Part shown: positions 1 through 64,000 of the stretch, piece after piece
Numbering within the stretch: the stretch's first letter is position 1
How the letters are laid out: every line of letters begins with the position of its first letter
Origin: Microvirga pudoricolor
GTDB taxonomy: Bacteria; Pseudomonadota; Alphaproteobacteria; Rhizobiales; Beijerinckiaceae
Reading direction: 5' to 3'
Assembly (NCBI RefSeq): GCF_016892705.1
Contig: NZ_JAFEMB010000001.1
Coordinates: 1,240,001-1,304,000 of the forward strand
Length of the DNA stretch: 64,000 bases
Notes under the pieces: model-generated
Seen by the model: the letters and a program-made list of their open reading frames with translations, nothing else
Database searches by the model: none
Told to the model about the DNA's origin: nothing
Position numbers and translations under genes: made by a program

Positions 1-2
1 AC

Positions 3-581
3 CGGATGGTGGTGCTGCGGCCCGACGACCAGGTGGTGCTCGCCCTGCCGCCCTGGGAGATCGCCCGCCTCGTTCCCCATCTGTCGGTGCCGGACGCGTT
101 CGAGCCGATCCTCAACCTGCATTTCCGCATGCGCGGCCTCGACCGCCCGCGCTTCGTGGGCCTCATCGGGACCCTGGCCCAGTGGGTGCTGGTGCGAGCC
201 GACCACGTGAGCGTCACCGTCTCGGCCGCGGACGCCGCCATGAGCCGACCGGCCGCCAGCCTGTCGGCCGCGATCTGGCGCGAGATCGTGCCCGCGCTCC
301 AGGCGGTGGGCCTCGACGTCGCCCCGGACCGGCAGCCGGAAGCCCGGATCGTGAAGGAAAAGCGCGCCACCATCCGGCAGGCGGCGGGACCCATTCCCCA
401 GCCGCTCCTGCGGCCCTTCGCCAACATGGCGCTGGCAGGCGACTGGATCGGCGATTTCCCGGCCACCATCGAGAGCGCCGTGATGGCGGGCGAGCGCGCC
501 GCCGCCCTGCTGGGGCGCCCCCGAGTCCGGGGCTGCGCGCCAAGGGCCGGGGACGCGGCGCGCACGGGCCAGACCGCATGA
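3..581 (+). CDS. hpnE: Hydroxysqualene dehydroxylase HpnE (3' part only)
   Basis: The gene enters from the left edge; only about the last 193 codons are present. HpnE is the FAD-dependent enzyme that, with HpnC and HpnD, makes squalene from farnesyl diphosphate for hopanoids. The visible part has the C-terminal FAD-binding signature of the amine oxidase/phytoene desaturase superfamily: a NMALAGDWIGDFPATIESAV stretch followed by MAGERAA near the end. This GDW..(P)AT.ESAV..G pattern closes the FAD site in the family. The stop codon overlaps the ispH start (ATGA), so the two are translationally coupled and both serve isoprenoid metabolism. The last ~20 residues after the FAD motif are arginine-rich and probably unstructured. 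HpnE rather than a carotenoid desaturase is chosen from overall similarity and the ispH neighbour. Confidence 0.8.
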   Translation, partial: RMVVLRPDDQVVLALPPWEIARLVPHLSVPDAFEPILNLHFRMRGLDRPRFVGLIGTLAQWVLVRADHVSVTVSAADAAMSRPAASLSAAIWREIVPALQAVGLDVAPDRQPEARIVKEKRATIRQAAGPIPQPLLRPFANMALAGDWIGDFPATIESAVMAGERAAALLGRPRVRGCAPRAGDAARTGQTA

Positions 582-1522
582 GCGCGAGCCTGCCGCCCCT
601 GACCGTTCTCCTGGCCTCCCCGCGAGGCTTCTGCGCCGGGGTCGACCGCGCCATACAAGCCGTGGAGGACGCGCTGATCCGCACCAACCGGCCCGTCTAC
701 GTGCGTCACGAGATCGTGCATAACGGCCAAGTGGTGCGCGACCTCAAGCGCAAGGGCGCGGTTTTCGTGGAGGACCTGGCCCAAATTCCCGACGGGGCCG
801 TGGCGATCTTCTCCGCGCATGGCGTTCCCCGCTCGGTGGAGCAGGAGGCCAAACGGCGCGGTCTCGCCGTGCTCGACGCCACTTGCCCGCTCGTGCGACG
901 GGTGCATGTGGAGGCTCGCCGCCAGACGCAGGCGGGGCGCGAGGTCATCCTCATCGGCCACCGCGACCACGTGGAGGTGGAGGGCACCGTCGGACAGGTG
1001 AAGGGAACCGTGCACGTGGTCGGGAGCGTCGCGGAGGCGCTGACCGTCCAGGTGGCGACGCCGGACCGTGTCGCCTACGTGACCCAGACGACGCTCTCCG
1101 TGGACGACACGCGGGAGATCATCGCGGCCCTCAAGGAGCGCTTCCCGGCCATCGAGGGCCCGGACGTGAAGACGATCTGCTACGCCACCCAGAACCGCCA
1201 GATGGCCGTGCGGGTCATCACGGAGCGGGCGGACCGCGTGATCGTGTGCGGCGCGCGCAACTCCTCCAACTCCAACCGCCTGCGCGAGGTGGCCGAGCAC
1301 CGCGGCTGCCCGGCCCTGCTGATGGAGGACCTGCGCGACCTGACCCTCGCGTTCATCGACGGCGCGCGGGTGATCGGCCTCACGGCCGGCGCCTCGGCTC
1401 CCGAGATCATGGTGCAGCAGGCCCTGCGCCAATTGGCCGAGTGGCGTCGCGTCTCCGTGGAGGAGGTTCGCGTGACGGAAGAGGGCACCCGCTTCGCCCC
1501 GGTGGATTTCGCGCGGCTCTAG
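578..1522 (+). CDS. ispH: 4-hydroxy-3-methylbut-2-enyl diphosphate reductase IspH
   Basis: IspH is the last enzyme of the MEP pathway. It reduces HMBPP to isopentenyl and dimethylallyl diphosphate using an oxygen-sensitive [4Fe-4S] cluster. The 314-residue product has the three cluster cysteines in family contexts: Cys19 (RGFCAGV), Cys103 (DATCPL) and Cys201 (ICYATQNRQ). Substrate-binding histidines lie in RHEIVHN (res. 43-49) and AHGVPR (res. 80-85), and the proton-relay Glu133 in HVEVEGT. The length matches the family. The start is the ATG inside the ATGA overlap with hpnE; longer readings extend back through the hpnE gene and are not real. The position after a squalene-forming enzyme fits supply of isoprenoid precursors to hopanoids. 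A weak hairpin (1528-1534/1549-1555) just past the stop may help end transcription. Confidence 0.97.
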   Translation: MSASLPPLTVLLASPRGFCAGVDRAIQAVEDALIRTNRPVYVRHEIVHNGQVVRDLKRKGAVFVEDLAQIPDGAVAIFSAHGVPRSVEQEAKRRGLAVLDATCPLVRRVHVEARRQTQAGREVILIGHRDHVEVEGTVGQVKGTVHVVGSVAEALTVQVATPDRVAYVTQTTLSVDDTREIIAALKERFPAIEGPDVKTICYATQNRQMAVRVITERADRVIVCGARNSSNSNRLREVAEHRGCPALLMEDLRDLTLAFIDGARVIGLTAGASAPEIMVQQALRQLAEWRRVSVEEVRVTEEGTRFAPVDFARL

Positions 1523-1540
1523 GATGCGCCGGGCAGGCCG

Positions 1541-1741
1541 CTAATGCAGCCCGGCCTCTTCGCCCCATCCGATATCCCTGGCGACCAAGTCGGCCGTGGC
1601 GATCAACCGGGACAGGGACGGCAGGTTGGCGATCACCTCCGCCGGAAGCTCCCGCCGCAGGTCGAGAACACACAGGAGAGCCCGGAGAATCACGATGTCG
1701 GAGCGATCCTTCTCGGGCCAGTCGTCAAACGGCATCAGCAT
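1541..1741 (-). CDS. Small hypothetical protein overlapping the end of luxI
   Basis: A 66-residue protein starts at the ATG at 1741, inside the last codons of luxI (17-nt overlap), with AGGA 8 nt upstream; a second ATG lies at 1735. The sequence is compact, with an acidic start (MLMPFDDWPEKDRSD), a leucine-rich middle and no cysteine motif or membrane segment. I do not recognise the family. The overlap implies co-translation with luxI, so it may act in making or modifying the acyl-homoserine lactone or in controlling it, but that is inference from position only. It ends 19 nt from the convergent ispH. The alternative is a chance reading frame; protein-like composition, start site and coupling favour a real gene. 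Confidence 0.5.
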   Translation of the reverse strand: MLMPFDDWPEKDRSDIVILRALLCVLDLRRELPAEVIANLPSLSRLIATADLVARDIGWGEEAGLH

Positions 1742-2393
1742 AGGGATGGTCCTGAACGACGTCGTCTGATGGATGAAGGTCCTCGCCCTCGACGAGCAGC
1801 ACCGGATGCCGGATGCCATACACCTCGCGCGACGCCTGCAGGGTTTCCCGGGTCACCCCGGCATAGATCGGAACGACCGGCTGGCCGTCGTATTCGCGGG
1901 GCAGCGCGAGGGGGCGCGCCTTCCACCCGAGCTCGATGATCCGGCTCATGAGGAGAGGATGGGTCTGCACCAGCAGCGCGCGCAGTCCCAGGTGGAGGCA
2001 GGCTTCGGCGACGCCCAGGAACATGTGGGCCGTCGTCGCATCGACGCCCTTGTGCCTCTCCCGTTTCTCGGGAGCCACCGCGCAACGGGTCCACTCCCAG
2101 ATGTCGGGCCCGGTGGGCGCCGTGCCGCCCTGGAGCATCTCGGGATACACGTCGCTCAGCAGGTGCGGCTCCGTCGTCGGCAGCAGCCGGGTGTACGACA
2201 CCACGGACCCGCCTTCGACGCCCACGAGATGGACGCAGGCATCCGTGTCGAACTGATCGATCTCGCGCCCGTCGGGCCGCCGCAGCGCCGTCCAGCCGAG
2301 GCGGTCGACGAAGAACCTGTGCCGAAACCGGTAAACCTGATCGAGCAGCGGCGCATGGCGCGCCGCGTTGGCCTTGTTGATCAAAAGGATCAT
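1725..2393 (-). CDS. Acyl-homoserine-lactone synthase (LuxI family)
   Basis: LuxI-type enzymes make N-acyl-homoserine lactone signals from S-adenosylmethionine and an acyl carrier protein or acyl-CoA donor. The 222-residue protein carries the conserved charged residues at expected spacing: Arg24 and Phe28 (YRFRHRFF), Trp34, Asp46/Asp49 (DQFD), Arg69 (SYTRLLP), and Glu100/Arg103 (WEWTR). The ATG at 2393 has a GGAGG ribosome site 6 nt upstream. The gene lies directly downstream of a LuxR-type receptor on the same strand, with a perfect palindrome in the intervening gap, so autoinduction is likely. A small gene overlaps the 3' end. The acyl chain cannot be read from sequence; Methylobacteriaceae relatives are known to make long-chain AHLs. 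Confidence 0.94.
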   Translation of the reverse strand: MILLINKANAARHAPLLDQVYRFRHRFFVDRLGWTALRRPDGREIDQFDTDACVHLVGVEGGSVVSYTRLLPTTEPHLLSDVYPEMLQGGTAPTGPDIWEWTRCAVAPEKRERHKGVDATTAHMFLGVAEACLHLGLRALLVQTHPLLMSRIIELGWKARPLALPREYDGQPVVPIYAGVTRETLQASREVYGIRHPVLLVEGEDLHPSDDVVQDHPYADAV

Positions 2394-2444
2394 GGCATCC
2401 TCCGTAGGGCGGAGAATTCAGATGATCGGACGGAACTGGTCCAT

Positions 2445-2460
2445 CCCGTAAAAATACGGG
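2445..2460. promoter_or_regulatory. Perfect palindrome upstream of luxI, candidate lux-type operator
   Basis: CCCGTA-AAAA-TACGGG is a perfect inverted repeat with 6-bp arms, centred about 60 bp upstream of the luxI start. It resembles a lux box (CCTGTA-N6-TACAGG) in half-site layout but has a shorter spacer. The place between luxR and luxI is where a LuxR-AHL dimer would bind. No T-run follows on either strand, which argues against a terminator. Confidence 0.5.
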
Positions 2461-2542
2461 GCGGGCGGCGGACGGCCTCGTGCCCGCGCGCCTGACCGCA
2501 GCGGCCCCGAAGCCGGCAGCGGCATACGGCGTTGATGCGCCG

Positions 2543-3283
2543 TTAGGGAATGATCTTGCGCCGAATGGCCTCGGCGACGCACTGAACGCGGTTGACGGCG
2601 CCAAGCTTCATGGCGGCGTTGGAGAGGTATTCCTCGATGGTTCTCTGCGACAGTCCCAGGATGGTGCCGATGTCCCAGGCGGACTTGCCCGACGCCGCCC
2701 AGCGCAGGCAGTCGATCTCCCGTTGCGACAGGTGACTCGGGGACGGCGAACGTCCCGCCTCCCTGCGGGTCAGGAGGTTGCGGGCCTGGCCGTGGGCGTA
2801 GATCGCGATGAGATGGAGGCCCGCGCGCTCGTCCTTGCTCAGGGAGAGGGCGTGCGCCCCGAAGGTGACGATCGCCTGGAACCCGTGCGTCGTGTAGATC
2901 GGCACCGCGAGCCCGTCCACGAGCCCGAATTGCGGCGCCTCCCTCATGATCCGGGCGCCCTCGCGGTCGTCCGGGTCGAGGGGGGCCTCGCTCCAGGCGA
3001 AGGGCATCGTCGTCTGGCGCACTTTCCGGATGACGGGATCCCGGTGAACGTAGCCCTCCCGGGCGTAGCGCTCGAGCCAGGCATCCGGCCAGCCCGACAG
3101 GAGCACGTAGGGATCGAGCCTCTCCCCGGCCGAAGGCAAGCCGGAGATGCAGAAGCTCTCGAAACCGAGCGCGGCCCCGGCCCGGCGGAGCTCCGCGGAG
3201 ATGTCGTCGATGGTGGTCAGGCTGCCGAGACGCTCGACGCAGTCAAAGGTGAATTGCCGGACCTGAAGCTCGGATATTGGCAA
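2543..3283 (-). CDS. LuxR-family autoinducer-binding transcriptional regulator
   Basis: The 246-residue protein has an N-terminal autoinducer-binding domain (about res. 10-165) and a C-terminal LuxR-type helix-turn-helix (about res. 183-246, SHLSQREIDCLRWAASGKSA onward). Ligand-pocket residues typical of AHL receptors are visible: Trp69 and Tyr73 (WLERY), Asp82-Pro83 (HRDPVIR) and Trp97. It should bind the AHL made by the downstream LuxI and regulate luxI and other targets. The start is a TTG at 3283 behind GAGAGGG; no suitable ATG lies near the domain start. The divergent gap to the Xre gene (71 nt) is AT-rich and should hold both promoters. The family is clear; the ligand is unknown. Confidence 0.92.
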   Translation of the reverse strand: MPISELQVRQFTFDCVERLGSLTTIDDISAELRRAGAALGFESFCISGLPSAGERLDPYVLLSGWPDAWLERYAREGYVHRDPVIRKVRQTTMPFAWSEAPLDPDDREGARIMREAPQFGLVDGLAVPIYTTHGFQAIVTFGAHALSLSKDERAGLHLIAIYAHGQARNLLTRREAGRSPSPSHLSQREIDCLRWAASGKSAWDIGTILGLSQRTIEEYLSNAAMKLGAVNRVQCVAEAIRRKIIP

Positions 3284-3354
3284 GCACCCTCTCGACCTCG
3301 GAATCGCAATGGATCTATAATATTACAACTTTACACCTTTGAACAGGCGCCCCG

Positions 3355-3765
3355 ATGGCTGAGAGCCCCAAAGCAGCGAGCCTGGCCGATCATCACATCG
3401 GAGCCCGCCTCCGCACGCGGCGCCTCCAGATCGGCCTGAGCCAGGAGAAGCTGGCGGCGGCTCTCGGACTGACGTTTCAGCAGGTGCAAAAATACGAGAA
3501 GGGCACCAACCGGATCGGGGCGGGACGGCTGCTCGAGATCGCCCGGATCCTGGACGTGCCGGCCGCCTTCTTCTTCGAGGGCGCGCCTGGCGGCCCCGCA
3601 TCCCAGGACCGGGGGGAGGCGCCGGAGGAATTGCAGCAGCTCTTCGCGTCCCGGGACGGCATCGCCCTGGCGCAGGCCTACCTGACCATCCGGGACCCTG
3701 GGGTGCGGCGGAGCGTGGTCGACCTGATCGAGCACCTCGCGGCCGCAGCGCGGGTCCACCCCTAG
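3355..3765 (+). CDS. Xre-family helix-turn-helix regulator
   Basis: A 136-residue DNA-binding protein with a Cro/CI-type HTH at residues ~17-70: RLRTRRLQIGLSQEKLAAAL, then GLTFQQVQKYEKGTNRIGAG. The C-terminal half (PEELQQLFASRDGIALAQAY and after) matches the tail of a widespread alphaproteobacterial one-domain Xre family. Targets are unknown. It is divergent from the LuxR gene, and it ends only 3 nt from the stop codon of the convergent MATE gene, leaving no room for a terminator. It could link quorum sensing to another signal, but only proximity supports that. The ribosome site is weak (CAGG). Confidence 0.85.
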   Translation: MAESPKAASLADHHIGARLRTRRLQIGLSQEKLAAALGLTFQQVQKYEKGTNRIGAGRLLEIARILDVPAAFFFEGAPGGPASQDRGEAPEELQQLFASRDGIALAQAYLTIRDPGVRRSVVDLIEHLAAAARVHP

Positions 3766-3768
3766 GGA

Positions 3769-5202
3769 TCAGGCTCCCGCCACGAAGGCCGGCTGGTGCC
3801 GCACGGGCTGGGGCGCACCGGCCACGAGGCCGAGGCGGTCGCGGCGCATCCAGCGCCACAGCATGAGGCAGGCCACGACCGCGAGCCCCGTGGCGAGGCC
3901 GATCCAGATCCCGACGCCGCGCAGGCTCGTGAAAAAGGCGAGCCCGATGCCCAGGGGCAGCCCGACGCCCCAGTACCCCACGGCCGCGAAGAGCATCGGC
4001 ACCCGCGTATCCTGGAGCCCGCGCAGCATCCCGGCCCCCACCGCCTGCGCGCCGTCCGCGAGCTGGAAGACGGCGGCCAGCACCAGGAACGACAGGGCGA
4101 ACCCGATGACGGCGGCGTTCCTGGGATCGTTCAAGTCCAGGAAGGCGCTGATGAGGAAATGGGGTGCCGCCAGCATGAGGGACGCCGTGACCACCATGAA
4201 GCCGACGCCGAGCCCGAAGGCGATCCAGCCCGCGCGGGTGACGCCCTCACGGTCGCCCGCCCCGTAGGCGCGGCCGACCCGCACCGTGACGGCCTGGCCG
4301 ACGCCGAGGGGCACCATGAAGCACAGGGATGCGATCTGCAGCACCACGTTGTGGGCCGCGAGCTCGTAGATCCCGATCCGGCCCATGAGCAGGGCGGCGG
4401 CGTTGAAGATCGTGACCTCGAAGGCCAGGGTCAGGCCGATGGGCACGCCGATGCGCCACAAGGCCCGGAAGCGCAGCCAGTCGGGGCGCCAGACCCGTCC
4501 GAACAGGTGGTAGCGCTTCAGCTGCCGGTCGAGGCCGATCACGAGCCCGAGGCACAGGCACATGAAGGTGGTCGCCACCAGCGTGGCGTAGCCCGCGCCC
4601 ACCAGCCCCAGGGCGGGCAAGCCCATCTCGCCGAAGATCAGCGCCCAGGCGACGCCGAAATTCACCGGAATGCCGAGGATGCTGATGAGAAGCGCCCAGC
4701 CCGGGCGCTCGAGGGCCGCCAGGTAGGAACGCAGCACGAGATAGATCAGGAAGGGCAGCACGCTCCATTGCAGGGCCCGGATGTAATGCCCCGCATCCCG
4801 CGCCAGGGTCGGGTCCTGGCCGACGGCGTTGAGGATCGCCTCTCCGTTCCACAGCACGATCCAGATCGGCACCGTCACCGTCACGGAGGCCCACAGGCCC
4901 TGCCGGACCGTGCGCCGCACCTCGCGCACGGAGTGACGGCGCCGGCCGAGCTCCTCGGCCACGAGGGGCGAGACCGCGCTCACGAGGCCGATGCCGAAGA
5001 TCAGGAAGGCGAAATAGATGTTGGTGCCCAGAGCACCCGCCGCGAGCGCCTCCGGCCCAATGCGTCCGATCAGGATCACGTCGGACGCCATGAGGCCGTG
5101 CTGCGCCAGGTTGGTGAGCACGAGCGGCCAGCTCAATGCGAGCGTGGCGGCCAGTTCCGCCGTCCAGGCGGACCGTCGGGTCGGGTGATGCGGCGTTTCC
5201 AT
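3769..5202 (-). CDS. MATE family multidrug/metabolite exporter (NorM-like)
   Basis: A 477-residue inner-membrane antiporter of the MATE family with about 12 hydrophobic segments in two homologous six-helix halves. It begins with the family's typical first helix (LALSWPLVLTNLAQHGLMAS), and the second half begins near WRIGVPIGLTLAFEVTIF. Such proteins use Na+ or H+ gradients to export cationic drugs and metabolites. The C-terminal tail after LMLWRWMRRDRL is soluble. It is divergent from the amidoligase/hydrolase pair with a gap of under 200 nt, so export of a product or by-product of that pair is possible but unproven. Length and topology are normal for NorM-type proteins. Confidence 0.92.
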   Translation of the reverse strand: METPHHPTRRSAWTAELAATLALSWPLVLTNLAQHGLMASDVILIGRIGPEALAAGALGTNIYFAFLIFGIGLVSAVSPLVAEELGRRRHSVREVRRTVRQGLWASVTVTVPIWIVLWNGEAILNAVGQDPTLARDAGHYIRALQWSVLPFLIYLVLRSYLAALERPGWALLISILGIPVNFGVAWALIFGEMGLPALGLVGAGYATLVATTFMCLCLGLVIGLDRQLKRYHLFGRVWRPDWLRFRALWRIGVPIGLTLAFEVTIFNAAALLMGRIGIYELAAHNVVLQIASLCFMVPLGVGQAVTVRVGRAYGAGDREGVTRAGWIAFGLGVGFMVVTASLMLAAPHFLISAFLDLNDPRNAAVIGFALSFLVLAAVFQLADGAQAVGAGMLRGLQDTRVPMLFAAVGYWGVGLPLGIGLAFFTSLRGVGIWIGLATGLAVVACLMLWRWMRRDRLGLVAGAPQPVRHQPAFVAGA

Positions 5203-5395
5203 GGGCCGGCTTGTAGCCCGGTTCGGGGCCGGCTTCCAGCCTGCCTGCCCAATTCATGGGCAGGATGCCGGGCCTAGAACGGAACCGGGACGGTCCCTTC
5301 CCGTTCACCCCTTCGTTCACGCAAACGTCAACACCAGAACCAGCCGCATGGACCAGTATTTCTCGCGCGGCGCAGACCAGCCGGAGAGGCCCGCC

Positions 5396-6373
5396 ATGGC
5401 GCATCCCGCGCCGCCTGCGACCGTCATCCCGTTCATGATGCCGCCCGTAACCCATGACCGGCGGGGCCGCTGGCGCACGGTTGGGATCGAGATCGAGTTC
5501 ACCGGTCCCACGGCGGCCGAGACGGCCCGAGCCCTGCGGGCCGCCTTCGGCGGCGCGGTGCGGGAGAACGACCCGCACGCGTTCCGGCTCATGGGCTCGT
5601 CCATCGGCGACATGAGCGTGGAGCTCGACAGCCGCATGGTGCATCCCGCCAAAACCGGAAAGGGCGGCGCGATCCTGCCTCGGATCGCGGCCTGGTTCGG
5701 GTCGGCCGCGCGGGTGCTCATCCCCTGCGAGATCGTGACGGCGCCGCTGCCGCTCAACCGCCTTCACGAAGCCGAGCGCGTGCTCGATGTGCTGCGCGGC
5801 CTCGGCGCCAAGGGCACGCAGGACGGCGCGCTCTATGCCTTCGGGCTGCACTTCAACCCGCAGGTGCCGGCGGAGGATGCCGCCACGGTGGTGGCCCACC
5901 TCAAAAGCTTCGTGCTGCTCAACGCATGGCTGCGTCGGCAGGTGGCACCGGATGCGACCCGCAGCGTGCTGGGCTTCGCCGACCCGTTCCCGGCGGCCTA
6001 TACCCGGCATCTGGTGGCGCCGGATTACTGGCCGGATCTCACGACCTTCATCGACGATTATCTGGCCGCCAATCCGACCCGCAACCGGGATCTCGACCTT
6101 CTGCCGCTCCTGCTCCATCTCGACCCGGACCGGGTCCGGCGCGCCCTGCCCAACGAGAAGATCAACGCCCGTCCGACCTTCCACTACCGCCTGCCGGACG
6201 CGCGGGTGAGCGATCCGGGCTGGAGCCTCGCGCCGGACTGGAACCGCTGGGTGAGCGTGGAGCGCCTGGCCTGCGACCGCGACCGGCTGATGGCGGCGGG
6301 CCAGGCCTATCTCGGCTTTGCCGGAGAAGAGAAAAGCTGGGCCGACGTGGCGGACGGGATCGTGCATTCATGA
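5396..6373 (+). CDS. Amidoligase family protein (glutamine-synthetase fold, COOH-amine ligase)
   Basis: A 325-residue protein of the amidoligase family, whose members have a glutamine-synthetase-like fold and are predicted to join carboxyl and amino groups with ATP. The family start motif WRTVGIEIEFTG is near residue 25, with the Glu pair expected for metal/ATP binding, followed by a DPHAFRLMGSSIGDMSVELD region. The ATG at 5396 is chosen because GGAGAGG lies 6 nt upstream; an in-frame ATG at 5348 has no ribosome site. The stop overlaps the next gene's start (ATGA), a class I glutamine-amidotransferase-like hydrolase. Amidoligase/peptidase pairing is known from comparative genomics and is thought to make and break gamma-glutamyl-type amides. 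The substrate is unknown. Confidence 0.85.
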   Translation: MAHPAPPATVIPFMMPPVTHDRRGRWRTVGIEIEFTGPTAAETARALRAAFGGAVRENDPHAFRLMGSSIGDMSVELDSRMVHPAKTGKGGAILPRIAAWFGSAARVLIPCEIVTAPLPLNRLHEAERVLDVLRGLGAKGTQDGALYAFGLHFNPQVPAEDAATVVAHLKSFVLLNAWLRRQVAPDATRSVLGFADPFPAAYTRHLVAPDYWPDLTTFIDDYLAANPTRNRDLDLLPLLLHLDPDRVRRALPNEKINARPTFHYRLPDARVSDPGWSLAPDWNRWVSVERLACDRDRLMAAGQAYLGFAGEEKSWADVADGIVHS

Positions 6374-7071
6374 CGCGTCCCCTCATCGGCGTTACCACCT
6401 CGAAGCGTGGCGGCTGGCGCAGCTATCTCATGCACCGCTGGGCCCTGTCGCGGGCGGGCGCGCGCGCCGTACGCCTCGTGCCGGGCGAGCCCAGCCCGGA
6501 CGAGAAGCTGCACGGCCTCGTCATCGGCGGCGGCGACGACATCGGAGCCGAGATCTACGGCGGCGAGGTGCTGCCCGACGTGCGCATCGACCCGGACCGG
6601 GACCGGATGGAGCTCGACCTCCTGCAGCTCGCGCTACCCGTCGGCCTACCGGTGCTCGGGATCTGCCGGGGGTCGCAGATGATCAATGTAAGCCTCGGCG
6701 GCACGCTCTACACGGACATCCACCGCGTCTACGTGGAGGCGCCCAGGATGCGCACGGTGCTGCCGAAGAAGACCGTGCGGGTCGTGTCCGGCAGCCGCCT
6801 CGACCGCATCCTGCGCTGCAATCCCTGCCGGGTGAACGCCCTGCACCATCAATCCGTGGACCGGCTCGGGACCGGTCTGCGCGTGGTGGCCCAGGACGAG
6901 AGCGGCATCGTGCAGGCGATCGAGAGCACTACGGCGCCATTCCTGCTCGGGGTGCAGTGGCACCCGGAGCTCCTGTTCTGGAAAGCGCCGCAGAACCGCC
7001 TGTTCGAGGCCCTCGTCCAGGCCGCGGATGAACGGCTGGCCCACGCCCCGGAGGCGGCCCTGGCGGTGTGA
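6370..7071 (+). CDS. Gamma-glutamyl hydrolase-like class I glutamine amidotransferase (peptidase C26)
   Basis: A 233-residue C26-type hydrolase related to PuuD (gamma-glutamyl-GABA hydrolase). The nucleophile elbow is GICRGSQMIN with Cys99, and the His/Glu pair is in VQWHPE (His198, Glu200). An oxyanion-type GGGDDI segment is at res. 53-58. The start ATG overlaps the amidoligase stop, so the two are translationally coupled. The pair probably acts on the same bond type: the amidoligase forms an amide and this enzyme cleaves or edits it. At 233 residues it is near the size of E. coli PuuD (254), but there are no other putrescine-pathway genes here, so a Puu role is unlikely. Confidence 0.87.
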   Translation: MTRPLIGVTTSKRGGWRSYLMHRWALSRAGARAVRLVPGEPSPDEKLHGLVIGGGDDIGAEIYGGEVLPDVRIDPDRDRMELDLLQLALPVGLPVLGICRGSQMINVSLGGTLYTDIHRVYVEAPRMRTVLPKKTVRVVSGSRLDRILRCNPCRVNALHHQSVDRLGTGLRVVAQDESGIVQAIESTTAPFLLGVQWHPELLFWKAPQNRLFEALVQAADERLAHAPEAALAV

Positions 7072-7097
7072 GGGGTCCGAGCCGGATCGCTTCCCTT

Positions 7098-9125
7098 CTA
7101 GATGATCATGAAATCCTTGAAAGTCAGGGTTCCTTTGAGCTTGGTGAAGGTCGCGATCGTCAATGCCGCCTTGCCGCCCTCGCCATCCGCATCGTACATC
7201 AGGGCCTTCTTTCTCGGGTCGTAGATCAGATAGTCATTGCCGTCGGCGGCAGCCTTGCTGATCGTGAAATAGGCCTTGTCGAGCTTTCCGGGCTTGGCCT
7301 CCTTGCCCTTGCCGAGTTTCCGGAACACCGCGTTGTCGAGCCATATGGTATCGTCCCGCACCACGAAATCGGTGATCGTATCCACGTGGGTCTTGGCCTT
7401 GTCGGGCTTAGCGTCGAACACGAACACATCCTTGCCGGGCCCGCCCGTGAGCACGTCCCGGCCCTTGCCGCCCTGGAGCCGGTCTCTGCCGCCGCCGCCG
7501 CTGAGCGTGTCGTTACCCGAACCGCCTTTGAACACATCCTGGCCAGGCCCCCCTGATAGATTTACAGGCGTTCCTTCCGGAAGACCGATCGTTCCAAAGC
7601 TCTCATTGAGGACATCGGCGACCGAGATGGTGAAGACGGCATCCTTGGTCAGGCCTCTGCTGTCGATGGCGCGTACCGTTACGGCATGAGAGCGAACCTG
7701 CTCGAAATCAATGCGGGCGCCGTCGGCTACGACCAAATTGCTGCCCGAGAGAGCGAAGCGGCCACCCGCATTGTCGAGAAGCGCGTAGGTGAGGCTGTCA
7801 CCATAGGCCAGGTTAGCATCCGATGCCGAAAGAGCTCCCACGAGGGTGCCGTTGGCCGCGCCCTCGGATACTGCAGTGTGAGAGAGGGTCACGGACGTTG
7901 GTGCTTGGCTCGGCATGAACTGCTGCATGAAGATGCCGCTGAGCGAACCGTCCTGGCCTTCTCCCGTCAGCGGGGACGACTGCCACGACAGGACTACCCG
8001 ACCATCCGCCAAGGTCGCGGCTTCCGGATCCTTCTGATTGCCTTTCACAAAAGCGTTCACAGGGACATCGTAGGATGTGTGCGGGTTGCCGTTCGCGTAG
8101 AATTGTCTCTGATAGACACCCTCGAAATCGCCGTCCTGATTGAGGGATTGCCATGACGTGACCCATCCTCCGTCGGGAAGGGGCGTCACGTCGGAGTATC
8201 TTTGGCTGAAATCGGTGAAGATGTTGACCGGCATGTCAGTTGTCGACAACGCCTGCCCATTCGCATCGTACCGTTGCTGATAGACACCGTAATGGTAACC
8301 GTCCTGTTCGTACGATGTCCACGTAATGACCCAGCCGCCATCGGCCAACGGAGCGATACGCGCCGAGGATTGATCCCCTGCCGTGTACGCATTGACGATT
8401 TTCTCGCTTTCGACCTCGTTGCCAAGGCGATCGTACCGGCGCTGAAAAACGCCTGCTCCGTCGCCATCCTGTCCATACGACTGCCAGGTAACGACCCATC
8501 CTCCGTCAGCCAGCACGGCCACATCCGCTTGGGTCTGGCTGCCATTCGTCTCGACATTGACGAGCTTGTCACCCTCTGTCGAGACTCCCGCCTTGTCGTA
8601 GCGGCGCTGAAAAATGCCAAAGCTGCTGTCGCGGCCATCCTGCCCCTGTGAAGACCAAACGACCACCCAGCCTCCGTCCGGCAACCCTGCGACCTTCGCA
8701 TCGTCTTGTGGTCCTGCTGTCACGTCGTTGACGCGCTTGTCGACAGCCCTGCCGCCATCCTTGAAGAATGGCTGTCCGAGGCTGTCGTAGCGCTGCTGAA
8801 AGACGCCGCTGCCCGAGCCGTCCTGCCCGTCCGATCCCCACGTGACAACCCAGCCGCCATCGGCCAGCGAGGCGACACTCGGCGAGAATTGATCTTTATC
8901 CGGGAAGGCATTGACGAGGACGTCGGCAGGATTTCCGCCGGCCTGAAAGAACGGACGCCCGAGGCTGTCGTAACGCTGCATGAAGATTTCGTTCATGGGA
9001 GAGCCGGCCTCCTGGCTCTGCCACGCGACAACCCACCCGCCATCACGCAAGGCCGTCATGGCCGGCTGCGTCTGATTTCCTAGGGTGATGGTATTAACCT
9101 TCGTTTCCGCGCCGACTCTGAACAT
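7098..9125 (-). CDS. RTX-type secreted calcium-binding protein with seven internal repeats
   Basis: A 675-residue protein without an N-terminal signal peptide, built for type I secretion. Residues ~1-410 hold seven repeats of about 55 residues, each with a core like LADGGWVVTWQSYGQDG followed by GVFQRRYD and a VN-containing linker. A cadherin-like domain follows (~415-515, with SEGAANG and DSLTYAL). RTX nonapeptides are at ~528-575 (GGPGQDVF, GGSGNDTL, GGRDRLQ, GGKGRDVL, GGPGKDVF). A C-terminal secretion region ends in LTFKDFMII. RTX repeats fold on Ca2+ outside the cell. The ATG at 9125 follows GAGG. It is probably an exported adhesin or surface-layer-like protein. No type I exporter genes are in this window, so secretion would depend on a distant system. 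Confidence 0.88.
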   Translation of the reverse strand: MFRVGAETKVNTITLGNQTQPAMTALRDGGWVVAWQSQEAGSPMNEIFMQRYDSLGRPFFQAGGNPADVLVNAFPDKDQFSPSVASLADGGWVVTWGSDGQDGSGSGVFQQRYDSLGQPFFKDGGRAVDKRVNDVTAGPQDDAKVAGLPDGGWVVVWSSQGQDGRDSSFGIFQRRYDKAGVSTEGDKLVNVETNGSQTQADVAVLADGGWVVTWQSYGQDGDGAGVFQRRYDRLGNEVESEKIVNAYTAGDQSSARIAPLADGGWVITWTSYEQDGYHYGVYQQRYDANGQALSTTDMPVNIFTDFSQRYSDVTPLPDGGWVTSWQSLNQDGDFEGVYQRQFYANGNPHTSYDVPVNAFVKGNQKDPEAATLADGRVVLSWQSSPLTGEGQDGSLSGIFMQQFMPSQAPTSVTLSHTAVSEGAANGTLVGALSASDANLAYGDSLTYALLDNAGGRFALSGSNLVVADGARIDFEQVRSHAVTVRAIDSRGLTKDAVFTISVADVLNESFGTIGLPEGTPVNLSGGPGQDVFKGGSGNDTLSGGGGRDRLQGGKGRDVLTGGPGKDVFVFDAKPDKAKTHVDTITDFVVRDDTIWLDNAVFRKLGKGKEAKPGKLDKAYFTISKAAADGNDYLIYDPRKKALMYDADGEGGKAALTIATFTKLKGTLTFKDFMII

Positions 9126-9786
9126 ATGATCCTCAAAAAAATCATGTGATATATTATCATATAACTTAAATTCCCCAACGACAAGTTCCCCCGAGGGCTT
9201 CTAAGCCCTCAGTGCCGGAGAGCGTCATCGCGAGCGCCTCCGAGACCTGCGCTCGCAAGGGCAGAGCGGTCATTATTCGCAATGTAAATTTTTGATGACA
9301 CACAATCGAGTAATTACATAAAATCGAATTTATATTCGGCATGACCGATAATAATGAGTTTATTGACGCAATAATGAAGAAAATATCAAGAATATCCATA
9401 GTCTATGTTGAACGAAAATCATCTCAGCCGGTTTCCGCCTGTCTCTGGCTGAACGCCGGGACGATCAGAGGCGGCTGCCCACGGCTTCTTCCCTCTCTAC
9501 AGAACCTGCATTTCGACATTACGGTATGACATAGAAGCCTTGCCGAAGAGCGGCGGCGAAGCTCTGGTGCAGGCCCCGTTCAGGTTCGACCGGCTAGATC
9601 CTCCTGACGCGGGACGGGCGGCTCGCTGCCAACACAGACGTGACCGATTCCTTGACCTTTCCCTTGGCGGGAAAGCCGTTCAGCCGATTGACCGCGAGCC
9701 CCGCCCGCCCCATGAGCAGGGCGGGCAATCGGTTGCCCGCCCGTTCGCGCGTTCCGGCGGCTCGTCCGCCCCATGAGGAAGATCCC
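9126..9786. other. Long AT-rich intergenic region between divergent RTX and beta-glucosidase genes
   Basis: About 660 nt without a convincing gene. The part from 9126 to about 9420 is much richer in A/T than the rest of the window and includes a perfect 8-bp-arm palindrome (9193-9200/9203-9210, GAGGGCTT/AAGCCCTC). Two short open frames cross it in opposite directions but lack ribosome sites and protein-like composition. The right part returns to high GC and contains a strong hairpin (listed separately). I expect the RTX promoter on the left and the beta-glucosidase promoter on the right; the low GC suggests an imported or strongly regulated segment. Confidence 0.5.
9719..9742. promoter_or_regulatory. 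10-bp perfect hairpin in the leader of the beta-glucosidase gene
   Basis: GGGCGGGCAA-TCGG-TTGCCCGCCC forms a perfect 10-bp, nearly all G/C stem with a tetraloop, ending 44 nt before the TTG start. No T-run follows, so it is not a standard terminator. It may be a leader-RNA structure or an operator for a dimeric regulator. Confidence 0.45.
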
Positions 9787-12108
9787 TTGCGGCTCACGTT
9801 TTCGTCCCGTCTCGCCCTCCTGCCGGCCGCGCTGGCGCTCCTGTCCTTCGGCCTCGCGCCGGTTCAGGCGCAGGAGGCTCCGCGGGCGCAGGATGCCCCC
9901 GGCGCGCAAAGTCCCGCGCCCACCCAGGACAGCGTCGAGCGGCGGGTCGACGACCTCGTCGGGCAGATGACCCTCGAGGAGAAGCTCGGCCAGCTCAACC
10001 TCATCTCCCACGGCCCGCCGCTGAACTGGGATGACATCAGGACCGGGCGGGCGGGCGCGTTCCTCAACTTCAACAACGCTCCCGACGTCCTGCGCGCGCA
10101 GCGGCTCGCCCGCGAGTCGCGCCTGAAGATCCCGCCGCTCTTCGGCCTCGACGTGCTGCACGGCTTCCGCACCCAGTTCCCGCTGCCCCTGGGGGAGGCC
10201 GCAGCCTTCAACCCGGAGCTCTCCCGCAAGGCCTCCGAATGGGCGGCCCGCGAGGCGGCTTACGTGGGCGTGAACTGGACCTTCGCGCCCATGGCGGATC
10301 TGTCGCGGGACATCCGCTGGGGCCGCATCGTGGAGGGCTTCGGGGAGGATCCCCATCTGGGCGCCGTGCTCACCGCCGCCCGCGTGCGGGGCTTTCGCGA
10401 CGGCGGGCTCGCCACGGCGGCCAAGCATTTCGCGGGCTACGGCGCCCCGCAGGGCGGGCGCGACTACGATACCACGTTCATCCCGCCCGCCGAGATGTAC
10501 GACATCTACCTGCCGCCGTTCAAAGCCGCCGTGGAGGCCGGAACCGTGAGCCTGATGGCGGCCTTCAACGCCAATAACGGCGTGCCGTCCACGGCCAATC
10601 CGTGGCTGCTCACGGACGTGCTGCGCGGCCAGTGGGGCTTTGGCGGCTTCGTCACGTCGGATTGGGCGGGCATCCATGAATTGCTGGGCCACGGCGTCGC
10701 GCGGGACGGCGCGGAGGCGGCCCGCAAGGCGATCCTGGCGGGCGTCGATATGGACATGATGGGCCAGCTCTATGTCAAGCACCTGCCGGACGAGGTGCGG
10801 GCGGGCCGCGTGCCGATGAGCACCGTGGACGAATCCGTGCGCCGGGTGCTGCGCTCCAAGATGCGCATGGGCCTGTTCGACCGGCCCGACATCGACCCGT
10901 CGCACGTGGACGCCGCGTTCCCGTCGCCTGAATCCCGGCAGGTGGCCCGCGAGGTCGCCCGCGAAACCCTCGTGCTCCTGAAGAACGGCTCCGGCGCGCT
11001 GCCGGTCGGGTCGAACGTGCGCTCCATCGCGGTGGTGGGCCCGCTCGCGGATGCGCCGCGCGACCAGCTCGGCCCCCATGCGGCGCGCGGTCATGCGGAG
11101 GACAGCGTCACGCTGCTCCAGGGCATCCGCGCGCGCGCGTCGACGGCCGGGATCGCGGTGAATTACGCGCCGGGCTGCAACCTCGTGGACGAGCCCGTCG
11201 CTCCCCTCAAGCGCGAGCATGCCCGCGTGTGGGACCTGTTCTGCCGCACCACGGACGGCCTGCCGGCGGCGCTCGACGCCGCGCAAAAATCCGACTTGGT
11301 GGTGGCGGTATTCGGCGAGCCGCAGGAAATGTCCGGCGAGGCCGCCTCGCGCACGCGCCTGACGCTGCCGGGCCGGCAGGCCGAGATCCTGGAGAAGCTC
11401 GCCGAGACGGGCAAGCCCGTGGTGCTCGTGATCATCGGCGGACGGCCGCAGGAGCTGGGCCCGCTCAACGACCGCATGGCCTCGATCCTCATGGCCTGGT
11501 ATCCGGGCACGGAGGGCGGCCACGCGGTGGCGGACGTGCTCTTCGGCGACGAGAACCCGAGCGGCAAGCTGCCCGTGAGCTGGCCCCGCAGCATCGGCCA
11601 GCTGCCCCTCTACTACAACGCGCTCCCGAGCGGCCGCCCCACCCTGCTGGCGAACCGCTTCACCCTGCAATATCTCGACGAGTCGCACCTGCCGCTCTAC
11701 CCGTTCGGCTGGGGCCTGGGCTATTCGGGCTTCGCCTATACGGACCCGGCCATCGCCAAGACCCGGCTGGAGAGGTCGGACAGGCTGGACGTGACGGTCA
11801 CGGTCGCCAACCGGGGCAGCCGCGCCGGCCAGGAGGTGGCGCAGCTCTACATCCGCGATCCCTATGCCAGCCGCAGCCGTCCCTTGCGTGAGCTGAAGGC
11901 CTTCGAGAAGGTCATGCTGCAGCCCGGCGAAGCCCGGCGCGTGACGCTCTCGGTGCCCCTCACGTCGCTGGGCTTTCATCTCGACGACGGGACCTACCTG
12001 GTCGAGCCCGGCGCGATCGAGGTCTTCGTGGGCGGCTCATCTCTCGCGGAGGCCGCCGGCACGGTCGAGATCGCTGAGGAGCTGCGCCTCCCGCCGGGAG
12101 GCCGCTGA
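9787..12108 (+). CDS. bglX: Periplasmic GH3 beta-glucosidase (BglX type)
   Basis: A 773-residue glycoside hydrolase family 3 enzyme. I place the start at the TTG at 9787 because GAGGAA lies 6 nt upstream and a standard signal peptide then begins at once (RLALLPAALALLSFGLAPVQ, cut after AQA). A GTG 147 nt upstream would put 49 odd arginine/proline-rich residues before the signal. The catalytic nucleophile is Asp292 in GFVTSDWAG. The (alpha/beta)8 domain, the alpha/beta sandwich domain and a fibronectin-III-like C-terminal domain (about res. 680-760, with VANRGSRAGQEVAQLYI) are all present. It probably releases glucose from beta-glucosides or cello-oligosaccharides in the periplasm. It is monocistronic and ends in a strong terminator. 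Confidence 0.93.
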   Translation: MRLTFSSRLALLPAALALLSFGLAPVQAQEAPRAQDAPGAQSPAPTQDSVERRVDDLVGQMTLEEKLGQLNLISHGPPLNWDDIRTGRAGAFLNFNNAPDVLRAQRLARESRLKIPPLFGLDVLHGFRTQFPLPLGEAAAFNPELSRKASEWAAREAAYVGVNWTFAPMADLSRDIRWGRIVEGFGEDPHLGAVLTAARVRGFRDGGLATAAKHFAGYGAPQGGRDYDTTFIPPAEMYDIYLPPFKAAVEAGTVSLMAAFNANNGVPSTANPWLLTDVLRGQWGFGGFVTSDWAGIHELLGHGVARDGAEAARKAILAGVDMDMMGQLYVKHLPDEVRAGRVPMSTVDESVRRVLRSKMRMGLFDRPDIDPSHVDAAFPSPESRQVAREVARETLVLLKNGSGALPVGSNVRSIAVVGPLADAPRDQLGPHAARGHAEDSVTLLQGIRARASTAGIAVNYAPGCNLVDEPVAPLKREHARVWDLFCRTTDGLPAALDAAQKSDLVVAVFGEPQEMSGEAASRTRLTLPGRQAEILEKLAETGKPVVLVIIGGRPQELGPLNDRMASILMAWYPGTEGGHAVADVLFGDENPSGKLPVSWPRSIGQLPLYYNALPSGRPTLLANRFTLQYLDESHLPLYPFGWGLGYSGFAYTDPAIAKTRLERSDRLDVTVTVANRGSRAGQEVAQLYIRDPYASRSRPLRELKAFEKVMLQPGEARRVTLSVPLTSLGFHLDDGTYLVEPGAIEVFVGGSSLAEAAGTVEIAEELRLPPGGR

Positions 12109-12141
12109 CCGCCGGACCAGGTTGCCCCCGCCGCGCAGCAA

Positions 12142-12165
12142 AAAGGGCTCCCGAGGGAGCCCTTT
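12142..12165. terminator. Bidirectional Rho-independent terminator
   Basis: AAAGGGCTCC-CGAG-GGAGCCCTTT is a perfect 10-bp stem with A and T flanks on the two sides. It sits between the convergent beta-glucosidase and MipA/OmpV genes and can serve both. Confidence 0.85.
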
Positions 12166-12189
12166 CGCATGGTGTCCCGGACGGGCGGC

Positions 12190-13023
12190 CTAGTAATAGC
12201 CCGTGTCGAACGAATAGGACACGGTCAGGCCGAGGCCGATCTGGTTCTCGTTGCCGAAGCGCTTGACGATGGGGCTGTCGGCCGCGTCGCTCACGAGGCG
12301 CTTGTAGGTCACGTAGGCCGTGGTCGACCATTGCTCGGACCAATCGTAGGTGAGCGCCGTGGTGGCGCCGACGGTCGTGAAGCCGCCGGACGGATTGTAA
12401 GGCGTCACCAGGCCGTTGAGGGAGGCCTCGTAGGGGGTCACGCCGAAATAGGTCTTGGTAAACTCGCTGTCGCCGAGGCCCACGCGCGGACCGGCCGAGA
12501 ACGTGAACGCGCCGTAGCGCTGCACGAAGTCGAGGCCGAGATCGCCCACGAAGCCCTCGTGGCCGTTGAAGCCGCGGCGGATCTCCGCGCGGGCGCGCAG
12601 GAACTCCACGGGCCAGAACTCCACGAACAGGCCGGGCTCCACCGCCCAATCGACCTTGGACAGGCCGAAGAGGCGCCGGTCGTCCTGCAGGTAGCGCCCG
12701 CCCTGGAAGCGGCCCACGATGCCGAACCGCAGGGCCGAGCTGTCCTCCAGCAGCGAGAAGCTCAGGCCGTCATCGGGCGCCGAAAAACGCTGCGGCGTAC
12801 CGGCCCGGCGGAAACTGACCGACGGGAAGCCCACGAAGCTGTAATCGTCCGCGCCCGGATAAGAGGGGCCGACCTTCAGGTTGCCCTTCACGGTGGCGAT
12901 CCAGCCGCCCGTGGGCGCGGCCGCCGGAGGCGCGCCGAACAGGGGATCCGCCGCCTGAGCGGTTCCGGCAAGCGCCCCGCAGGCCAGGAGGGTTCCGAGG
13001 GCGAGGGAATGGGTCAGGCGCAT
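12190..13023 (-). CDS. MipA/OmpV family outer-membrane protein
   Basis: A 277-residue predicted outer-membrane beta-barrel of the MipA/OmpV family. The ATG at 13023 follows AGGAAG and starts a clear signal peptide (RLTHSLALGTLLACGALAGT, cut after AQA). The barrel shows alternating strands and ends in an aromatic residue (SYSFDTGYY), as outer-membrane proteins inserted by the Bam complex do. The motif GLGLTVSYSF near the end and GPSYPGADDYSFVGFP near the start are family features. MipA has been linked to murein-enzyme scaffolding and OmpV to porin-like uptake; the role here is not decided. The gene stands alone, convergent with the beta-glucosidase. Confidence 0.88.
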   Translation of the reverse strand: MRLTHSLALGTLLACGALAGTAQAADPLFGAPPAAAPTGGWIATVKGNLKVGPSYPGADDYSFVGFPSVSFRRAGTPQRFSAPDDGLSFSLLEDSSALRFGIVGRFQGGRYLQDDRRLFGLSKVDWAVEPGLFVEFWPVEFLRARAEIRRGFNGHEGFVGDLGLDFVQRYGAFTFSAGPRVGLGDSEFTKTYFGVTPYEASLNGLVTPYNPSGGFTTVGATTALTYDWSEQWSTTAYVTYKRLVSDAADSPIVKRFGNENQIGLGLTVSYSFDTGYY

Positions 13024-13247
13024 GGCACTTCCTGTTGCGGTTCGGTCCGCGGTCAGACCCCGGGATCGGTCCGGTGTCCGGGCCCCGGATGGGGCTCGCC
13101 GCCGAAGATGACGTTGCGGCACCTTACGGATATGCGGCCGGGAGGGATACCCTTCGCGGCCGCGATTGCCAAGCCGAGGGGCAGGTTGCCGGGCGCTATG
13201 GTAAACAGGATACAGCCAGGGTCTCGGCGAAGGTCTCGGCGGGGCGC

Positions 13248-13718
13248 TCAGACCGAGAGGGCGTGCAGGTCCGCCAGCAGCCGCTCGATATCCCCGCCCG
13301 GCAGGCCGGTCTCGACGAGGCCGTGGGCGTGCTTCCAGACCGGCACGGCCCGGGCCAGAAGCGCCCTCCCGTCCGGGGTCAGGGCGAGGCGGCGGGCGCG
13401 TTTGTCCCCGGGGTCCGGCGCCACGCTCACGAGTCCGCGCCGCTCCAGGGGCTTGAGCGCCGCCGTCAGGGTCGTGCGGTCCATGGCGAGAAGCCCGGCC
13501 ACCGATCCCATGGAAGGCGGCTCCGGGCGGTTCAGGGACATGAGCAGGGAGAACTGGCCGTTGGTGAGCCCGAGGGGCCGCAGGGCCTCGTCGAACCGCC
13601 GCCCGAGGGCCCTGGCGGCCCGCTGAACATGCAGGCACAGGCAGGTGTCGCGCACCAGGAGCGTGATGTCGTAGGGGACGGTCGAGGAACCCGGATCGCG
13701 GGTCAGGGGCTTTGACAT
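13248..13718 (-). CDS. MarR-family transcriptional regulator
   Basis: A 156-residue winged-helix repressor. The recognition region is at ~res. 72-115 (GSVAGLLAMDRTTLTAALKP, then the wing with DPGDKRARRLALT). Two cysteines near the N-terminus (DTCLCLHVQRAAR) are close enough to sense thiol reactants, as in OhrR/MarR sensors, which is speculative. It diverges from the DUF899/VOC genes, and a perfect 12-bp palindrome lies between them just upstream of its own start, so it probably represses itself and that pair. Confidence 0.9.
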   Translation of the reverse strand: MSKPLTRDPGSSTVPYDITLLVRDTCLCLHVQRAARALGRRFDEALRPLGLTNGQFSLLMSLNRPEPPSMGSVAGLLAMDRTTLTAALKPLERRGLVSVAPDPGDKRARRLALTPDGRALLARAVPVWKHAHGLVETGLPGGDIERLLADLHALSV

Positions 13719-13729
13719 GGCCCATTAAT

Positions 13730-13741
13730 GTTGATATCAAC
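13730..13741. promoter_or_regulatory. Palindromic MarR operator candidate
   Basis: GTTGATATCAAC is a perfect 12-bp palindrome 11 bp from the marR start and about 45 bp from the divergent DUF899 start. Its size, symmetry and divergent setting fit a MarR-dimer operator controlling both directions. Confidence 0.6.
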
Positions 13742-13785
13742 CTTGTCTGTCAAGCGAGCTCAACGTCGCAGCAAGGGAAATGCCG

Positions 13786-14520
13786 ATGCAGCCCAACCGA
13801 ATCGTGTCCCGGGACGAGTGGCTGAGCGCCCGCCGGGCCCTCCTGGCCGCCGAGAAGGAAGCCGTTCACCTGCGCGATCGGGTCAATGCCCAGCGCCGCG
13901 CCCTGCCCTGGGTCGAGGTCGACAAACCCTACCTGTTCCAAGCGCCCGACGGGCCCAAGACGCTCTCGGAGCTGTTCGACGGGCGCAGCCAGCTCATCAT
14001 CTATCACTTCATGCTGGCGCCGGGCTGGGAGGCGGGATGCGTCGGCTGCTCCTTCCTGTCCGACCATTTCGACGGCGCGGTGCCCCATCTCGAACATCAC
14101 GACGTGACCCTCAAGGCCGTGTCCCGGGCCCCGCTGTCCGAAATCGAGGCCTACAAGGCCCGCATGGGCTGGCGCTTTCCGTGGGTGTCGTCCTTCGGCA
14201 GCGATTTCAACTACGATTTCCATGTGTCCTTCACCCAGGACGACCTCGCCAAGGGCCAGGTGAACTACAACTTCTCCGAGACGCCGTCGGAGCAGGCCCA
14301 TGACGAATTGCCGGGCGTGAGCGCGTTCTACAGGGACGAGGGGGGCCGCGTGTTCCATACCTATTCGAGCTATGCCCGCGGCATCGAGGAGTTCATCGGC
14401 ACGCTGATGATCCTGGACCGCGCCCCCAAGGGCCGCAACGAGACATCGACCATGAGCTTCGTGCGCCGCCACGACGAGTACGAGAGCCGCCCGAAGGCCG
14501 CCGGCTGCTGCGCCTCCTGA
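13786..14520 (+). CDS. DUF899 thioredoxin-like protein
   Basis: A 244-residue DUF899 protein with a thioredoxin-like fold. A redox-type CVGC motif is at res. 85-88 (APGWEAGCVGCSFLSDHFDG). The segments YHFMLAPGW, PWVSSFGSDFNYDF and VFHTYSSYARG are typical of the family. The ATG at 13786 is preferred over the one at 13780, because the AAGGGA ribosome site is 7 nt from the former and only 1 nt from the latter. DUF899 proteins often sit with glyoxalase-fold genes and MarR or ArsR regulators, as here, and are thought to handle thiols or reactive electrophiles; no reaction is established. The C-terminus has a CC pair (AAGCCAS). It is likely co-transcribed with the next gene. Confidence 0.88.
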   Translation: MQPNRIVSRDEWLSARRALLAAEKEAVHLRDRVNAQRRALPWVEVDKPYLFQAPDGPKTLSELFDGRSQLIIYHFMLAPGWEAGCVGCSFLSDHFDGAVPHLEHHDVTLKAVSRAPLSEIEAYKARMGWRFPWVSSFGSDFNYDFHVSFTQDDLAKGQVNYNFSETPSEQAHDELPGVSAFYRDEGGRVFHTYSSYARGIEEFIGTLMILDRAPKGRNETSTMSFVRRHDEYESRPKAAGCCAS

Positions 14521-14559
14521 GCGCCCCCTATTCCCATCCACAGCGAAAAGAGAACGCCG

Positions 14560-15345
14560 ATGTCGCCATCCCAAGGCAGCTTTGTCTGGTACGAACTCAT
14601 GACCACCGATCCCGCGGGCGCGAAGGCGTTCTACGGCCACCTGGTGGGCTGGGACCTCAAGGACATCCAGGTGCCCGGCATGACCTACACGATCCTCAGC
14701 GGAGGCGGAACGGATGTGGGCGGCCTGATGGGAATGCCCGGGGAGGCCTGCGACGCCGGCGCCCAGCCGGGCTGGATGGGCTATGTGGGGGTCGACGACG
14801 TGGACGGGAGCGCGGCCGCCTTCGAGCGTGACGGCGGCACGGTCCTGCGGGCTCCCGACGACATCCCCGATATCGGCCGCTTCGCCGTCGTGGCCGATCC
14901 GCAGGGCAATGCGCTCTGCCTGTTCAAGTCCCGGAACGCGGACGGCGCGGAGCCGGTGCCGCTCATGAAGAAGCCTCTCGGGCATGTGGGCTGGCACGAG
15001 CTCGTGACCTTCGATCAGGCCGCCCTGTTCGACTTCTACGCCAAACAGTTCGGCTGGACGAAGGACCACGCCTTCGACATGGGCCCAATGGGCGTCTACC
15101 AGATCTTCGCGCATCGCGGCGAGGCCCTGGGCGGCATGATGAACAAGCCCCCGCAGGCACCGGCGCCGTTCTGGCTCTACTACTTCATGACCGATGGCAT
15201 CGACGAGGCATCGGAGCGCGTGACGGCGGGCGGCGGCAAGGTCATCAACGGCCCGATGGAGGTTCCGGGCGACGCCTGGATCGTGCAATGCCTCGACCCC
15301 CAGGGCGCGATGTTCGCGCTGGTCGGGCCCCGTCGGCAATCCTGA
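14560..15345 (+). CDS. Two-domain VOC (glyoxalase/bleomycin-resistance) protein
   Basis: A 261-residue protein with two VOC modules, at ~res. 5-125 (SFVWYELMTTDPAGAKAFY start) and ~137-258 (HVGWHELVTFDQAALFDFYA start). Each begins with the family's W-x-E-L strand and ends with a DPQGN/DPQGA strand. VOC proteins bind a metal and act on glyoxals, dihydroxyaromatics or antibiotics; paired domains like this also occur in PhnB/YdcR-type proteins of unknown substrate. It lies 39 nt after the DUF899 gene with an AAAAGAGAA ribosome site and probably shares its MarR control. A role in electrophile or glyoxal stress is plausible but inferred. Confidence 0.88.
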   Translation: MSPSQGSFVWYELMTTDPAGAKAFYGHLVGWDLKDIQVPGMTYTILSGGGTDVGGLMGMPGEACDAGAQPGWMGYVGVDDVDGSAAAFERDGGTVLRAPDDIPDIGRFAVVADPQGNALCLFKSRNADGAEPVPLMKKPLGHVGWHELVTFDQAALFDFYAKQFGWTKDHAFDMGPMGVYQIFAHRGEALGGMMNKPPQAPAPFWLYYFMTDGIDEASERVTAGGGKVINGPMEVPGDAWIVQCLDPQGAMFALVGPRRQS

Positions 15346-15422
15346 CGCCAGGGGCCGCCAAGGCGCCGCCAGGATGCGCTTACCGGAGCGGGCCGCACCG
15401 ATCGCAGGCCCGCCGGAGGGCG

Positions 15423-16322
15423 CTATCCCGGGGCATCCTGGCCGCTCAACCCCGCGTGCCGCGCCAGGAGCCGTTTCGCGGATCGGTAGGTGGGGACCTC
15501 GACCATCAGCCCTTCGACATCGACGCGATCCAGCCCCTTGGCCCGGGCGGCCTCGAACGCCTCCACGAGCGTCCGGGCCCGCGCGACCTCGTCGGCGGAG
15601 GGCGTCAGGAGGTCGTTGACCGTTCCGACCTGATCGCGGTTGACGACGCTTTTGGCCTTGTAGCCGATGCGGCGCGCGAAGCGGATGTCGTCGTGCAGGT
15701 GACGCGGGTCGGCGTAGGTGTAGGGGCAGTCGATCGCCAGCACGCCGGCGGCCACGCATTCCACGAGAAAGCGCGAACGGACATAGGCCAGTTCGTGGCC
15801 CTCGGGCGTTCTCTCGGCGCCGAGGTCGGCGGCCATGTCCTCCGCCGCCAGCAGGAGAGCCGAGACCCGGCGGGAGGCGGCCGCGATGTCGGCGATTCGT
15901 GTCAGGCCCCTGGCGGTTTCGATATTGGGCACGATCTCGGTTGCGCCCTCCGGAATTCCGATCTGCCGCTCGAGCCGGCCCACCGCGTTCTCCAGGCCTC
16001 GGACCTGACCGGCCGACGTCACCATCGCCATCATGACGATGGCGGGCCGCCCCTGCATGACGGCCTCGAGGTCTTCGAGGCCGCCATCCTCCAGCGGGTT
16101 GATCCTGACCGCCGACAGGCACGGGGACGCGTTCCAGCCTGCGAGGATGCGCGGGCTCATGGAGCGGGCTTCCGGGCGCCGCTCCGGCGGCGTGAAGTCC
16201 TCCAGCTCCTGGATCAGCACGTCCGCGCCGCAGCCTGGCGCCGCCGCGAGAACGTCACACTCGGCCCCCGGCAGGAAGAGCCAGGAGCGGCGCGCTTCGA
16301 TGGATCGTTTGGTCTTGATCAC
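15423..16322 (-). CDS. HpcH/HpaI aldolase / citrate-lyase beta-subunit (CitE-like) family
   Basis: A 299-residue CitE-like C-C lyase. Family marks are RSWLFLPGAECDVLAAA at the start, the acidic stretch LIQELEDFTPPERR, Arg in AVRINPLEDG, the metal-site EIVPNIETARGL, and LLLAAEDMAADLG. Such enzymes are Mg2+-dependent and cleave or hydrolyse CoA esters such as citryl-CoA, malyl-CoA and beta-methylmalyl-CoA. The start is a GTG at 16322 with AAGG upstream. It is the last gene of a leftward run with TRAP importer, CoA ligase, SDRs and hydrolase genes, so it probably does the final cleavage of a hydroxyacyl-CoA. The substrate is unknown. Confidence 0.88.
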   Translation of the reverse strand: MIKTKRSIEARRSWLFLPGAECDVLAAAPGCGADVLIQELEDFTPPERRPEARSMSPRILAGWNASPCLSAVRINPLEDGGLEDLEAVMQGRPAIVMMAMVTSAGQVRGLENAVGRLERQIGIPEGATEIVPNIETARGLTRIADIAAASRRVSALLLAAEDMAADLGAERTPEGHELAYVRSRFLVECVAAGVLAIDCPYTYADPRHLHDDIRFARRIGYKAKSVVNRDQVGTVNDLLTPSADEVARARTLVEAFEAARAKGLDRVDVEGLMVEVPTYRSAKRLLARHAGLSGQDAPG

Positions 16323-16362
16323 GCTGGAAGGCCTTTTCGCAATGCCCCGAGCCGCCTCGTTG

Positions 16363-17208
16363 CTACGGCCCGGGGATTTCCTCGATGAGCAGCTCGAAGG
16401 TTACGCAGACGGGGTTGTCGCCTTCGACGATCGGGCCGCTGTGGATGTGCCCATCCATGTCGACCACGTCGATTCGCATGACGCCGTCCGGGCCGGTCCG
16501 CCCCTCATGGATCAGGACCTCCGTCGCGTGGGCCTCGACGCGGCGGCCGTCGGCGAAGCGCACGCCGTTCAGGCTGCCGATGCCGTGCACGTTCGCCCGC
16601 GCGATCCCCCAACGGCCGCACAGGGATTCGATGGCGGTGCCGATATCCTCGTTGGGCCGCACCCGCGCCAGCAGCACGCGCGGGCCCACCGGCTCTTCGC
16701 CGCCCTGGACGCGGCTCACGGGCCCGAAGAGCGTGAAGTGGGTCTCGGGGTCGGGCGCGGCCATGAAGGTGGCGTCCCGGAAGCCGATCCCCACGGCCTC
16801 GACCGGCTCCGTCACGACGGTGTCGGGAGCCAGCATATGGCCCATCCGCCGTCCCTCCGGCGTCTCCCAAAGGCCGTGGCAATGGATGAAAAATCTGCCG
16901 TCCCGCTCGCCCACGATCGCTCCGGCCCGCTCGATGCGCACCGAACCCTCGGGCGCGAAGGTGTCGCTGTACCAGGCCGCGTGGGCATCGTCCGGCGACG
17001 CGGCCGGCATGACGAACCTGAAAGGCTCGCACCGCCCACCCCGCAGCACGACGTACCCGCCGAGGCATCCCGCGGCCGCAAAGCCTCGGGCGATGGCCAC
17101 ATCGACCGAAAGGCCCGCCTCCAAGCTGAAGCGCAGCGGAACCGGCGCGCCGGGGACCGCCGTCACGCGCTCGGGAAAAGGCGGCCCTGGATGTTGGATC
17201 TGTCGCAT
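16363..17208 (-). CDS. Tandem PPC/PCC (DUF296) domain protein
   Basis: A 281-residue protein made of two PPC (plant and prokaryote conserved) domains. The first (~res. 15-165) contains FFIHCHGLWETPEGRRMGHM. The second (~175-278) ends in DMDGHIHSGPIVEGDNPVC with TFELLIEE. The histidine-rich HxH and GHxH-type patterns are where bacterial PPC proteins bind metal. The domain is better known from plant AT-hook proteins; the enzymatic or binding role of the bacterial forms is unsettled. Its place inside a catabolic operon, 18 nt downstream of an alpha/beta hydrolase, suggests an enzyme or ligand-binding role in the pathway rather than DNA binding, as no AT-hook is visible. Confidence 0.82.
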   Translation of the reverse strand: MRQIQHPGPPFPERVTAVPGAPVPLRFSLEAGLSVDVAIARGFAAAGCLGGYVVLRGGRCEPFRFVMPAASPDDAHAAWYSDTFAPEGSVRIERAGAIVGERDGRFFIHCHGLWETPEGRRMGHMLAPDTVVTEPVEAVGIGFRDATFMAAPDPETHFTLFGPVSRVQGGEEPVGPRVLLARVRPNEDIGTAIESLCGRWGIARANVHGIGSLNGVRFADGRRVEAHATEVLIHEGRTGPDGVMRIDVVDMDGHIHSGPIVEGDNPVCVTFELLIEEIPGP

Positions 17209-17226
17209 GTCGTCGTCCTGGGCCCT

Positions 17227-18108
17227 TCAATCCGCTCGCATGATCTGCGCGGGATCGCTTCGCGGATCCCGGCGCTGCCACCGGCCGGCCTCGACCCCGG
17301 CGATGAATTCGGCCACCATCCGGTTGAACAGGGCCGGCTCCTCCAGATTGAGGGTGTGGCCCGATTTCGGAAACATGGCGAGCCCCGAGCGCGGAACGGT
17401 GCGCTTCAGGAAGATGCCGGGCTGGATCGCATGATCGTCCTCGTCGCCGACGATCACGAGCAGCGGAACGTCCATGGCGCTCAACGAATCCTTCAGGTCG
17501 TAGAGGGAGGGCCGCCGCATCTGCACGCCCCGCATGGTGTTGGCGGCTCCCCGCACCGAGTGCCTCGCGAGCCTCTCGGAAAACAGCTTCCAGCCGCGAG
17601 GATCCTTGTCCTGGAACTGAACGCGGGACGCGCTTTCGGCGTAGATGGGAGCGAAGCCGTCCGCGCCGCGCTCCTCGAACCCTCTCGCGACCTGCTCGGC
17701 GTTCCGGCGGAAATCCTCCTGGTGCTCCGGCTCGGAGCCGTAGCCTGCGCCCGCGACGACGGCCGACAGCACGCGGGCCGGATGGCGAAGGGCCGCGTGG
17801 AGGCACGCGAAGGCTCCCATGGACAAGCCCACGATGTGGGCCTTGTCGATGCCGGCCGCGTCCATCACGTCGACGATGTCGTCGGCGGCACGCGACTGCG
17901 CATAGCTCTCCAGGCTCTCGGGAATGTCGGAGGGCGCATAGCCCCGGGCCGCGTAGGTGACGCATCGGTGCCGGCGCGAAAAATACGCGACCTGGGGCTC
18001 CCAGCTCCAATGGTTGCCGCCGAACTCGTGAGCGAACACGACCGGCGTGCCCTGCCCGTCGGACTCGTAGAACAGCCGCACCCCGTCGCCTGTGGTCGCA
18101 AAAGCCAT
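17227..18108 (-). CDS. Alpha/beta-fold hydrolase
   Basis: A 293-residue hydrolase. The nucleophile elbow GLSMG puts the catalytic Ser at 96, an acid is in VIVGDEDD (Asp222 or Asp225), and the His is in KSGHTLNLEEP (His251). The oxyanion region is HEFGGNHWSW. It resembles 3-oxoadipate enol-lactonases and carbon-carbon hydrolases of ring-cleavage pathways. It is flanked 12 nt upstream by an SDR and 18 nt downstream by the PPC protein, so these genes are co-transcribed. It may hydrolyse a lactone, ester or diketone intermediate. Confidence 0.9.
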   Translation of the reverse strand: MAFATTGDGVRLFYESDGQGTPVVFAHEFGGNHWSWEPQVAYFSRRHRCVTYAARGYAPSDIPESLESYAQSRAADDIVDVMDAAGIDKAHIVGLSMGAFACLHAALRHPARVLSAVVAGAGYGSEPEHQEDFRRNAEQVARGFEERGADGFAPIYAESASRVQFQDKDPRGWKLFSERLARHSVRGAANTMRGVQMRRPSLYDLKDSLSAMDVPLLVIVGDEDDHAIQPGIFLKRTVPRSGLAMFPKSGHTLNLEEPALFNRMVAEFIAGVEAGRWQRRDPRSDPAQIMRAD

Positions 18109-18120
18109 GTCGTCCCTCTT

Positions 18121-18924
18121 TCAGCGGAATTCCGAGACGGCGCAGCTTTGTCCGCCGTCCACGGGCAGGCACACGCCCGTGATGAACTTTGCCTCGTCGG
18201 ATGCCAGGAACACGGCCGCGTGGGCGATGTCCCAGGCCGTTCCCATCCGGCCGATCGGAACGGCGGCGTTGCGGGCCGCCACCATCTCGTCGACGGATGC
18301 ATATTGTCCGGAGATCTGGCGGTAGATCAACGGCGTGTCGATGAGGCCCGGCATGATGCAGTTGGCCCGGATGCCCTGGCGGGCATATTGCATGGCCAAG
18401 GCCACCGTTGCCTGATTCACGGCGGCCTTGGCGGCGTAATAGGCAAAGTACGGATAGCCCGTCCAACGGATCGCCGCGAGGGACGAGATGTTGACGATGA
18501 CTCCGCCGCCCTGGTCCAGCATGTGCGGGATGACGGCCTTGGCGGTGCGGTAGACCGGCCCGATGTTCAGCTGCAGGGCGGCCTCGAACTGCGCCTCGGT
18601 GAGCTCGACCGGCCCGCCCATATGGGTCGCGCCCACGTTGTTGTGCAGGATGTCGATCCGCCCGAAGCGGTCCATGACGGATGCGACCGCGCGTCCGACC
18701 GAATCCGTGTCGGTCACGTCCGCCGCGACGGCGATCGCCTCGCCGTCTTCGCCCACGATGATCGAGGCGGTCTCGTCCGCGGCCTCCTGGGACAGGTCGA
18801 TGCAGGCGACGCGTGCTCCCTCCCGCGCATAGGCGACGGCGGCCGCCTTGCCGTTGCCCCAGCCGGGTCCCGAGGACCCGGCTCCGAACACGATGGCGGT
18901 CCTGCCCTTCAGGCGATCGACCAT
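18121..18924 (-). CDS. Short-chain dehydrogenase/reductase (SDR), first of two
   Basis: A 267-residue classical SDR. The cofactor motif is modified (GAGSSGPGWGNGKAAA, res. ~14-29) with an insertion typical of one SDR subgroup. Asp in CIDLS suggests NAD preference. NNVGATH corresponds to the NNAG motif, and the catalytic Ser/Tyr/Lys are in NISSLAA and YPYFAYYAAKAAV. The C-terminal VDGGQSCAV loop is standard. The ATG at 18924 has GGGAGG upstream; a longer reading frame upstream has no ribosome site. It probably oxidises a hydroxyacyl intermediate in the TRAP-linked catabolic cluster. Confidence 0.9.
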   Translation of the reverse strand: MVDRLKGRTAIVFGAGSSGPGWGNGKAAAVAYAREGARVACIDLSQEAADETASIIVGEDGEAIAVAADVTDTDSVGRAVASVMDRFGRIDILHNNVGATHMGGPVELTEAQFEAALQLNIGPVYRTAKAVIPHMLDQGGGVIVNISSLAAIRWTGYPYFAYYAAKAAVNQATVALAMQYARQGIRANCIMPGLIDTPLIYRQISGQYASVDEMVAARNAAVPIGRMGTAWDIAHAAVFLASDEAKFITGVCLPVDGGQSCAVSEFR

Positions 18925-18991
18925 GAAAAACCTCCCTTGTGCCGGGCCCGTGGCCGGCGGATGTCGTATGGGCGGCGCGAACGCCCTCCCG

Positions 18992-19801
18992 TCATGCTCG
19001 CGGCCCCGGTGGCGGCTCGGACCGGGCGCGGCTCGCGGGCGGATCGCCGATGATGCCCGCGGCCGTGAACCCGCCATCGACGCAGATCGTCTGCCCGGTG
19101 ACGTAGCTCGACCGGCGATCGTCGAGGAGGAAGACGGCCGCGCCCGCGATCTCGGCCGGGGAACCGTAGCGGCGCTGGGGCACGGTTGCCATCCAGGCCG
19201 CCCGGACCTCCGGCGTGTGGACCTCCTGCACGAGCGGCGTCTCGATCGGGCCCGGCGCGATGGCGTTCACCCGGATGCCCAGGGGCGCCAGCTCGACAGC
19301 CATGACCTTCGTCATGGTGAGAACGCCCCCCTTGGAGGCTCCGTAGGCGACGCGGCCCTTATTGCCCGCGATGCCGGACACGGACGCGATGTTGACGATC
19401 GAACCCGCCCCGCGGGCCCGCATGTGCCGGGCGGCCTCCCGGGACACCACGAAGCTTCCGATCAGGTTGACCTCCAGCATCCGCCGGAAGAGGTCGGCGC
19501 TGGTGTCGAGGGCCGGCACGTCGCGACCGATCCCCGCCGAATTGACGATCCCCGTCAGGGCGCCGAACTCCGCCTCGATGCCTGCGACGGCCTCCACGAC
19601 CGCGTCCTCGTCGGCGACATCCAGGGACCGGTACCTCACACGGCCGTCCTGCGACCCGAACCTGTCCCGGCAGCGGTCGAGATTGCCCGGGTCCAGGTCC
19701 GCCACTACGGCGCGCCAGCCCTCCGCCAGCACCGCCTCCACGACCGCGAGGCCGATCCCCGAGGCGCCTCCGGTCACGAGCACCGTCCGTTGTGGGTCCA
19801 T
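18992..19801 (-). CDS. Short-chain dehydrogenase/reductase (SDR), second of two
   Basis: A 269-residue classical SDR with TGGASGIG (res. ~10-17), Asp in VADLDPGN (NAD preference), NSAGIGRDVP, catalytic Ser in NIASVSG and the YGASKGG Tyr/Lys pair, then VNAIAPGPIETP. It resembles FabG-type 3-oxoacyl/3-hydroxyacyl dehydrogenases but is not tied to fatty-acid synthesis here. The ATG at 19801 follows AAGGAGG. It differs clearly from the adjacent SDR, so the two are not a recent duplication and likely act at two steps. Confidence 0.9.
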   Translation of the reverse strand: MDPQRTVLVTGGASGIGLAVVEAVLAEGWRAVVADLDPGNLDRCRDRFGSQDGRVRYRSLDVADEDAVVEAVAGIEAEFGALTGIVNSAGIGRDVPALDTSADLFRRMLEVNLIGSFVVSREAARHMRARGAGSIVNIASVSGIAGNKGRVAYGASKGGVLTMTKVMAVELAPLGIRVNAIAPGPIETPLVQEVHTPEVRAAWMATVPQRRYGSPAEIAGAAVFLLDDRRSSYVTGQTICVDGGFTAAGIIGDPPASRARSEPPPGPRA

Positions 19802-19857
19802 GTGAGCCTCCTTGAGCGGGCCGATGCCCCGCCGGGTCCGAACGGACCTGCTTGATC

Positions 19858-21498
19858 TCATGCCTGGGCTTGCAGGGGCCGGTCGGGCGGAAGGTCTCCC
19901 CGCGCGATGAGCTCGGCCCGGATGTCCTTCTTGGTGATCTTGCCGTAGGCCGACCTGGGCAGCGCCTCCCAGAAGATGACGCGCTTGGGGAGCTTGTAGC
20001 GGGCGACCTGGCCGTCGAGCCATGCCAGCAGCTCCGGCTCATCGAGGGCCGCGCCCGGCCGCAGGACGCAGACCGCCACGCCGACCTCGCCCCAGGTCGC
20101 GTCCGGAACGCCGAGGATCGCGACCTCGGCCACGGCCGAATGGGTCAGGATCTTTTCCTCGGTCTCGCGCGGGTAGACGTTCGAGCCGCCCGATATGTAC
20201 ATGTCGGAGGCCCGCCCCGTGATGTAGAGGAAACCCTCCCTGTCGAGATGGCCCAGGTCGCCGGTGCGGAACCAGCCGTCCCGGAACGCCTTCGCGTTCG
20301 CGTCCGGGTTGTCGTAATAGCCCGCGAACACCGCAGGCCCGCAGACGCAGATCTCCCCCGTCTCGCCGGGACCGAGCTCGCGTCCCGCATCGTCCTGAAT
20401 GGAGATCTGCATGCCCGTGCGCTCGTAGCCGCAGGAGCCCACCTTGACGTCCGGGCCGTCCTCGACCTCGTGAAGGGCGGGCGGCAGGACGGTGATGTTG
20501 CCCGTGACCTCGCCCAGGCCGAAATACTGGACCAGGACCTTGCCGAGCTTTCTCAGCGCGTGCTTCTGGTCCTCCCGGTACATGGGCGCGCCCGCATAGA
20601 TCACGTACCGCAGCGACGAGCGGTCGTGCGCGTCGACGGACGGGTGCTCGGTCAGCAGCTTCACGATGGTGGGCACCGTGAACATGTTGGTGATGCGCCA
20701 CCGCTCCACGAGGCCCCAGGCCTCGTCCGGGTCGAACCGGTCGCTGCTCAACAGAACGGTCTTGACCCCACGCGCCACCTGCACGAGCTGATGGACCCCC
20801 GCCCCGTGGGAGAGCGGGGCCAGGACCAGGGACGCGTCGCGGGGCGTGGTGCCGGGCATCAGGTCGCAGAGATGGTTCGTGATCACGAAGGCCATCTGGC
20901 CGTGGGTCAGAACGGCCGCCTTGGGCCTGCCCGTCGTGCCGGAGGTGTAGAAGAACCAGCACGGATCGTCGTACGCGACGGCCGCGGCCGGTACGGGCTG
21001 CCCGGCGTGTCGGGCCACGAGGGCGTCGTACGATTCGCCGAAATCCGCATCCCCGATCGCGATAACGAAGCGGATCGCGGGCGCAGCCTCCCGGGCGGCC
21101 CTGGCATGGTCGGGAAAATCGCCATGGCAGATCATCGCGCAGGCGCCGCTGGACTGGGCCAGATAGGCCACTTCGGCGGGTGTCAGACGGTAATTCGTCG
21201 GCACCCAGACGGCGCCGATCCGGAAGCAGGCGAACATCGACTCGAACATCTGGTGACAGTTCTTGGACTGCACCAGGACGCGGTCGCCCTTGCGCACGCC
21301 CCGCGCGGAGAGCGCCGCCGCCATCGCATCAACCCTGCGGTCGAGTTCGGTCCAGGTCCAGGCCTCCTCTCCCCGGACGAACCCGATCTCGTCCCCGAAC
21401 CGGCGCGCGGCCTGGCGCAGCATGTGGGAGAGGTTCATGACCCGCTTGGAGATGGGCGCGACGCCGCCCACGGGAGCGTGTTCGAAATCGTCCGTCAC
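19858..21498 (-). CDS. Acyl-CoA synthetase (AMP-forming ligase)
   Basis: A 546-residue member of the ANL adenylating superfamily. It has the P-loop YTSGTTGRPKAAV, the A5 region YFGLGEVTGN, the DGWFRTGDLG hinge approach, YITGRASDMY, and the catalytic lysine in SAYGKITKKDIR. It activates a carboxylic acid to an adenylate and then a CoA thioester. It resembles medium/long-chain and FadD3-like ligases. The start is a GTG at 21498 with GGGAG upstream; the reading could also begin at an ATG at 21438. With the adjoining TRAP importer it probably activates the imported acid as the first cytosolic step. Confidence 0.92.
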   Translation of the reverse strand: MTDDFEHAPVGGVAPISKRVMNLSHMLRQAARRFGDEIGFVRGEEAWTWTELDRRVDAMAAALSARGVRKGDRVLVQSKNCHQMFESMFACFRIGAVWVPTNYRLTPAEVAYLAQSSGACAMICHGDFPDHARAAREAAPAIRFVIAIGDADFGESYDALVARHAGQPVPAAAVAYDDPCWFFYTSGTTGRPKAAVLTHGQMAFVITNHLCDLMPGTTPRDASLVLAPLSHGAGVHQLVQVARGVKTVLLSSDRFDPDEAWGLVERWRITNMFTVPTIVKLLTEHPSVDAHDRSSLRYVIYAGAPMYREDQKHALRKLGKVLVQYFGLGEVTGNITVLPPALHEVEDGPDVKVGSCGYERTGMQISIQDDAGRELGPGETGEICVCGPAVFAGYYDNPDANAKAFRDGWFRTGDLGHLDREGFLYITGRASDMYISGGSNVYPRETEEKILTHSAVAEVAILGVPDATWGEVGVAVCVLRPGAALDEPELLAWLDGQVARYKLPKRVIFWEALPRSAYGKITKKDIRAELIARGDLPPDRPLQAQA

Positions 21499-21660
21499 CG
21501 GCGATGCTCCCTCAGGGTCCCGGCGCCGCAAGGCCCCGGCCCCTTGGGAGGCCTGTGAGCCGAACTCGACCGAAGGGTCGACGCGATGCAAGCATGTGGC
21601 ATGTTCGCAATTCCTTCCGTTCAGGGGCCGGGACGAGGCTTCCGATGCCGGCGCGAGGCG

Positions 21661-23532
21661 TCACAGGAAGCCCGTCGAGATCCAGGGCACCACCGCGATG
21701 ATGACGAGGCCGACGATGAGCGCCACGAGGTAGGGCCAGATGGCCCCGATGGCCTCGTCGGGCGGCACGTTGCCGATCTTGCAGGCCAGATAGAAGCCGA
21801 CGCCGATGGGCGGCGCCATGAGGCCGATATTCATCGCCGTCACGATCACCATCGCGTAGTGGATGTCGTTGATCCCGAGGGTCTTCGCGATGGGGAACAT
21901 GAGCGGCGCCATGAGCACGATGGCGGGCAGGCCCTCGAGCACGCTGCCGAGGATCAGGAAGACCACGATGGTCACGCCCATGAAGGAGAGCCATCCGCCC
22001 GGCAGCCCCGTCATGAAGCCCGCGATGCTCTGGGCGACGCCCGCCTGCGTGATGGCCCACGCCATGGCGAGCGCCGTGCCGAGGATCATCAGGATGGACC
22101 CGGTCAGGGCCGCCGTCTCGACGAGCATGCGGTAGAACGTGCGCCAGCCGATGCCGCCGTAGAGCACCATGCCGATGACCAGCGCGTAAAGGACCGCGAT
22201 GGTGGACACCTCCGTGGCGGTCGCCACGCCGCCCGCCACGGTGCTCCGGATCAGGAACGGCAGGACGAGCGCGGGCGCGGCCACGAGGAGCGTGCGGCCC
22301 ATGAGGGAGACGGGGGCCCGGCGCACCTTCGTCATGTCCTCGCCCCGCGCTTTCCAGCGCGCCAGGATGGCGAGCACGGCGAGCAGCACCATGGCGACCA
22401 CGATCCCACTGGTGAACAGGCCCGCGATCGACACGCCCGCTACCGAGCCCAGCACGATGAGCACGATGGAGGGCGGTACCGTGTCGGCCATGGCGGCGCC
22501 CGTGGCGAGCAGCGCGATCATCTCGCGCGGGCTGTGGCCGCGCCGCTTCATTTCCGGGAAGAGAGCGGGCGCGACGGTGGCCATGTCGGACACCTTGGAG
22601 CCCGAAATGCCCGAGACCACGAAGAGGGACCCCAGCAGCACGTAGGACATGCCCGCACGCACGTGCCCGATGAGCGAGGCGAGAAAGTCGATGATGGCCT
22701 TCCCCATGCCGGTGGCATCCAGGATGCAGCCCAGGAACACGAAGATCGGAACGGACAGCAGGATGATGCCCGACATGCCCTCGTCCATGCGGCCGATCAT
22801 GACGAAGATCGGAACCCGCGTGGCGAAGGCCAGGTAGCTCAGGGTGCCGATGCCGAAGCAGAACGCGATGGGAACGCCCGCGACGAGGCACGCGGCCACG
22901 AAGACGACGAGGAACAGGACAATCTTGCCGTTCCCGAACCGCACGAGCGACGGAGAGGCGTACCACAGAAGGGCCGCGATGGCCGCGATGACGAGGGCCG
23001 AGACGATGAGGTCGCGCCGCGCCGACGTCTTGAGCGCATAGGCGGCCACGATGCCCAGCATCGACAGCATGCCGAACGGAATCGCGGCAGCGCGGGCGGT
23101 GTTGGGGATCTCCAGCGCCGGGGTCGTGATGGACCATTCCTCCAGCGCGTAGTCGAAGGCCGGCGGGATCAGCGACGCCAGGAACGTGGCGGCCACCAGG
23201 AGCCCGAACGTCTGCACGAGCCGCCGCGTTCGCGCCGGCATCATGTACAGGAACAGCGTCAGCCTGAGATGCTCGTTGCGGTCGAGCGCGATGGCGGAGC
23301 CGAGCATGGCGAGCCACAGGAAGCACAGGGACGCGACCTCGTCGATCCACACCACGGAGAGCGAGAAGACATAGCGTGAGGTCACCCCCGCCAGCAGCAG
23401 GAGCACGATGGCGACCAGCAGGGCGGAGGCGACGACCTCGAAGGGTTTGAGGAGACGGGAACCCGGCCGGACGTCGCTCTCGGCGACGGGCACCGATTCG
23501 GGCGCGGCGAGGACGTGTGCGGAGGATGTCAT
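21661..23532 (-). CDS. TRAP transporter, fused small (DctQ) and large (DctM) permease
   Basis: A 623-residue membrane protein in which the four-helix DctQ subunit (res. ~28-185, with VSRYVF-like TSRYVFSLSVVWIDEVASL) is fused to the DctM subunit (~195-620). DctM marks include VPIAFCFGIGTLSYLAFATR, the SGSKVSDMATVAPALFPEM loop and GLMAPPIGVGFYLACKIG. TRAP transporters use a Na+ gradient and a periplasmic binding protein to import organic acids. The ATG at 23532 follows GGAAGGGAAGGG. The matching binding-protein gene lies 121 nt upstream. The Q-M fusion is a known variant. Confidence 0.93.
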   Translation of the reverse strand: MTSSAHVLAAPESVPVAESDVRPGSRLLKPFEVVASALLVAIVLLLLAGVTSRYVFSLSVVWIDEVASLCFLWLAMLGSAIALDRNEHLRLTLFLYMMPARTRRLVQTFGLLVAATFLASLIPPAFDYALEEWSITTPALEIPNTARAAAIPFGMLSMLGIVAAYALKTSARRDLIVSALVIAAIAALLWYASPSLVRFGNGKIVLFLVVFVAACLVAGVPIAFCFGIGTLSYLAFATRVPIFVMIGRMDEGMSGIILLSVPIFVFLGCILDATGMGKAIIDFLASLIGHVRAGMSYVLLGSLFVVSGISGSKVSDMATVAPALFPEMKRRGHSPREMIALLATGAAMADTVPPSIVLIVLGSVAGVSIAGLFTSGIVVAMVLLAVLAILARWKARGEDMTKVRRAPVSLMGRTLLVAAPALVLPFLIRSTVAGGVATATEVSTIAVLYALVIGMVLYGGIGWRTFYRMLVETAALTGSILMILGTALAMAWAITQAGVAQSIAGFMTGLPGGWLSFMGVTIVVFLILGSVLEGLPAIVLMAPLMFPIAKTLGINDIHYAMVIVTAMNIGLMAPPIGVGFYLACKIGNVPPDEAIGAIWPYLVALIVGLVIIAVVPWISTGFL

Positions 23533-23653
23533 GCCCTTCCCTTCCTCTCGAACGGCCGGGGATCGCATCGGGCGGTCGGTCCCGCCGGAAGGGCGGGACC
23601 TGACGACGGAGGGGTCGAGGCCGACCGGACGAGAGGCCGATCGGCCCGGTCCG

Positions 23654-24673
23654 TCAGGCCAGGGAGCCGACGGATTTCTCGAGGATCGCCCACGCCTCGT
23701 CGCCGTACTTGCCCTTCCACTCCGCGTAGAAGCCGGCCTTGCGCAGCTTGTCGCGGAACGGGGCGGCGTCGGGCTGGTTCACGGCCATGCCCTTCGCGGC
23801 CAGTCCCTGCTGGAGGCCGGCATTGAGCTTGGCGACATCCTCCCGCTCCTTCATGGCGGCGGCGTTGATGTGCTTGGCCACGACGGCGCGCACGTCCTCC
23901 GGCAGGCGTTCCCAGGCCCGGCGGTTGGCCAGGAACCAGAAGCCGTCCCACATGTGGTTCGTCATCGACAGGTTCTTCTGGACCTCGAACAGCTTGGCGG
24001 TCGACACGATGGCCAGGGGGTTCTCCTGTCCGTCCACCACCTTGGTCTGGAGGGCCGTGTAGACCTCGTTGAAGTTGATGGAGGTCGGAGAAGCCTCGAA
24101 GGCCTTGTACATGGAGGTCCACAGGGGCGAGACCGGCACGCGGATCTTGAACCCCTTCAGGTCGTCCGGCGTCGCGATGGGCTTCGTCGAGGAGGTGGTC
24201 TGGCGGAAGCCGTTGTCCCAGATCTTGTCCATGGCCACCAGGTTGGCCTTGGCGATCTGCTGGCGGACATAGGCGCCCAGGTCCCCGTCCATCGCCTTCC
24301 AGACCGACGCGTAGTCCGGGAACGCGAAGCCGACGCCGTTGATGGAGGCCGCCGGCACGAGGGTCGACAGGATCAGGCCGGACAGCGTGAAGAACTCGAC
24401 GCCACCCGAGCGCACCTGGCTCAGGGTGTCGGTGTCGGATCCGAGCTGGCTGCTCGGAAAGATCTGGATCTCGACACGGCCGTTGGTCTCGGCCTTGATG
24501 GCCGCGGCCATCTCCTGGGCCCGCACGTTCATGGGGTGGGCGGCCGGCAGGTTGTTGGCGTATTTATAGGTGAACTCGGCCTGCTGGGCACGGGCGACGA
24601 AAGGCGCCCCCACGAGGCCGCCCGCGAAGGCAGTGGAGCCGGCCACGAGCAGGCGGCGGCGGGAAATGATCAT
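23654..24673 (-). CDS. TRAP transporter periplasmic substrate-binding protein (DctP family)
   Basis: A 339-residue DctP-type solute-binding protein with a twin-arginine-like signal (ISRRRLLVAGSTAFAGG, then cleavage at ARAQ). It has the conserved ligand Arg segment FKIRVPVSPLW and the FNEVYTALQTKVVDGQENP signature, which orients a carboxylate. It feeds the QM permease just downstream. The ligand is unknown; the neighbouring CoA ligase and lyase suggest a carboxylic acid. It is the first gene of the leftward run and diverges from the IclR regulator across a 173-nt promoter gap. Confidence 0.93.
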   Translation of the reverse strand: MIISRRRLLVAGSTAFAGGLVGAPFVARAQQAEFTYKYANNLPAAHPMNVRAQEMAAAIKAETNGRVEIQIFPSSQLGSDTDTLSQVRSGGVEFFTLSGLILSTLVPAASINGVGFAFPDYASVWKAMDGDLGAYVRQQIAKANLVAMDKIWDNGFRQTTSSTKPIATPDDLKGFKIRVPVSPLWTSMYKAFEASPTSINFNEVYTALQTKVVDGQENPLAIVSTAKLFEVQKNLSMTNHMWDGFWFLANRRAWERLPEDVRAVVAKHINAAAMKEREDVAKLNAGLQQGLAAKGMAVNQPDAAPFRDKLRKAGFYAEWKGKYGDEAWAILEKSVGSLA

Positions 24674-24846
24674 CTCATCCTCCTGGTCGGATCCCGCAGG
24701 ACCCTTTGCGTTTCCTCGAACCTCTGGGGTCCATCTTGTGGACCTTCTCGGAGGCCTTCCGATTAGAAGAGCACTGGAAATCGTTTTGTCAAACCCTCAA
24801 TGTGCCCACAGGGAACGCGCCGTCGCGTGGGCCCAAGAGGGTCCAT

Positions 24847-25752
24847 ATGCTGGAACATCCCAAGAGTTCGTCGGCCAGGATCGCCGTGCAGGTGATGGGC
24901 GACGCCGCGGCCGGCGGCGCGCAGAGCATCGACCGGGCGGCAACGCTCCTGCTCCTGGTCGGACGGGCGGGCCCGTCCGGCGCCCGCCTGTCCGATCTCG
25001 TCGCGCAATGCGACCTGTCCAAGCCCACCGTCCGCCGGATGCTCCTCGCCCTCGTGCGGGCGGGCCTCCTCGACCAGGACCCGGTCTCGCGGCGCTATTA
25101 CCTCGGGCCGGAGATCTACGTTCTGGGCACCCTCGCGAGCACGCGCTTCGGCATCCACCCGATCTCGCTCCGCTCCCTCGCGCGGCTCAGCCAGGAGACC
25201 GGCGATACGGCCTTCCTGTCGGTTCCGCGGGGCGTCCATTCCATCTGCGTCCACCGCGAGGAGGGCTCCTATCCGATCCGCATCCACGCGCTCCACGCCG
25301 GGGACCGCCATCCCCTCGGGGTCGGGGCCGGGAGCCTCGCGCTGCTCGCGGCCCTGCCCGATCCCGACGTGGACGAGGTCCTGGCCGCGAACGCGGCGCT
25401 GCTGGCCGAGAGATACCCGCACCATCCCCCATCCGTCCTCCTGGGGCTCATCCGGGAGACCCGGGCGAAGGGCTATGCGCTCAATCCCGGCATGCTGTTG
25501 CCCGGCTCCTGGGGCGTTGGCGTGCCGATCCGGGCCGCGGACGGCCGGCCCATCGGCGCGCTCTCCATCGCGGCGATCGAAAGCCGCCTCAGCCCAGCCC
25601 GCCAGCGGGAGGTCGCTTCCCTTCTGAAACAGGAGGCGGCCCGGATCGAGACACGCCTGGGCGAGGCCGGTGGCGGGCCGGCCGCGTGCATTCCCGCCGT
25701 GCACGATCGTCCTCCCCATGGTAAGAGGTCCGGGACGGAGTCCCTACCGTGA
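24847..25752 (+). CDS. IclR-family transcriptional regulator
   Basis: A 301-residue IclR regulator. The winged helix is at ~res. 28-85 (SIDRAATLLLLVGRAG, then LVAQCDLSKPTVRRMLLALV) and the effector domain at ~95-265 (RFGIHPISLRSLARLSQETG, VPRGVHSICVHREEGS, LPGSWGVGVPI). IclR proteins control uptake and catabolism of aromatic and organic acids and sense a pathway metabolite. It diverges from the TRAP/CoA-ligase operon and is its likely controller. The ATG at 24847 follows AAGAGGG. The C-terminus extends ~25 residues beyond the domain. Confidence 0.9.
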   Translation: MLEHPKSSSARIAVQVMGDAAAGGAQSIDRAATLLLLVGRAGPSGARLSDLVAQCDLSKPTVRRMLLALVRAGLLDQDPVSRRYYLGPEIYVLGTLASTRFGIHPISLRSLARLSQETGDTAFLSVPRGVHSICVHREEGSYPIRIHALHAGDRHPLGVGAGSLALLAALPDPDVDEVLAANAALLAERYPHHPPSVLLGLIRETRAKGYALNPGMLLPGSWGVGVPIRAADGRPIGALSIAAIESRLSPARQREVASLLKQEAARIETRLGEAGGGPAACIPAVHDRPPHGKRSGTESLP

Positions 25753-25765
25753 GCGAGGCTGGCGC

Positions 25766-27157
25766 ATGTCCGACCTGAAGAGCCGGATCGTCAGCCTCGG
25801 CGGCAGGGTCGCGAGCGGCCTGCGCCCGCCTCCGGGAGCGGGCGACGCGAAAGGGCGCCTGCAGGCCAGCACCCGGCGGGCCGAACTCGCCGGGCTTCAG
25901 TTCGCGTTCTTCGCCCGGCTGACCGCCATCGTCATCGTGACGGTCTGGCTGTTCTGGATCGTGCCCTGGCCCCGCGACCTCTATTATGGGGCCTACGCGT
26001 TCGCGTTCTTCCTCCTGGGCTATATCCCTTACCGGCTGCGGCATCACGCCTACGGGGAGACGATCAAGCTCGGGTTCATCGTGCTGGACGTGGCCCTGGT
26101 GACCGTCGCGATCCTGCTGCCGCCGCCGGTGGCGTCCGTGGCCGAATGGCCCGTCCAGACCCGGCTGCGCGGCCAGGAATTCCTGTACCTGCTTCTGCTC
26201 CTCGCGGAAGCCGCCCTCACCTATTCGCCCCGGCGGGTGGTCTGGACGGGCCTGTGGATCGGGATCGCCTGGTCGGCCGGGGTCATGACGATCTACTCCC
26301 TGCCGGACACGACCCGCTTCAACGACGTCGCGGCCGAGGGCGCGCTCGCGTCGACTTCGGTGCTCGACATCATCCTGCGACCGACCTTCGTGGGTCTCAC
26401 GGCGTGGTACACTCAGCTCGTGGCCACCGCCCTGTTCACCCTGCTCCTGACCCTGACGGTCTGGCGCGGCCGGCGGACGCTCCTGAGTCAGGTGGAGGCG
26501 GAGGTCGTGCGGGCGGACCTGGCCCGCTACGTCTCGCCGGACGTGGCCGAGGCCCTGGCCAAACGCGGCGCCAGCGGGTTCGGCGATCCGTCCACCCGAA
26601 CCGTGGCCGTCCTGTTCGCGGACATCGTGGGGTTCACCAAGCTGACCGAGCCGCTCTCGCCGGAGCGGACCTTCGCGCTCCTGCGCAGCTTCCAGGAGCG
26701 GAGCTGCGCCATCGTCTTCAAGCATGGCGGCACGCTGGACAAGTATCTGGGCGACGGCTTCATGGCCACCTTCGGGGCCCTCGACCTGCGGCCGGACGCA
26801 TCCGCCCGCGCCCTCGCCTGCGCATTCGAACTCCAGCAGGAGATCGAACGCTGGAGCCGGAAGCGGTCCGGCCGAGGGGCCGATCCCCTACGGGTCTCCG
26901 TCGGGATCCATTGCGGCCCGGTGACGGTGGGCAATCTCGGGGGCCGGGAACGCGTCGAGTTCACCGTGGTGGGCGACGTCGTGAACGTGGCGAGCCGGCT
27001 GGAGGAAGTCACCCGCGAGGTCGGCGGATCCATCGTGGCGTCGGAGGATTGCCTGCAGGCGGCGGGCGCCGGGGATTGGACCGGACGGTTCCACACGGCC
27101 CGCGAGATCCGGCTGCGGGGCCGGCAGCGGGGAACGCTCGTCCACATCGCCGAATGA
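25766..27157 (+). CDS. Membrane-bound class III adenylate/guanylate cyclase
   Basis: A 463-residue protein with an N-terminal membrane part of about six helices (from ~res. 45, AIVIVTVWLFWIVPWP, to ~240) and a C-terminal class III cyclase domain (~res. 275-455). The metal aspartates are in VLFADIVGFTKLTE and KYLGDGFMATFG, and transition-state Asn/Arg residues in VGDVVNVASRLEEV. It should make cAMP (cGMP not excluded) at the inner membrane. It starts 13 nt after the IclR gene, but a functional link is not obvious. The substrate-specifying Lys in DKYLGDG favours ATP. Confidence 0.9.
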   Translation: MSDLKSRIVSLGGRVASGLRPPPGAGDAKGRLQASTRRAELAGLQFAFFARLTAIVIVTVWLFWIVPWPRDLYYGAYAFAFFLLGYIPYRLRHHAYGETIKLGFIVLDVALVTVAILLPPPVASVAEWPVQTRLRGQEFLYLLLLLAEAALTYSPRRVVWTGLWIGIAWSAGVMTIYSLPDTTRFNDVAAEGALASTSVLDIILRPTFVGLTAWYTQLVATALFTLLLTLTVWRGRRTLLSQVEAEVVRADLARYVSPDVAEALAKRGASGFGDPSTRTVAVLFADIVGFTKLTEPLSPERTFALLRSFQERSCAIVFKHGGTLDKYLGDGFMATFGALDLRPDASARALACAFELQQEIERWSRKRSGRGADPLRVSVGIHCGPVTVGNLGGRERVEFTVVGDVVNVASRLEEVTREVGGSIVASEDCLQAAGAGDWTGRFHTAREIRLRGRQRGTLVHIAE

Positions 27158-27231
27158 GGGGAGAGGCCACGCGACGGTTCCAGGCCTCTCGAGGCCCGGA
27201 CCCAAGCGGCCGAAGAGTGGCAGCCGAGGAG

Positions 27232-27531
27232 TGGCGTCCGCGGAGGGATTCGAACCCCCGACCTAAGGTTTCATCCCACTTCGGCTTTCGCCGCCGCCCG
27301 GGTGCGCCCCGGGCGTTCGTGGTCTGGACTGTCCCTTCACCCTAGGCCGGAGCCCTTAGGTGCTGCCCGTCCAGTCTCTACACCTTCCCCTGGCGGGGCT
27401 TGGCTCGGGATTGGCATGCCGCGGTGGCGGCGCAGCTTTCCCCGACTTTGAGCAGATCGATTGCGGCGTTTCCGAACCGCAACCCCCAATTTTTAGGAAA
27501 CCTTCGCTCTATCCTGCTGAGCTACGCGGAC
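27232..27531 (-). tRNA. tRNA-Arg(CCU), interrupted by a group I intron
   Basis: Reading leftward, the 5' exon (27531-27495) and the 3' exon (27271-27232) join into a full cloverleaf. The acceptor pairs GTCCGCG with CGCGGAC, the D stem is GCTC/GAGC, and the anticodon stem AAGGT/ACCTT carries loop TTCCTAA with anticodon CCT. The variable loop is AGGTC, the T arm is GGGGG-TTCGAAT-CCCTC, the discriminator is G and CCA is encoded at 27234-27232. The intron lies between anticodon position 36 and base 37. Self-splicing introns in tRNA-Arg(CCU) are known from Agrobacterium and other alphaproteobacteria. The tRNA reads AGG codons. Confidence 0.95.
27272..27494 (-). ncRNA. Group I self-splicing intron (IC3-like) in tRNA-Arg(CCU)
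   Basis: The 223-nt insert is bounded by the last base of the anticodon (U, as group I introns require at the 5' splice site) and a terminal G before the 3' exon. Its core matches conserved group I elements as seen in the Azoarcus tRNA-Ile intron: a GCCAATCCCGAGCCAAG block, GGAAGGTGTAGAGACTGGAC (P7/J region), CACCTAAGGGC, GGGTGAAGGGACAGTCCAGA, and a 3' GGCGAAAGCC-type stem. A GGGGG internal guide near the intron start can pair with the exon UUCCU through G-U and G-C pairs. No homing endonuclease is encoded, so it is a minimal, probably vertically kept intron. Confidence 0.92.
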
Positions 27532-27663
27532 AAACTCGTGAGGTCACACCTTTAGTGCGCCTCGCCGCGGCGCGCAACCGCCAACCGACCCGGCGAATCC
27601 CGACACGAGGCTTTGCGGCCGGGACGTTTCCTGTAAGATCGTTGCGATGACGGCAGCGCCCCC

Positions 27664-28467
27664 ATGATCCACGCCTGGCGTCTCGCCGCCCTCCTCGCCG
27701 GGACCCTTTGCCTGACCGCATCCGCCTGGGGTCAGGCCCGGGGCGCCCCGCCGTGCGGCGGAACGGCAGAACAGGACCGAATCACGGGCGTCTCGGCGGA
27801 GGGCGACCTCTCCCTAGCCTCGGGCCGGATCGCGCGTCTGTCCGGCATCCGCCTGCCCGAAAGCGGTCCCCAGAGGGAACAGGCCCTCGCCTTTCTGAGG
27901 ATGCAGGGCGACAAGGCCGTCCTCGTGCGAGCGCCAGGCGCCTTGGACCGCTGGGGCCGCCTGTCCGCCATGGTGGAGAGCGCAGCTCCGAGCGGTTCTT
28001 CGTCCGCCCATCTGGCCGCCGAACTGGTGACGAATGGGCTCGCGCTGGTCGATGCGGGTGTGGCCGAAACGCATTGTGCGCCTGACTTGCTGCGGCTTGA
28101 GGCCGATGCGCGGCGTCAGAGCCTTGGTATCTGGGCGCAAGATCGCTATAAACCGCTTGATGCGATGCAACGAGAGAGCTTGCGCGAGCGAGCCGGTGCT
28201 TTCGCGCTTGTGGAAGGACGGGTGCGCAGCGTCGGCGAACGGCGCGAGCGGACCTATCTCAACTTCGGGGGAGCATGGGCAGAGGATTTCACGATCGTCA
28301 TCTCCAGGAAGACCTGGACCCGCATGGCGGAGCGCGGCGTCACGGCCGCATCCTTGAAGGGCAGCCGAATCCGGGCCAGAGGCATTCTGGAGGATTGGCA
28401 GGGCACCGCCCTCACGGTCCGGGTGCCGGAGATGATCGAGCGGATCGAAGACCCGTCCGGACGCTGA
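27664..28467 (+). CDS. SNase-like (thermonuclease family) exported protein
   Basis: A 267-residue protein with a signal peptide (MIHAWRLAALLAGTLCLTAS, cleavage near AWGQA) and a staphylococcal-nuclease-like OB domain (~res. 38-165; ARLSGIRLPESGPQREQALAF, RWGRLSAMV, LVTNGLALVDAG, LRLEADARRQSLGIWA). The second half (~175-260: GAFALVEGRVRSVGERRERT, YLNFG) looks like an extra OB-fold. The classic catalytic trio (Arg, Glu, Arg) is only partly matched, so nuclease activity is not certain. It ends 1 nt before the M48 protease gene, so the two form an operon. This order is common in Hyphomicrobiales. Confidence 0.8.
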   Translation: MIHAWRLAALLAGTLCLTASAWGQARGAPPCGGTAEQDRITGVSAEGDLSLASGRIARLSGIRLPESGPQREQALAFLRMQGDKAVLVRAPGALDRWGRLSAMVESAAPSGSSSAHLAAELVTNGLALVDAGVAETHCAPDLLRLEADARRQSLGIWAQDRYKPLDAMQRESLRERAGAFALVEGRVRSVGERRERTYLNFGGAWAEDFTIVISRKTWTRMAERGVTAASLKGSRIRARGILEDWQGTALTVRVPEMIERIEDPSGR

Positions 28468-28468
28468 G

Positions 28469-29911
28469 ATGACAACGAGCGCCCCCTCCCGCATCCCCTC
28501 TCTCCTGTCGGCCGTGACGCTCCTCGCGTTGGCGCTGGCCGGCTGCGCCGGAACCCAGACGGACGTCCAGCTGCCGGCCGCCGCCCCGCGCACCATCGTG
28601 GAGACCCAGAGCGACCGCGACCATGCCCGGCTCGTGGCCGCCTTCGGCGGCGAGGTGCGCGCCCCCCAGGCCCAGAAGCTTCTCAACGACATCGTGGCCC
28701 GGCTCGTGCCGGCCACGGACCGCCCGGACGAGACTTTCCGGGTCACGATCCTGAACTCGCCGGTGGTGAATGCCTTCGCGCTGCCCAACGGGAGGCTCTA
28801 CGTCACGCGCGGATTGCTGGCGCTCGCCAGCGACACGTCCGAGATCGCGGCCGTGCTGTCCCACGAGATCGCGCATGTGACCTTGCGGCACGCATCCCAG
28901 CGCAGCGAGATGCAGGCGCGCTCGACTCTCATCACCCGCGTGACCGAGAACGTGCTGAAGAACGCCTCCGAGGCCGCGGCCGTGCGCGACCGGTCCCGCA
29001 ACACGCTCGCGGGCTTCTCGCGGTCCCAGGAACTCGAGGCGGATCAGGTCGGCGTGAAGGTGCTCGCCCGGGCGGGCTTCGACCCCTTCGGGGCGCCCCG
29101 CTTCCTCACGGCCCTCGGCCGGGCGGCGGGCGGCGCCGATGCGAGCCGCAGCGGACCTGCCGACATGATGTCCACCCATCCCAGCACCAACGAGCGCATC
29201 CAGGCCGCCACCCAGGCGGCCCGGCGCGCCAGCGCGCCCGGGATCGGCGAGGCCAACCGCACGGAGTATCTCGCGGTGGTGGACCGGCTGCCCTACGGGG
29301 ACGATCCCGCGGACGGGGTGGTGCGGGGCCACCGCTTCATTCATGCCCGGCTCGGCGTGGCCTTCGAGGCGCCGGACGGGTTCACCTTGGAGAACACGTC
29401 CCAGGCGGTGCTCGGGTCCTCTCCGGATGGCAGCCGGCGCCTGCTCTTCGACGCGGCCGAGACGCCGGACGGCCAGAGCCTCGAGGAGGTGCTGCGCTCG
29501 ACCTGGAACGACACGATCGAGCCCGGCAGCCTGGAGACCACGACCATCAACGGGCTGCCCGTGGTCATCGGGTTGTCCAAGGGCAAGGAATGGAATTTCC
29601 GGGTTTCGGCCATCCGCATCGGTCAGACCACCTATCGCCTGATCATGGCCATGAAGGTGGGCGCAGGCGACCTCGACGGCATGTTCCGCCAAACGCTGGC
29701 GAGCGTCCGGCAGGTCTCGCCCGAAGAGGCGCGCACGATCCAGCCCCTGCACCTAGACGTGGTCACGGCCCAGGCGGGCGATACGGCCGAGACCATGGCG
29801 GCCCGAATGACGGTGGCGGATCGTCCCCTGGAGCGCTTCCTCCAGCTCAACGGGCTGGACCGCGCCGCTCCCCTGGAGCCCGGACAGCGCTACAAGATCG
29901 TCGTCGAATAG
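28469..29911 (+). CDS. M48-family zinc metalloprotease, lipoprotein
   Basis: A 480-residue BepA/LoiP-like peptidase. The signal ends in a lipobox (LALAGC, Cys26), so it is anchored as a lipoprotein facing the periplasm. The zinc site is HEIAH (res. 132-136) with the third ligand in QELEADQVG (~res. 188-190). A STHPSTNERI segment follows. The C-terminal region (~res. 300-480) is a family extension ending in a LysM-like piece (VVTAQAGDTAETMAARMTVA, then LEPGQRYKIV) that may bind peptidoglycan. It probably handles outer-membrane protein quality control. It is terminated by a strong hairpin shared with the convergent sigma-factor gene. Confidence 0.9.
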   Translation: MTTSAPSRIPSLLSAVTLLALALAGCAGTQTDVQLPAAAPRTIVETQSDRDHARLVAAFGGEVRAPQAQKLLNDIVARLVPATDRPDETFRVTILNSPVVNAFALPNGRLYVTRGLLALASDTSEIAAVLSHEIAHVTLRHASQRSEMQARSTLITRVTENVLKNASEAAAVRDRSRNTLAGFSRSQELEADQVGVKVLARAGFDPFGAPRFLTALGRAAGGADASRSGPADMMSTHPSTNERIQAATQAARRASAPGIGEANRTEYLAVVDRLPYGDDPADGVVRGHRFIHARLGVAFEAPDGFTLENTSQAVLGSSPDGSRRLLFDAAETPDGQSLEEVLRSTWNDTIEPGSLETTTINGLPVVIGLSKGKEWNFRVSAIRIGQTTYRLIMAMKVGAGDLDGMFRQTLASVRQVSPEEARTIQPLHLDVVTAQAGDTAETMAARMTVADRPLERFLQLNGLDRAAPLEPGQRYKIVVE

Positions 29912-29913
29912 AA

Positions 29914-29946
29914 AAAGCCGCGCCGGATTCGAGCCGACGCGGCTTT
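29914..29946. terminator. Bidirectional terminator hairpin
   Basis: AAAGCCGCG and CGCGGCTTT form a 9-bp stem around a 15-nt loop, with A/T tracts at its ends. It separates the convergent M48 protease and rpoH genes. Confidence 0.8.
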
Positions 29947-29966
29947 GAAAGGTCGGAGGCGGTGGA

Positions 29967-30839
29967 TCAGACGAAGGCGCCGGACGCCTGTGGATACTTG
30001 TCCATCAGGGCGCGCTTCAGCTTCTCCAGAGCCCGGTTCTCGATCTGACGCACGCGCTCCTTGGAGATCCCGAGGCGGTCGCCCAGGAATTCGAGGGTCA
30101 CCTGCTCCTCGTTGAGGCGGCGGGCCCTGAGAATGCGAAGCTCGCGCTCGTTGAGCACCTCCAAGGCCTGCTGCAGCCAGCGAACCCGGCGCTCGCTGTC
30201 CAGCACTTCGCTGACGCTCTCGTCGGGAAGCGGGCTGGTATCCACCAGAAACTCCATCCGCTCCGCCGAATTCGATGAGTCGGCGTCGAGCACCGGAGCG
30301 TTGAGGGAGGTGTCGGGAGCCGAGAGGCGGGCGTCCATCATCGCCACGTCGGCCCGGGAGACGCCGATGGCCTCCGCGATCTTGCCGTGAACCTCGGACG
30401 GGATGTGGTCGTCACCGTTCCGGGTCAGGCGGGCCCGCAGCCGTCGGAGGTTGAAGAAGAGAGCCTTCTGGGCCGAGCTCGTCCCGCCGCGAACGATGGA
30501 CCAATTGCGCAGGATATAGTCCTGGACCGAGGCGCGGATCCACCAGGTGGCGTAGGTCGAGAAGCGAACCTCGCGCTCGGGCTCGAACCGGGCGGCGGCT
30601 TCGAGAAGTCCGACATGGCCTTCCTGGACCAGATCGGCCATGGGCAGGCCGTAATGGCGGAAACGGGCCGCCAAGGCGATGACGAGGCGCATATGCGCAG
30701 CGGTCAGTTGGTGTAGGGCCGTTTCATCCTTGTTCTCTTTCCACCGCACTGCGAGCAGATGCTCTTCCTGACGTTCCAGGAAAGGAGCATTCATCGCGGC
30801 GCGAACGAACTTGCGACGGACCCCTGAGATTTCTCCCAT
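29967..30839 (-). CDS. rpoH: RNA polymerase sigma-32 factor (RpoH type)
   Basis: A 290-residue heat-shock-type sigma factor. Region 2 holds HMRLVIALAARFRHYGLPMA, DLVQEGHVGLLEAAARFEPE and RFSTYATWWIRASVQDYILR. The RpoH box-like QKALFFNLRRLRARL comes next, and region 4 ends in LEFLGDRLGISKERVRQIEN for -35 recognition. The ATG at 30839 with GGGGAG upstream is preferred; a frame extending 9 codons further lacks a ribosome site. Alphaproteobacteria often carry two rpoH genes. The M48/carD neighbourhood suggests the second, RpoH2-like copy for oxidative or heat stress, but that is inference. Confidence 0.92.
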   Translation of the reverse strand: MGEISGVRRKFVRAAMNAPFLERQEEHLLAVRWKENKDETALHQLTAAHMRLVIALAARFRHYGLPMADLVQEGHVGLLEAAARFEPEREVRFSTYATWWIRASVQDYILRNWSIVRGGTSSAQKALFFNLRRLRARLTRNGDDHIPSEVHGKIAEAIGVSRADVAMMDARLSAPDTSLNAPVLDADSSNSAERMEFLVDTSPLPDESVSEVLDSERRVRWLQQALEVLNERELRILRARRLNEEQVTLEFLGDRLGISKERVRQIENRALEKLKRALMDKYPQASGAFV

Positions 30840-30954
30840 TCGCGTTCTCCCCTTGCGCATATGCACAACGGGTCACGCGCGGAAAAGTTCACGGCAAGGT
30901 TAGCAATTTTGCACAGATAGTCTTGCAGGCCTGGAAGGCAAGGGATTCGCATGC

Positions 30955-30981
30955 AAAAAAGCCCGGCACGAGGCCGGGCTT
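30955..30981 (-). terminator. Rho-independent terminator of carD
   Basis: Reading leftward, AAGCCCGGC-CTCGT-GCCGGGCTT is a perfect 9-bp stem followed by a run of T (plus-strand A at 30955-30960). It lies 29 nt after the carD stop and insulates it from rpoH. Confidence 0.92.
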
Positions 30982-31010
30982 CCCGTCGCTCCCGTGGAAG
31001 CGAAAACGTT

Positions 31011-31595
31011 TCAGGCGGCCTCTTCCTGAAGGTCGTCGGCCTCGTCGGCCTCACCTTCGGCACCCTTGGCGGCCCGGCGCGGAGACTTCGCAAGGCTCTG
31101 CTCGATGAGCTTCAGGGCTTCCGTATCGGTGATCCTGTTCACGGCACCGATCTCGCGCACCACGCGGTCGAGAGCGGATTCGTAGAGCTGGCGCTCGCTG
31201 TAGGACTGCTCGGGCTGCGCCTCGGAGCGGTACAGGTCGCGAACCACCTCGGTCACGGAGATCAGGTCGCCCGAATTGATCTTCGCCTCGTATTCCTGCG
31301 CGCGGCGCGACCACATGGTGCGCTTGACCCGGGCGCGGCCCGTGAGGACATCCAAGGCCTTCTGCACAAGGGCGGGCTCGGCGAGCTTGCGCATGCCGAC
31401 GCTGGACGCTTTCCCGGTCGGAACGCGCAGCACCATCTTGTCCTTGTCGAAGGAGACCACGAACAGCTCCAGCTTGAAGCCGGCAACCTCCTGCTCCTCG
31501 ACGGCCGTGATACGGCCGACCCCGTGAGCCGGATAAACGATCGCTTCACCGGTCTTGAAACCCAAGCGCTGGGCAGACTTCTTGGCTGTCGTCAT
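31011..31595 (-). CDS. CarD/CdnL-family RNA polymerase-binding regulator
   Basis: A 194-residue CarD-family protein. The N-terminal Tudor-like RNA-polymerase-interaction domain (res. ~10-65, KTGEAIVYPAHGVGRITAVE) binds the beta subunit. The helical C-terminal domain (~75-165, ARVKRTMWSRRAQEYEAKIN, LYRSEAQPEQSYSERQLYES) contains the tryptophan used to hold open promoter DNA. It stabilises open complexes at rRNA and other strong promoters. An acidic tail (EGEADEADDLQEEAA) follows. The ATG at 31595 is preferred, with AGGAGG upstream. It has its own terminator. Confidence 0.93.
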   Translation of the reverse strand: MTTAKKSAQRLGFKTGEAIVYPAHGVGRITAVEEQEVAGFKLELFVVSFDKDKMVLRVPTGKASSVGMRKLAEPALVQKALDVLTGRARVKRTMWSRRAQEYEAKINSGDLISVTEVVRDLYRSEAQPEQSYSERQLYESALDRVVREIGAVNRITDTEALKLIEQSLAKSPRRAAKGAEGEADEADDLQEEAA

Positions 31596-31971
31596 GCGAG
31601 AGAGGCCTCCTTGCATGGCTCGCGCCTTGCGGCGGGAGCAGGTTCCACCGGGCAGGGACCCGGGGGAACAATAATGATTGATCGCGAACCGTTGCGGTTT
31701 CGCTTGTCTCCCTGTTCGCCAGTGGCTAGAAAGCGCCTATGATTCATGACGCACGGCAGCTGAAGCTACCGATGGTCATGCATGTGCTACCCAATTTCAT
31801 AGTCGATGAACCGCTCGTGGTGCGGGGTGGATGCACGTCAGGCGCAAGCGACGGCAATAGACGGACCCTATCATAGTCCGTGCAAAAAAGCAAAAATATT
31901 TCAGAAACACTGTTAAGACGTTGCGTTTATGGCCACGCTTGCAACGGGGCAAGCATCGGGCTTCCCATGGC
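31596..31971. other. Intergenic region upstream of carD
   Basis: A 376-nt stretch with no supported gene. It must hold the carD promoter and the 3' end of the fdxA transcript. An imperfect palindrome (31861-31866/31876-31881, ACGGAC/GTCCGT, with an inner CTAT/ATAG) is the only clear structure. A/T content rises around 31870-31925. Nothing resembles a known small RNA. Confidence 0.5.
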
Positions 31972-32310
31972 TCAATCGCCCTCGCCAGGATTGGGGCTGA
32001 AATACTTCTCCAGCTTGCCATCGACCCCGTCGAACTCCTTGGCGTCCGCGGGCGCGTCCTTCTTCTGCGTGATGTTCGGCCAGCTGCGCGCCATATCGGC
32101 GTTGATCTTGAGCCATTGCTCGAGGCCCGGCTCCACGTCCGGCTTGATGGCCTCGGCAGGACATTCCGGCTCGCACACCCCGCAATCGATGCATTCGTCG
32201 GGATGGATGACGAGCATATTCTCGCCCTCGTAGAAGCAGTCGACCGGACACACTTCCACGCAGTCCATGTACTTGCACTTGATGCAGTTCTCAGTGACGA
32301 CGTAGGGCAT
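31972..32310 (-). CDS. fdxA: Seven-iron ferredoxin FdxA
   Basis: A 112-residue 7Fe-8S ferredoxin. Cluster cysteines are in [20 protein letters not shown] and [17 protein letters not shown], the pattern for one [3Fe-4S] and one [4Fe-4S] cluster. The C-terminal extension ([20 protein letters not shown]) is typical of the alphaproteobacterial FdxA. It carries electrons in the cytosol; its partners are not identified by context. The ATG follows AAGGATC. It lies between carD and the S4-protein/helicase genes, an arrangement common in Hyphomicrobiales. Confidence 0.96.
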
Positions 32311-32366
32311 GAACGATCCTTCGGGGGCTCATCTGCGAGGTGATCCGGGCCGCTCCGGCGCATCCT

Positions 32367-32463
32367 GCGGAAAAGTGGACCCGGTTTTCCGCACGAGCGT
32401 TGCGCCCTTCGGGAGAGCGGAGCATCGAGCCCAGGACTGGGCCCACTTTCGGGTCCGATGCTC
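32367..32463. repeat. Palindromic intergenic repeat (two hairpins)
   Basis: Two adjacent inverted repeats: GCGGAAAA/TTTTCCGC (32367-32374/32385-32392) and an imperfect 13-bp pair beginning GAGCATCG (32420-32432/32451-32463). The phrase CGGGTCC..CACTTT and its mirror recur inside. The element abuts the stop codon of the S4-protein gene. It looks like a multicopy rhizobial intergenic repeat, although this window has only one copy. Confidence 0.6.
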
Positions 32464-32765
32464 TAGCGGCTGTCATCTTCGCTGGCAAGCGGCTCCCCTG
32501 CTGTCTCGATGCTGATGTAGAGCTGCCTTGCTTCCGTTGCAGGGCCCCGCCTAGCGCCGAGATCCGCCACCCGGATCACCAGGGTCGTGCGGCTGAGCGC
32601 GAGGGTGATGACGTCGTTGAGGGCGATGGCCTTGGCGGGGTTCTCGGTCCGCTGCCCGTTTACCCGGATGAAGCCGCTCGCGACCAGCTTGGCCGCGAGC
32701 GTGCGGGATTTGGCAAAGCGCGCGAACCACAGCCACTTGTCCAGCCGCTGACGGTCCTCGCGCAT
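32463..32765 (-). CDS. S4-domain RNA-binding protein (HslR/Hsp15-like)
   Basis: A 100-residue protein with an S4 domain at res. ~6-65 (RLDKWLWFARFAKSRTLAAK, then GFIRVNGQRTENPAKAIALN). Hsp15 homologues bind stalled 50S subunits carrying peptidyl-tRNA during heat shock. The C-terminus (RQLYISIETAG) is short. It starts 12 nt after the helicase stop and is co-transcribed with it, consistent with a shared RNA or ribosome role. The stop codon lies at the edge of an intergenic palindrome. Confidence 0.9.
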   Translation of the reverse strand: MREDRQRLDKWLWFARFAKSRTLAAKLVASGFIRVNGQRTENPAKAIALNDVITLALSRTTLVIRVADLGARRGPATEARQLYISIETAGEPLASEDDSR

Positions 32766-32777
32766 GCGCTCAGGGTC

Positions 32778-35700
32778 TCACTTCTTGCTGTCCTCAAGCT
32801 GGGACTTGAGGGCCAGAAGCTTGGCGAAGGGCGAATTGGGATCGGGCTGCTTCTCGCGCCGCTCGTCGCGGCGGCCCTCGAAGCGCTGGTCCGGACGCGG
32901 TCCGCGCCGGTCGTCCTGCCGTCCCGGACCGCGGGGCGGCCGGTTCTGAGAGCGCCCGCCCTCCCCCTGCCCGTCCCGGCGATCCGCGCGGCGCTCGTCC
33001 TGACGGCGGTCCTGACGGGGCGGGCGATCCCCGAAGGAGCGAGGCTCGCCCTGGCTCCTATCACCCTGGTTTCTGGCGCCCTGGTTCCGATCCCCACCCG
33101 GCCTGCGGCCCTGACGGGAGCGCTTGTCTCCCGGCTCTCCGCGCCCGTGGTGGCGGCCGCCCTCGTGCTGACGCCGGCCCTGGCGCCAGACCTCGATCAG
33201 AACGGGCTCGGCGGGAGCCTCCGTGGCGGATCCGGCGGGAGTCGATCCATCCTCCGACGCGGCCATGGGCTCGTTGGAATCGGCCGGGGCCGCAGCGGGC
33301 GCCTCGTCGACCACGGGCATCTCGGCAGCAGCTTCCGTCTCGGGAGAGGCGGCGGCGACGGGCTGCGCTTCAGCCGGTTCGGCTCGGGCTGGTTCCGCCT
33401 GATCCGGTTCCGCTGTGTCAGGTTCCCCTTGGCCCAGCTCGGCCTGGGCGGATTCGGCCTCAGGCATGGGCGCTTCCGAGGAAGCCTCCGCGCCGGGCTC
33501 CGGGCTCCCGGCCTGCCCGGCAGGCTCGATCGCGCGGGGAGCCTCAACGAGCGGAACCGTGATGGCCGGGCCCGGACGGCTCTCCGAGACATAGCCCAGT
33601 GACTTCAGGATCGTGGCAAAATCCTCGCCGGCGCAGCCGACCAGGGACGTCATCGCGACCGTTGGCACGAAGCCCTCGCCGTCGGCGGCGCCCGCCGGGG
33701 CTTCACCCGGGGTGATGCCGGGCCGGTAGGCGATGGCCGGGCGGATGAGGTCGGCGAGGCGTTCCAGGATGTCCACGCGCACGGCCCGTCCGCCGCAGAC
33801 GCGGAAGCCCGCGGCGCGATAAAGGCCCGGAGCGATCTCGGCATCCACCGGGATCGAGGTGCGGCCGGACTGGGCCAGATGGGCGATCTCGTCGATGCCG
33901 CGCTGCTCCAGCCCGCCGTTCCGCAGGGCCCAGAGCTGGGCCGCGAGGGTGCGGGGCGCGGGCTTGAGGAGGGCCGGCAGATAGAGGTGATAGGCGCCGA
34001 AGCGCAGGCCCGCCTTGCGCAGGGCGGCCCGGGCGTCCTGGTCGAGGCTGCGCACCTCGTTGAGCACCTTGGCGCGCTCGAGCACTCCCAGGGCCTCGCC
34101 CACCTGGAACGCGATGCCCCGGGCCAAGCCCGTCAGCTCCGCGTTGTCCTCGAGCTGCATCACGGGCCCGAGCAGGCGCACGATATAGGCCTTGAGCCAG
34201 GCGCGCAGGCGGTTCTCGACCTTGTCCCGGGCAGCGCCGGTCAATTGCTCGTCCGACAGGACCCGCAGGCGCGGCTCGAAGAGCTTGTCGCCCGTCTCCA
34301 TCCTGGCGACGGGATCGCCCATCCACCGGATCGTGCCGTCATTGGACAGGACCAGGGTCGTGTCGGGGGTCTCGGCGAAGCGGTCCGCCCGCGCCTCGAT
34401 CTCGCCCGCCAGGGCCTTGCCGGCCGCATTGCGCAAGGTCTTGGCCTCCGTGGTGTCCGCCTGGGGATCGGGGACGAAATGGAAGCCGTGCAGGTGGCCG
34501 ATGTGCTGGCCTTCGACGGTAACGTCGCCGGAGGTCGTGATTTCCGCTTCGAGCATCGTGTTCTCTCTCAAGCGCCGCATGAGAACGCTCGTGCGCCGGT
34601 CGATAAAGCGCTGAGCGAGACGTTCATGAAGCGCGTCCGATAACTTGTCCTCTACCTGACGCGCAACACCCTGCCAATGCTCCGGGTCCTTCAACCAGTC
34701 GGGACGATTGGCGACGAAGGTCCAGGTGCGCACCTGGGCGATGCGGTTCGACAGGGTGTCGATGTCGCCGTCCGTGCGGTCCAGAGCCCCCACGTGGCGG
34801 GCGTACCAATCCGCCGGAACGGCTCGGTCCTTCGACAGGAAGCCATAAATCTGGCCGATCATGTCCGCATGGGTGTGGGGCGAAACCTTCCTGTAATCAG
34901 GCACTTGGCAGACCTGCCACAGGCGCTCCACCGCCGCCGGGCCGCGGGCGTAGCCCTGGATGTCGTCGTCACGGGCCAGGAGCTCGAGGGCCGCTACGTC
35001 CTCGCCCATGGGCGCGCGCGCCAGGCCGTGCTCGCGGGGCTGGATCGCCAGGCTGTCACGCAATCGTGCGAGGGAGGAGAAATCCAGATCAGGGTTGCGC
35101 CACTGCAACACGCGCTGCGGATCGAAGGTGTGATTCTCCAGCGCTTCCACGGTCTCGGCGTCGAAAGCCGGGCAGCGCGCCGTGGTGCCGAAGGTGCCAT
35201 CCCGCATGTAGCGGCCGGCCCGGCCCGCGATCTGGGCCAGTTCGGACGGATAGAGCTTGCGGAAGCGGAAGCCATCGAACTTCTTGTCCGACGCGAAGGC
35301 CACGTGGTCGACGTCCAGGTTCAGGCCCATGCCGATGGCGTCGGTGGCGATGAGGTAGTCCACGTCCCCGTTCTGGTAGAGCTCGACCTGGGCGTTGCGG
35401 GTGCGGGGCGAGAGGGCTCCCAGCACCACGGCCGCGCCGCCGCTCTGGCGGCGGATCAGCTCCGCGATGGCGTAGACCTCCTCGGCCGAGAACGCCACGA
35501 TGGCGGAACGCCGGGGCAGGCGCGAGACCTTTTTCTCCCCCGCGAAGGTGAGCTTCGACAGGCGCGGCCGGGTGGTGACGTGGACGCCGGGAATCAGTGC
35601 CTCGACGAGCGGCCGCATGGTGCTCGAGCCGATGAGAAGGGTCTCGGAGCGCCCGCGCTGGTTCAGGAGTCGGTCGGTGAAGACGTGCCCCCGGTCAAGA

Positions 35701-36026
35701 TCGGCCGCGAGCTGGATCTCGTCCACGGCCACGAAGGACACGTCCAGGTCGCGGGGCATCGCCTCCACGGTGGAGATCCAGTAGCGGGCCTTGTCGGGCT
35801 TGATCTTCTCCTCGCCGGTCACGAGGGCCACGTTGTGCTCGCCCGCCTTTTCCACCACCCGCTGGTAGACCTCGCGGGCCAGCAGCCGCAGGGGCAGCCC
35901 GATCATGCCGCTCTCGTGGCCGAGCATCCGCTCGATGGCCAGGTGGGTCTTGCCCGTGTTGGTCGGCCCGAGCACGGCGGTGACGCCGCGGGCGCGCTGC
36001 TGCGGTGGAAGGGAACGGCGGGCCAT
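32778..36026 (-). CDS. SUV3-like ATP-dependent RNA helicase with long charged tail
   Basis: A 1082-residue superfamily 2 helicase close to SUV3, the RNA helicase of the mitochondrial degradosome. Motif I is GPTNTGKT (res. 20-27), motif II is VDEIQ (~res. 100-104), motif III is GSSTMRPL, and motif VI is QIAGRAGRYMRDGTFG. The SUV3-type C-terminal helical region follows (~res. 330-800). Residues ~810-1082 are low-complexity: first acidic Ala/Glu/Pro repeats, then an Arg/Gly/Asp/Gln-rich tail (QDRRQDERRADRRDGQGEGG), a probable RNA-binding or degradosome-docking region. The ATG has upstream GGAA-type context. It probably unwinds structured RNA. Confidence 0.9.
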   Translation of the reverse strand: MARRSLPPQQRARGVTAVLGPTNTGKTHLAIERMLGHESGMIGLPLRLLAREVYQRVVEKAGEHNVALVTGEEKIKPDKARYWISTVEAMPRDLDVSFVAVDEIQLAADLDRGHVFTDRLLNQRGRSETLLIGSSTMRPLVEALIPGVHVTTRPRLSKLTFAGEKKVSRLPRRSAIVAFSAEEVYAIAELIRRQSGGAAVVLGALSPRTRNAQVELYQNGDVDYLIATDAIGMGLNLDVDHVAFASDKKFDGFRFRKLYPSELAQIAGRAGRYMRDGTFGTTARCPAFDAETVEALENHTFDPQRVLQWRNPDLDFSSLARLRDSLAIQPREHGLARAPMGEDVAALELLARDDDIQGYARGPAAVERLWQVCQVPDYRKVSPHTHADMIGQIYGFLSKDRAVPADWYARHVGALDRTDGDIDTLSNRIAQVRTWTFVANRPDWLKDPEHWQGVARQVEDKLSDALHERLAQRFIDRRTSVLMRRLRENTMLEAEITTSGDVTVEGQHIGHLHGFHFVPDPQADTTEAKTLRNAAGKALAGEIEARADRFAETPDTTLVLSNDGTIRWMGDPVARMETGDKLFEPRLRVLSDEQLTGAARDKVENRLRAWLKAYIVRLLGPVMQLEDNAELTGLARGIAFQVGEALGVLERAKVLNEVRSLDQDARAALRKAGLRFGAYHLYLPALLKPAPRTLAAQLWALRNGGLEQRGIDEIAHLAQSGRTSIPVDAEIAPGLYRAAGFRVCGGRAVRVDILERLADLIRPAIAYRPGITPGEAPAGAADGEGFVPTVAMTSLVGCAGEDFATILKSLGYVSESRPGPAITVPLVEAPRAIEPAGQAGSPEPGAEASSEAPMPEAESAQAELGQGEPDTAEPDQAEPARAEPAEAQPVAAASPETEAAAEMPVVDEAPAAAPADSNEPMAASEDGSTPAGSATEAPAEPVLIEVWRQGRRQHEGGRHHGRGEPGDKRSRQGRRPGGDRNQGARNQGDRSQGEPRSFGDRPPRQDRRQDERRADRRDGQGEGGRSQNRPPRGPGRQDDRRGPRPDQRFEGRRDERREKQPDPNSPFAKLLALKSQLEDSKK

Positions 36027-36198
36027 GGATGGGATCAGATCTCGGGCCTCGGTCCCGGCCTCGGGGCCGGACGATCCAGGGCGCGGACGCCTTGGATAGG
36101 GTTTGCGGACGATGTCGGCCCGTCTGGGCGCCCTTCTTATATGGTGTTGCAGGGCCGATCCGCCACCGCTCCGGGCGCGCCTGCACCGAACTTTCGTA

Positions 36199-37047
36199 TC
36201 ACTCGGCGAGTGTCGCCCGGCCGGAGATCGGCGTGACCCGGGCGCCGGAATCGATGCTGAAGGTCGAGGCCTCGACCACGCTCATGCCCACCATGGTCCG
36301 CACGGCGATCCGCACCGGGACGAGCACCTTCTGGCCTTCGACCGGGGCCAGCCAGATCGACATGTCCTTGTTGCTCTCCATGAACTTAGTGGCCGGACGC
36401 AGGGCGCGGTGACCCGCGATCGGCACGTATCGGGCGTTGCAGACCAGGACCTTCCCCTTGTACCCCCCGGTCTCGGCGTTGCGGGTCTCCCCGTAGGACA
36501 GGACCACATTGAAGCGCGCCGCGCCGTCGAAGACCGGCAGGGTGCGGTTGCAATTGGCTGGATCGGCCGGCCCCTTTCCGGACGCCACGGGCATCAGGAG
36601 GGCGCTGAGGGGGTCGATGACGCCGCGCTTGTCGGAATCCTTCAGGGCGACCCGGTCGGGCTTCTCGTCCACGGGCGGGTTGACCTCCACGGCGGAGACG
36701 TTGCCGCCCGCGAGCCCCATGCGCACCGTCCGCTCGTCGCTGGAGGACCGGGACGTGACCGCGAAGGCAGCAGGCTGAGGCTGGGCGCCCACCAGGGACC
36801 CGGAGGCCGTGGCGGCGCCCTTGCCGCCGGTGAGCATTCGGGCGAGGCCCGACAGCTTGACGGCGAACTGCATGGTGTATTTCTGGCCCTCGAAGGTCGA
36901 GGACAGGTCAGCGGTGCCGAGCGGGATCCCCGCCAGGGTCACGTCGTAATCCGCCTTGAGGGTCTGGGCGCCCAGAGGCTGGGTCTGGGCAAGCGAGCCG
37001 AGACCGGCCGCGCTCAAGGCCATGAAACCGAGAAAAAAGGGATGCAT
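36199..37047 (-). CDS. DUF3108-domain exported protein
   Basis: A 282-residue secreted protein of the DUF3108 group. The ATG at 37047 starts a signal peptide (HPFFLGFMALSAAGLGSLAQ). The first part, LKADYDVTLAGIPLGTADLS, is the family entry, and the region from ~175 (FDGAARFNVVLSYGETRN) to the end is conserved. Such proteins are thought to fold as beta-rich periplasmic lipid- or envelope-associated proteins; no activity is assigned. It diverges from rpmB. An upstream in-frame extension of 13 codons lacks a ribosome site. Confidence 0.78.
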   Translation of the reverse strand: MHPFFLGFMALSAAGLGSLAQTQPLGAQTLKADYDVTLAGIPLGTADLSSTFEGQKYTMQFAVKLSGLARMLTGGKGAATASGSLVGAQPQPAAFAVTSRSSSDERTVRMGLAGGNVSAVEVNPPVDEKPDRVALKDSDKRGVIDPLSALLMPVASGKGPADPANCNRTLPVFDGAARFNVVLSYGETRNAETGGYKGKVLVCNARYVPIAGHRALRPATKFMESNKDMSIWLAPVEGQKVLVPVRIAVRTMVGMSVVEASTFSIDSGARVTPISGRATLAE

Positions 37048-37146
37048 CGGGCTTTCTCTGAAAACTTGGTTAAGGCTATCCCACACGAATCAGAAGAAAT
37101 CGTGACCACGATGTTGCAAAAAATCGAGGTGCGGCGCCTGCTATTC

Positions 37147-37176
37147 TTGACGCGGGGTCGGGTCTTGGCCTATAGG
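37147..37176 (+). promoter_or_regulatory. Sigma-70-type promoter for rpmB
   Basis: TTGACG (37147-37152) and CTATAG/TATAGG (37170-37176) are spaced 17-18 bp and lie about 110 nt upstream of the rpmB start. The fit to the housekeeping consensus is good for a GC-rich alphaproteobacterium. Confidence 0.6.
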
Positions 37177-37283
37177 CTCCCCACTTCCAAGGACTTTTGG
37201 TGTCCGGCGGCGTGGGATCTGCGTTGAAGCAAACCCGCGACAGTCCAAGCCGTGGCCCCTTTATAGACGAATAGGATAGAACC

Positions 37284-37574
37284 ATGTCGCGCCGTTGCGA
37301 ACTGACCGGCAAGGCCGTGCTGAGTGGCCACCTGGTGAGCCACTCGAACCGCAAGACGAAGCGGAAGTTCCTGCCGAACCTCTGCAACGTCACCCTCCAG
37401 TCCGACACCCTGCAGCGCTCCGTGCGCCTGCGCATCTCGGCCAACGCCCTGCGCTCCGTGGAGCATCGCGGCGGCCTCGATGCGTTCCTGGCCAAGGCCA
37501 AGGGTGAGGAGCTGTCCTCGAACGCCCTGACGATCAAGCGCGAGATCGAGAAGAAGCTCGCCGCCGCGAGCTGA
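37284..37574 (+). CDS. rpmB: 50S ribosomal protein L28
   Basis: The 96-residue product begins [20 protein letters not shown], followed by [12 protein letters not shown], the L28 signature. This is the longer alphaproteobacterial form with a helical C-terminal extension ([13 protein letters not shown]). It is part of the large ribosomal subunit near the E site. It stands alone, with its own promoter and a strong terminator. The zinc-binding cysteine pairs of C+ forms are absent. Confidence 0.97.
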
Positions 37575-37600
37575 GCGTCTCGCCTCACACGGTTTGGCAG

Positions 37601-37626
37601 CGGGCGGCTTTTGCCGCCCGTTTGCG
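37601..37626 (+). terminator. Rho-independent terminator of rpmB
   Basis: CGGGCGGC-TTTT-GCCGCCCG is a perfect 8-bp stem followed by TTTGCG, 27 nt after the rpmB stop. Confidence 0.85.
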
Positions 37627-37678
37627 TTGCAGAGCCTGAATCGCAAAGCCTGAATTGGAAGCCCCGAAGGGAACCCCC

Positions 37679-38323
37679 ATGTTCGGAACCGGCCCCATGA
37701 CCGCCCTCGACCGCCGCGACTTCGGCATCGCGCTCGCCGCCATCACCCTGGTGGTCCTGGCCTCCAACATCCTGGTCCAGTACCCCTTCGCCCATGCGGG
37801 CCTGGGCGATTACCTGACCTGGGGCGCCTTCACCTACCCGTTCTCGTTCCTGATCACGGACCTGGCCAACCGCCGCTTCGGCAATGCGGGCGCCCGGCGG
37901 ATCGTCTATGTGGGCTTCGTCCTGGCCGTCGTGCTGTCGGTCATCCTGGCGACGCCCCGGATCGCCATCGCGTCCGGCTCCGCCTTCCTGGTGGCCCAGC
38001 TTCTCGACATCCGGATCTTCTCGGCCTTGCGGGACAAGGCCTGGTGGCTGCCCCCCTTCGTGTCCTCGGTGATTTCCTCGGCGCTGGACACCGCGATCTT
38101 CTTCTCGATCGCGTTCTATTGCGGCGACATTCCGGGCTTCCAAACCACGATTTCGGGCCTGCTCGGCAGCGCAGGCATCGCCGACGAATGCGTGGTCCTG
38201 CCCTGGACCAGCCTCGCGCTGGCCGATTACCTGGTCAAGCTCGGTCTCGCGGCGCTCGCCCTTGCGCCCTATGGGGCCGTCCTGCGCTTCATCCGACCAC
38301 GCATGACCCAGCAGGCCGCCTGA
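37679..38323 (+). CDS. Queuosine precursor transporter (YhhQ/VUT family)
   Basis: A 214-residue inner-membrane protein of the YhhQ (vitamin uptake transporter) family, which imports preQ0/preQ1 for queuosine modification of tRNA. It has about six hydrophobic segments and the family motifs TWGAFTYPFSFLITDLANRR and LLDIRIFSALRDKAWWLPPF. The ATG at 37679 has GAAGGG upstream. An ATG six codons later is also possible. It converges on the Anbu gene with only 6 nt between stops. No queuosine synthesis genes are in the window. Confidence 0.88.
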   Translation: MFGTGPMTALDRRDFGIALAAITLVVLASNILVQYPFAHAGLGDYLTWGAFTYPFSFLITDLANRRFGNAGARRIVYVGFVLAVVLSVILATPRIAIASGSAFLVAQLLDIRIFSALRDKAWWLPPFVSSVISSALDTAIFFSIAFYCGDIPGFQTTISGLLGSAGIADECVVLPWTSLALADYLVKLGLAALALAPYGAVLRFIRPRMTQQAA

Positions 38324-38329
38324 CCGGCC

Positions 38330-39079
38330 TTACAGGAAACCGTCCGTGTAAGGCGGGTGCGGGATGGCTTGGTGGGCCGCCCGCAAGGCCGCCGACCAGC
38401 TCTCGCGCAGGTCCCGAAAATAGGGCTCGTCGTCCTGGATGCGGTAATTGACGCCGGCCGCGAGCGAATCGCGCTTGGATACCAGGATGTCGATGGGCAG
38501 TCCCACGCCGAGGTTGGACTTGAGGGTCGAGTCCATGGAAATGAGCCCGAGCTTCAGGGCCTCCACCAGCGAGGTCCCATACGTGACCGCGCGGTCGAGG
38601 ATGGGCTTGCCGTATTTCGGCTCGCCGATCTGCAGGAAGGGCGTGTCGACCGTGGCCTCGATGGCGTTGCCGGCGGAATAGACCTGGTAGAGCCGCATCG
38701 GCGCATGCCCGATCTGTCCGCCCAGAAGCATCGTCACGTCGAACGACATGTTGTGCTTTTCCATCTCGATCCCGTCGATGGCATAAACCTGCCGGATCGC
38801 GTTGCCCACGAGATGCGCCGCCTTGGACATGGTCGGCACCGTCAGGAGCGTTTCCATGCGGCCCGTCTCGGTATCCTCGATCCCCTCGGTCAGGAGGGAG
38901 AAAGCCGTCTGGCTCACCGAGAGGTTTCCGGCCGTCGCCAGGCTGATGACGCGGTCGCCGGGCACCTCGAAAGTGTGCAGCTTGCGGAAGGTGGCGATGT
39001 TGTCGACGCCCGCATTGGTGCGGGTGTCGGCGATCATCACGAGGCCCTCCTTCACGAGGACGCCGACGCAATAGGTCAT
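38330..39079 (-). CDS. Anbu-type proteasome-like protease (ancestral beta subunit)
   Basis: A 249-residue Ntn-hydrolase of the proteasome beta fold. After Met removal the nucleophile would be Thr2 (MTYCVGVLVKEGLVMIADTR). Later segments (DRVISLATAGNLSVSQT; GHAPMRLYQVYSAGNAIEAT; YGKPILDRAV) match Anbu. Anbu assembles into helical rings unlike HslV and has no known ATPase partner; its role is linked to a peptide-tag-like operon. The three upstream genes (ATP-grasp, alpha-E, transglutaminase) are its standard companions. It is last in the operon. Confidence 0.93.
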   Translation of the reverse strand: MTYCVGVLVKEGLVMIADTRTNAGVDNIATFRKLHTFEVPGDRVISLATAGNLSVSQTAFSLLTEGIEDTETGRMETLLTVPTMSKAAHLVGNAIRQVYAIDGIEMEKHNMSFDVTMLLGGQIGHAPMRLYQVYSAGNAIEATVDTPFLQIGEPKYGKPILDRAVTYGTSLVEALKLGLISMDSTLKSNLGVGLPIDILVSKRDSLAAGVNYRIQDDEPYFRDLRESWSAALRAAHQAIPHPPYTDGFL

Positions 39080-39123
39080 GGTTTCTCCCCTGGGACGCGC
39101 CGTCCCGCCTTGAGGCGCGGGCT

Positions 39124-39942
39124 TTACCCCTGAGCCTGGCGCGCGCTTTCTATCGTAAGATTGACGCCCAGGTCTTCCTGAGACGCGCCGTAAAACGCAC
39201 CGCGCACGGGTGCGGCCTCCAAATAATCCAATCCAATGGCGACGCGTATATAATGTTCGGTGGCGGAGGTCGAGTTGGCGCCGTCGAAACTCACCCAGCC
39301 CAGGCCCTCGATATGGGCCTCGGCCCAGGCATGTCCTGCGTCCTGGACGACCTGATCCGGACGGTGCAGGTAGCCCGACACATAACGGGCCGGAATGCCC
39401 AGGTGGCGGGCGGCGGCCAGGAACACGTGGGTGAAATCCTGGCAGACCCCATGGCCCGCCGCGAAGGCCTCCTCGGCGGCCGTGGCCGTATCGGTGGCTT
39501 GCGTGTCGAAGAGCAGCCGCCCGTGGAGCGCGGCCGTGATCGCATGGGCCCGGTCGAGGGGATTGGACAGGCGTCCGGCGGTGTCCTCCGCGAAGGCGCG
39601 AATCGCCGGATCGGCATGCGTCAGCCGGGTTTGCCGCAGGAAGAACGGGACCGGGAAACGCTCGGCGCAGCCCCGGGTGATGCCGGCCGTGTCCGTGGTC
39701 TCGATCTCCCCTGAAACCTTGAGGCGGATTTCCTCCACGGGCCCCTGGGCGTAGAGGGTGTGCATGATGTTGCCGTACCAGTCCTCCCGCCGGATCAGCC
39801 GGGCATCGGCGTCCGTGTCGAGGGACCATTTCAGGATGGTCTGGCCCTCGTGGCCCCGCGGTGTGAGGCGCAGCATCTGCATCGTCGACTTGACCGGATC
39901 GTCGTAGCGGTAGGTCGTCTCATGGGTGATGCGAATGCGCAT
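39124..39942 (-). CDS. Transglutaminase-like cysteine protease of the Anbu operon
   Basis: A 272-residue protein with an N-terminal beta domain (res. 1-95, ITHETTYRYDDPVKSTMQML) and a transglutaminase-like core. The catalytic triad is Cys167 (AAGHGVCQDFTHVFL), His204 (QDAGHAWAEAHI) and Asp220 (WVSFDGAN). These proteins usually act as peptidases or amide-transfer enzymes in bacteria. It starts 3 nt after the alpha-E stop, showing tight coupling. It could trim or attach the peptide made by the ATP-grasp ligase. Confidence 0.93.
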   Translation of the reverse strand: MRIRITHETTYRYDDPVKSTMQMLRLTPRGHEGQTILKWSLDTDADARLIRREDWYGNIMHTLYAQGPVEEIRLKVSGEIETTDTAGITRGCAERFPVPFFLRQTRLTHADPAIRAFAEDTAGRLSNPLDRAHAITAALHGRLLFDTQATDTATAAEEAFAAGHGVCQDFTHVFLAAARHLGIPARYVSGYLHRPDQVVQDAGHAWAEAHIEGLGWVSFDGANSTSATEHYIRVAIGLDYLEAAPVRGAFYGASQEDLGVNLTIESARQAQG

Positions 39943-39945
39943 GGC

Positions 39946-40890
39946 TCAGCCGAGATATTGGTTCGTGATCGCGACCCCGAGGCGGCTGTTCTCCGTGATG
40001 AAGTCCTCCAGGAACTCGTGCAGGCCGTGCTGGAAGATGTCCTCGATCGTCCTGTTCGTCAGCCGTGCATGGGCGGCGCGCGCCATGCGCTGGGCATTGC
40101 CCGATGTGCCGTAACGCTCCGAGATGTCGTCGAGATGGCGGGACAGCGCCGCGTAGCAGGCGGCGAGGGAGCGGGGCATCTCCTCCCGCAGGATCAGGAG
40201 ATCCGCCACGAGCCAGGGGCGCAGGTTCTGGTGATAGACCCATTGATAGCTCACCAGCGCCGAAACGGACCGCAGGATCGCGGCCCACTGATAGTAGTCG
40301 ATGCCGCCGCCCACCTCCGAATCCTTGGGAAGGAGCACGTGGTACTTGACGTCCAGCACACGGGCGGTGTTGTCGGCGCGCTCGATATAGACGCCGAGCC
40401 GCGAGAACCAATAGGCGTCGTTGCGCAGCATCGTGCGCAGCGCCGAACCGTCGTAGCGAAGCGAGGTCTCCTTCACGAGGTTCAGGAAGCGCGGCAGGTC
40501 TTCCACCTGCAGGGTCTGGGACTTGAAGCGGCGCAGGTCGAGCCAGGCCGAGTTGATCGATTCCCACATCTCCGAGGTGAGCGCTCCGCGCACGGAGCGG
40601 GCGTTCTGGCGAGCCGTGTCGAAACAGCCCTGGATGCTGGACGGGTTCGCCTCCGAGAAGGCCAGGTAGTCGATCACGTTCTCCGGCGTCACCTCGTCGT
40701 ACAGCGCCCGGAAGCCCTGGAGGGCGCTGGCCGTGATGAGGGCCGATTCCCACTCGTTGGTGTCGACCCCGTTATAGGAGATCGGCATCGAGGCCATCCG
40801 GTAGGCCACGTCGAGGATGCGGGCGGTGTTCTCGGCCCGCTCCACGTAGCGGGAGAGCCAGTAGAGGCTGTCGGCGTCGCGGCTCAGCAT
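39946..40890 (-). CDS. Alpha-E domain protein of the Anbu operon
   Basis: A 314-residue all-helical protein of the alpha-E family. It has the typical start MLSRDADSLYWLSRYVERAE, followed by NTARILDV, and a second related segment, DAYWFSRLGVYIERADNTAR. This internal similarity is visible by eye. The function is not established; co-occurrence ties it to the ATP-grasp peptide ligase. It overlaps no gene but lies 28 nt after the ligase and 3 nt before the transglutaminase. Confidence 0.93.
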   Translation of the reverse strand: MLSRDADSLYWLSRYVERAENTARILDVAYRMASMPISYNGVDTNEWESALITASALQGFRALYDEVTPENVIDYLAFSEANPSSIQGCFDTARQNARSVRGALTSEMWESINSAWLDLRRFKSQTLQVEDLPRFLNLVKETSLRYDGSALRTMLRNDAYWFSRLGVYIERADNTARVLDVKYHVLLPKDSEVGGGIDYYQWAAILRSVSALVSYQWVYHQNLRPWLVADLLILREEMPRSLAACYAALSRHLDDISERYGTSGNAQRMARAAHARLTNRTIEDIFQHGLHEFLEDFITENSRLGVAITNQYLG

Positions 40891-40918
40891 GCGGGCCGCC
40901 TTCTGTTCGTCCTGCCGC

Positions 40919-42340
40919 TCATTCGCTCAGCACCCAGGTGTCCTTGGTCCCGCCGCCCTGGCTCGAATTGACCACGAGGGAGCCCTCCGTCAGCGCCACG
41001 CGGGTCAGGCCGCCGGGAACGAGCCGCACCCGATCGGCGCCCGAGAGCACGAAGGGGCGCAGGTCCACGTGCCGGGGGGCCAGGCCGTTCTGGGTGAAGA
41101 TGGGGCTGGTGGACAGCGCCAGGGTGGGTTGGGCGATATAATTGTCGGGCCGGTCGAGGACGCGCCGGCGGAACTCGTCCCGGGCCTCGCGGGTGGCGTG
41201 CGGGCCCACCAGCATGCCGTAGCCGCCCGAGCCGTTGACCTCCTTGACGACGAGCTCATGCAGGTTATCGGTCACGTATTTCAGGGCGTCGGGCTCGCGG
41301 CAGCGCCAGGTCGGCACGTTCTTCAGGATCGGCTCCTCGCCCGTGTAGAAGCGCACGATGTCGGGCACGTAGGAGTACATGGCCTTGTCGTCGGCCACGC
41401 CCGTGCCGGGAGCGTTGGCGATGGTGACGTTGCCGGCGCGGTAGGCCGCGATCAGCCCTGGAACGCCGAGGGCCGAGTCCGAGCGGAACACCAGGGGGTC
41501 GAGGAAGTCGTCGTCGATGCGGCTGTAGATGACGTCGACCCGCTTCGGCCCCTGCGTCGTGCGCATGTAGACCACCTCGTCGCGCACGAAGAGGTCGCGG
41601 CCCTCCACCAGTTCGACGCCCATGCGGTCGGCCAGGAAGCTGTGCTCGTAATAGGCGCTGTTGAGCGAGCCCGGCGTGAGCACCACCACGGTGGGCCGGT
41701 TCGAGCCCTCGGGCGCCACGGATTTGAGGGTGGCCAGCAACTCGTTGACGTAGTTCTCGATGGGCCGGATGCGCTGCATTGCCATGAGGTCCGGGAAGAG
41801 CCGCAGCATGACCTCCCGGTTCTCCAGCATGTAGGAGACCCCCGAGGGCGTGCGCAGGTTGTCCTCCAGGACGTAGAAGTCCTCGTCGTCCACCCGCACG
41901 ACGTCGACGCCCGCCACCTGCACGTAGACCCCGCCGCGCAGGGACAGCCCGTTCATCTGCGGACGGTAATAGGGGTTCTGGTAGACGAGTTCTTCCGGCA
42001 CGATCCCGGCGCGCAGGATCTCGCGCGCGCCGTAGATGTCCTTGAGGAACATGTTCAGCGCCGTGACGCGCTGCTCCAGGCCCTGCGAGAGCCGCGACCA
42101 CTCGCGCCCGGACAGGATGCGGGGAATGATGTCGAAGGGAATGAGGCGCTCCTCGGCCTCCGCATTGCCATAGACCGCGAATGTGATGCCCACTTTCCGG
42201 AACAGGAGCTCGGCCTCGGCGCGGCGGCGTTCCAGCAATTCGGTGGGAGCGGATTTCAGCCAGTCCTGGAGCACGTCGTAGGCGGCGCGGCCTTGCCCGT
42301 CCTGCCCGTTCATCTCGTCGAAGATCGATCTGTCCGCCAC
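40919..42340 (-). CDS. Circularly permuted ATP-grasp peptide-ligase-like protein
   Basis: A 473-residue member of the circularly permuted ATP-grasp type 2 family. Characteristic blocks are RILSGREWSRLSQGLEQRVT, ALNMFLKDIYG, VDVVRVDDEDFYVLEDNLRT, PTVVVLTPGSLNSAYYEHSF, KEVNGSGGYGMLVG (ATP loop) and LRPFVLSG. ATP-grasp enzymes join a carboxylate to an amine. It is the first gene of the Anbu operon and probably makes a peptide or amide that the other members process. The start is a GTG at 42340; an ATG eight codons in (42316) is an alternative. Confidence 0.92.
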   Translation of the reverse strand: MADRSIFDEMNGQDGQGRAAYDVLQDWLKSAPTELLERRRAEAELLFRKVGITFAVYGNAEAEERLIPFDIIPRILSGREWSRLSQGLEQRVTALNMFLKDIYGAREILRAGIVPEELVYQNPYYRPQMNGLSLRGGVYVQVAGVDVVRVDDEDFYVLEDNLRTPSGVSYMLENREVMLRLFPDLMAMQRIRPIENYVNELLATLKSVAPEGSNRPTVVVLTPGSLNSAYYEHSFLADRMGVELVEGRDLFVRDEVVYMRTTQGPKRVDVIYSRIDDDFLDPLVFRSDSALGVPGLIAAYRAGNVTIANAPGTGVADDKAMYSYVPDIVRFYTGEEPILKNVPTWRCREPDALKYVTDNLHELVVKEVNGSGGYGMLVGPHATREARDEFRRRVLDRPDNYIAQPTLALSTSPIFTQNGLAPRHVDLRPFVLSGADRVRLVPGGLTRVALTEGSLVVNSSQGGGTKDTWVLSE

Positions 42341-42522
42341 TGAAGCCCTAAACCCGTCCTCGTCGGTGCCCCGACCGCCAGGGACCTGTTCCGTTGCATG
42401 CTCGCCCGGAAGCTTAGAGGCCGGCCCAACGCCCGCACAAGTCCTCCCTGCCTAGCCAAAAGGCAGCATATGCCCAGAATGGCATCACGCGGCCCAACGG
42501 CGGGCAGGCATCGGGACGGGTG

Positions 42523-43563
42523 CTAGCCCGGAAGAGCGAATTCCAGGAGCAGGGTCCTTTGCAGGCGGCTGAAATTGTCGTCCGAGATGAGGGTCAGGAT
42601 GATGTCGCCGCCCCGGCGGAAGACGGCGAGACCCTCCATGTTGTCGATCTGGTGCGTCGGCCCGCTCTCGAACAGGACGGAGCCCGACACGGACGCGTCG
42701 GGCCGCAGGGACGAACCCGCGACCCGGCGGATGCGGATGCGAAAGCCCGTGAACAGGCCGAACTGCCGCTCCAGGAGCAGGAGATCGCCGTCGGGCAGGA
42801 ATGCCATGTCGCTCACATCGTAGCCGCCGGAGCGCTCGACCAGGAACGTGCCCCGCTGCGGTCCCGTCAGGATGAACCCCAGGGTGTTGGGGCTGTCGCC
42901 CCGATAGGCATGCTCGGCCACGGCCACGACCGCGCCGGCCAGGGGGGAGCGGGGCGGCGCGACGCCGAGGGCCTCCAGGCCGCTGTTGTTGGGCAGGTCC
43001 TTGATCTGCTCGGCCAGGTCTTCCGGGAGCGGGAGGAGCCTCGCCCGGGCCAGGACGCCTTGGCGCCCCCAGTCGAGGCGCATGACCGCATGACGGCGCT
43101 CGATGCCGATATAGGCCGTGCCGTCCGGGCCGACCGCAAAGCTTTCCGTATCGTAATAGGGTGTTGTACTGAGCCGCTTGCCCGCCTCGTTGAGGACAGG
43201 GGCCAGGACAGCCTCGGACAGGCCGGCAAGCTTGCCGTCCCGGGTCTCCACGTCGGCCGTCAGCCATTGGGCGTTGTCCGCGAGGGCCACGAGCTTTGCG
43301 CCGTCAGGGGATCGCCAGAGGCCCGAGAAGCCGCCGAAGCGCTCGTCCGCGCAGCGCAGTTCGAGCCCGGAGCGGAAGACGAGGCCGTCGAAACGGGTGC
43401 GCTCGGGTTCGAGAACGGACAGGTAGGAGATGGCCCGCGCCTGGATGTCGATGGGCTTGAGGGCGCTGGCGGCGCGGGGCCGCGCCGAGCCCGGCCGTCC
43501 GAGGAAGGCCGCGCCCGCCAGGACGCCGCCGCCGACGAGGAAATGGCGCCGGTTCAGGTTCAT
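42523..43563 (-). CDS. Esterase-like/phytase-family exported protein
   Basis: A 346-residue protein of the 'esterase-like activity of phytase' family, a beta-propeller-like fold. The N-terminus is a twin-arginine-type signal (LNRRHFLVGGGVLAGAAFLG), so export in a folded state is likely. Family segments include FGGFSGLWRSPDGAKLVALAD, YYDTESFAVGPDGTAYIGIE, LEALGVAPPR and NMEGLAVFRRGGDIILTLIS. The acidic clusters could bind calcium. The substrate is unknown and phytase activity should not be assumed. It lies downstream of cobT with a gap of about 130 nt. Confidence 0.85.
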   Translation of the reverse strand: MNLNRRHFLVGGGVLAGAAFLGRPGSARPRAASALKPIDIQARAISYLSVLEPERTRFDGLVFRSGLELRCADERFGGFSGLWRSPDGAKLVALADNAQWLTADVETRDGKLAGLSEAVLAPVLNEAGKRLSTTPYYDTESFAVGPDGTAYIGIERRHAVMRLDWGRQGVLARARLLPLPEDLAEQIKDLPNNSGLEALGVAPPRSPLAGAVVAVAEHAYRGDSPNTLGFILTGPQRGTFLVERSGGYDVSDMAFLPDGDLLLLERQFGLFTGFRIRIRRVAGSSLRPDASVSGSVLFESGPTHQIDNMEGLAVFRRGGDIILTLISDDNFSRLQRTLLLEFALPG

Positions 43564-43691
43564 GCGGCGGCGAGGGTCGTGACACGCATGAGGGCGGCTC
43601 CTGAACGGCGCGGTGGGAGAATCCGGCGGGTATCAAGCCTACCGGAAACGGGGGCTGGCGGGGAGATAGCTCCTTTGCGCCAGTGGGCCCG

Positions 43692-45584
43692 TCAGGCGTG
43701 AAGCTTGCGCCGGGGGGCGAAGGAGGCCTGCGGCGGGTTCTCCTCGAACAGCTCCGCTAGCTTCTCGGTCATGACGCCACCGAGTTCCTCCGCGTCCACG
43801 ATGGTGACAGCGCGGCGGTAGTAGCGGGTCACGTCGTGCCCGATGCCGATGGCGATGAGCTCCACGGGCGAGCGGGTTTCGATCTCCTCGATGATATGGC
43901 GCAGGTGGCGCTCCAGGTAGTTGCCGGGATTGACCGACAGGGTCGAGTCGTCCACCGGCGCTCCGTCGGAGATGACCATCAGGATGCGGCGCTGCTCGGG
44001 GCGCGCGAGAAGGCGCTTGTGCGCCCAGTCCAGCGCCTCGCCGTCGATGTTCTCCTTGAGCAGGCCCTCCCGCATCATCAGGCCGAGATTCTTGCGCGCC
44101 CGGCGCCAGGGCGCATCCGCCGACTTGTAGATGATGTGACGCAGGTCGTTGAGGCGCCCCGGATTGCCGGGCTTGCCGCCCTGCAGCCAGGATTCCCGCG
44201 ACTGCCCGCCCTTCCAGGCCCGGGTCGTGAAGCCGAGGATCTCGACCTTGACGCCGCAGCGCTCGAGCGTCCGGGCCAGGATGTCCGCGCAGGTCGCCGC
44301 CACCGTGATGGGGCGCCCCCGCATGGAGCCGGAATTGTCGAGCAGGAGCGTCACTACCGTGTCGCGGAAATTGGTGTCCTGCTCTCGCTTGAACGAGAGG
44401 GGCTGGAACGGATCCATGATGATACGAGGCAGGCGCACCGGATCGAGCATCCCCTCCTCTAGGTCGAACTCCCAGGCCCGGTTCTGCTGCGCGAGCAGGC
44501 GGCGCTGGAGGCGGTTGGCGAGGCGGCCGACCACGCCCTGGAGATGGGCGAGCTGCTTGTCCAGATAGGCGCGAAGCCGCGTCAGCTCGTCGGCGTCGCA
44601 CAGGTCCTCGGCGAGGATGACCTCGTCGAACTTCGTCGTATAGGCCTTGTAGTCCGGCCCCCGCGCCTCGTTGTGGCGTGACGGCGGGCGCCAGGATTCG
44701 GAGGCGTTCTCCGAATCGGCCTCGTCCATTTCCTCGGGCATCTCGCCGGAGGGGCCATCGGCCTCCTCGGACGCGCCCTCCTCCAGGTCGTCGTCCGAGT
44801 CCGCGCTGGTTTCCATCTCGGCCCGGTCGCCCTGCGATTCCTGCTCGGACTGGCCCTCGCCCTGCTGCTGCTCTTGGTCGGACTGATTCTCGTCCTCGCT
44901 CTCCTCGTCCTCGGGATCGAGGGCGGCCTCGTCGGCCATGTCGAGGGAGGCGAGCAGGTCGCGCACGCCCCGGGCGAATTCCCGCTGGCTCTCGATGCTC
45001 TTGAGAAGGCCGTTCAGGTCCTGGCCCGCCTTGTCCTCGATGAAGTCGCGCCACAGGTCCACGATCTTGGCGGCGGCCGGAGGCGGCTTCTGGCCCGTCA
45101 GGCGCTCGCGCACCATGAGGGCGATGGCATCCTCCAGGGGGGCGTCGGCCCGGTCGGTGATGTCCTCGTACTTGCCGCCGCGATGGTAGCGGTCTTCCAG
45201 CATGGCGTTGATGTTGGACGACACGCCGCTCATGCGGCGCGAGCCGATGGATTCCACGCGCGCCTGCTCGACCGCGTCGTAGACGGCGCGGGCAGCCTGG
45301 CCGTCAGGCGCGAGGCGGCGGTGCAGGGTGGCGTCGTGGCAGGCGAGGCGCAGGGCCATGGAATCGGAGTGGCCGCGCAGGATCGCCACGTCGCCGGCGT
45401 TGAGCTTGCGGGGCGGTTCCGGCAGGCGCGCCTTGTCACCCATGAGCGCGGGACGATCGGACGCGAAGGTCACCTCGAGGTCCTGCTTGCGGGCGATCGC
45501 CTTCATGCAGCCGGCGATCGAGCGCTTGAGCGGCTCCGACGGCGCTTCCTTCTTCTCACCCGGTTTGCGGTTCGAGATGGACAT
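43692..45584 (-). CDS. cobT: Aerobic cobaltochelatase subunit CobT
   Basis: A 630-residue CobT. With CobS it forms the AAA+-type complex that, together with CobN, inserts Co2+ into hydrogenobyrinic acid a,c-diamide in the aerobic cobalamin pathway. The N-terminal part ([20 protein letters not shown]) leads to a long acidic, Gln/Glu/Asp-rich middle (~res. 215-300). A C-terminal von Willebrand A domain with the metal site [10 protein letters not shown] (~res. 413-422) completes it. The ATG follows AAGGAA. It lies 118 nt downstream of cobS, the gap filled by a palindromic repeat. CobN is not in the window. Confidence 0.96.
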
Positions 45585-45598
45585 CGGATTCCTTATAC

Positions 45599-45695
45599 CG
45601 TCATCCCGGCCAAAGCGGAGCGGCGAGCCGGGATCGCGAAAACCAGCGAAATTTGCATGCGATCCCGGATCGCGCAGAGCGCGTCCGGGATGACG
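45599..45695. repeat. Palindromic mosaic repeat between cobS and cobT
   Basis: The outer arms are an 11-bp inverted repeat, CGTCATCCCGG/CCGGGATGACG (45599-45609/45685-45695). Inside, two hairpins lie side by side: ATCCCGGC...GCCGGGAT and ATCCCGGA...TCCGGGAT. It fills almost the whole cobS-cobT gap. A related GTCATGCCCGG element is at 53173-53253. Confidence 0.7.
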
Positions 45696-45702
45696 CTTTG
45701 TC

Positions 45703-46692
45703 TTAGCTCAGCGCGATATTCACCGCGCTCTCCGGCAGGTCCTTGCCGAAGGAGCGCTGGTAGAACTCGGCCACGAGGGTGCGCTCGAGCTCGTCGCACT
45801 TGTTCAGGAACGTGACCCGGAACGCGAAGCCCGTATCGCCGAAGATCTCGGCGTTCTCGGCCCAGGTGATGACCGTGCGGGGGCTCATGACGGTGGAGAG
45901 ATCGCCGTTCATGAAGGCGCTGCGGGTGAGATCGGCCACGCGCACCATCTTGTTGACGATATCCCGCCCTTGCGGGTCTTCCTGGTAGTGCTTCGCCTTC
46001 GACAGGACGATGTCGACCTCCCGGTCGTGGGGCAGGTAGTTCAGGGTGGTGACGATGGACCAGCGGTCCATCTGGCCCTGGTTGATCTGCTGCGTGCCGT
46101 GATAGAGGCCCGACGTGTCGCCGAGGCCCACCGTGTTGGCGGTGGCGAAGAGCCGGAAGGACGGATGCGGCTTGATCACCCGCTTCTGGTCGAGGAGCGT
46201 GAGCTTGCCGGACTGCTCCAGCACGCGCTGGATCACGAACATCACGTCCGGGCGGCCCGCATCGTACTCGTCGAAGACCAGAGCCACGTTGTTCTGCAGC
46301 GCCCAGGGCAGGATGCCGTCCTGGAAGGCCGTGACCTGCTGGCCTTCCTTGAGCACGATGGCGTCCTTGCCCACGAGGTCGATGCGGGACACGTGGCTGT
46401 CGAGGTTCACGCGCACGCAGGGCCAGTTGAGGCGGGCCGCCACCTGCTCGATATGGGTCGACTTGCCGGTGCCGTGATAGCCCGTGATCATCACGCGCCG
46501 GTTGCGCGCGAAGCCCGCCAGGATGGCCAGCGTGGTCTCCCGGTCGAACAGGTAATCCGGGTCGAGGTCGGGCACATGCTCTTCGGACTGCGAGAAGGCG
46601 GGCACTTCCAGATCCGAGTCGATCCCGAAGACCTGACGCACGGACACCTTCATGTCCGGGGTAAGGGCTGCTGTTTCGGTGTCTGCCTTCAT
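45703..46692 (-). CDS. cobS: Aerobic cobaltochelatase subunit CobS (AAA+ ATPase)
   Basis: A 329-residue MoxR-like AAA+ ATPase of the CobS type. Walker A is GYHGTGKST, Walker B is [11 protein letters not shown], and sensor-like NTVGLGD follows FRLFATA. The N-terminal [20 protein letters not shown] is CobS-specific. It powers metal insertion by the CobNST chelatase. It is transcribed before cobT. Length equals the family's usual ~330 residues. Confidence 0.96.
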
Positions 46693-46806
46693 GGGGGCCT
46701 CTCGGTCGGATTGCCGTCGTGATTCAAAGGGATGCGTCAGACTTCTTATAGGCCTCGCAGGCGAGGCGCAAATGCCGCGAACGCAACGCGGGCGGTCGTT
46801 TTGCGA

Positions 46807-47430
46807 TCAGCAGAGCCCGGCGGATTTGAGGGTGTCGTGCGCCTTGATGATGTCGCGCAGGCGGGCCTCGTAGGAGCGATCGCCTCCGTTGGCGTCCGGG
46901 TGGAACCGCTTCACGAGAGTCTTGTACTGGGCCTTGATGGCCGGCCCGTCCACTCCGTCGTCGAGGCCGAGCACGTCGAGCGCCCGCCGAACCGCGCCCG
47001 TATAGCGGGGGCGCTTCGGCTCGGGGGCCTGGCGCTGGCGGGCCTGGGTGAAGTCATGCCCGTTGAGAACCCCGAGCGGGTCCACGTAGCTCCAGTCGCG
47101 CTTGGGCGCCTCCGGGCTCGCTCCCGGCTTGGCGGACGAGTTCATGCCCATGGTCCAGGTGGGACGGTGGCCGATGATGGCGTCCTTCTGGTAAGCGGCC
47201 ACGGCGGTGTCGGACATCCCGTTGAAATAGTTGTAGGATGCGTTGTACTCGCGCACGTGGTTGAGGCAGAACCGGAAATACTGGCCCTCCCGGTCCCGGC
47301 CCATCGGGGCGCGGAACTCGCCCAAGGCCTTGCAGCCGGGATGCTCGCACGAGGGCCCTTCGGCCTCGCGCGGTTCATCGGCGGAGGGCTTGATGCGGAT
47401 GCGGTCGAAAAGAGGCGAGTTGAGATCCAT
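46807..47430 (-). CDS. J-domain (DnaJ-like) protein
   Basis: A 207-residue co-chaperone-like protein with an unusual C-terminal J domain (~res. 148-205): ALDVLGLDDGVDGPAIKAQY, then the HPD motif in VKRFHPDANGGDRSYEARL. The N-terminal half carries CEHPGCKALGEFRAP and FCLNHVREYNASYNYF, a possible zinc-binding Cys/His set. It should stimulate an Hsp70 ATPase; the client is unknown. It sits directly upstream of cobS on the same strand and diverges from the BolA gene, an order common in Hyphomicrobiales. Confidence 0.9.
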   Translation of the reverse strand: MDLNSPLFDRIRIKPSADEPREAEGPSCEHPGCKALGEFRAPMGRDREGQYFRFCLNHVREYNASYNYFNGMSDTAVAAYQKDAIIGHRPTWTMGMNSSAKPGASPEAPKRDWSYVDPLGVLNGHDFTQARQRQAPEPKRPRYTGAVRRALDVLGLDDGVDGPAIKAQYKTLVKRFHPDANGGDRSYEARLRDIIKAHDTLKSAGLC

Positions 47431-47519
47431 GATTCAGCGATTATGAGGGGCTAGCAGCCGGGAGCCAAGGCCCCGGCACTTTTGGCCGCAGACCTCTTCA
47501 AAAGAGTTTACAGGACGAT

Positions 47520-47819
47520 ATGACAACGCAACCCGACGCCCATCAGCCGACAATTCCCATGGCGGCCTGGATCGAGCAGGCCCTGCGCGACAGGTTTCAG
47601 CCCTCCGAACTCACCGTTACCGACGAATCGGACAAGCATCATGGCCATGCGGGGTGGCGTGAGGGCGGGGAAACTCACTTCCGTCTTTATATCGTGTCGG
47701 AAGCCTTTTCCGGCAAGACCCGGGTGGACCGCCACCGCCTCGTCAACGAGGCCATGAGGGGCGCCTTCGACCGGGGGCTGCACGCCCTGGCGATCCAGGC
47801 CAAGGCGCCGGGGGAGTAG
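47520..47819 (+). CDS. BolA-family protein
   Basis: A 99-residue BolA-like protein with the helix-strand core VSEAFSGKTRVDRHRLVNEA and HHGHAGWREGGETHFRLYIV. BolA proteins pair with monothiol glutaredoxins through an Fe-S cluster and also affect cell shape and stress genes. The invariant C-terminal His (here in RVDRHR) and the upstream HHGHAG His cluster are possible cluster ligands. The ATG follows AGGA. No glutaredoxin gene is in the window. A RIME-like repeat follows its stop. Confidence 0.93.
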   Translation: MTTQPDAHQPTIPMAAWIEQALRDRFQPSELTVTDESDKHHGHAGWREGGETHFRLYIVSEAFSGKTRVDRHRLVNEAMRGAFDRGLHALAIQAKAPGE

Positions 47820-47838
47820 GGCTTTCGCGCTTTTTCAA

Positions 47839-47951
47839 CCTCATCCTGAGGAGCCGCTTTAGCGGCATCTCGAAGGAGGGCTCCAGCGGCGTGTTTCCGG
47901 TGCAAACTGGACCATCCTTCGAGACGAGCCTTCGGCTCCCTCAGGATGAGG
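47839..47951. repeat. RIME-like mosaic repeat, copy A
   Basis: 113 bp bounded by a 12-bp inverted repeat, CCTCATCCTGAG/CTCAGGATGAGG. It contains the conserved inner phrases TCTCGAAGGA and CATCCTTCGAGAC, and two short hairpins (GCCGC-TTTA-GCGGC and GAGCC-TTCG-GGCTC, overlapping at the turn). Copies B (55464-55615) and C (56479-56590) share the frame but have different hairpin stems. Size and design resemble rhizobial RIME elements. Confidence 0.8.
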
Positions 47952-48006
47952 CCTTCGAGATGAGCCTCCGGGTTTGCTCAGGGCGGGGCTCCCGGTTCAA
48001 TCCACT

Positions 48007-49173
48007 CTACTTGATCCGCTCGAGCACGCTCACGTAGTTCGCCACGGCGGCGCCGCCCATGTTGAAGATGCCGCCGAGCTTCGGGTTCCTGACCTGGATG
48101 CCCCCGGCCTCCTCGCAGAGCTGCATCGCGGACAGCGCATGCATGGACACGCCGGTCGCCCCGATGGGATGGCCCTTGGCCTTGAGGCCGCCGGACGGGT
48201 TCACGGGCAGCCGGCCGTCCCGATTCGTCCAGCCTTCCTTCACGGCGGTGGCGCCCTGACCCGGCGCGGTGAGGCCCATGGCCTCGTATTCGATGAGCTC
48301 CGCGATGGTGAAGCAATCGTGGGTCTCCACGAAGGACAGGTCGGAAAGCTCGATCCGGGCTCCGTCGAGGGCCCGCCGCCAGGCTTCCGCGCAGCCCTCG
48401 AAGGACACGATGTCCCGCTTCGACATGGGCAGGAAATCCTGCGCGTGCACATTCGCCCGGAACGCCACCGCGCGCTTCATGCCGAGCGCCGTTTCCGTAT
48501 CGGCCAGCACGATGGCGGCCGCCCCGTCGGAGACGAGGGAGCAATCCGTGCGCTTGAGGGGACCGGCCACGAAGGGATTCTTCTCGCTCTCGGCGCGGCA
48601 GAAATCGAAGCCCAGATCCTTGCGCATCTGCGCATAGGGGTTGTCGACCCCGTTCTTGTGGTTCTTGGCCGCGATCATGGCCAGGGCGTCCGACTGGTCG
48701 CCGTAGCGCTGGAAGTAGCGGCCTGCGATCTCGCCGAACACGCCCGCGAAGCCGCCCTTGGTCTGGCCGTCCTCCGGCAGGTAGGAGGCTTTCAGCAGGT
48801 TGGCGCCGATCTCCGGGCCGGGGGTGCGGGTCATCTGCTCGACGCCCACCACCAGCACGGTCTTGGCGCGCTTGGCCTCGATGGTCTTGATGGCCTGGTT
48901 GATCGCGGCGGAGCCGGTCGCGCAGGCATTTTCCACCCGGGTGGCGGGCTTGAAGCGGAACTTGTCGCTGGCCTGGAAGACCAGGGAGGCGGTGAAATCC
49001 TGGGGCGAGAAGCCCGCGTTGAAATGGCCGAGCACGACCTCGTCCACATCCTCGGGCCCGATCCCCGCATGCTCCAGCGCCTCGTTCGTGACGCGAACGA
49101 TCAGGCTCTCGACGGTCTCGGAGTCGAGTTTGCCGAAGGGCGTATGGGCCCAGCCGACGATGCAGGCTGTCAT
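48007..49173 (-). CDS. Thiolase family acetyl-CoA acyltransferase (SCP2-like)
   Basis: A 388-residue thiolase of the SCP2/nonspecific lipid-transfer subgroup. The nucleophile Cys is in RVENACATGSAAINQA (~res. 88). Catalytic His residues are in SFVETHDCFTIAELIEYEAM and in KGHPIGATGVSMHALSAMQL. These enzymes split or condense 3-oxoacyl-CoAs. No other beta-oxidation genes adjoin it. The ATG follows GGGAG. It is 69 nt downstream of the oxygenase gene on the same strand, but co-function is not evident. Confidence 0.9.
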   Translation of the reverse strand: MTACIVGWAHTPFGKLDSETVESLIVRVTNEALEHAGIGPEDVDEVVLGHFNAGFSPQDFTASLVFQASDKFRFKPATRVENACATGSAAINQAIKTIEAKRAKTVLVVGVEQMTRTPGPEIGANLLKASYLPEDGQTKGGFAGVFGEIAGRYFQRYGDQSDALAMIAAKNHKNGVDNPYAQMRKDLGFDFCRAESEKNPFVAGPLKRTDCSLVSDGAAAIVLADTETALGMKRAVAFRANVHAQDFLPMSKRDIVSFEGCAEAWRRALDGARIELSDLSFVETHDCFTIAELIEYEAMGLTAPGQGATAVKEGWTNRDGRLPVNPSGGLKAKGHPIGATGVSMHALSAMQLCEEAGGIQVRNPKLGGIFNMGGAAVANYVSVLERIK

Positions 49174-49242
49174 GGATGTTGTCTCCCGAACGTATGTTGT
49201 CCGGGAGAATGGCCCTGAAGTGCGGGTTTCACAAGGCCTGCA

Positions 49243-50388
49243 TCACGCCCTGTAGCCGCCCACGCCCTCGCCCAGATAGGCGTTGTTGGCCTCGCGGATG
49301 CGGGCCGCCTCGTCGTCGTAGATGAACGGCAGGAAGGCGTAGCGGCGGCCCTCCGTCACCTTCGAGACCGAGTGCAGGAGCGAGCACGAGAACACCACCG
49401 CGCCGCCCGCCGGAGCCTTGTAGGTGCGCGGCCCGTATTCCGGAAACCCGACCTCGCCGCCCTCGAACTCCGCGTTGAGGTTGATCGAGACCGCGAAGCG
49501 CCGGTGGGCCGTGCCCTTGGTGGTGTTGTCCCGATGCGCCCGGAAATGCCCCCCGTCCTCCGCCGCGTAGCAGGACACGATGTAGCGCTCCATCCGGGTC
49601 GGCTTGAAGCAATGGACCTTCTCGATCTCGGTGTTGATGCGCCGGATGACGCGGTTCTGCACCTGCCGGATCAGGTTCGGGTCCGTGATCGTGTAGTCCT
49701 TGCGGCGCTTGTGGTTGGGGTTGTGCACCGCCACCGTCTTGCCGTCGACCTCGCGCATGTAGCCCGACTCGGTGCCGCCATGCTCCTCGTAGAGGCCGAT
49801 GAGGTGCTTGCGGAAGCCTTCCTCGAACACGTCCGGCACGATGAGGATCGGGGCCTGGATTTCGAACCCCGCGAAACGGTCGATCGGCGGCAGGGCGCGC
49901 AGATAGGCCATCACCTCGTCCCGGTCGCTGCCATCCTCCCGGAACGGAAACACGGCGCGAACGCGCAGGGTGGGGTTGAGCACCATCCAGAACCGCCGGG
50001 CCGCCACCGAACCGCTCTCCTGCCCCTGCGGCAGCGCCCCATAGAGTTGTCCGACCTTGCCGTCGAAGTCCCAGAAATGCCGGATGCCCGGCAGCATCTC
50101 GCGGGCCCGGCCCTCGGACTGGTCCGCCGGATCGAAGCTGATTCCGAACAGGGCGAGCTTGTCATCGTCGAAGAGCGAGCCCTGCCCGGCCTGGATCGCC
50201 TCAAGGGCCGCCCGGCCCGGCTCGTCCGACGCCGTGCCGTAGAAGCACAGCACGATGTAACGCCCCGCCACCGTATCGAAGGCGAAATTCGGGTTGCTGG
50301 TGCAGGCCTGATGGAACCACGGCGCCGGATCGCCCGCCTGGAGAGAGCGGTAGGCGGGTTTCGTGGCGGCGGCGGTGGCGGCGGACAT
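49243..50388 (-). CDS. Fusion of redoxin-like domain and 2OG-Fe(II) oxygenase
   Basis: A 381-residue two-domain protein. Residues ~12-165 have a peroxiredoxin/thioredoxin-like fold (AGDPAPWFHQACTSNPNFAF, then YIVLCFYGTASDEPGRAAL). The usual catalytic Cys is replaced, since the active loop reads TASDE. Residues ~180-375 are a 2-oxoglutarate/Fe(II) dioxygenase of the prolyl-hydroxylase type, with Fe ligands His285 and Asp287 (HFRAHRDN) and His339 (LLHSVSKVTEGRR) and the 2OG-binding Arg348. The ATG at 50388 is preferred because GGAAGGAA lies upstream; an ATG five codons earlier lies inside that site. The redoxin part may be structural or bind a partner. The substrate is unknown. Confidence 0.85.
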   Translation of the reverse strand: MSAATAAATKPAYRSLQAGDPAPWFHQACTSNPNFAFDTVAGRYIVLCFYGTASDEPGRAALEAIQAGQGSLFDDDKLALFGISFDPADQSEGRAREMLPGIRHFWDFDGKVGQLYGALPQGQESGSVAARRFWMVLNPTLRVRAVFPFREDGSDRDEVMAYLRALPPIDRFAGFEIQAPILIVPDVFEEGFRKHLIGLYEEHGGTESGYMREVDGKTVAVHNPNHKRRKDYTITDPNLIRQVQNRVIRRINTEIEKVHCFKPTRMERYIVSCYAAEDGGHFRAHRDNTTKGTAHRRFAVSINLNAEFEGGEVGFPEYGPRTYKAPAGGAVVFSCSLLHSVSKVTEGRRYAFLPFIYDDEAARIREANNAYLGEGVGGYRA

Positions 50389-50405
50389 CGCGGTTCCTTC
50401 CATAA

Positions 50406-50420
50406 CGTAAGAGTGTTACG
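50406..50420. promoter_or_regulatory. Palindrome upstream of the redoxin-oxygenase gene
   Basis: CGTAA-GAGTG-TTACG is a 5-bp-arm inverted repeat 18 nt upstream of the ATG. The GTAA-N-TTAC layout is like operators of TetR-type repressors, though no such gene is adjacent. Confidence 0.35.
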
Positions 50421-50453
50421 CTTTTCTAGACCGACGCCGCGAGGCCGCGCAAC

Positions 50454-51356
50454 CTACCTTTGCGTGAACAGCAGCAGCCCGACGCCGCCGAGGATGAGGG
50501 CCATGCCGAGGATCTCCCGCCGCGTGGTTCTCTGGGCCATGAACCGATGGGACACCGCCTGCGCCATGAGCACCTCCACAAGGGCGAGCGTGCGCACGTT
50601 GGCGGCGGTGGTGAGGGCAAAGCCCAGGAACCAGAACTGCGAGGCCAGGGCGCCGAGGAAGCCCGCCCCGAGGGACGTGCGCCAGACCCGGAAGCTCGCG
50701 AGGAGCGCGGGCCGGTCGAACAGGCCGAGCCACGCGACCAGGATCAGGGTCTGGACCCCCAGGCTCCAGGCGAGCGTCGTGGTGGCGCGGACCAGGTAGG
50801 AGCCGTCCTCCAGGCTCAGGATCGCGCCCCGGAACCCGATCGCCGCCAGGGCGAAGAACGCCCCGGACCCGATGCCGAACACTACGGGCTTCCATCCCGC
50901 CGACGCCAGGTTCGTGCCCGGCTTCACGGACATGAGCACGACGCCGGCGGTGGCGATCAGGATCGCGAGCCCGATCATCGGCGTCAGGGTGTCGCCCAGC
51001 AGCACGAGGCCGAACAGGGCTACCTGCACGGGCTCGGTTTTCGTGTAGGCCGTGACCACCGAGAAGGCGCGCTCGCGCATGGCGGCGAGCATGAGGGCCG
51101 TGGCCAGGATCTGCACCGCCGCACCAGCCGCCACAGAGATCAGAAAGGCGCCGCTCGGGCCGGGGATCCTCTCTCCCGTGACGATCCACACGAAAATGAG
51201 TGCCAGGAGCGCGAACGGAAACCCGTAGAGAAACCGGACCTGGGTCGCGCCCACGGTGCCGATCATCTCCGTCAGGCGCCGCTGGGTGGCGTTCCGCCCA
51301 GTCTGGGCGGCGGCGGCGATGAGCGTGATCGGAACCCATAAGTACAGAGAATTCAT
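50454..51356 (-). CDS. EamA/DMT-superfamily transporter
   Basis: A 300-residue inner-membrane protein with about ten hydrophobic segments in two EamA repeats (LYLWVPITLIAAAAQTGRNA start; second repeat from ~GWKPVVFGIGSGAFFALAAI). DMT carriers move amino acids, nucleotide sugars or other small metabolites, usually outward. The ATG at 51356 is preferred because the first membrane helix begins at once. An in-frame ATG at 51398 would add a short basic, soluble piece. The substrate is unknown. Confidence 0.88.
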   Translation of the reverse strand: MNSLYLWVPITLIAAAAQTGRNATQRRLTEMIGTVGATQVRFLYGFPFALLALIFVWIVTGERIPGPSGAFLISVAAGAAVQILATALMLAAMRERAFSVVTAYTKTEPVQVALFGLVLLGDTLTPMIGLAILIATAGVVLMSVKPGTNLASAGWKPVVFGIGSGAFFALAAIGFRGAILSLEDGSYLVRATTTLAWSLGVQTLILVAWLGLFDRPALLASFRVWRTSLGAGFLGALASQFWFLGFALTTAANVRTLALVEVLMAQAVSHRFMAQRTTRREILGMALILGGVGLLLFTQR

Positions 51357-51549
51357 GGACGTTCTTGAAAACCTTGCATCTCGCCATGCTCTTGCCACGG
51401 AATTCGCTATGAAGGAATTCGACCTAAGGGGCTTCGGGGGAATCCCAACCTAGTCAAGTTGTCCGTTTGAGGCTACCAATGGCCAAGCTGCTTGAGGCAG
51501 GGCTATCAGCTTCGCGTCGCATATGCATGTTTTGTATGGAGCCGTATTG

Positions 51550-52998
51550 ATGGGTGCCAGCCGAGCCCTCCGCTTATCCGTTCTCGCCATCGCTGCCCTG
51601 TTGAGCGGTTCGGCCTTCGCGGGCGCTCCGTCCCTCGTGGTCGATCTCCAGAGCGGCCGCGTCCTCCACGCCGACCGGGCCACGGATCCGTGGTTCCCGG
51701 CCTCCATCACCAAGCTGATGACCACCTATGTGGCCCTCGACATGGCCCGGCGGGGCCAGGTGAGCATGGAGACGCTGCTCACCGTGACGGATGCCGCCGC
51801 AGCCCTGCCGCCGTCCAAGATGGCCTTCAAGCCCGGCACCCAGATCCGCCTCGACAACGCGCTGAAGATCATCATGGTGAAGTCGGCCAACGACGTGGCC
51901 GCCACCATCGCGGAGAATCTCGGCGGCTCCATCGACGGATTCGCGGCCCTGATGAACCAGAAGGCGCGGGAAATCGGCATGCACGAGAGCCGGTTCGCCA
52001 ACCCGCACGGCCTGCCCGACGAGCGCAACCAGACCTCCGCCCGCGACATGGCGATCCTGGCCCGCACCCTGCTGACCCAGTTCCCGGAATACAACGACCT
52101 GTTCCATATCGGCGCCATCCAGTACGGCCGCCGGGTCATGCGCAACACCAACGGGCTCATCGGCCGCTATCCGGGCGCCGACGGCATGAAGACGGGCTTC
52201 ATCTGCGCGTCGGGCTTCAACGTGGTGGCCACGGCCACCCGCAACGGCCGCCAGCTCATCACCGTCGTGCTGGGAGCGCCCTCGGCCAATGAGCGCACCA
52301 TGAAGGCCGCCGAGCTCTTCGACCGCGGCTTCGGCTCGTCGCCGAGCCTCGCGGCCTATTCCCTCGAGAACCTGCCGGATTCCGCCTCTACGGCCCCGCC
52401 GGACATGCGCTCCGTCATCTGCGACCGCCGCGGCCCCGTGGGCGAGGACAGCCAGACCACCGTGGCGGAGGACAACGCCACCCCGAACCTGCTCAGCCCC
52501 TCGTCCAACGTCTTCGCTTTCGCGGGCGGCAACGCCCAGCCCCTGCGCACGACCCTGGGACCCCGCGCGGCGGTTCAGCCGGTGCCGGTCTGGATCGGCC
52601 TGAACCCGCCATCCGAGAAGGACCTCGCGGCCCAGGCGGCGGAGGAAGATGCGGCCGAGAAGGCCCGTCAGGCCAAGAAGGCGTCCAAGACCGCCAAAAA
52701 GCCCGCCAAGGCCACTGACGCGAAAACCGCCGACAAGGCCGACGATGCGGACGCCCCGGAGGTCAAGAAGGACAAGAGCCGCGCCAGCGTCTCCCTCAAG
52801 CCCGTGAGCGACGCCGCCAAGAAGGTGGACACCAAGGCCGCCGACACGAAGAAGACCCCGGCCAAGCCGCAGGCCGCCGCCGACACCAAGGCGGAGCCCA
52901 AAGCCGACGCGAAGGCCGACGCCAAACCGGCCGCCAAGACGCCGCCCAAGCGCCCGGCGGCCCAGAAGGACAAGCCGAAGGCCGCCACCGAGGGCTGA
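51550..52998 (+). CDS. D-alanyl-D-alanine carboxypeptidase (S11, DacA type) with Lys/Ala-rich tail
   Basis: A 482-residue penicillin-binding protein of the S11 family that trims terminal D-Ala from peptidoglycan stems in the periplasm. After a signal peptide (LRLSVLAIAALLSGSAFAGA) come the active-site motifs SITK (res. 52-55), SAN (112-114) and KTG (214-216). From ~res. 355 the protein becomes a long Lys/Ala/Asp/Pro-rich tail (KKASKTAKKPAKATDAKTAD and onward) that replaces the usual C-terminal amphipathic anchor and could bind the anionic wall. The ATG at 51550 is preferred with GGAG upstream. Confidence 0.93.
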   Translation: MGASRALRLSVLAIAALLSGSAFAGAPSLVVDLQSGRVLHADRATDPWFPASITKLMTTYVALDMARRGQVSMETLLTVTDAAAALPPSKMAFKPGTQIRLDNALKIIMVKSANDVAATIAENLGGSIDGFAALMNQKAREIGMHESRFANPHGLPDERNQTSARDMAILARTLLTQFPEYNDLFHIGAIQYGRRVMRNTNGLIGRYPGADGMKTGFICASGFNVVATATRNGRQLITVVLGAPSANERTMKAAELFDRGFGSSPSLAAYSLENLPDSASTAPPDMRSVICDRRGPVGEDSQTTVAEDNATPNLLSPSSNVFAFAGGNAQPLRTTLGPRAAVQPVPVWIGLNPPSEKDLAAQAAEEDAAEKARQAKKASKTAKKPAKATDAKTADKADDADAPEVKKDKSRASVSLKPVSDAAKKVDTKAADTKKTPAKPQAAADTKAEPKADAKADAKPAAKTPPKRPAAQKDKPKAATEG

Positions 52999-53059
52999 GG
53001 GCCGCGCCCGATGCCATTCCCACGAATATCGGGCCTGCTCGATATCCGCCTCCTGTGAA

Positions 53060-53083
53060 GCAAGTCGGGAACGCCCGACTTGC
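53060..53083. repeat. Strong hairpin after dacA
   Basis: GCAAGTCGGG-AACG-CCCGACTTGC is a perfect 10-bp stem 62 nt after the carboxypeptidase stop. No T-run follows, so if it ends transcription it is atypical; it could also protect the mRNA 3' end. Confidence 0.55.
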
Positions 53084-53172
53084 CTGCGGCGAGGATCGCG
53101 TCGCGTGAGCGACCGGGGTGGGGGTCGAAAAGTCGAAGTCTTCCGTCCGTCATTGGAGCGCATTCGCTTCTA

Positions 53173-53253
53173 CCGTCATGCCCGGCCTTGAGCCGGGTAT
53201 CCACGCCCCACGTCGCTAGACGTGGGCGGCCGGGTCAAGCCCGGCCATGACGG
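53173..53253. repeat. Palindromic mosaic repeat with three hairpins
   Basis: An imperfect 19-bp terminal inverted repeat beginning CCGTCATG (53173-53191/53235-53253) encloses a left stem (CCCGGC/GCCGGG), a central perfect stem CCCACGTC-GCTA-GACGTGGG (53207-53226) and a right stem (GGCCGGG/CCCGGCC). It is related in outline to the cobS-cobT element. A further small hairpin (CCTCACC/GGTGAGG, 53317-53335) follows in the same 410-nt gap, which otherwise holds nothing recognisable. Confidence 0.7.
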
Positions 53254-53408
53254 CGGTGGGAGCGATGTCATCGCTCACCGGGTCGCCCCACCTCCACCCG
53301 AGCCCTTCGGGCCTGCCCTCACCACAAGGGTGAGGAAACGGCCCCGCGCTCATCCAAACCCGGCTTCGCCACCTTGCATTTGGGCCCGATCCGCGCGAAC
53401 GGAGGCGC

Positions 53409-54314
53409 GTGACCAAGCCCTCCTCTCCCCTGTCTCCCGCCGGCTCCCTGTTCGCCCTCGGTTCCGCGGCGCTCTACGGCCTCAACATCGTGTTTGCCCG
53501 CGTGGCCGCCCTGGAGGGTGCCAACGGGCCGACCATCGTGGTCTACCGGGTGCTGCTGATGCTCGCCCTCATGGGCGTGGCGCTTGGCTTCCTGCGCCGC
53601 CCCCTGGCGGTGGCACGGGGCGAAGGGTTTCCCATCGTGGTCTTCGGCCTGTCCACGGCGATGCTCGGCCTCTGCTACGTGTCGTCGGTGGCCTTCATCC
53701 CCGTCACAGTGGCGGCAGTGATCTTCTATGCCTATCCGGTCCTGATCGTGCTCGCGAGCCCGTTCGTGGAGAAGACCCGCCTGACCCTGCCCCTGATGGC
53801 CGTGGTGCTGGCCGCCCTGACCGGCGTGGTGCTGGTGGTGGGGCCCGTCTTCGACGGCCTCGACTGGCGTGGGGTCGCCATGGCCTTCGGGGCGGCGATC
53901 GCCTGCGCGGTGCAGTTCTTCGTGGCGGCCCGGACCCCACGGACCGATCCCCTCGCCAAGGTGTTCTGGGGCCACGTGATCGTGCTGCCCACCGCCCTCC
54001 TCGTGGGCGTCGTGACGGGGCAGCTCGGCGGCCCGGCCATGCTGGCGCTGGCGCCCTTCGCCGTGTTCGTGACGGTGGCGGGCTACGTGGTCGGCTTCCT
54101 GCTCCAGATCGCGGCGCTGGCCCGCATCGCCCCCGTGGCGGCCGGAATCATCTATTGCCTGGAGCCCGTGGTGGCGGCCCTGATCTCCGTCGCGGTACTG
54201 GGGGAGGCCCTCACCCCCGTCCAAGCTGCGGGCGGGCTGCTTGTGCTGGCCGCCATCGTGGCCAACATTATCCTGGAGCGCTCCCGCAAGACGCCCCTCG
54301 TTCCCACGGATTGA
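53409..54314 (+). CDS. EamA/DMT-superfamily transporter, second
   Basis: A 301-residue protein with about ten membrane segments in two EamA repeats (LFALGSAALYGLNIVFARVA; RGVAMAFGAAIACAVQFFVA; PVAAGIIYCLEPVVAALISV). It starts at GTG 53409 behind GGAGG with a short 3-nt spacer. It is unrelated in detail to the EamA gene at 50.5 kb. It ends 4 nt before the CobW-family gene, so the two form an operon; metal-linked metabolite export is a guess from that pairing. Confidence 0.88.
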   Translation: MTKPSSPLSPAGSLFALGSAALYGLNIVFARVAALEGANGPTIVVYRVLLMLALMGVALGFLRRPLAVARGEGFPIVVFGLSTAMLGLCYVSSVAFIPVTVAAVIFYAYPVLIVLASPFVEKTRLTLPLMAVVLAALTGVVLVVGPVFDGLDWRGVAMAFGAAIACAVQFFVAARTPRTDPLAKVFWGHVIVLPTALLVGVVTGQLGGPAMLALAPFAVFVTVAGYVVGFLLQIAALARIAPVAAGIIYCLEPVVAALISVAVLGEALTPVQAAGGLLVLAAIVANIILERSRKTPLVPTD

Positions 54315-54318
54315 ACCG

Positions 54319-55443
54319 ATGTCCTCCCGTCCAGCCGGCCCCCTGCCGCCGATCCCGCTCACGATCCTCACCGGGTTCCTGGGCGCCGGCAAGACCACCC
54401 TGCTCAACCGGATGCTGCAGGACCCGGCCCTGGCCGATACGGTCGTGATCATCAACGAGTTCGGCGAGATCGGCCTCGACCATCTCCTCGTCGAGACGGT
54501 GGACGAGGGCATGATCCTGCTGGGAGCGGGCTGCCTGTGCTGCACCGTGCGGGGCGATTTGATCGCCACCCTGGAAGACCTGCTGCGCAAGCGCGACAAC
54601 GGCCGCATCACGCCGTTCCGGCGCGTGGTCATCGAGACCACCGGCCTGGCAGATCCCGCCCCGATCCTGCACGCGGTGCTCTACCACCCCTACCTGTCCA
54701 TGCGCTATGCCCTGGAGGGCGTCGTGACCGTGGTGGACGCGGTGAACGGCCCGGGAACCCTCGACGCGCATCACGAGGCCGTCAAGCAGGTGGCGGTGGC
54801 CGAGCGGATCGTTCTCGCCAAGGCTGATCTGGCCGATGCCGCCAGCCTGTCCGGGCTTCGAGAGCGCCTCCACGCGCTCAATCCCGGCGCCGCGATCCTC
54901 GACGCGGATGCGTCTGTCACCGACATTCTGTCGGGCGGCCTGTTCGGGCTCGACGGCAAGATCGCCGATGTGGGCGAGTGGCTGAAGGCGGAGGCCGTCG
55001 AGGAAGCGGAGCACCGCAGCCACGCCCACCAGCACGGCCATCACGATCACGGCCACCACCACGACGTGAACCGGCACGATGCGAGCATTCGGGCCTTCTG
55101 CCTCACGAGCGACGCGCCGGTGCGCCAGGGCGCGCTCGACATGTTTCTCGACCTCCTGCGCTCCGCGCAAGGATCGAGGCTTCTCCGTGTGAAGGGCCTC
55201 GTGGCCCTCGCCGAGGATCCGGACCGTCCGGTGGTGATTCACGGCGTCCAGCACGTGATCCACGTCCCGGCGATCCTGCCGCGCTGGCCCAGCGACGACC
55301 GGCGCACGCGCATCGTGTTCATCGTGGACGGCGTCGACCGGGACGAGGTCGAGAGGTTGTGGAACGCGTTCCTGGGCAAGCCGGGAATAGACCAACCGGA
55401 TGCAGCGGCGCTGGGGGACAATCCTTTGTCGCTGCGGCGTTAG
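54319..55443 (+). CDS. CobW/COG0523-family GTPase (metallochaperone)
   Basis: A 374-residue G3E-family P-loop GTPase with GFLGAGKT (res. 19-26), the metal-binding CLCC motif (res. 72-75), an NEFGEIGLDH switch and a guanine-recognition AKAD. A His-rich loop (HAHQHGHHDHGHHHDV, ~res. 233-252) is typical of zinc or cobalt handlers. The CobW C-terminal domain (RLLRVKGLVALAEDPDRPVV) follows. COG0523 proteins deliver Zn2+, Co2+ or Fe to enzymes. The absence of a nearby cobN or Zur box leaves the metal undecided. The ATG at 54319 is 4 nt after the transporter stop. Confidence 0.92.
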   Translation: MSSRPAGPLPPIPLTILTGFLGAGKTTLLNRMLQDPALADTVVIINEFGEIGLDHLLVETVDEGMILLGAGCLCCTVRGDLIATLEDLLRKRDNGRITPFRRVVIETTGLADPAPILHAVLYHPYLSMRYALEGVVTVVDAVNGPGTLDAHHEAVKQVAVAERIVLAKADLADAASLSGLRERLHALNPGAAILDADASVTDILSGGLFGLDGKIADVGEWLKAEAVEEAEHRSHAHQHGHHDHGHHHDVNRHDASIRAFCLTSDAPVRQGALDMFLDLLRSAQGSRLLRVKGLVALAEDPDRPVVIHGVQHVIHVPAILPRWPSDDRRTRIVFIVDGVDRDEVERLWNAFLGKPGIDQPDAAALGDNPLSLRR

Positions 55444-55463
55444 CCCGTTTCTGCCGATCTCAA

Positions 55464-55615
55464 CCTCATCCTGATGAGAGCCGGAGGCTCGTCTCGAAGG
55501 ATGCTTCAGCGGAGTGTTTCCCGTGCACCCTGGATCATCCTTCGAGACACCCGCTACGCGGGCCCTCAGGATGACACTTCGAGACGAATTGCCACGCAAT
55601 TCCCTCAGGATGAGG
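55464..55615. repeat. RIME-like mosaic repeat, copy B (extended)
   Basis: It starts CCTCATCCTGA and has the inner TCTCGAAGGA and ATCATCCTTCGAGAC phrases of copies A and C. A first end (TCAGGATGA) is at 55574, and a further CTCAGGATGAGG lies at 55604-55615. Its mini-hairpins are GAGCC-GGA-GGCTC and CCCGC-TAC-GCGGG. It lies between the CobW-family gene and the ABC permease. Confidence 0.78.
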
Positions 55616-55669
55616 CTCTGAGACGAATGGCCTTGTCGCTCATCAGGACGAGGTCATGCTCGATACAGA

Positions 55670-56440
55670 TCAAGCCGCCATTTGCGAGCGTTGCGCCCAG
55701 CCCGTCATCGATTGCTCGATGGCGGCCGTGATCGCGTACATGATCACGCCGAGGATCGCGAGCACCACCAGCGCGGCCCAGACGAGCGGCACCTCGAAGG
55801 CGGCGGACGCGCGGGTGAGCAGGTTGCCGATGCCCACGTTCGAGGCGTTCTGCTCGCCGATCACCGAGCCTACATAAGCCAGCGTGATCGCTACCTTCAG
55901 CGAGCCGAAGAAATACGGCATCGCGCGGGGCAGGCCCACCTTCATGACGATGTCGCGCTTGGACGCGCCGAGCGCCCGCAGCACGTCCTCCATCTCGGGC
56001 TCGACGGTGGAGATGCCGGTGGCGACATTCACCACGATGGGAAAAAACGAGATCAGGAACGCCGTCATCACCGGCGGCACCCAGCCGACGCCGAACCAGA
56101 ACACCAGGATGGGCACCACGGCCACCTTGGGGATCGAGTTGAACCCGACGAGCAGCGGATAGGTGCCCGCATTGATGAGGCGCGAGGAGCCCAGCATCAT
56201 GCCGAGCAGCAACCCGAAGACGACCGCGAGGCCGAACCCCGCCAAGGTCATCCAGAGGGTGAAAAAGGCGTGGTAGGTGAGCTGGCTGCGGTATTCCCAG
56301 ATCGCCGCGAGGATCGTCGACGGCGCGGGCAGCACGAAGCTCGACACGCCGAAGACCCGGCACACGATCTCCCAGAGGGCGAAGAACCCGATGGTGAAAA
56401 TCCAGGGCGCGAGCATGAGGGAGCGCTTGGTGACGGTCAT
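55670..56440 (-). CDS. ABC transporter permease (SsuC/TauC type)
   Basis: A 256-residue inner-membrane permease with about six helices and the EAA loop EDVLRALGASKRDIVMKVGL, which docks the ATPase. It belongs to the nitrate/sulfonate/taurine importer group. The first helix begins LAPWIFTIGFFALWEIVCRV. The ATG at 56440 lacks a clear ribosome site. Repeat copies B and C flank the gene on both sides. It is last in the leftward binding protein-ATPase-permease run. Confidence 0.9.
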   Translation of the reverse strand: MTVTKRSLMLAPWIFTIGFFALWEIVCRVFGVSSFVLPAPSTILAAIWEYRSQLTYHAFFTLWMTLAGFGLAVVFGLLLGMMLGSSRLINAGTYPLLVGFNSIPKVAVVPILVFWFGVGWVPPVMTAFLISFFPIVVNVATGISTVEPEMEDVLRALGASKRDIVMKVGLPRAMPYFFGSLKVAITLAYVGSVIGEQNASNVGIGNLLTRASAAFEVPLVWAALVVLAILGVIMYAITAAIEQSMTGWAQRSQMAA

Positions 56441-56478
56441 CGGAGCAAACTCGCAAGCTGGGGGTCGTTCACACTCCA

Positions 56479-56590
56479 CCTCATCCTGAGGAAGGCCAAA
56501 GGCCCGTCTCGAAGGAGGGCTCTAGCGAAGTGGTTCCGGTGCTGGCTGGACCATCCTTCGAGACGCCCGCTGCGCGGGCCCTCAGGATGA
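56479..56590. repeat. RIME-like mosaic repeat, copy C
   Basis: 112 bp from CCTCATCCTGAG to CTCAGGATGA with the shared TCTCGAAGGAGGGCTC and CATCCTTCGAGAC phrases. Its mini-hairpins are GGCC-AAA-GGCC and CCCGC-TGC-GCGGG. It fills the gap between the ABC ATPase and permease genes. Confidence 0.8.
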
Positions 56591-56618
56591 AGTTGTGGCC
56601 CTGCTTCGGACATTCGTC

Positions 56619-57410
56619 TCACGCTGCGCTCCGCGCGTGGGCGATGTGACCGCGCAGGTCGTGCACGACGGCGCTGAATTCCGGCGTGTAGGTGATCTCG
56701 AGATCGCGCGGGCGCGGGAAACTCACCTCGCGCTCGGCCACGATGCGGCCGGGACGGGCGCTCATGCAGAAGATCCGGTCGGCCAGGAAGGTGGCCTCGC
56801 GCAGGTCGTGGGTCACGAGGATCACGGTGAATTTTTGGGCCGCGTGCAGGTCGCGGATCACGCACCACAGCTCCTCGCGGGTGAAGGCGTCGAGCGCCCC
56901 GAAAGGCTCGTCGAGCATGAGCAGCTTCGGCTCGTGGATCAGCGCGCGGCAGAGCGAGGCGCGCTGCTGCATGCCGCCGGAGAGTTGCCAGGGAAACTTC
57001 TCGCCCTGCCCCCTCAGGCCCACCTGCGCCAGCAGCGCCTGAGCCTTGGCCACGTATTCGGCCTTGTGGCGCTTGAGGCGCGAGCGGTGCGGCTCCACGA
57101 TCTCGAGGGGCAGCAGGATATTGTCCAGGGTGGTGCGCCAGGGCAGCATGGTGGGGTTCTGGAACGCCATCCCGGCGAGCTTCACGGGCGCACCCACCTG
57201 CTGGCCGTCGACGATGACGGTGCCCTGCTTGGGAAACTGCAGCCCCGTCGCCAGCTTCATGAGCGTGGACTTGCCGCAGCCCGACGGCCCCACGATGGCC
57301 GCGAACTCGCCCTCCTGAACCCTCAGGTCGAGCCCCTGCACGGCGGGCGCGCCGTCCTCGGCGCGGGCATAGACGTGGGTCACGTCATGGATGTCGACGA
57401 AGGCGGGCAA
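56619..57410 (-). CDS. ABC transporter ATP-binding protein (SsuB/TauB type)
   Basis: A 263-residue ATPase. Walker A is GPSGCGKST (res. 41-49), the signature is LSGGMQQR (143-150), Walker B is LLMLDEP (163-169), and the H-loop His is in VTHDLREATF. It energises the import complex with the neighbouring permease and binding protein. The closest types are the nitrate/sulfonate/taurine ATPases. It lies between two repeats in the operon. Confidence 0.93.
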   Translation of the reverse strand: MPAFVDIHDVTHVYARAEDGAPAVQGLDLRVQEGEFAAIVGPSGCGKSTLMKLATGLQFPKQGTVIVDGQQVGAPVKLAGMAFQNPTMLPWRTTLDNILLPLEIVEPHRSRLKRHKAEYVAKAQALLAQVGLRGQGEKFPWQLSGGMQQRASLCRALIHEPKLLMLDEPFGALDAFTREELWCVIRDLHAAQKFTVILVTHDLREATFLADRIFCMSARPGRIVAEREVSFPRPRDLEITYTPEFSAVVHDLRGHIAHARSAA

Positions 57411-57427
57411 GAGAGGCTCCGGAAACT

Positions 57428-57561
57428 ACCCTCCCCTTGAGGGGGAGGGTCGGGGCGCGACAGCGCTCCGGGGTGGGGTGGGAAACGCGACCTCACAGAG
57501 CGCGGTGGTTCCACCCCACCCCGCTCGCGGTGCTCGCGACCCTCCCCCTCAAGGGGAGGGT
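57428..57561. repeat. Long nested inverted repeat between binding-protein and ATPase genes
   Basis: A perfect 25-bp terminal inverted repeat (57428-57452/57537-57561), rich in CCCTCCCC/GGGGAGGG, encloses a perfect 13-bp inner pair, CGGGGTGGGGTGG/CCACCCCACCCCG (57469-57481/57511-57523). Each outer arm is itself nearly self-complementary (CCCTCCCCTTGAGGGGGAGGG). The binding-protein stop lies 9 nt away. Confidence 0.85.
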
Positions 57562-57569
57562 CTGAGGCG

Positions 57570-58622
57570 TCAGTTCACCTTCCGGGCATCGCTCGCGGGC
57601 AGGAACGCGTCCGAGAACACGTCCTCGACCTTGGGCTTGGCCTTGTAGGTGAAAGTGAGGCCGATCTGGTCGAGGGCGCGGGCGAAGCGGTCCTTGTCGA
57701 TGCCGCCGAAGCCGTTGGCCTTGACCCAGGGGGTCAGCATGTTCTGGTCGAGCACCATTTTCAGGCGCTCAAGCTCCACGTCCTTCTTGGCCACGTCGTT
57801 GCGTTTGATCACGGAATCGACCGCCGCCGACGGGTCCTTGATGGTGTCCTGCACGCCCTTCATGATCGCCCGCAACAGGCCTTTCACGGCCTCCGGCTTC
57901 TCGGCCGCGAATTTGGGCGAGATCAGGATGGTGTTGCCGTAGAGGTCCACGCCGTAATCGCTCATGAGCATCACCACGATGTCCTCGGCCGGAACGCCCC
58001 GGGACTTCAGGTTGATGAAGGACGACATGGAGAAGCCGAAGACCGCGTCGACCTCGCCCTGCGCCAGCATGGGCTCGCGGACGGGGAAGCCCACATTCTC
58101 GAACTTCATGGTCGAGTCGTCGATCTTGTTGACGGATTTGAAGATCGGCCATTGCGCGTAGGCGCCGTCCGCTGCGGGCGCGCCGAACTTCTTGCCCTGG
58201 AGGCTCGATACCTCGGCCGAGATGCCCCGGCTCTTGCGCCCGATGATGGCGAAGGGCGGCTTGTCGTACATCACCATCACGGCCTTGATGTCCGTACCGG
58301 GATTCTCGTCGCGGAACCGCACCAGGGAGTTCACGTCCCCGAAGCCCGCGTCGTAGGTGCCCGAGGCCACGCGGGAGATCGGCTCCCGGGAGCCCGCCGC
58401 CGGATCGATGGTCACGTCGAGGCCCTCGGCCTTGAAGTAGCCCTTGTCGAGCGCCACCGCGAAGGGAGCGGCCGGTCCCTCCCAGCGCCAGTCGAGGCTG
58501 AACCGCACGGGGGTTTGGGCAAAAGCCGACTGGGAGGCCATCAGGGCAGCAAGCCCGAGACCGGCTTTCATGATCCAGGACCGGACAGACGTCCCTCTCA
58601 TGAAGGACGAAGAACGCGACAT
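57570..58622 (-). CDS. ABC transporter substrate-binding protein (NMT1/SsuA-like)
   Basis: A 350-residue periplasmic binding protein of the NMT1/SsuA-like group. The ATG at 58622 has GGGAGGAA upstream, and the signal follows after a short basic stretch (SWIMKAGLGLAALMASQSAF). Domain markers are VRFSLDWRWEGPAAPFAVAL, KGYFKAEGLDVTI, FGDVNSLVRFRDEN and VFGFSMSSFINLKSRG. The tryptophan-rich DWRWEGPAAP start is typical of binders of small organonitrogen or sulfonate compounds; the ligand is unknown. It is first in the ABC operon. Confidence 0.88.
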   Translation of the reverse strand: MSRSSSFMRGTSVRSWIMKAGLGLAALMASQSAFAQTPVRFSLDWRWEGPAAPFAVALDKGYFKAEGLDVTIDPAAGSREPISRVASGTYDAGFGDVNSLVRFRDENPGTDIKAVMVMYDKPPFAIIGRKSRGISAEVSSLQGKKFGAPAADGAYAQWPIFKSVNKIDDSTMKFENVGFPVREPMLAQGEVDAVFGFSMSSFINLKSRGVPAEDIVVMLMSDYGVDLYGNTILISPKFAAEKPEAVKGLLRAIMKGVQDTIKDPSAAVDSVIKRNDVAKKDVELERLKMVLDQNMLTPWVKANGFGGIDKDRFARALDQIGLTFTYKAKPKVEDVFSDAFLPASDARKVN

Positions 58623-58795
58623 CGAAAATTCCTCCCTTGCGCAAGCATGTGTCTTCGACAGGCAGCCAACCGCCCTGCCTTCGGAGGCAGCATGCAATCA
58701 AAATGCGGCGCGGCCCGCAAGGGAGGGGTGCCGAACAACAATGCGTGATCTGCCTCTTCCTTGGGCAAAGCCGTCCGACCGGCAACACCCGGGCG

Positions 58796-59257
58796 TCAGA
58801 CCGGCAGCATCCCGTCGCTCTTCACCTCCTCCATGACCGCATAGGTGCGGGTTTCCTTGACGCCCGGAAGGGCGAGAAGGATTTCGCCCAGGAAATGCCG
58901 GTAGGCGGCCATGTCGGCGACGCGGGTCTTGACGAGGTAATCGAAGCCGCCCGCCACCATGTGGCATTCCAGGACCTCGGGCGCACGCTTCACGGCCTGT
59001 GCGAACTTTTCGAACACGTCCGGCGTCGTCTTGTCGAGGGAGACCTCCACGAAGACCAGCAGCCCGAGGCCCAGGCGATGCGGATCCAGCCGTGCCCCGA
59101 AGCCCGCGATGTAGCCGTCCCGCTGCAGGCGCTTCATGCGCTCGCCGGTAGAGGTGGGCGACAACCCGATCTTGTCGGCCAGTTCCACGGCGCTGATCCG
59201 GCCGTCGGCCTGGAGCTGTTTCAGGATCCTGCGGTCGATCCGGTCGATATCCGTCAT
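58796..59257 (-). CDS. Lrp/AsnC-family regulator, probable proline-responsive PutR
   Basis: A 153-residue Lrp-type regulator. The HTH is at ~res. 5-60 (DRIDRRILKQLQADGRISAV, LADKIGLSPTSTGERMKRLQ) and the ligand-binding RAM domain at ~70-145 (FVEVSLDKTTPDVFEKFAQA, ECHMVAGGFDYLVKTRVADM). It diverges from putA across ~110 nt. In alphaproteobacteria a divergent Lrp regulator (PutR) activates putA in response to proline, because these PutA proteins lack the DNA-binding domain. The ATG at 59257 is the likely start; an ATG four codons earlier is possible. Confidence 0.85.
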   Translation of the reverse strand: MTDIDRIDRRILKQLQADGRISAVELADKIGLSPTSTGERMKRLQRDGYIAGFGARLDPHRLGLGLLVFVEVSLDKTTPDVFEKFAQAVKRAPEVLECHMVAGGFDYLVKTRVADMAAYRHFLGEILLALPGVKETRTYAVMEEVKSDGMLPV

Positions 59258-59369
59258 TCTAACGCCCATAAAGCTCAAGAACCGAACTTTATACGGCACA
59301 TGGCGAAATTACGCCATCGAAACACGGCGCGAGCGCCTGTATTCTCCGGCCAGCGTCTAAAGGACATCC

Positions 59370-62300
59370 ATGACTCACTCCCTCCCCATCGCCCTTGCCT
59401 TCAACCCACCCTATGCGGAAGACGACCGGGCCATCGCGGGCCGCCTTCTCGCGAGCGCACGCCTGACCCCGGAGCGTGAGGGGCGCGTCGACCGGCGCAC
59501 GACGGGGCTCATCGAGGCGATCCGGGCCAAGGGCGGCGGTCTCGGCGGCGTCGAGGACATGCTGCGGGAATACGCGCTCTCCACCAAGGAGGGTCTTGCC
59601 CTGATGGTGCTGGCCGAGGCGCTGCTGCGGGTGCCGGATGCGGCCACCGCCGACCGGCTGATCGAGGACAAGCTCGGCCAGGGCGATTTTGCGGGTCGCG
59701 AGGCCAAGTCCGACGCCTTCCTGATCTCGGCCTCGTCCTGGGCGCTCGGCATCACGGCCCGAATCATCCAGCCCGGCGAGACCCCGGAGGGCATCCTGCG
59801 CCAGGCCGCCAAGCGCATCGGCCTGCCCGCCGTGCGCACGGCCACCCGGCAAGCCATGCGGGTGATGGGCAACCACTTCGTACTGGGCCAGACCATCGAG
59901 GACGCCCTGAAGCGGGCCGGATCCGGCAAGGGCCGCCTCTATCGCTATTCGTTCGACATGCTGGGCGAAGGCGCCCGCACGGCGGACGACGCCCGGCGCT
60001 ATTGGCAGTCCTATGCGGACGCCATCGAGGCCATCGGCCGCTCCGCCGGAAACGAGCCGCTGCCGAACCGGCCCGGCATTTCGGTGAAGCTCTCCGCCCT
60101 CCACCCGCGCTACGAGGCCACGAGCCGCGAGCGCGTCCTGGCGGAACTCGTGCCGCTGGTGATCGAGCTCGCCCAAAAGGCCAAGGCCTATGACCTGAAC
60201 TTCACGATCGACGCCGAGGAGGCCGACCGGCTGGAATTGTCCCTGGAGGTCATCGAGGCCGTCCTGTCCGACCCGTCACTGGCTGGCTGGAGCGGGTTCG
60301 GGCTCGCCATCCAGGGCTACCAGAAGCGTGCTGGCGCAGTCATTGACGCCATCGCCACCATGGCAGAGCGCTACGACCGGCGCATGATGGTGCGCCTCGT
60401 CAAGGGCGCCTACTGGGACACGGAGGTGAAGCGGGCCCAGGAACGCGGTCTCGACGATTATCCGGTCTTCACCCGGAAGGCGATGACGGACCTGAACTAC
60501 GTGGCCTGCGCCGAGAAGCTTCTGGCGCTGCGCCCGCGCATCTATCCGCAATTCGCCACCCACAACGCGCTGACCGTCTCGTCCATCCTGGAGCGGGCGG
60601 GCGGCACGGAGGGTTACGAGTTCCAGCGCCTGCACGGCATGGGCGAGGCGGTCTACGGCAAGCTCCTGGACGACGAGCCGGGCCTGGCCTGCCGCACCTA
60701 TGCGCCGGTGGGCGGCCACCGGGACCTCCTGGCCTATCTGGTACGGCGCCTTTTGGAGAACGGCGCCAACTCGTCCTTCGTGTCGGTCGCGGCGGACGAC
60801 GACATCCCGATCGCGAACCTGCTGGTGCGGCCCGCCGACATCATCGGGTCTCCCGACAAGGCCCGGCACCCGAAGCTGCCCCTGCCCCGCGACCTTTACG
60901 GGCCCGGCCGCGCCAACTCGCGGGGCGTCGAGTTGGGCCACAGGACGTCCCTGGCCGCGTTGGCGGACGAAATCCGGCCCCATGCGGGCCAAGCCTACAA
61001 AGCCCTCCCGCTGGTCGACGGCAAGGCCGCATCCGGCACCACGCGTCCGGTGCTCAGCCCCATCGACGGCAGGCTCGTCGTGGGCGAGGTGACGGAGGCC
61101 GCGCCGGAGACGGCGGACCGCGCCATGACGGCGGCCCGTGCCGGTTTCGCGGCCTGGAGCCGGACGGTTGCGGCGGCCCGCGCGACGGCGCTCGACCGCG
61201 TGGCCGATCTGCTCGAAGAGCGGCGCGGCGAGATGCTCTACCTTCTCCAAGCAGAGGCCGGGAAGACCATCGACGATGCCCTGTCGGAGGTTCGCGAGGC
61301 CATCGACTTCTGCCGCTACTACGCCGCACAAGGCAGAACCTTGTTCGGCACCGGCGAGGCCATGCCGGGCCCGACGGGCGAGAGCAACGTACTGCGCCTG
61401 CGGGGTCGTGGCGTCTTCGTGGCGATCTCGCCCTGGAACTTTCCGCTCGCCATCTTCCTCGGGCAGGTGACGGCCGCCCTCATGGCCGGCAACGCCGTGG
61501 TGGCCAAACCCGCCGAACAGACGCCCCTGATCGCCGCGCTCGCCGTGAGCTTCCTGCACGAGGCGGGCGTCCCGGCCTCGGCCCTGCATCTGGTGCCCGG
61601 TGACGGGCGCGTGGGCGCGCGCCTCGTGGAGCACCGGCACGTGGCGGGCGTGGTGTTCACGGGCTCGACGGAGGTCGCCCGTCTCATCAACCGCACGCTC
61701 GCGAACAAGGACGGCGCGATTGTGCCGCTCATCGCGGAGACCGGCGGCATCAACGCCATGATCGTGGACGCGACGGCCCTGCCGGAGCAGGTGGCGGATG
61801 ATGTTGCGACCTCGGCTTTCCGCTCGGCGGGCCAGCGCTGCTCCGCCCTGCGGCTCCTCTGCGTGCAGGAGGACGTAGCCGACCGGATGATCGAGATGAT
61901 CGCCGGGAGCGCCAAGGAATTGAAAGTGGGCGACCCTCGCGAGGTCGCAACTCAGATCGGCCCCGTGATCGACCATGACGCCAAGGAGAAGTTGGACGGC
62001 CATATCGCCCGCATGACAAAGGAATCGAAGGTGCATTACGCGGGCAGCGCTCCGGCCGGGACCTATGTGGCGCCTCACGTCTTCGAACTGAAGCGGCCTG
62101 CGGATCTCGCCGAGGAGGTGTTCGGCCCTGTCCTGCACGTGGTTCGCTACAAGGCAGGGCGCTTGAACGAGGTGATCGAGGCCATCGAGGAGACCGGCTA
62201 CGGCCTGACGCTCGGCGTGCATTCGCGCATCGACGCCACCGTCAACCGGATCGCCGATACGCTCTCGGTGGGCAACGTCTATGTAAACCGCAACATGATC

Positions 62301-62465
62301 GGGGCGGTAGTGGGCGTGCAGCCTTTCGGCGGCCACGGTCTGTCCGGTACGGGCCCCAAGGCGGGCGGGCCGCATTACCTCCTGCGCTTCGCGACGGAGC
62401 AGACCGTCACGATCAACACGGCAGCGGCGGGCGGCAACGCCAACCTCATCGCGATGGGCGAGTAG
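59370..62465 (+). CDS. putA: Bifunctional PutA: proline dehydrogenase and glutamate-semialdehyde dehydrogenase
   Basis: A 1031-residue PutA that oxidises proline to P5C with FAD and then to glutamate with NAD+. The proline dehydrogenase barrel (~res. 130-480) has VKLSALHPRYEATSRERVLA, IQGYQKRAGAVIDAIATMAE and RLVKGAYWDTEVKRAQE. The aldehyde dehydrogenase domain (~res. 540-1020) has the catalytic Cys824 in RSAGQRCSALRLL and the glutamate-type ETGGINAMIVDATA. The short type-A form lacks the N-terminal ribbon-helix-helix repressor domain. It is controlled by the divergent Lrp gene. The last 20 nt overlap the convergent DapA-like gene. Confidence 0.97.
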   Translation: MTHSLPIALAFNPPYAEDDRAIAGRLLASARLTPEREGRVDRRTTGLIEAIRAKGGGLGGVEDMLREYALSTKEGLALMVLAEALLRVPDAATADRLIEDKLGQGDFAGREAKSDAFLISASSWALGITARIIQPGETPEGILRQAAKRIGLPAVRTATRQAMRVMGNHFVLGQTIEDALKRAGSGKGRLYRYSFDMLGEGARTADDARRYWQSYADAIEAIGRSAGNEPLPNRPGISVKLSALHPRYEATSRERVLAELVPLVIELAQKAKAYDLNFTIDAEEADRLELSLEVIEAVLSDPSLAGWSGFGLAIQGYQKRAGAVIDAIATMAERYDRRMMVRLVKGAYWDTEVKRAQERGLDDYPVFTRKAMTDLNYVACAEKLLALRPRIYPQFATHNALTVSSILERAGGTEGYEFQRLHGMGEAVYGKLLDDEPGLACRTYAPVGGHRDLLAYLVRRLLENGANSSFVSVAADDDIPIANLLVRPADIIGSPDKARHPKLPLPRDLYGPGRANSRGVELGHRTSLAALADEIRPHAGQAYKALPLVDGKAASGTTRPVLSPIDGRLVVGEVTEAAPETADRAMTAARAGFAAWSRTVAAARATALDRVADLLEERRGEMLYLLQAEAGKTIDDALSEVREAIDFCRYYAAQGRTLFGTGEAMPGPTGESNVLRLRGRGVFVAISPWNFPLAIFLGQVTAALMAGNAVVAKPAEQTPLIAALAVSFLHEAGVPASALHLVPGDGRVGARLVEHRHVAGVVFTGSTEVARLINRTLANKDGAIVPLIAETGGINAMIVDATALPEQVADDVATSAFRSAGQRCSALRLLCVQEDVADRMIEMIAGSAKELKVGDPREVATQIGPVIDHDAKEKLDGHIARMTKESKVHYAGSAPAGTYVAPHVFELKRPADLAEEVFGPVLHVVRYKAGRLNEVIEAIEETGYGLTLGVHSRIDATVNRIADTLSVGNVYVNRNMIGAVVGVQPFGGHGLSGTGPKAGGPHYLLRFATEQTVTINTAAAGGNANLIAMGE

Positions 62466-63381
62466 CGGTTCGCTCCCCTTTAGCCCTCGCATCGAGATCC
62501 AGGGCGCGCCGCACCAGCGCGCCCGCGATCTGCTTCTGGACCGGATCGAGCCTCAGCTCGCAGCGATGCACATCCGTTGCAAAAATCCCTTGAGCACGCC
62601 GGAGCATTTTGAAGAATGCGATGCTGATATCGATGTGCTGCTGCGTGAAGGCGAGGATCGGCAACATGCGCTCGAACGCATCCCGCGCCGCATCGGCTTG
62701 CCCATCGCGGAACAGGTCGTAGACCCGGCCGTAAGGATGATCCATCGCGGTTGGCATGAAGGCATGCACGCCCCGCTGCAGGGCCTCCATCATCTGCCCG
62801 GCCGCCCACCCGCCCGAAACGTGAAAATCGCCCCCGAAAGCTCCCAGGACCTGCGAGTATTTCGGGCCCGCCAGGACGCTCTCGATCTTGATGGCCTGGA
62901 AGCCCGGGCAATGGCGCGCGAGTCCTTCGATGACGCCGAGGGGCAGCCCGTGACCCGTCCAGTCGAGGTCTTGCACGACGATCAGGTCCGGTCCGGTCTC
63001 GGTGAGGCGCTCCAGTTCGGACCGGAGCTCGGACAGCTTTTTGCGCGGGTCGACCTGATAGCACGACGCATCCGCCCCGATGCGTTTCGCCTGACGCGCG
63101 AGGATGAGCGACGCGTCCAGGTCCGGCCCGGTCACATTGACGATCAACGGCACGCGTCCCGCGATCACTTCGGCGATGATGGACCCGATCCGGTCCCGTT
63201 CCTGGAGGCTGAGGCTGCGGTTCTCGGCGGCGACTGCCAGGATCAGGAGGCCGGCGCAGCGCGCGTCGAGGGAGGCTTCGACAACCCCTCGCACCCCGGC
63301 CTCATCGACTCTGCCGTCGAGGTCGAAGGGCGTGTTCAGGCTCGGAACGATGCCGCGCAGGCGGGCGAAGGTGGGATGCAT
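62446..63381 (-). CDS. DapA-family (DHDPS-like) aldolase/dehydratase
   Basis: A 311-residue N-acetylneuraminate lyase/dihydrodipicolinate synthase-family protein. The Schiff-base lysine is Lys165 (FQAIKIESVLAG). The usual substrate-binding Tyr in YNxP is not seen (the site reads VVQDLDWTGHGLPL), and the GTTGE loop is altered to AVAAENRSL. A true DapA is therefore unlikely; a keto-acid aldolase or dehydratase is more probable. The ATG at 63381 is preferred over a TTG six bases earlier. It ends inside putA, with a 20-nt tail-to-tail overlap. Confidence 0.85.
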   Translation of the reverse strand: MHPTFARLRGIVPSLNTPFDLDGRVDEAGVRGVVEASLDARCAGLLILAVAAENRSLSLQERDRIGSIIAEVIAGRVPLIVNVTGPDLDASLILARQAKRIGADASCYQVDPRKKLSELRSELERLTETGPDLIVVQDLDWTGHGLPLGVIEGLARHCPGFQAIKIESVLAGPKYSQVLGAFGGDFHVSGGWAAGQMMEALQRGVHAFMPTAMDHPYGRVYDLFRDGQADAARDAFERMLPILAFTQQHIDISIAFFKMLRRAQGIFATDVHRCELRLDPVQKQIAGALVRRALDLDARAKGERTATRPSR

Positions 63382-63474
63382 GGGCAAAGCCCCGGCGCGT
63401 GAAGCGGCTGGACGGTGCCCGGGTCGCGCCTGCTCGGACAGCCAGGGCGAGCATAGGCCGGGTCCCGCCAGGTT

Positions 63475-63984
63475 TCATCCCCGGAACGGAAAGCGTGCCA
63501 GGAAACGCCACGGCCCGCCCTCGTAGGACCAGAGCAGCAAGCCCGTGGCGGTGGCCGTGAAGGGCTCGAAGCCAGTATTGAGCCGGTCCAGCAGCGTGCG
63601 CGCCGCGTCCGGCGAGACCTTGTTCTGGACCGTCACATGCAGGCGGGGCTTCTGACGATCCTGCGGCGTCAGCCAGTCGGCCCAGGATGTCGCGAGGCTG
63701 GCGCGAAGGGCATCGACCTCGGGGCTCTCCAACGCATAGGCGACGCCTCGGCCCAGCGAGCGCAGGCCGGTCGCCCGCATGGCGATAACAGGGCGCCGGC
63801 AATGCGGCTGGACATCACTGTCGATCCTGCGCCGTTCGGAGCCAGGCAGGTGATGGAAGAGCGTCACGTGAGCGGGGATAAAGTTCCGCTCCTGGGGGAA
63901 ATACGCCTTGCGCTGGTCGTCGAAGAACCTGAACGAGGCCTCATCGAGGTCCAGGGTCAGGATGAGGGGATTGGGGGGGTGCAT
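63475..63984 (-). CDS. 2'-5' RNA ligase-fold (LigT/2H) protein
   Basis: A 169-residue protein of the 2H phosphoesterase superfamily. The two HxT motifs are HVTLFHHL (~res. 39-46) and HVTVQNKV (~res. 116-123), which form the cyclic-phosphodiesterase active site. Bacterial members can act on 2'-5' RNA bonds or cyclic nucleotide phosphates. The ATG at 63984 is near the window edge, so its upstream context is cut off. It lies 93 nt upstream of the DapA-like gene on the same strand. Confidence 0.88.
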   Translation of the reverse strand: MHPPNPLILTLDLDEASFRFFDDQRKAYFPQERNFIPAHVTLFHHLPGSERRRIDSDVQPHCRRPVIAMRATGLRSLGRGVAYALESPEVDALRASLATSWADWLTPQDRQKPRLHVTVQNKVSPDAARTLLDRLNTGFEPFTATATGLLLWSYEGGPWRFLARFPFRG

Positions 63985-64000
63985 CAACGAAAAGGCCGGC

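Follow-up and report, generated by a model that had tools for sequence, protein, structure and literature searches.

The window, that is, the whole stretch of 64 kb of DNA that was analysed, carries on its minus strand a tRNA-Arg(CCU) gene interrupted by a group I intron. The sequence-only reading had proposed such a split gene at 27232..27531 without giving a strand, and its coordinates turned out to be exact according to ARAGORN in intron mode. Both strands around 27.2-27.6 kb were examined, and the gene is composed as follows:

27232..27531, minus strand: the whole intron-containing tRNA-Arg(CCU) gene with encoded CCA, 300 nt (ARAGORN with introns)
27495..27531, minus strand: exon 1, 37 nt, with the acceptor 5' strand, the D arm, the anticodon stem 5' strand and the anticodon CCU
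27272..27494, minus strand: 223-nt group I intron inserted after U36, with G (omega G) as its last base (RF00028 and R2 matches)
27232..27271, minus strand: exon 2, 40 nt, from A37 to CCA, with the anticodon stem 3' strand, the T arm and the acceptor 3' strand

ARAGORN in intron mode returned the gene as tRNA-Arg(cct)i(38,223), and the joined segments 27531-27495 and 27271-27232 give 77 nt that form a normal cloverleaf and are called tRNA-Arg(cct) by the same program. The anticodon loop is UUCCUAA, closed by the stem AAGGU/ACCUU, and the insert is located between U36 and A37, after CCU, as is characteristic of the known family of tRNA-Arg introns. These data agree with the earlier proposal of 223 nt inserted between the anticodon and base 37 of a tRNA whose exons close to a full cloverleaf with encoded CCA (ARAGORN and direct reading), the insert beginning after U and ending in G. 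The splice sites are those of a group I intron by direct reading, since exon 1 ends in U36, the IGS starts with G, which gives a U.G pair, and the intron ends in G. When introns were off (the default), ARAGORN found no tRNA gene in the whole 64 kb window, just as had been anticipated for a tRNA finder without intron models. A promoter and terminator scan around the gene found none, an uninformative result. Concerning the size of the intron, the term "minimal" used in the sequence-only reading is too strong, because 223 nt is not far below the median, which is 230 nt (range 212-318) for the tRNA-Arg(CCU) introns measured at 101 loci, duplicates included, and related tRNA introns of about 200 nt exist, for example one of 204 nt (L032).

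An alternative splice register (UUU/CCU...GGG/AUG, a His anticodon on an Arg body) was preferred by the splice-site classifier and was set aside. It was rejected because the body is that of a tRNA-Arg; the CCU register is given by ARAGORN and by most relatives, and the Bartonella intron that the authors of PMC7717549 located with the help of 5' RACE in tRNA-Arg(CCU) has CCT at its flank.

The elements of the intron, drawn from an alignment of 11 introns or, where indicated, read directly from the sequence, are the following:

27483..27487, minus strand: P1, IGS GGGGG, pairing with the exon 1 end UUCCU, with U.G at the splice site (direct reading)
just before the IGS, minus strand: P10, two possible pairs between UU and the AA at the start of exon 2 (direct reading only)
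27461..27482, minus strand: P2 hairpin with GGAAAC in the loop (direct reading)
27450..27455 with 27363..27368, minus strand: P3, CUGCUC with GGGCAG, four of six pairs changed on both sides in the 11 introns
27405..27445, minus strand: P4 (UCGGG/CCCGA) and a short P5, no P5abc (alignment)
27383..27403, minus strand: P6 and P6a (alignment)
27372..27378 with 27326..27331, minus strand: P7, GAGACUG (bulged A) with CAGUCC, six pairs, 100% paired in the 11 introns
27338..27362, minus strand: P8, 94.8% of cells paired, one pair changed on both sides in the 11 introns
27276..27322, minus strand: P9 (CCAC/GUGG) with a P9a hairpin and a GAAA-capped P9b hairpin (direct reading)

This arrangement contains the complete group I core (P3, P4, P6, P7 and P8, with the P3/P7 pseudoknot), and all 31 written core pairs are standard pairs in the window copy. 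Across the 11 introns, 98.5% of 341 cells in P3, P4, P5, P6, P6a, P7 and P8 are paired, a count that leans in favour of the structure since it was drawn from the same 11 sequences. When the partner columns were shifted by 1-3 positions, pairing fell to 26-48%. Moreover, 9 of the 31 core pairs changed on both sides, whereas the 500 shuffles gave 3.1 on average and not one of them was as high. These changes are distributed among P3 (4), P7 (2), P5, P6a and P8 (1 each), while P4 and P6 are invariant in the 11 introns and hence uninformative on covariation. The innermost pair of P7 appears as A-U, G-C or U-A, and P7, with its 5' strand GAGACUG, also holds the G-C pair that presumably binds guanosine. 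Introns of subgroup IC3 lack P5abc and have a short P6 and tetraloop-capped P2 and P9. The window intron shows all these features, P2 and P9 being taken from sequence reading and not from covariation, so that the IC3-type core proposed earlier is in line with these characters.

Regarding the covariance models, RF00028 matched the minus strand at 27504-27308 with 36.8 bits (E 6.2e-8), and no match appeared in the window at the Rfam gathering score, which is 50 bits. The suggested check against the Rfam group I model thus gave a match, but one that falls short of that score. In the genome itself and 100 relatives, RF00028 matched in 11 of 101 genomes, always within tRNA genes, and 8 of the 11 matches lie under the gathering score, which is a database threshold and not a biological feature. 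A second model, R2, was built from 14 tRNA-Arg(CCU) introns of other alphaproteobacterial genera, among them Agrobacterium vitis and Bartonella tamiae, with no Microvirga sequence. It gave a single match in the window (27455-27324, minus strand, 143.2 bits, E 1.1e-34 under a rough calibration) and no second match in the 64 kb up to E 10. With these two E-values, the feature is beyond chance.

The genome that holds the window (4.77 Mb, 16 contigs, 99.99% complete) gave 47 matches to RF00005, of which ARAGORN reads 46. A second tRNA-Arg(CCU) was not found among the 47: none of the 46 is CCU, and the remaining match, at C8:1740792-1740897, was not called as a tRNA. This last locus (L056) is a 106-nt tRNA-like sequence with an enlarged anticodon arm, and 22 nt around its D arm are equal to tRNA-Arg(CCU). 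It should be noted that tRNA-Ile(GAU) and tRNA-Ala(UGC) are also absent among the 47 matches in this 16-contig genome, which leaves room for repeats missing from the assembly and, strictly speaking, for a hidden second CCU gene. Neither of the two computational outcomes that the sequence-only reading had named against itself was found, given that RF00028 and R2 both match and no other CCU gene was seen among the 47. The other arginine tRNAs of the genome read UCU, ACG and CCG, and AGG represents 19 of the 574 arginine codons in ten reading frames of the window. Accordingly, tRNA-Arg(CCU) would be useful to the genome, although the UCU tRNA could partly cover AGG.

We assign a probability of about 0.96 to the reading that this is the only detected tRNA-Arg(CCU) gene of the genome, split after U36 by a compact IC3-like group I intron and spliced to a 77-nt tRNA-Arg. 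While the gene anatomy, the core covariation, the family membership and the lack of another detected CCU gene come from the data themselves, the splicing step leans on the relatives, and by analogy with them the window intron most likely cuts itself out. In BbgpI, the homologous tRNA-Arg(CCU) intron of Bartonella bacilliformis, splicing is reported both in vivo and in vitro, and GTP-dependent self-splicing is described (PMC7717549). In the window gene, the precursor RNA would fold into a form in which the 5' splice site is kept in P1, with its U.G pair; guanosine would dock in P7 and attack after U36; and the freed exon 1 would then attack after the terminal G of the intron, joining the exons into a 77-nt tRNA-Arg able to read AGG.

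Two other explanations of the locus were considered. The insert could be a relic of a group I intron that has lost the ability to splice, in a decayed tRNA gene, with AGG read through wobble by tRNA-Arg(UCU). The presence of a tRNA-Arg(UCU) gene, the rarity of AGG and the weak Rfam score (36.8 bits) are consistent with this, but broken helices would be expected of a relic and every core pair of the window copy is standard, its exons give a full tRNA with CCA, and its core is 94% identical to another Microvirga copy, all of which makes decay very improbable. The idea that two unrelated tRNA-like halves happen to flank intergenic DNA, forming a cloverleaf by chance, draws on nothing except the failed default tRNA and Rfam scans; it is refuted by the E-value of about 1e-34 obtained with a model of other genera and by the occurrence of tRNA-Arg(CCU) at the same conserved locus across the 48 Microvirga genomes compared, and its probability is negligible. 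The split and spliced tRNA-Arg(CCU) gene is therefore the reading retained here.

The window intron is a new example of an already known alphaproteobacterial family of tRNA-Arg(CCU) introns, and the comparative results are the part added by this work. Paquin, Heinfling and Shub reportedly described the tRNA-Arg(CCU) group I intron of Agrobacterium tumefaciens in 1999. The link to Agrobacterium tRNA-Arg had already been made in the sequence-only reading, and a stretch of Agrobacterium vitis carries an intron at the same CCU site. The window intron shares with this family the tRNA, the site after CCU, the core (143 bits with R2) and a similar length, and its five nearest rows in the 173-row core tree described below are all Arg(CCU) introns. 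On the other hand, the host genus, Microvirga, is new, the P6 and P8 loops are shorter than in the R2 consensus, and the IGS is GGGGG with exon UUUCCU, whereas most of the named stretches, compared by eye, have GGGCG with AUUCCU. Among more distant systems, the IC3 intron of the Azoarcus tRNA-Ile(CAU) has in common with the window intron a compact core, the lack of P5abc and GAAA-type P2 and P9 loops, but it is located in a different tRNA, and P9 of the window intron has two hairpins. Group I introns of tRNA-Leu(UAA), which are common in the same bacterial family, have a related core but are inserted after U34 and lie mostly apart from the Arg(CCU) introns in the core tree. Further papers bearing on the comparison with the known family are PMC3984707 and PMC11835236.

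A scan of named genomes with one exact core pattern, which favours close relatives because the match has to be exact, gave 45 stretches. Except for one tRNA-Leu(CAA) in Belnapia arida, all of them (44 of 45) are tRNA-Arg(CCU) split at the same site, and they include relatives of Rhizobium, Rhodobacter and Acetobacter as well as three Microvirga. ARAGORN reads 43 of the stretches as cct; that of Agrobacterium vitis is misread, but it too becomes cct in the splice register that P1 and the terminal G define. The core model R1 matched 96 of the 397 genomes from the family and 49 of the 385 from the class. Of 206 loci read, 191 could be given a host tRNA, duplicates included, and 15 were unclassified. 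The hosts are Arg(CCU) (101 loci), Leu(UAA) (64), Lys(UUU) (7), Thr(GGU) (6), Lys(CUU) (5), Leu(CAA) (5) and Thr(UGU) (3), with introns after position 33, 34, 35 or 36. Among these 191 labels, 21 were set by hand: 16 classifier labels (His AUG 10, including the window gene, Asn GUU 4, Leu AAG 1 and Arg CCG 1) became Arg(CCU) according to the tRNA body and the family register, and by exon reading L145, L149 and L167 became Leu(UAA) and L192 and L275 became Lys(UUU). The core tree has 173 rows, after leaving out 9 of the 191 loci with an uncuttable core and 9 with a core identical to another row; it has few columns, long branches and 89 of 168 inner branches open, and its use is limited to label clustering and nearest rows. 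Its host labels need 13 changes, where shuffled labels need 64.9 on average, which suggests that these introns seldom switch to another host tRNA.

Concerning the less common hosts, tRNA-Thr(UGU) genes carry group I introns of the same core model after U34 in three loci (L041 in G052, L160 in G133 and L206 in G167), and tRNA-Thr(GGU) genes carry them after U36 (L227 in G241, L185, L186, L265, L266 and L267). The lysine hosts, tRNA-Lys(CUU) (L178, L188, L189, L247 and L285) and tRNA-Lys(UUU) (L191, L192, L270, L274, L275, L276 and L278), are split after U34 or U35. Five tRNA-Leu(CAA) genes are also interrupted (L034, L273, L282, L284 and the Belnapia arida L084), four of them after U33; in L084 exon 1 ends in C34, and the splice-site pair would be C-G instead of U.G. 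A limited literature search, with one spelling each (tRNALys and tRNAThr), found no report of Thr or Lys hosts in proteobacteria. The tRNA-Leu, -Thr and -Lys hosts of related alphaproteobacterial introns are therefore a wider range than this search gave, and we do not claim that they are unpublished.

Within Microvirga, R1, which was built with the four carriers included, finds the intron in 4 of 48 genomes: the window genome (G000), G018 (taken to be M. vignae), G029 and G034 (taken to be M. guangxiensis). With the spliced tRNA as query a match was obtained in all 48, and in the 44 intronless genomes the gene was read as an intact 77-nt tRNA-Arg(CCU) in 28 and recognised by a BLAST match across the splice junction alone in 16. 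In 48 of 48 genomes the tRNA match and the same M48 peptidase gene are at most about 6 kb apart (positions compared by eye), and a SNase homologue is present within the 1.5-kb flanks of 28 of the 30 fetched loci. These neighbours define one conserved tRNA-Arg(CCU) locus. The acceptor stem is GTCCGCG in the intron-bearing genes and GGTCCCG in most intronless ones.

The distribution of the intron was compared with quick trees of two proteins: the M48 protein (48 genomes), whose gene adjoins the tRNA, and PutA (46 genomes, without G004 and G021, whose matches of about 52% identity were taken as paralogues). The intron label changes 3 times on the M48 tree and 4 times on the PutA tree, and the starred branches require no fewer than 2 and 3 changes, respectively; gain and loss are indistinguishable in these counts. 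M. vignae is sister to the intronless G014 (support 94 and 100). G034 and G029 group with the intronless G015 on the PutA tree (99), and on the M48 tree they form a pair (94) within a 9-row set that also holds G015. The window genome is placed near the base of both genus trees, in open forks. Compared with shuffled labels, the intron label shows no stronger clustering (as low in 500 of 500 shuffles for PutA and in 38 of 500 for M48), four carriers giving little power. Furthermore, 3' of the tRNA no homology was detected in 8 of 9 compared pairs from eight Microvirga loci, G034 and G029 being the pair that shares it, and a more sensitive search gave some 3'-side homology between G018 and G015. 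The tRNA-Arg(CCU) locus may be an integration hotspot.

In M. vignae, the native upstream flank is followed by the opening 26 nt of a tRNA of the GGTCCCG type. This remnant is identical to the G014 gene and then breaks off, and the intron-bearing gene starts 170 nt beyond it. On the other side, detectable homology to G015 stops about 2.8 kb away. The insert (L384, 4063-6880) measures 2.8 kb at most. It holds the intron-bearing tRNA and two ORFs, for which Pfam gave no family in either case and identified no integrase. The last 32 nt of the intronless gene at its 3' end, searched with up to 3 mismatches, are found in both intronless controls (G014 and G015) and in none of the four carriers (G000, G018, G029 and G034). 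The remnant beside the native flank indicates that an intronless gene was resident before in M. vignae, and together with the absent 3' end it shows that most of that gene was replaced by a segment no longer than about 2.8 kb. These sequences point to whole-gene replacement in M. vignae, a claim limited to this species and not extended to the window lineage; a search of the window for a half-gene scar of the M. vignae type gave no match with up to 3 mismatches.

The intron could instead be ancestral in Microvirga and lost in most species, and not gained by gene replacement. In favour of this history, all copies are at one locus and the window genome branches low in the genus trees, where the forks are open, but the intronless-type remnant of 26 nt directly at the native upstream flank of M. 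vignae and the different acceptor stems of the two kinds of gene speak against it. An ancestral tandem of an intron-bearing and an intronless gene would also fit. On balance, we find an ancestral intron doubtful, though it deserves to be kept in view. Beyond M. vignae, it could be speculated that whole replacement genes are the vehicle by which the intron spreads in Microvirga: foreign segments would bring an intron-bearing tRNA-Arg(CCU) into the single locus and break or remove the resident intronless copy. An advantage of the intron may be that it interrupts the anticodon-arm sequence used by tRNA-seeking integrases, thereby shielding the incoming copy from further integration, and one intron lineage would occupy at least seven tRNA species and four anticodon-loop positions. 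We regard this general scheme as unlikely. In any case, 223 nt are too short for a homing endonuclease gene, so a moving intron probably travels with its tRNA gene.

Related introns are also present on mobile elements. Three plasmid loci (L392, L393 and L396, from pCTX-M3 and others) hold one in a tRNA gene (134-136 bits with R1), and in two of them a predicted aac(3)-II gene is located about 0.7 kb from that tRNA. As for the window gene, 1272 plasmid records, most of them enterobacterial, match it in part, and in none does the match reach 80% of the query. In the Gordonia phage Daredevil (L395), ARAGORN reads a tRNA-Lys(UUU) with a related intron (110.6 bits with R1), which has an integrase gene on one side and, on the other, two small ORFs followed by an HNH endonuclease gene.

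These results reveal that the only detected CCU tRNA gene of this genome, the one that reads AGG, is missed both by ARAGORN in its default mode and at the Rfam gathering threshold, and that annotation software easily overlooks it. The tRNA-Thr and tRNA-Lys hosts are leads on how ribozymes of this kind change their site. Moreover, the sporadic occurrence of tRNA-Arg(CCU) introns becomes testable at one locus in 48 genomes, 4 of which carry the intron and occupy scattered positions in two protein trees, and the half-gene scar of M. vignae shows that the whole gene was replaced there.
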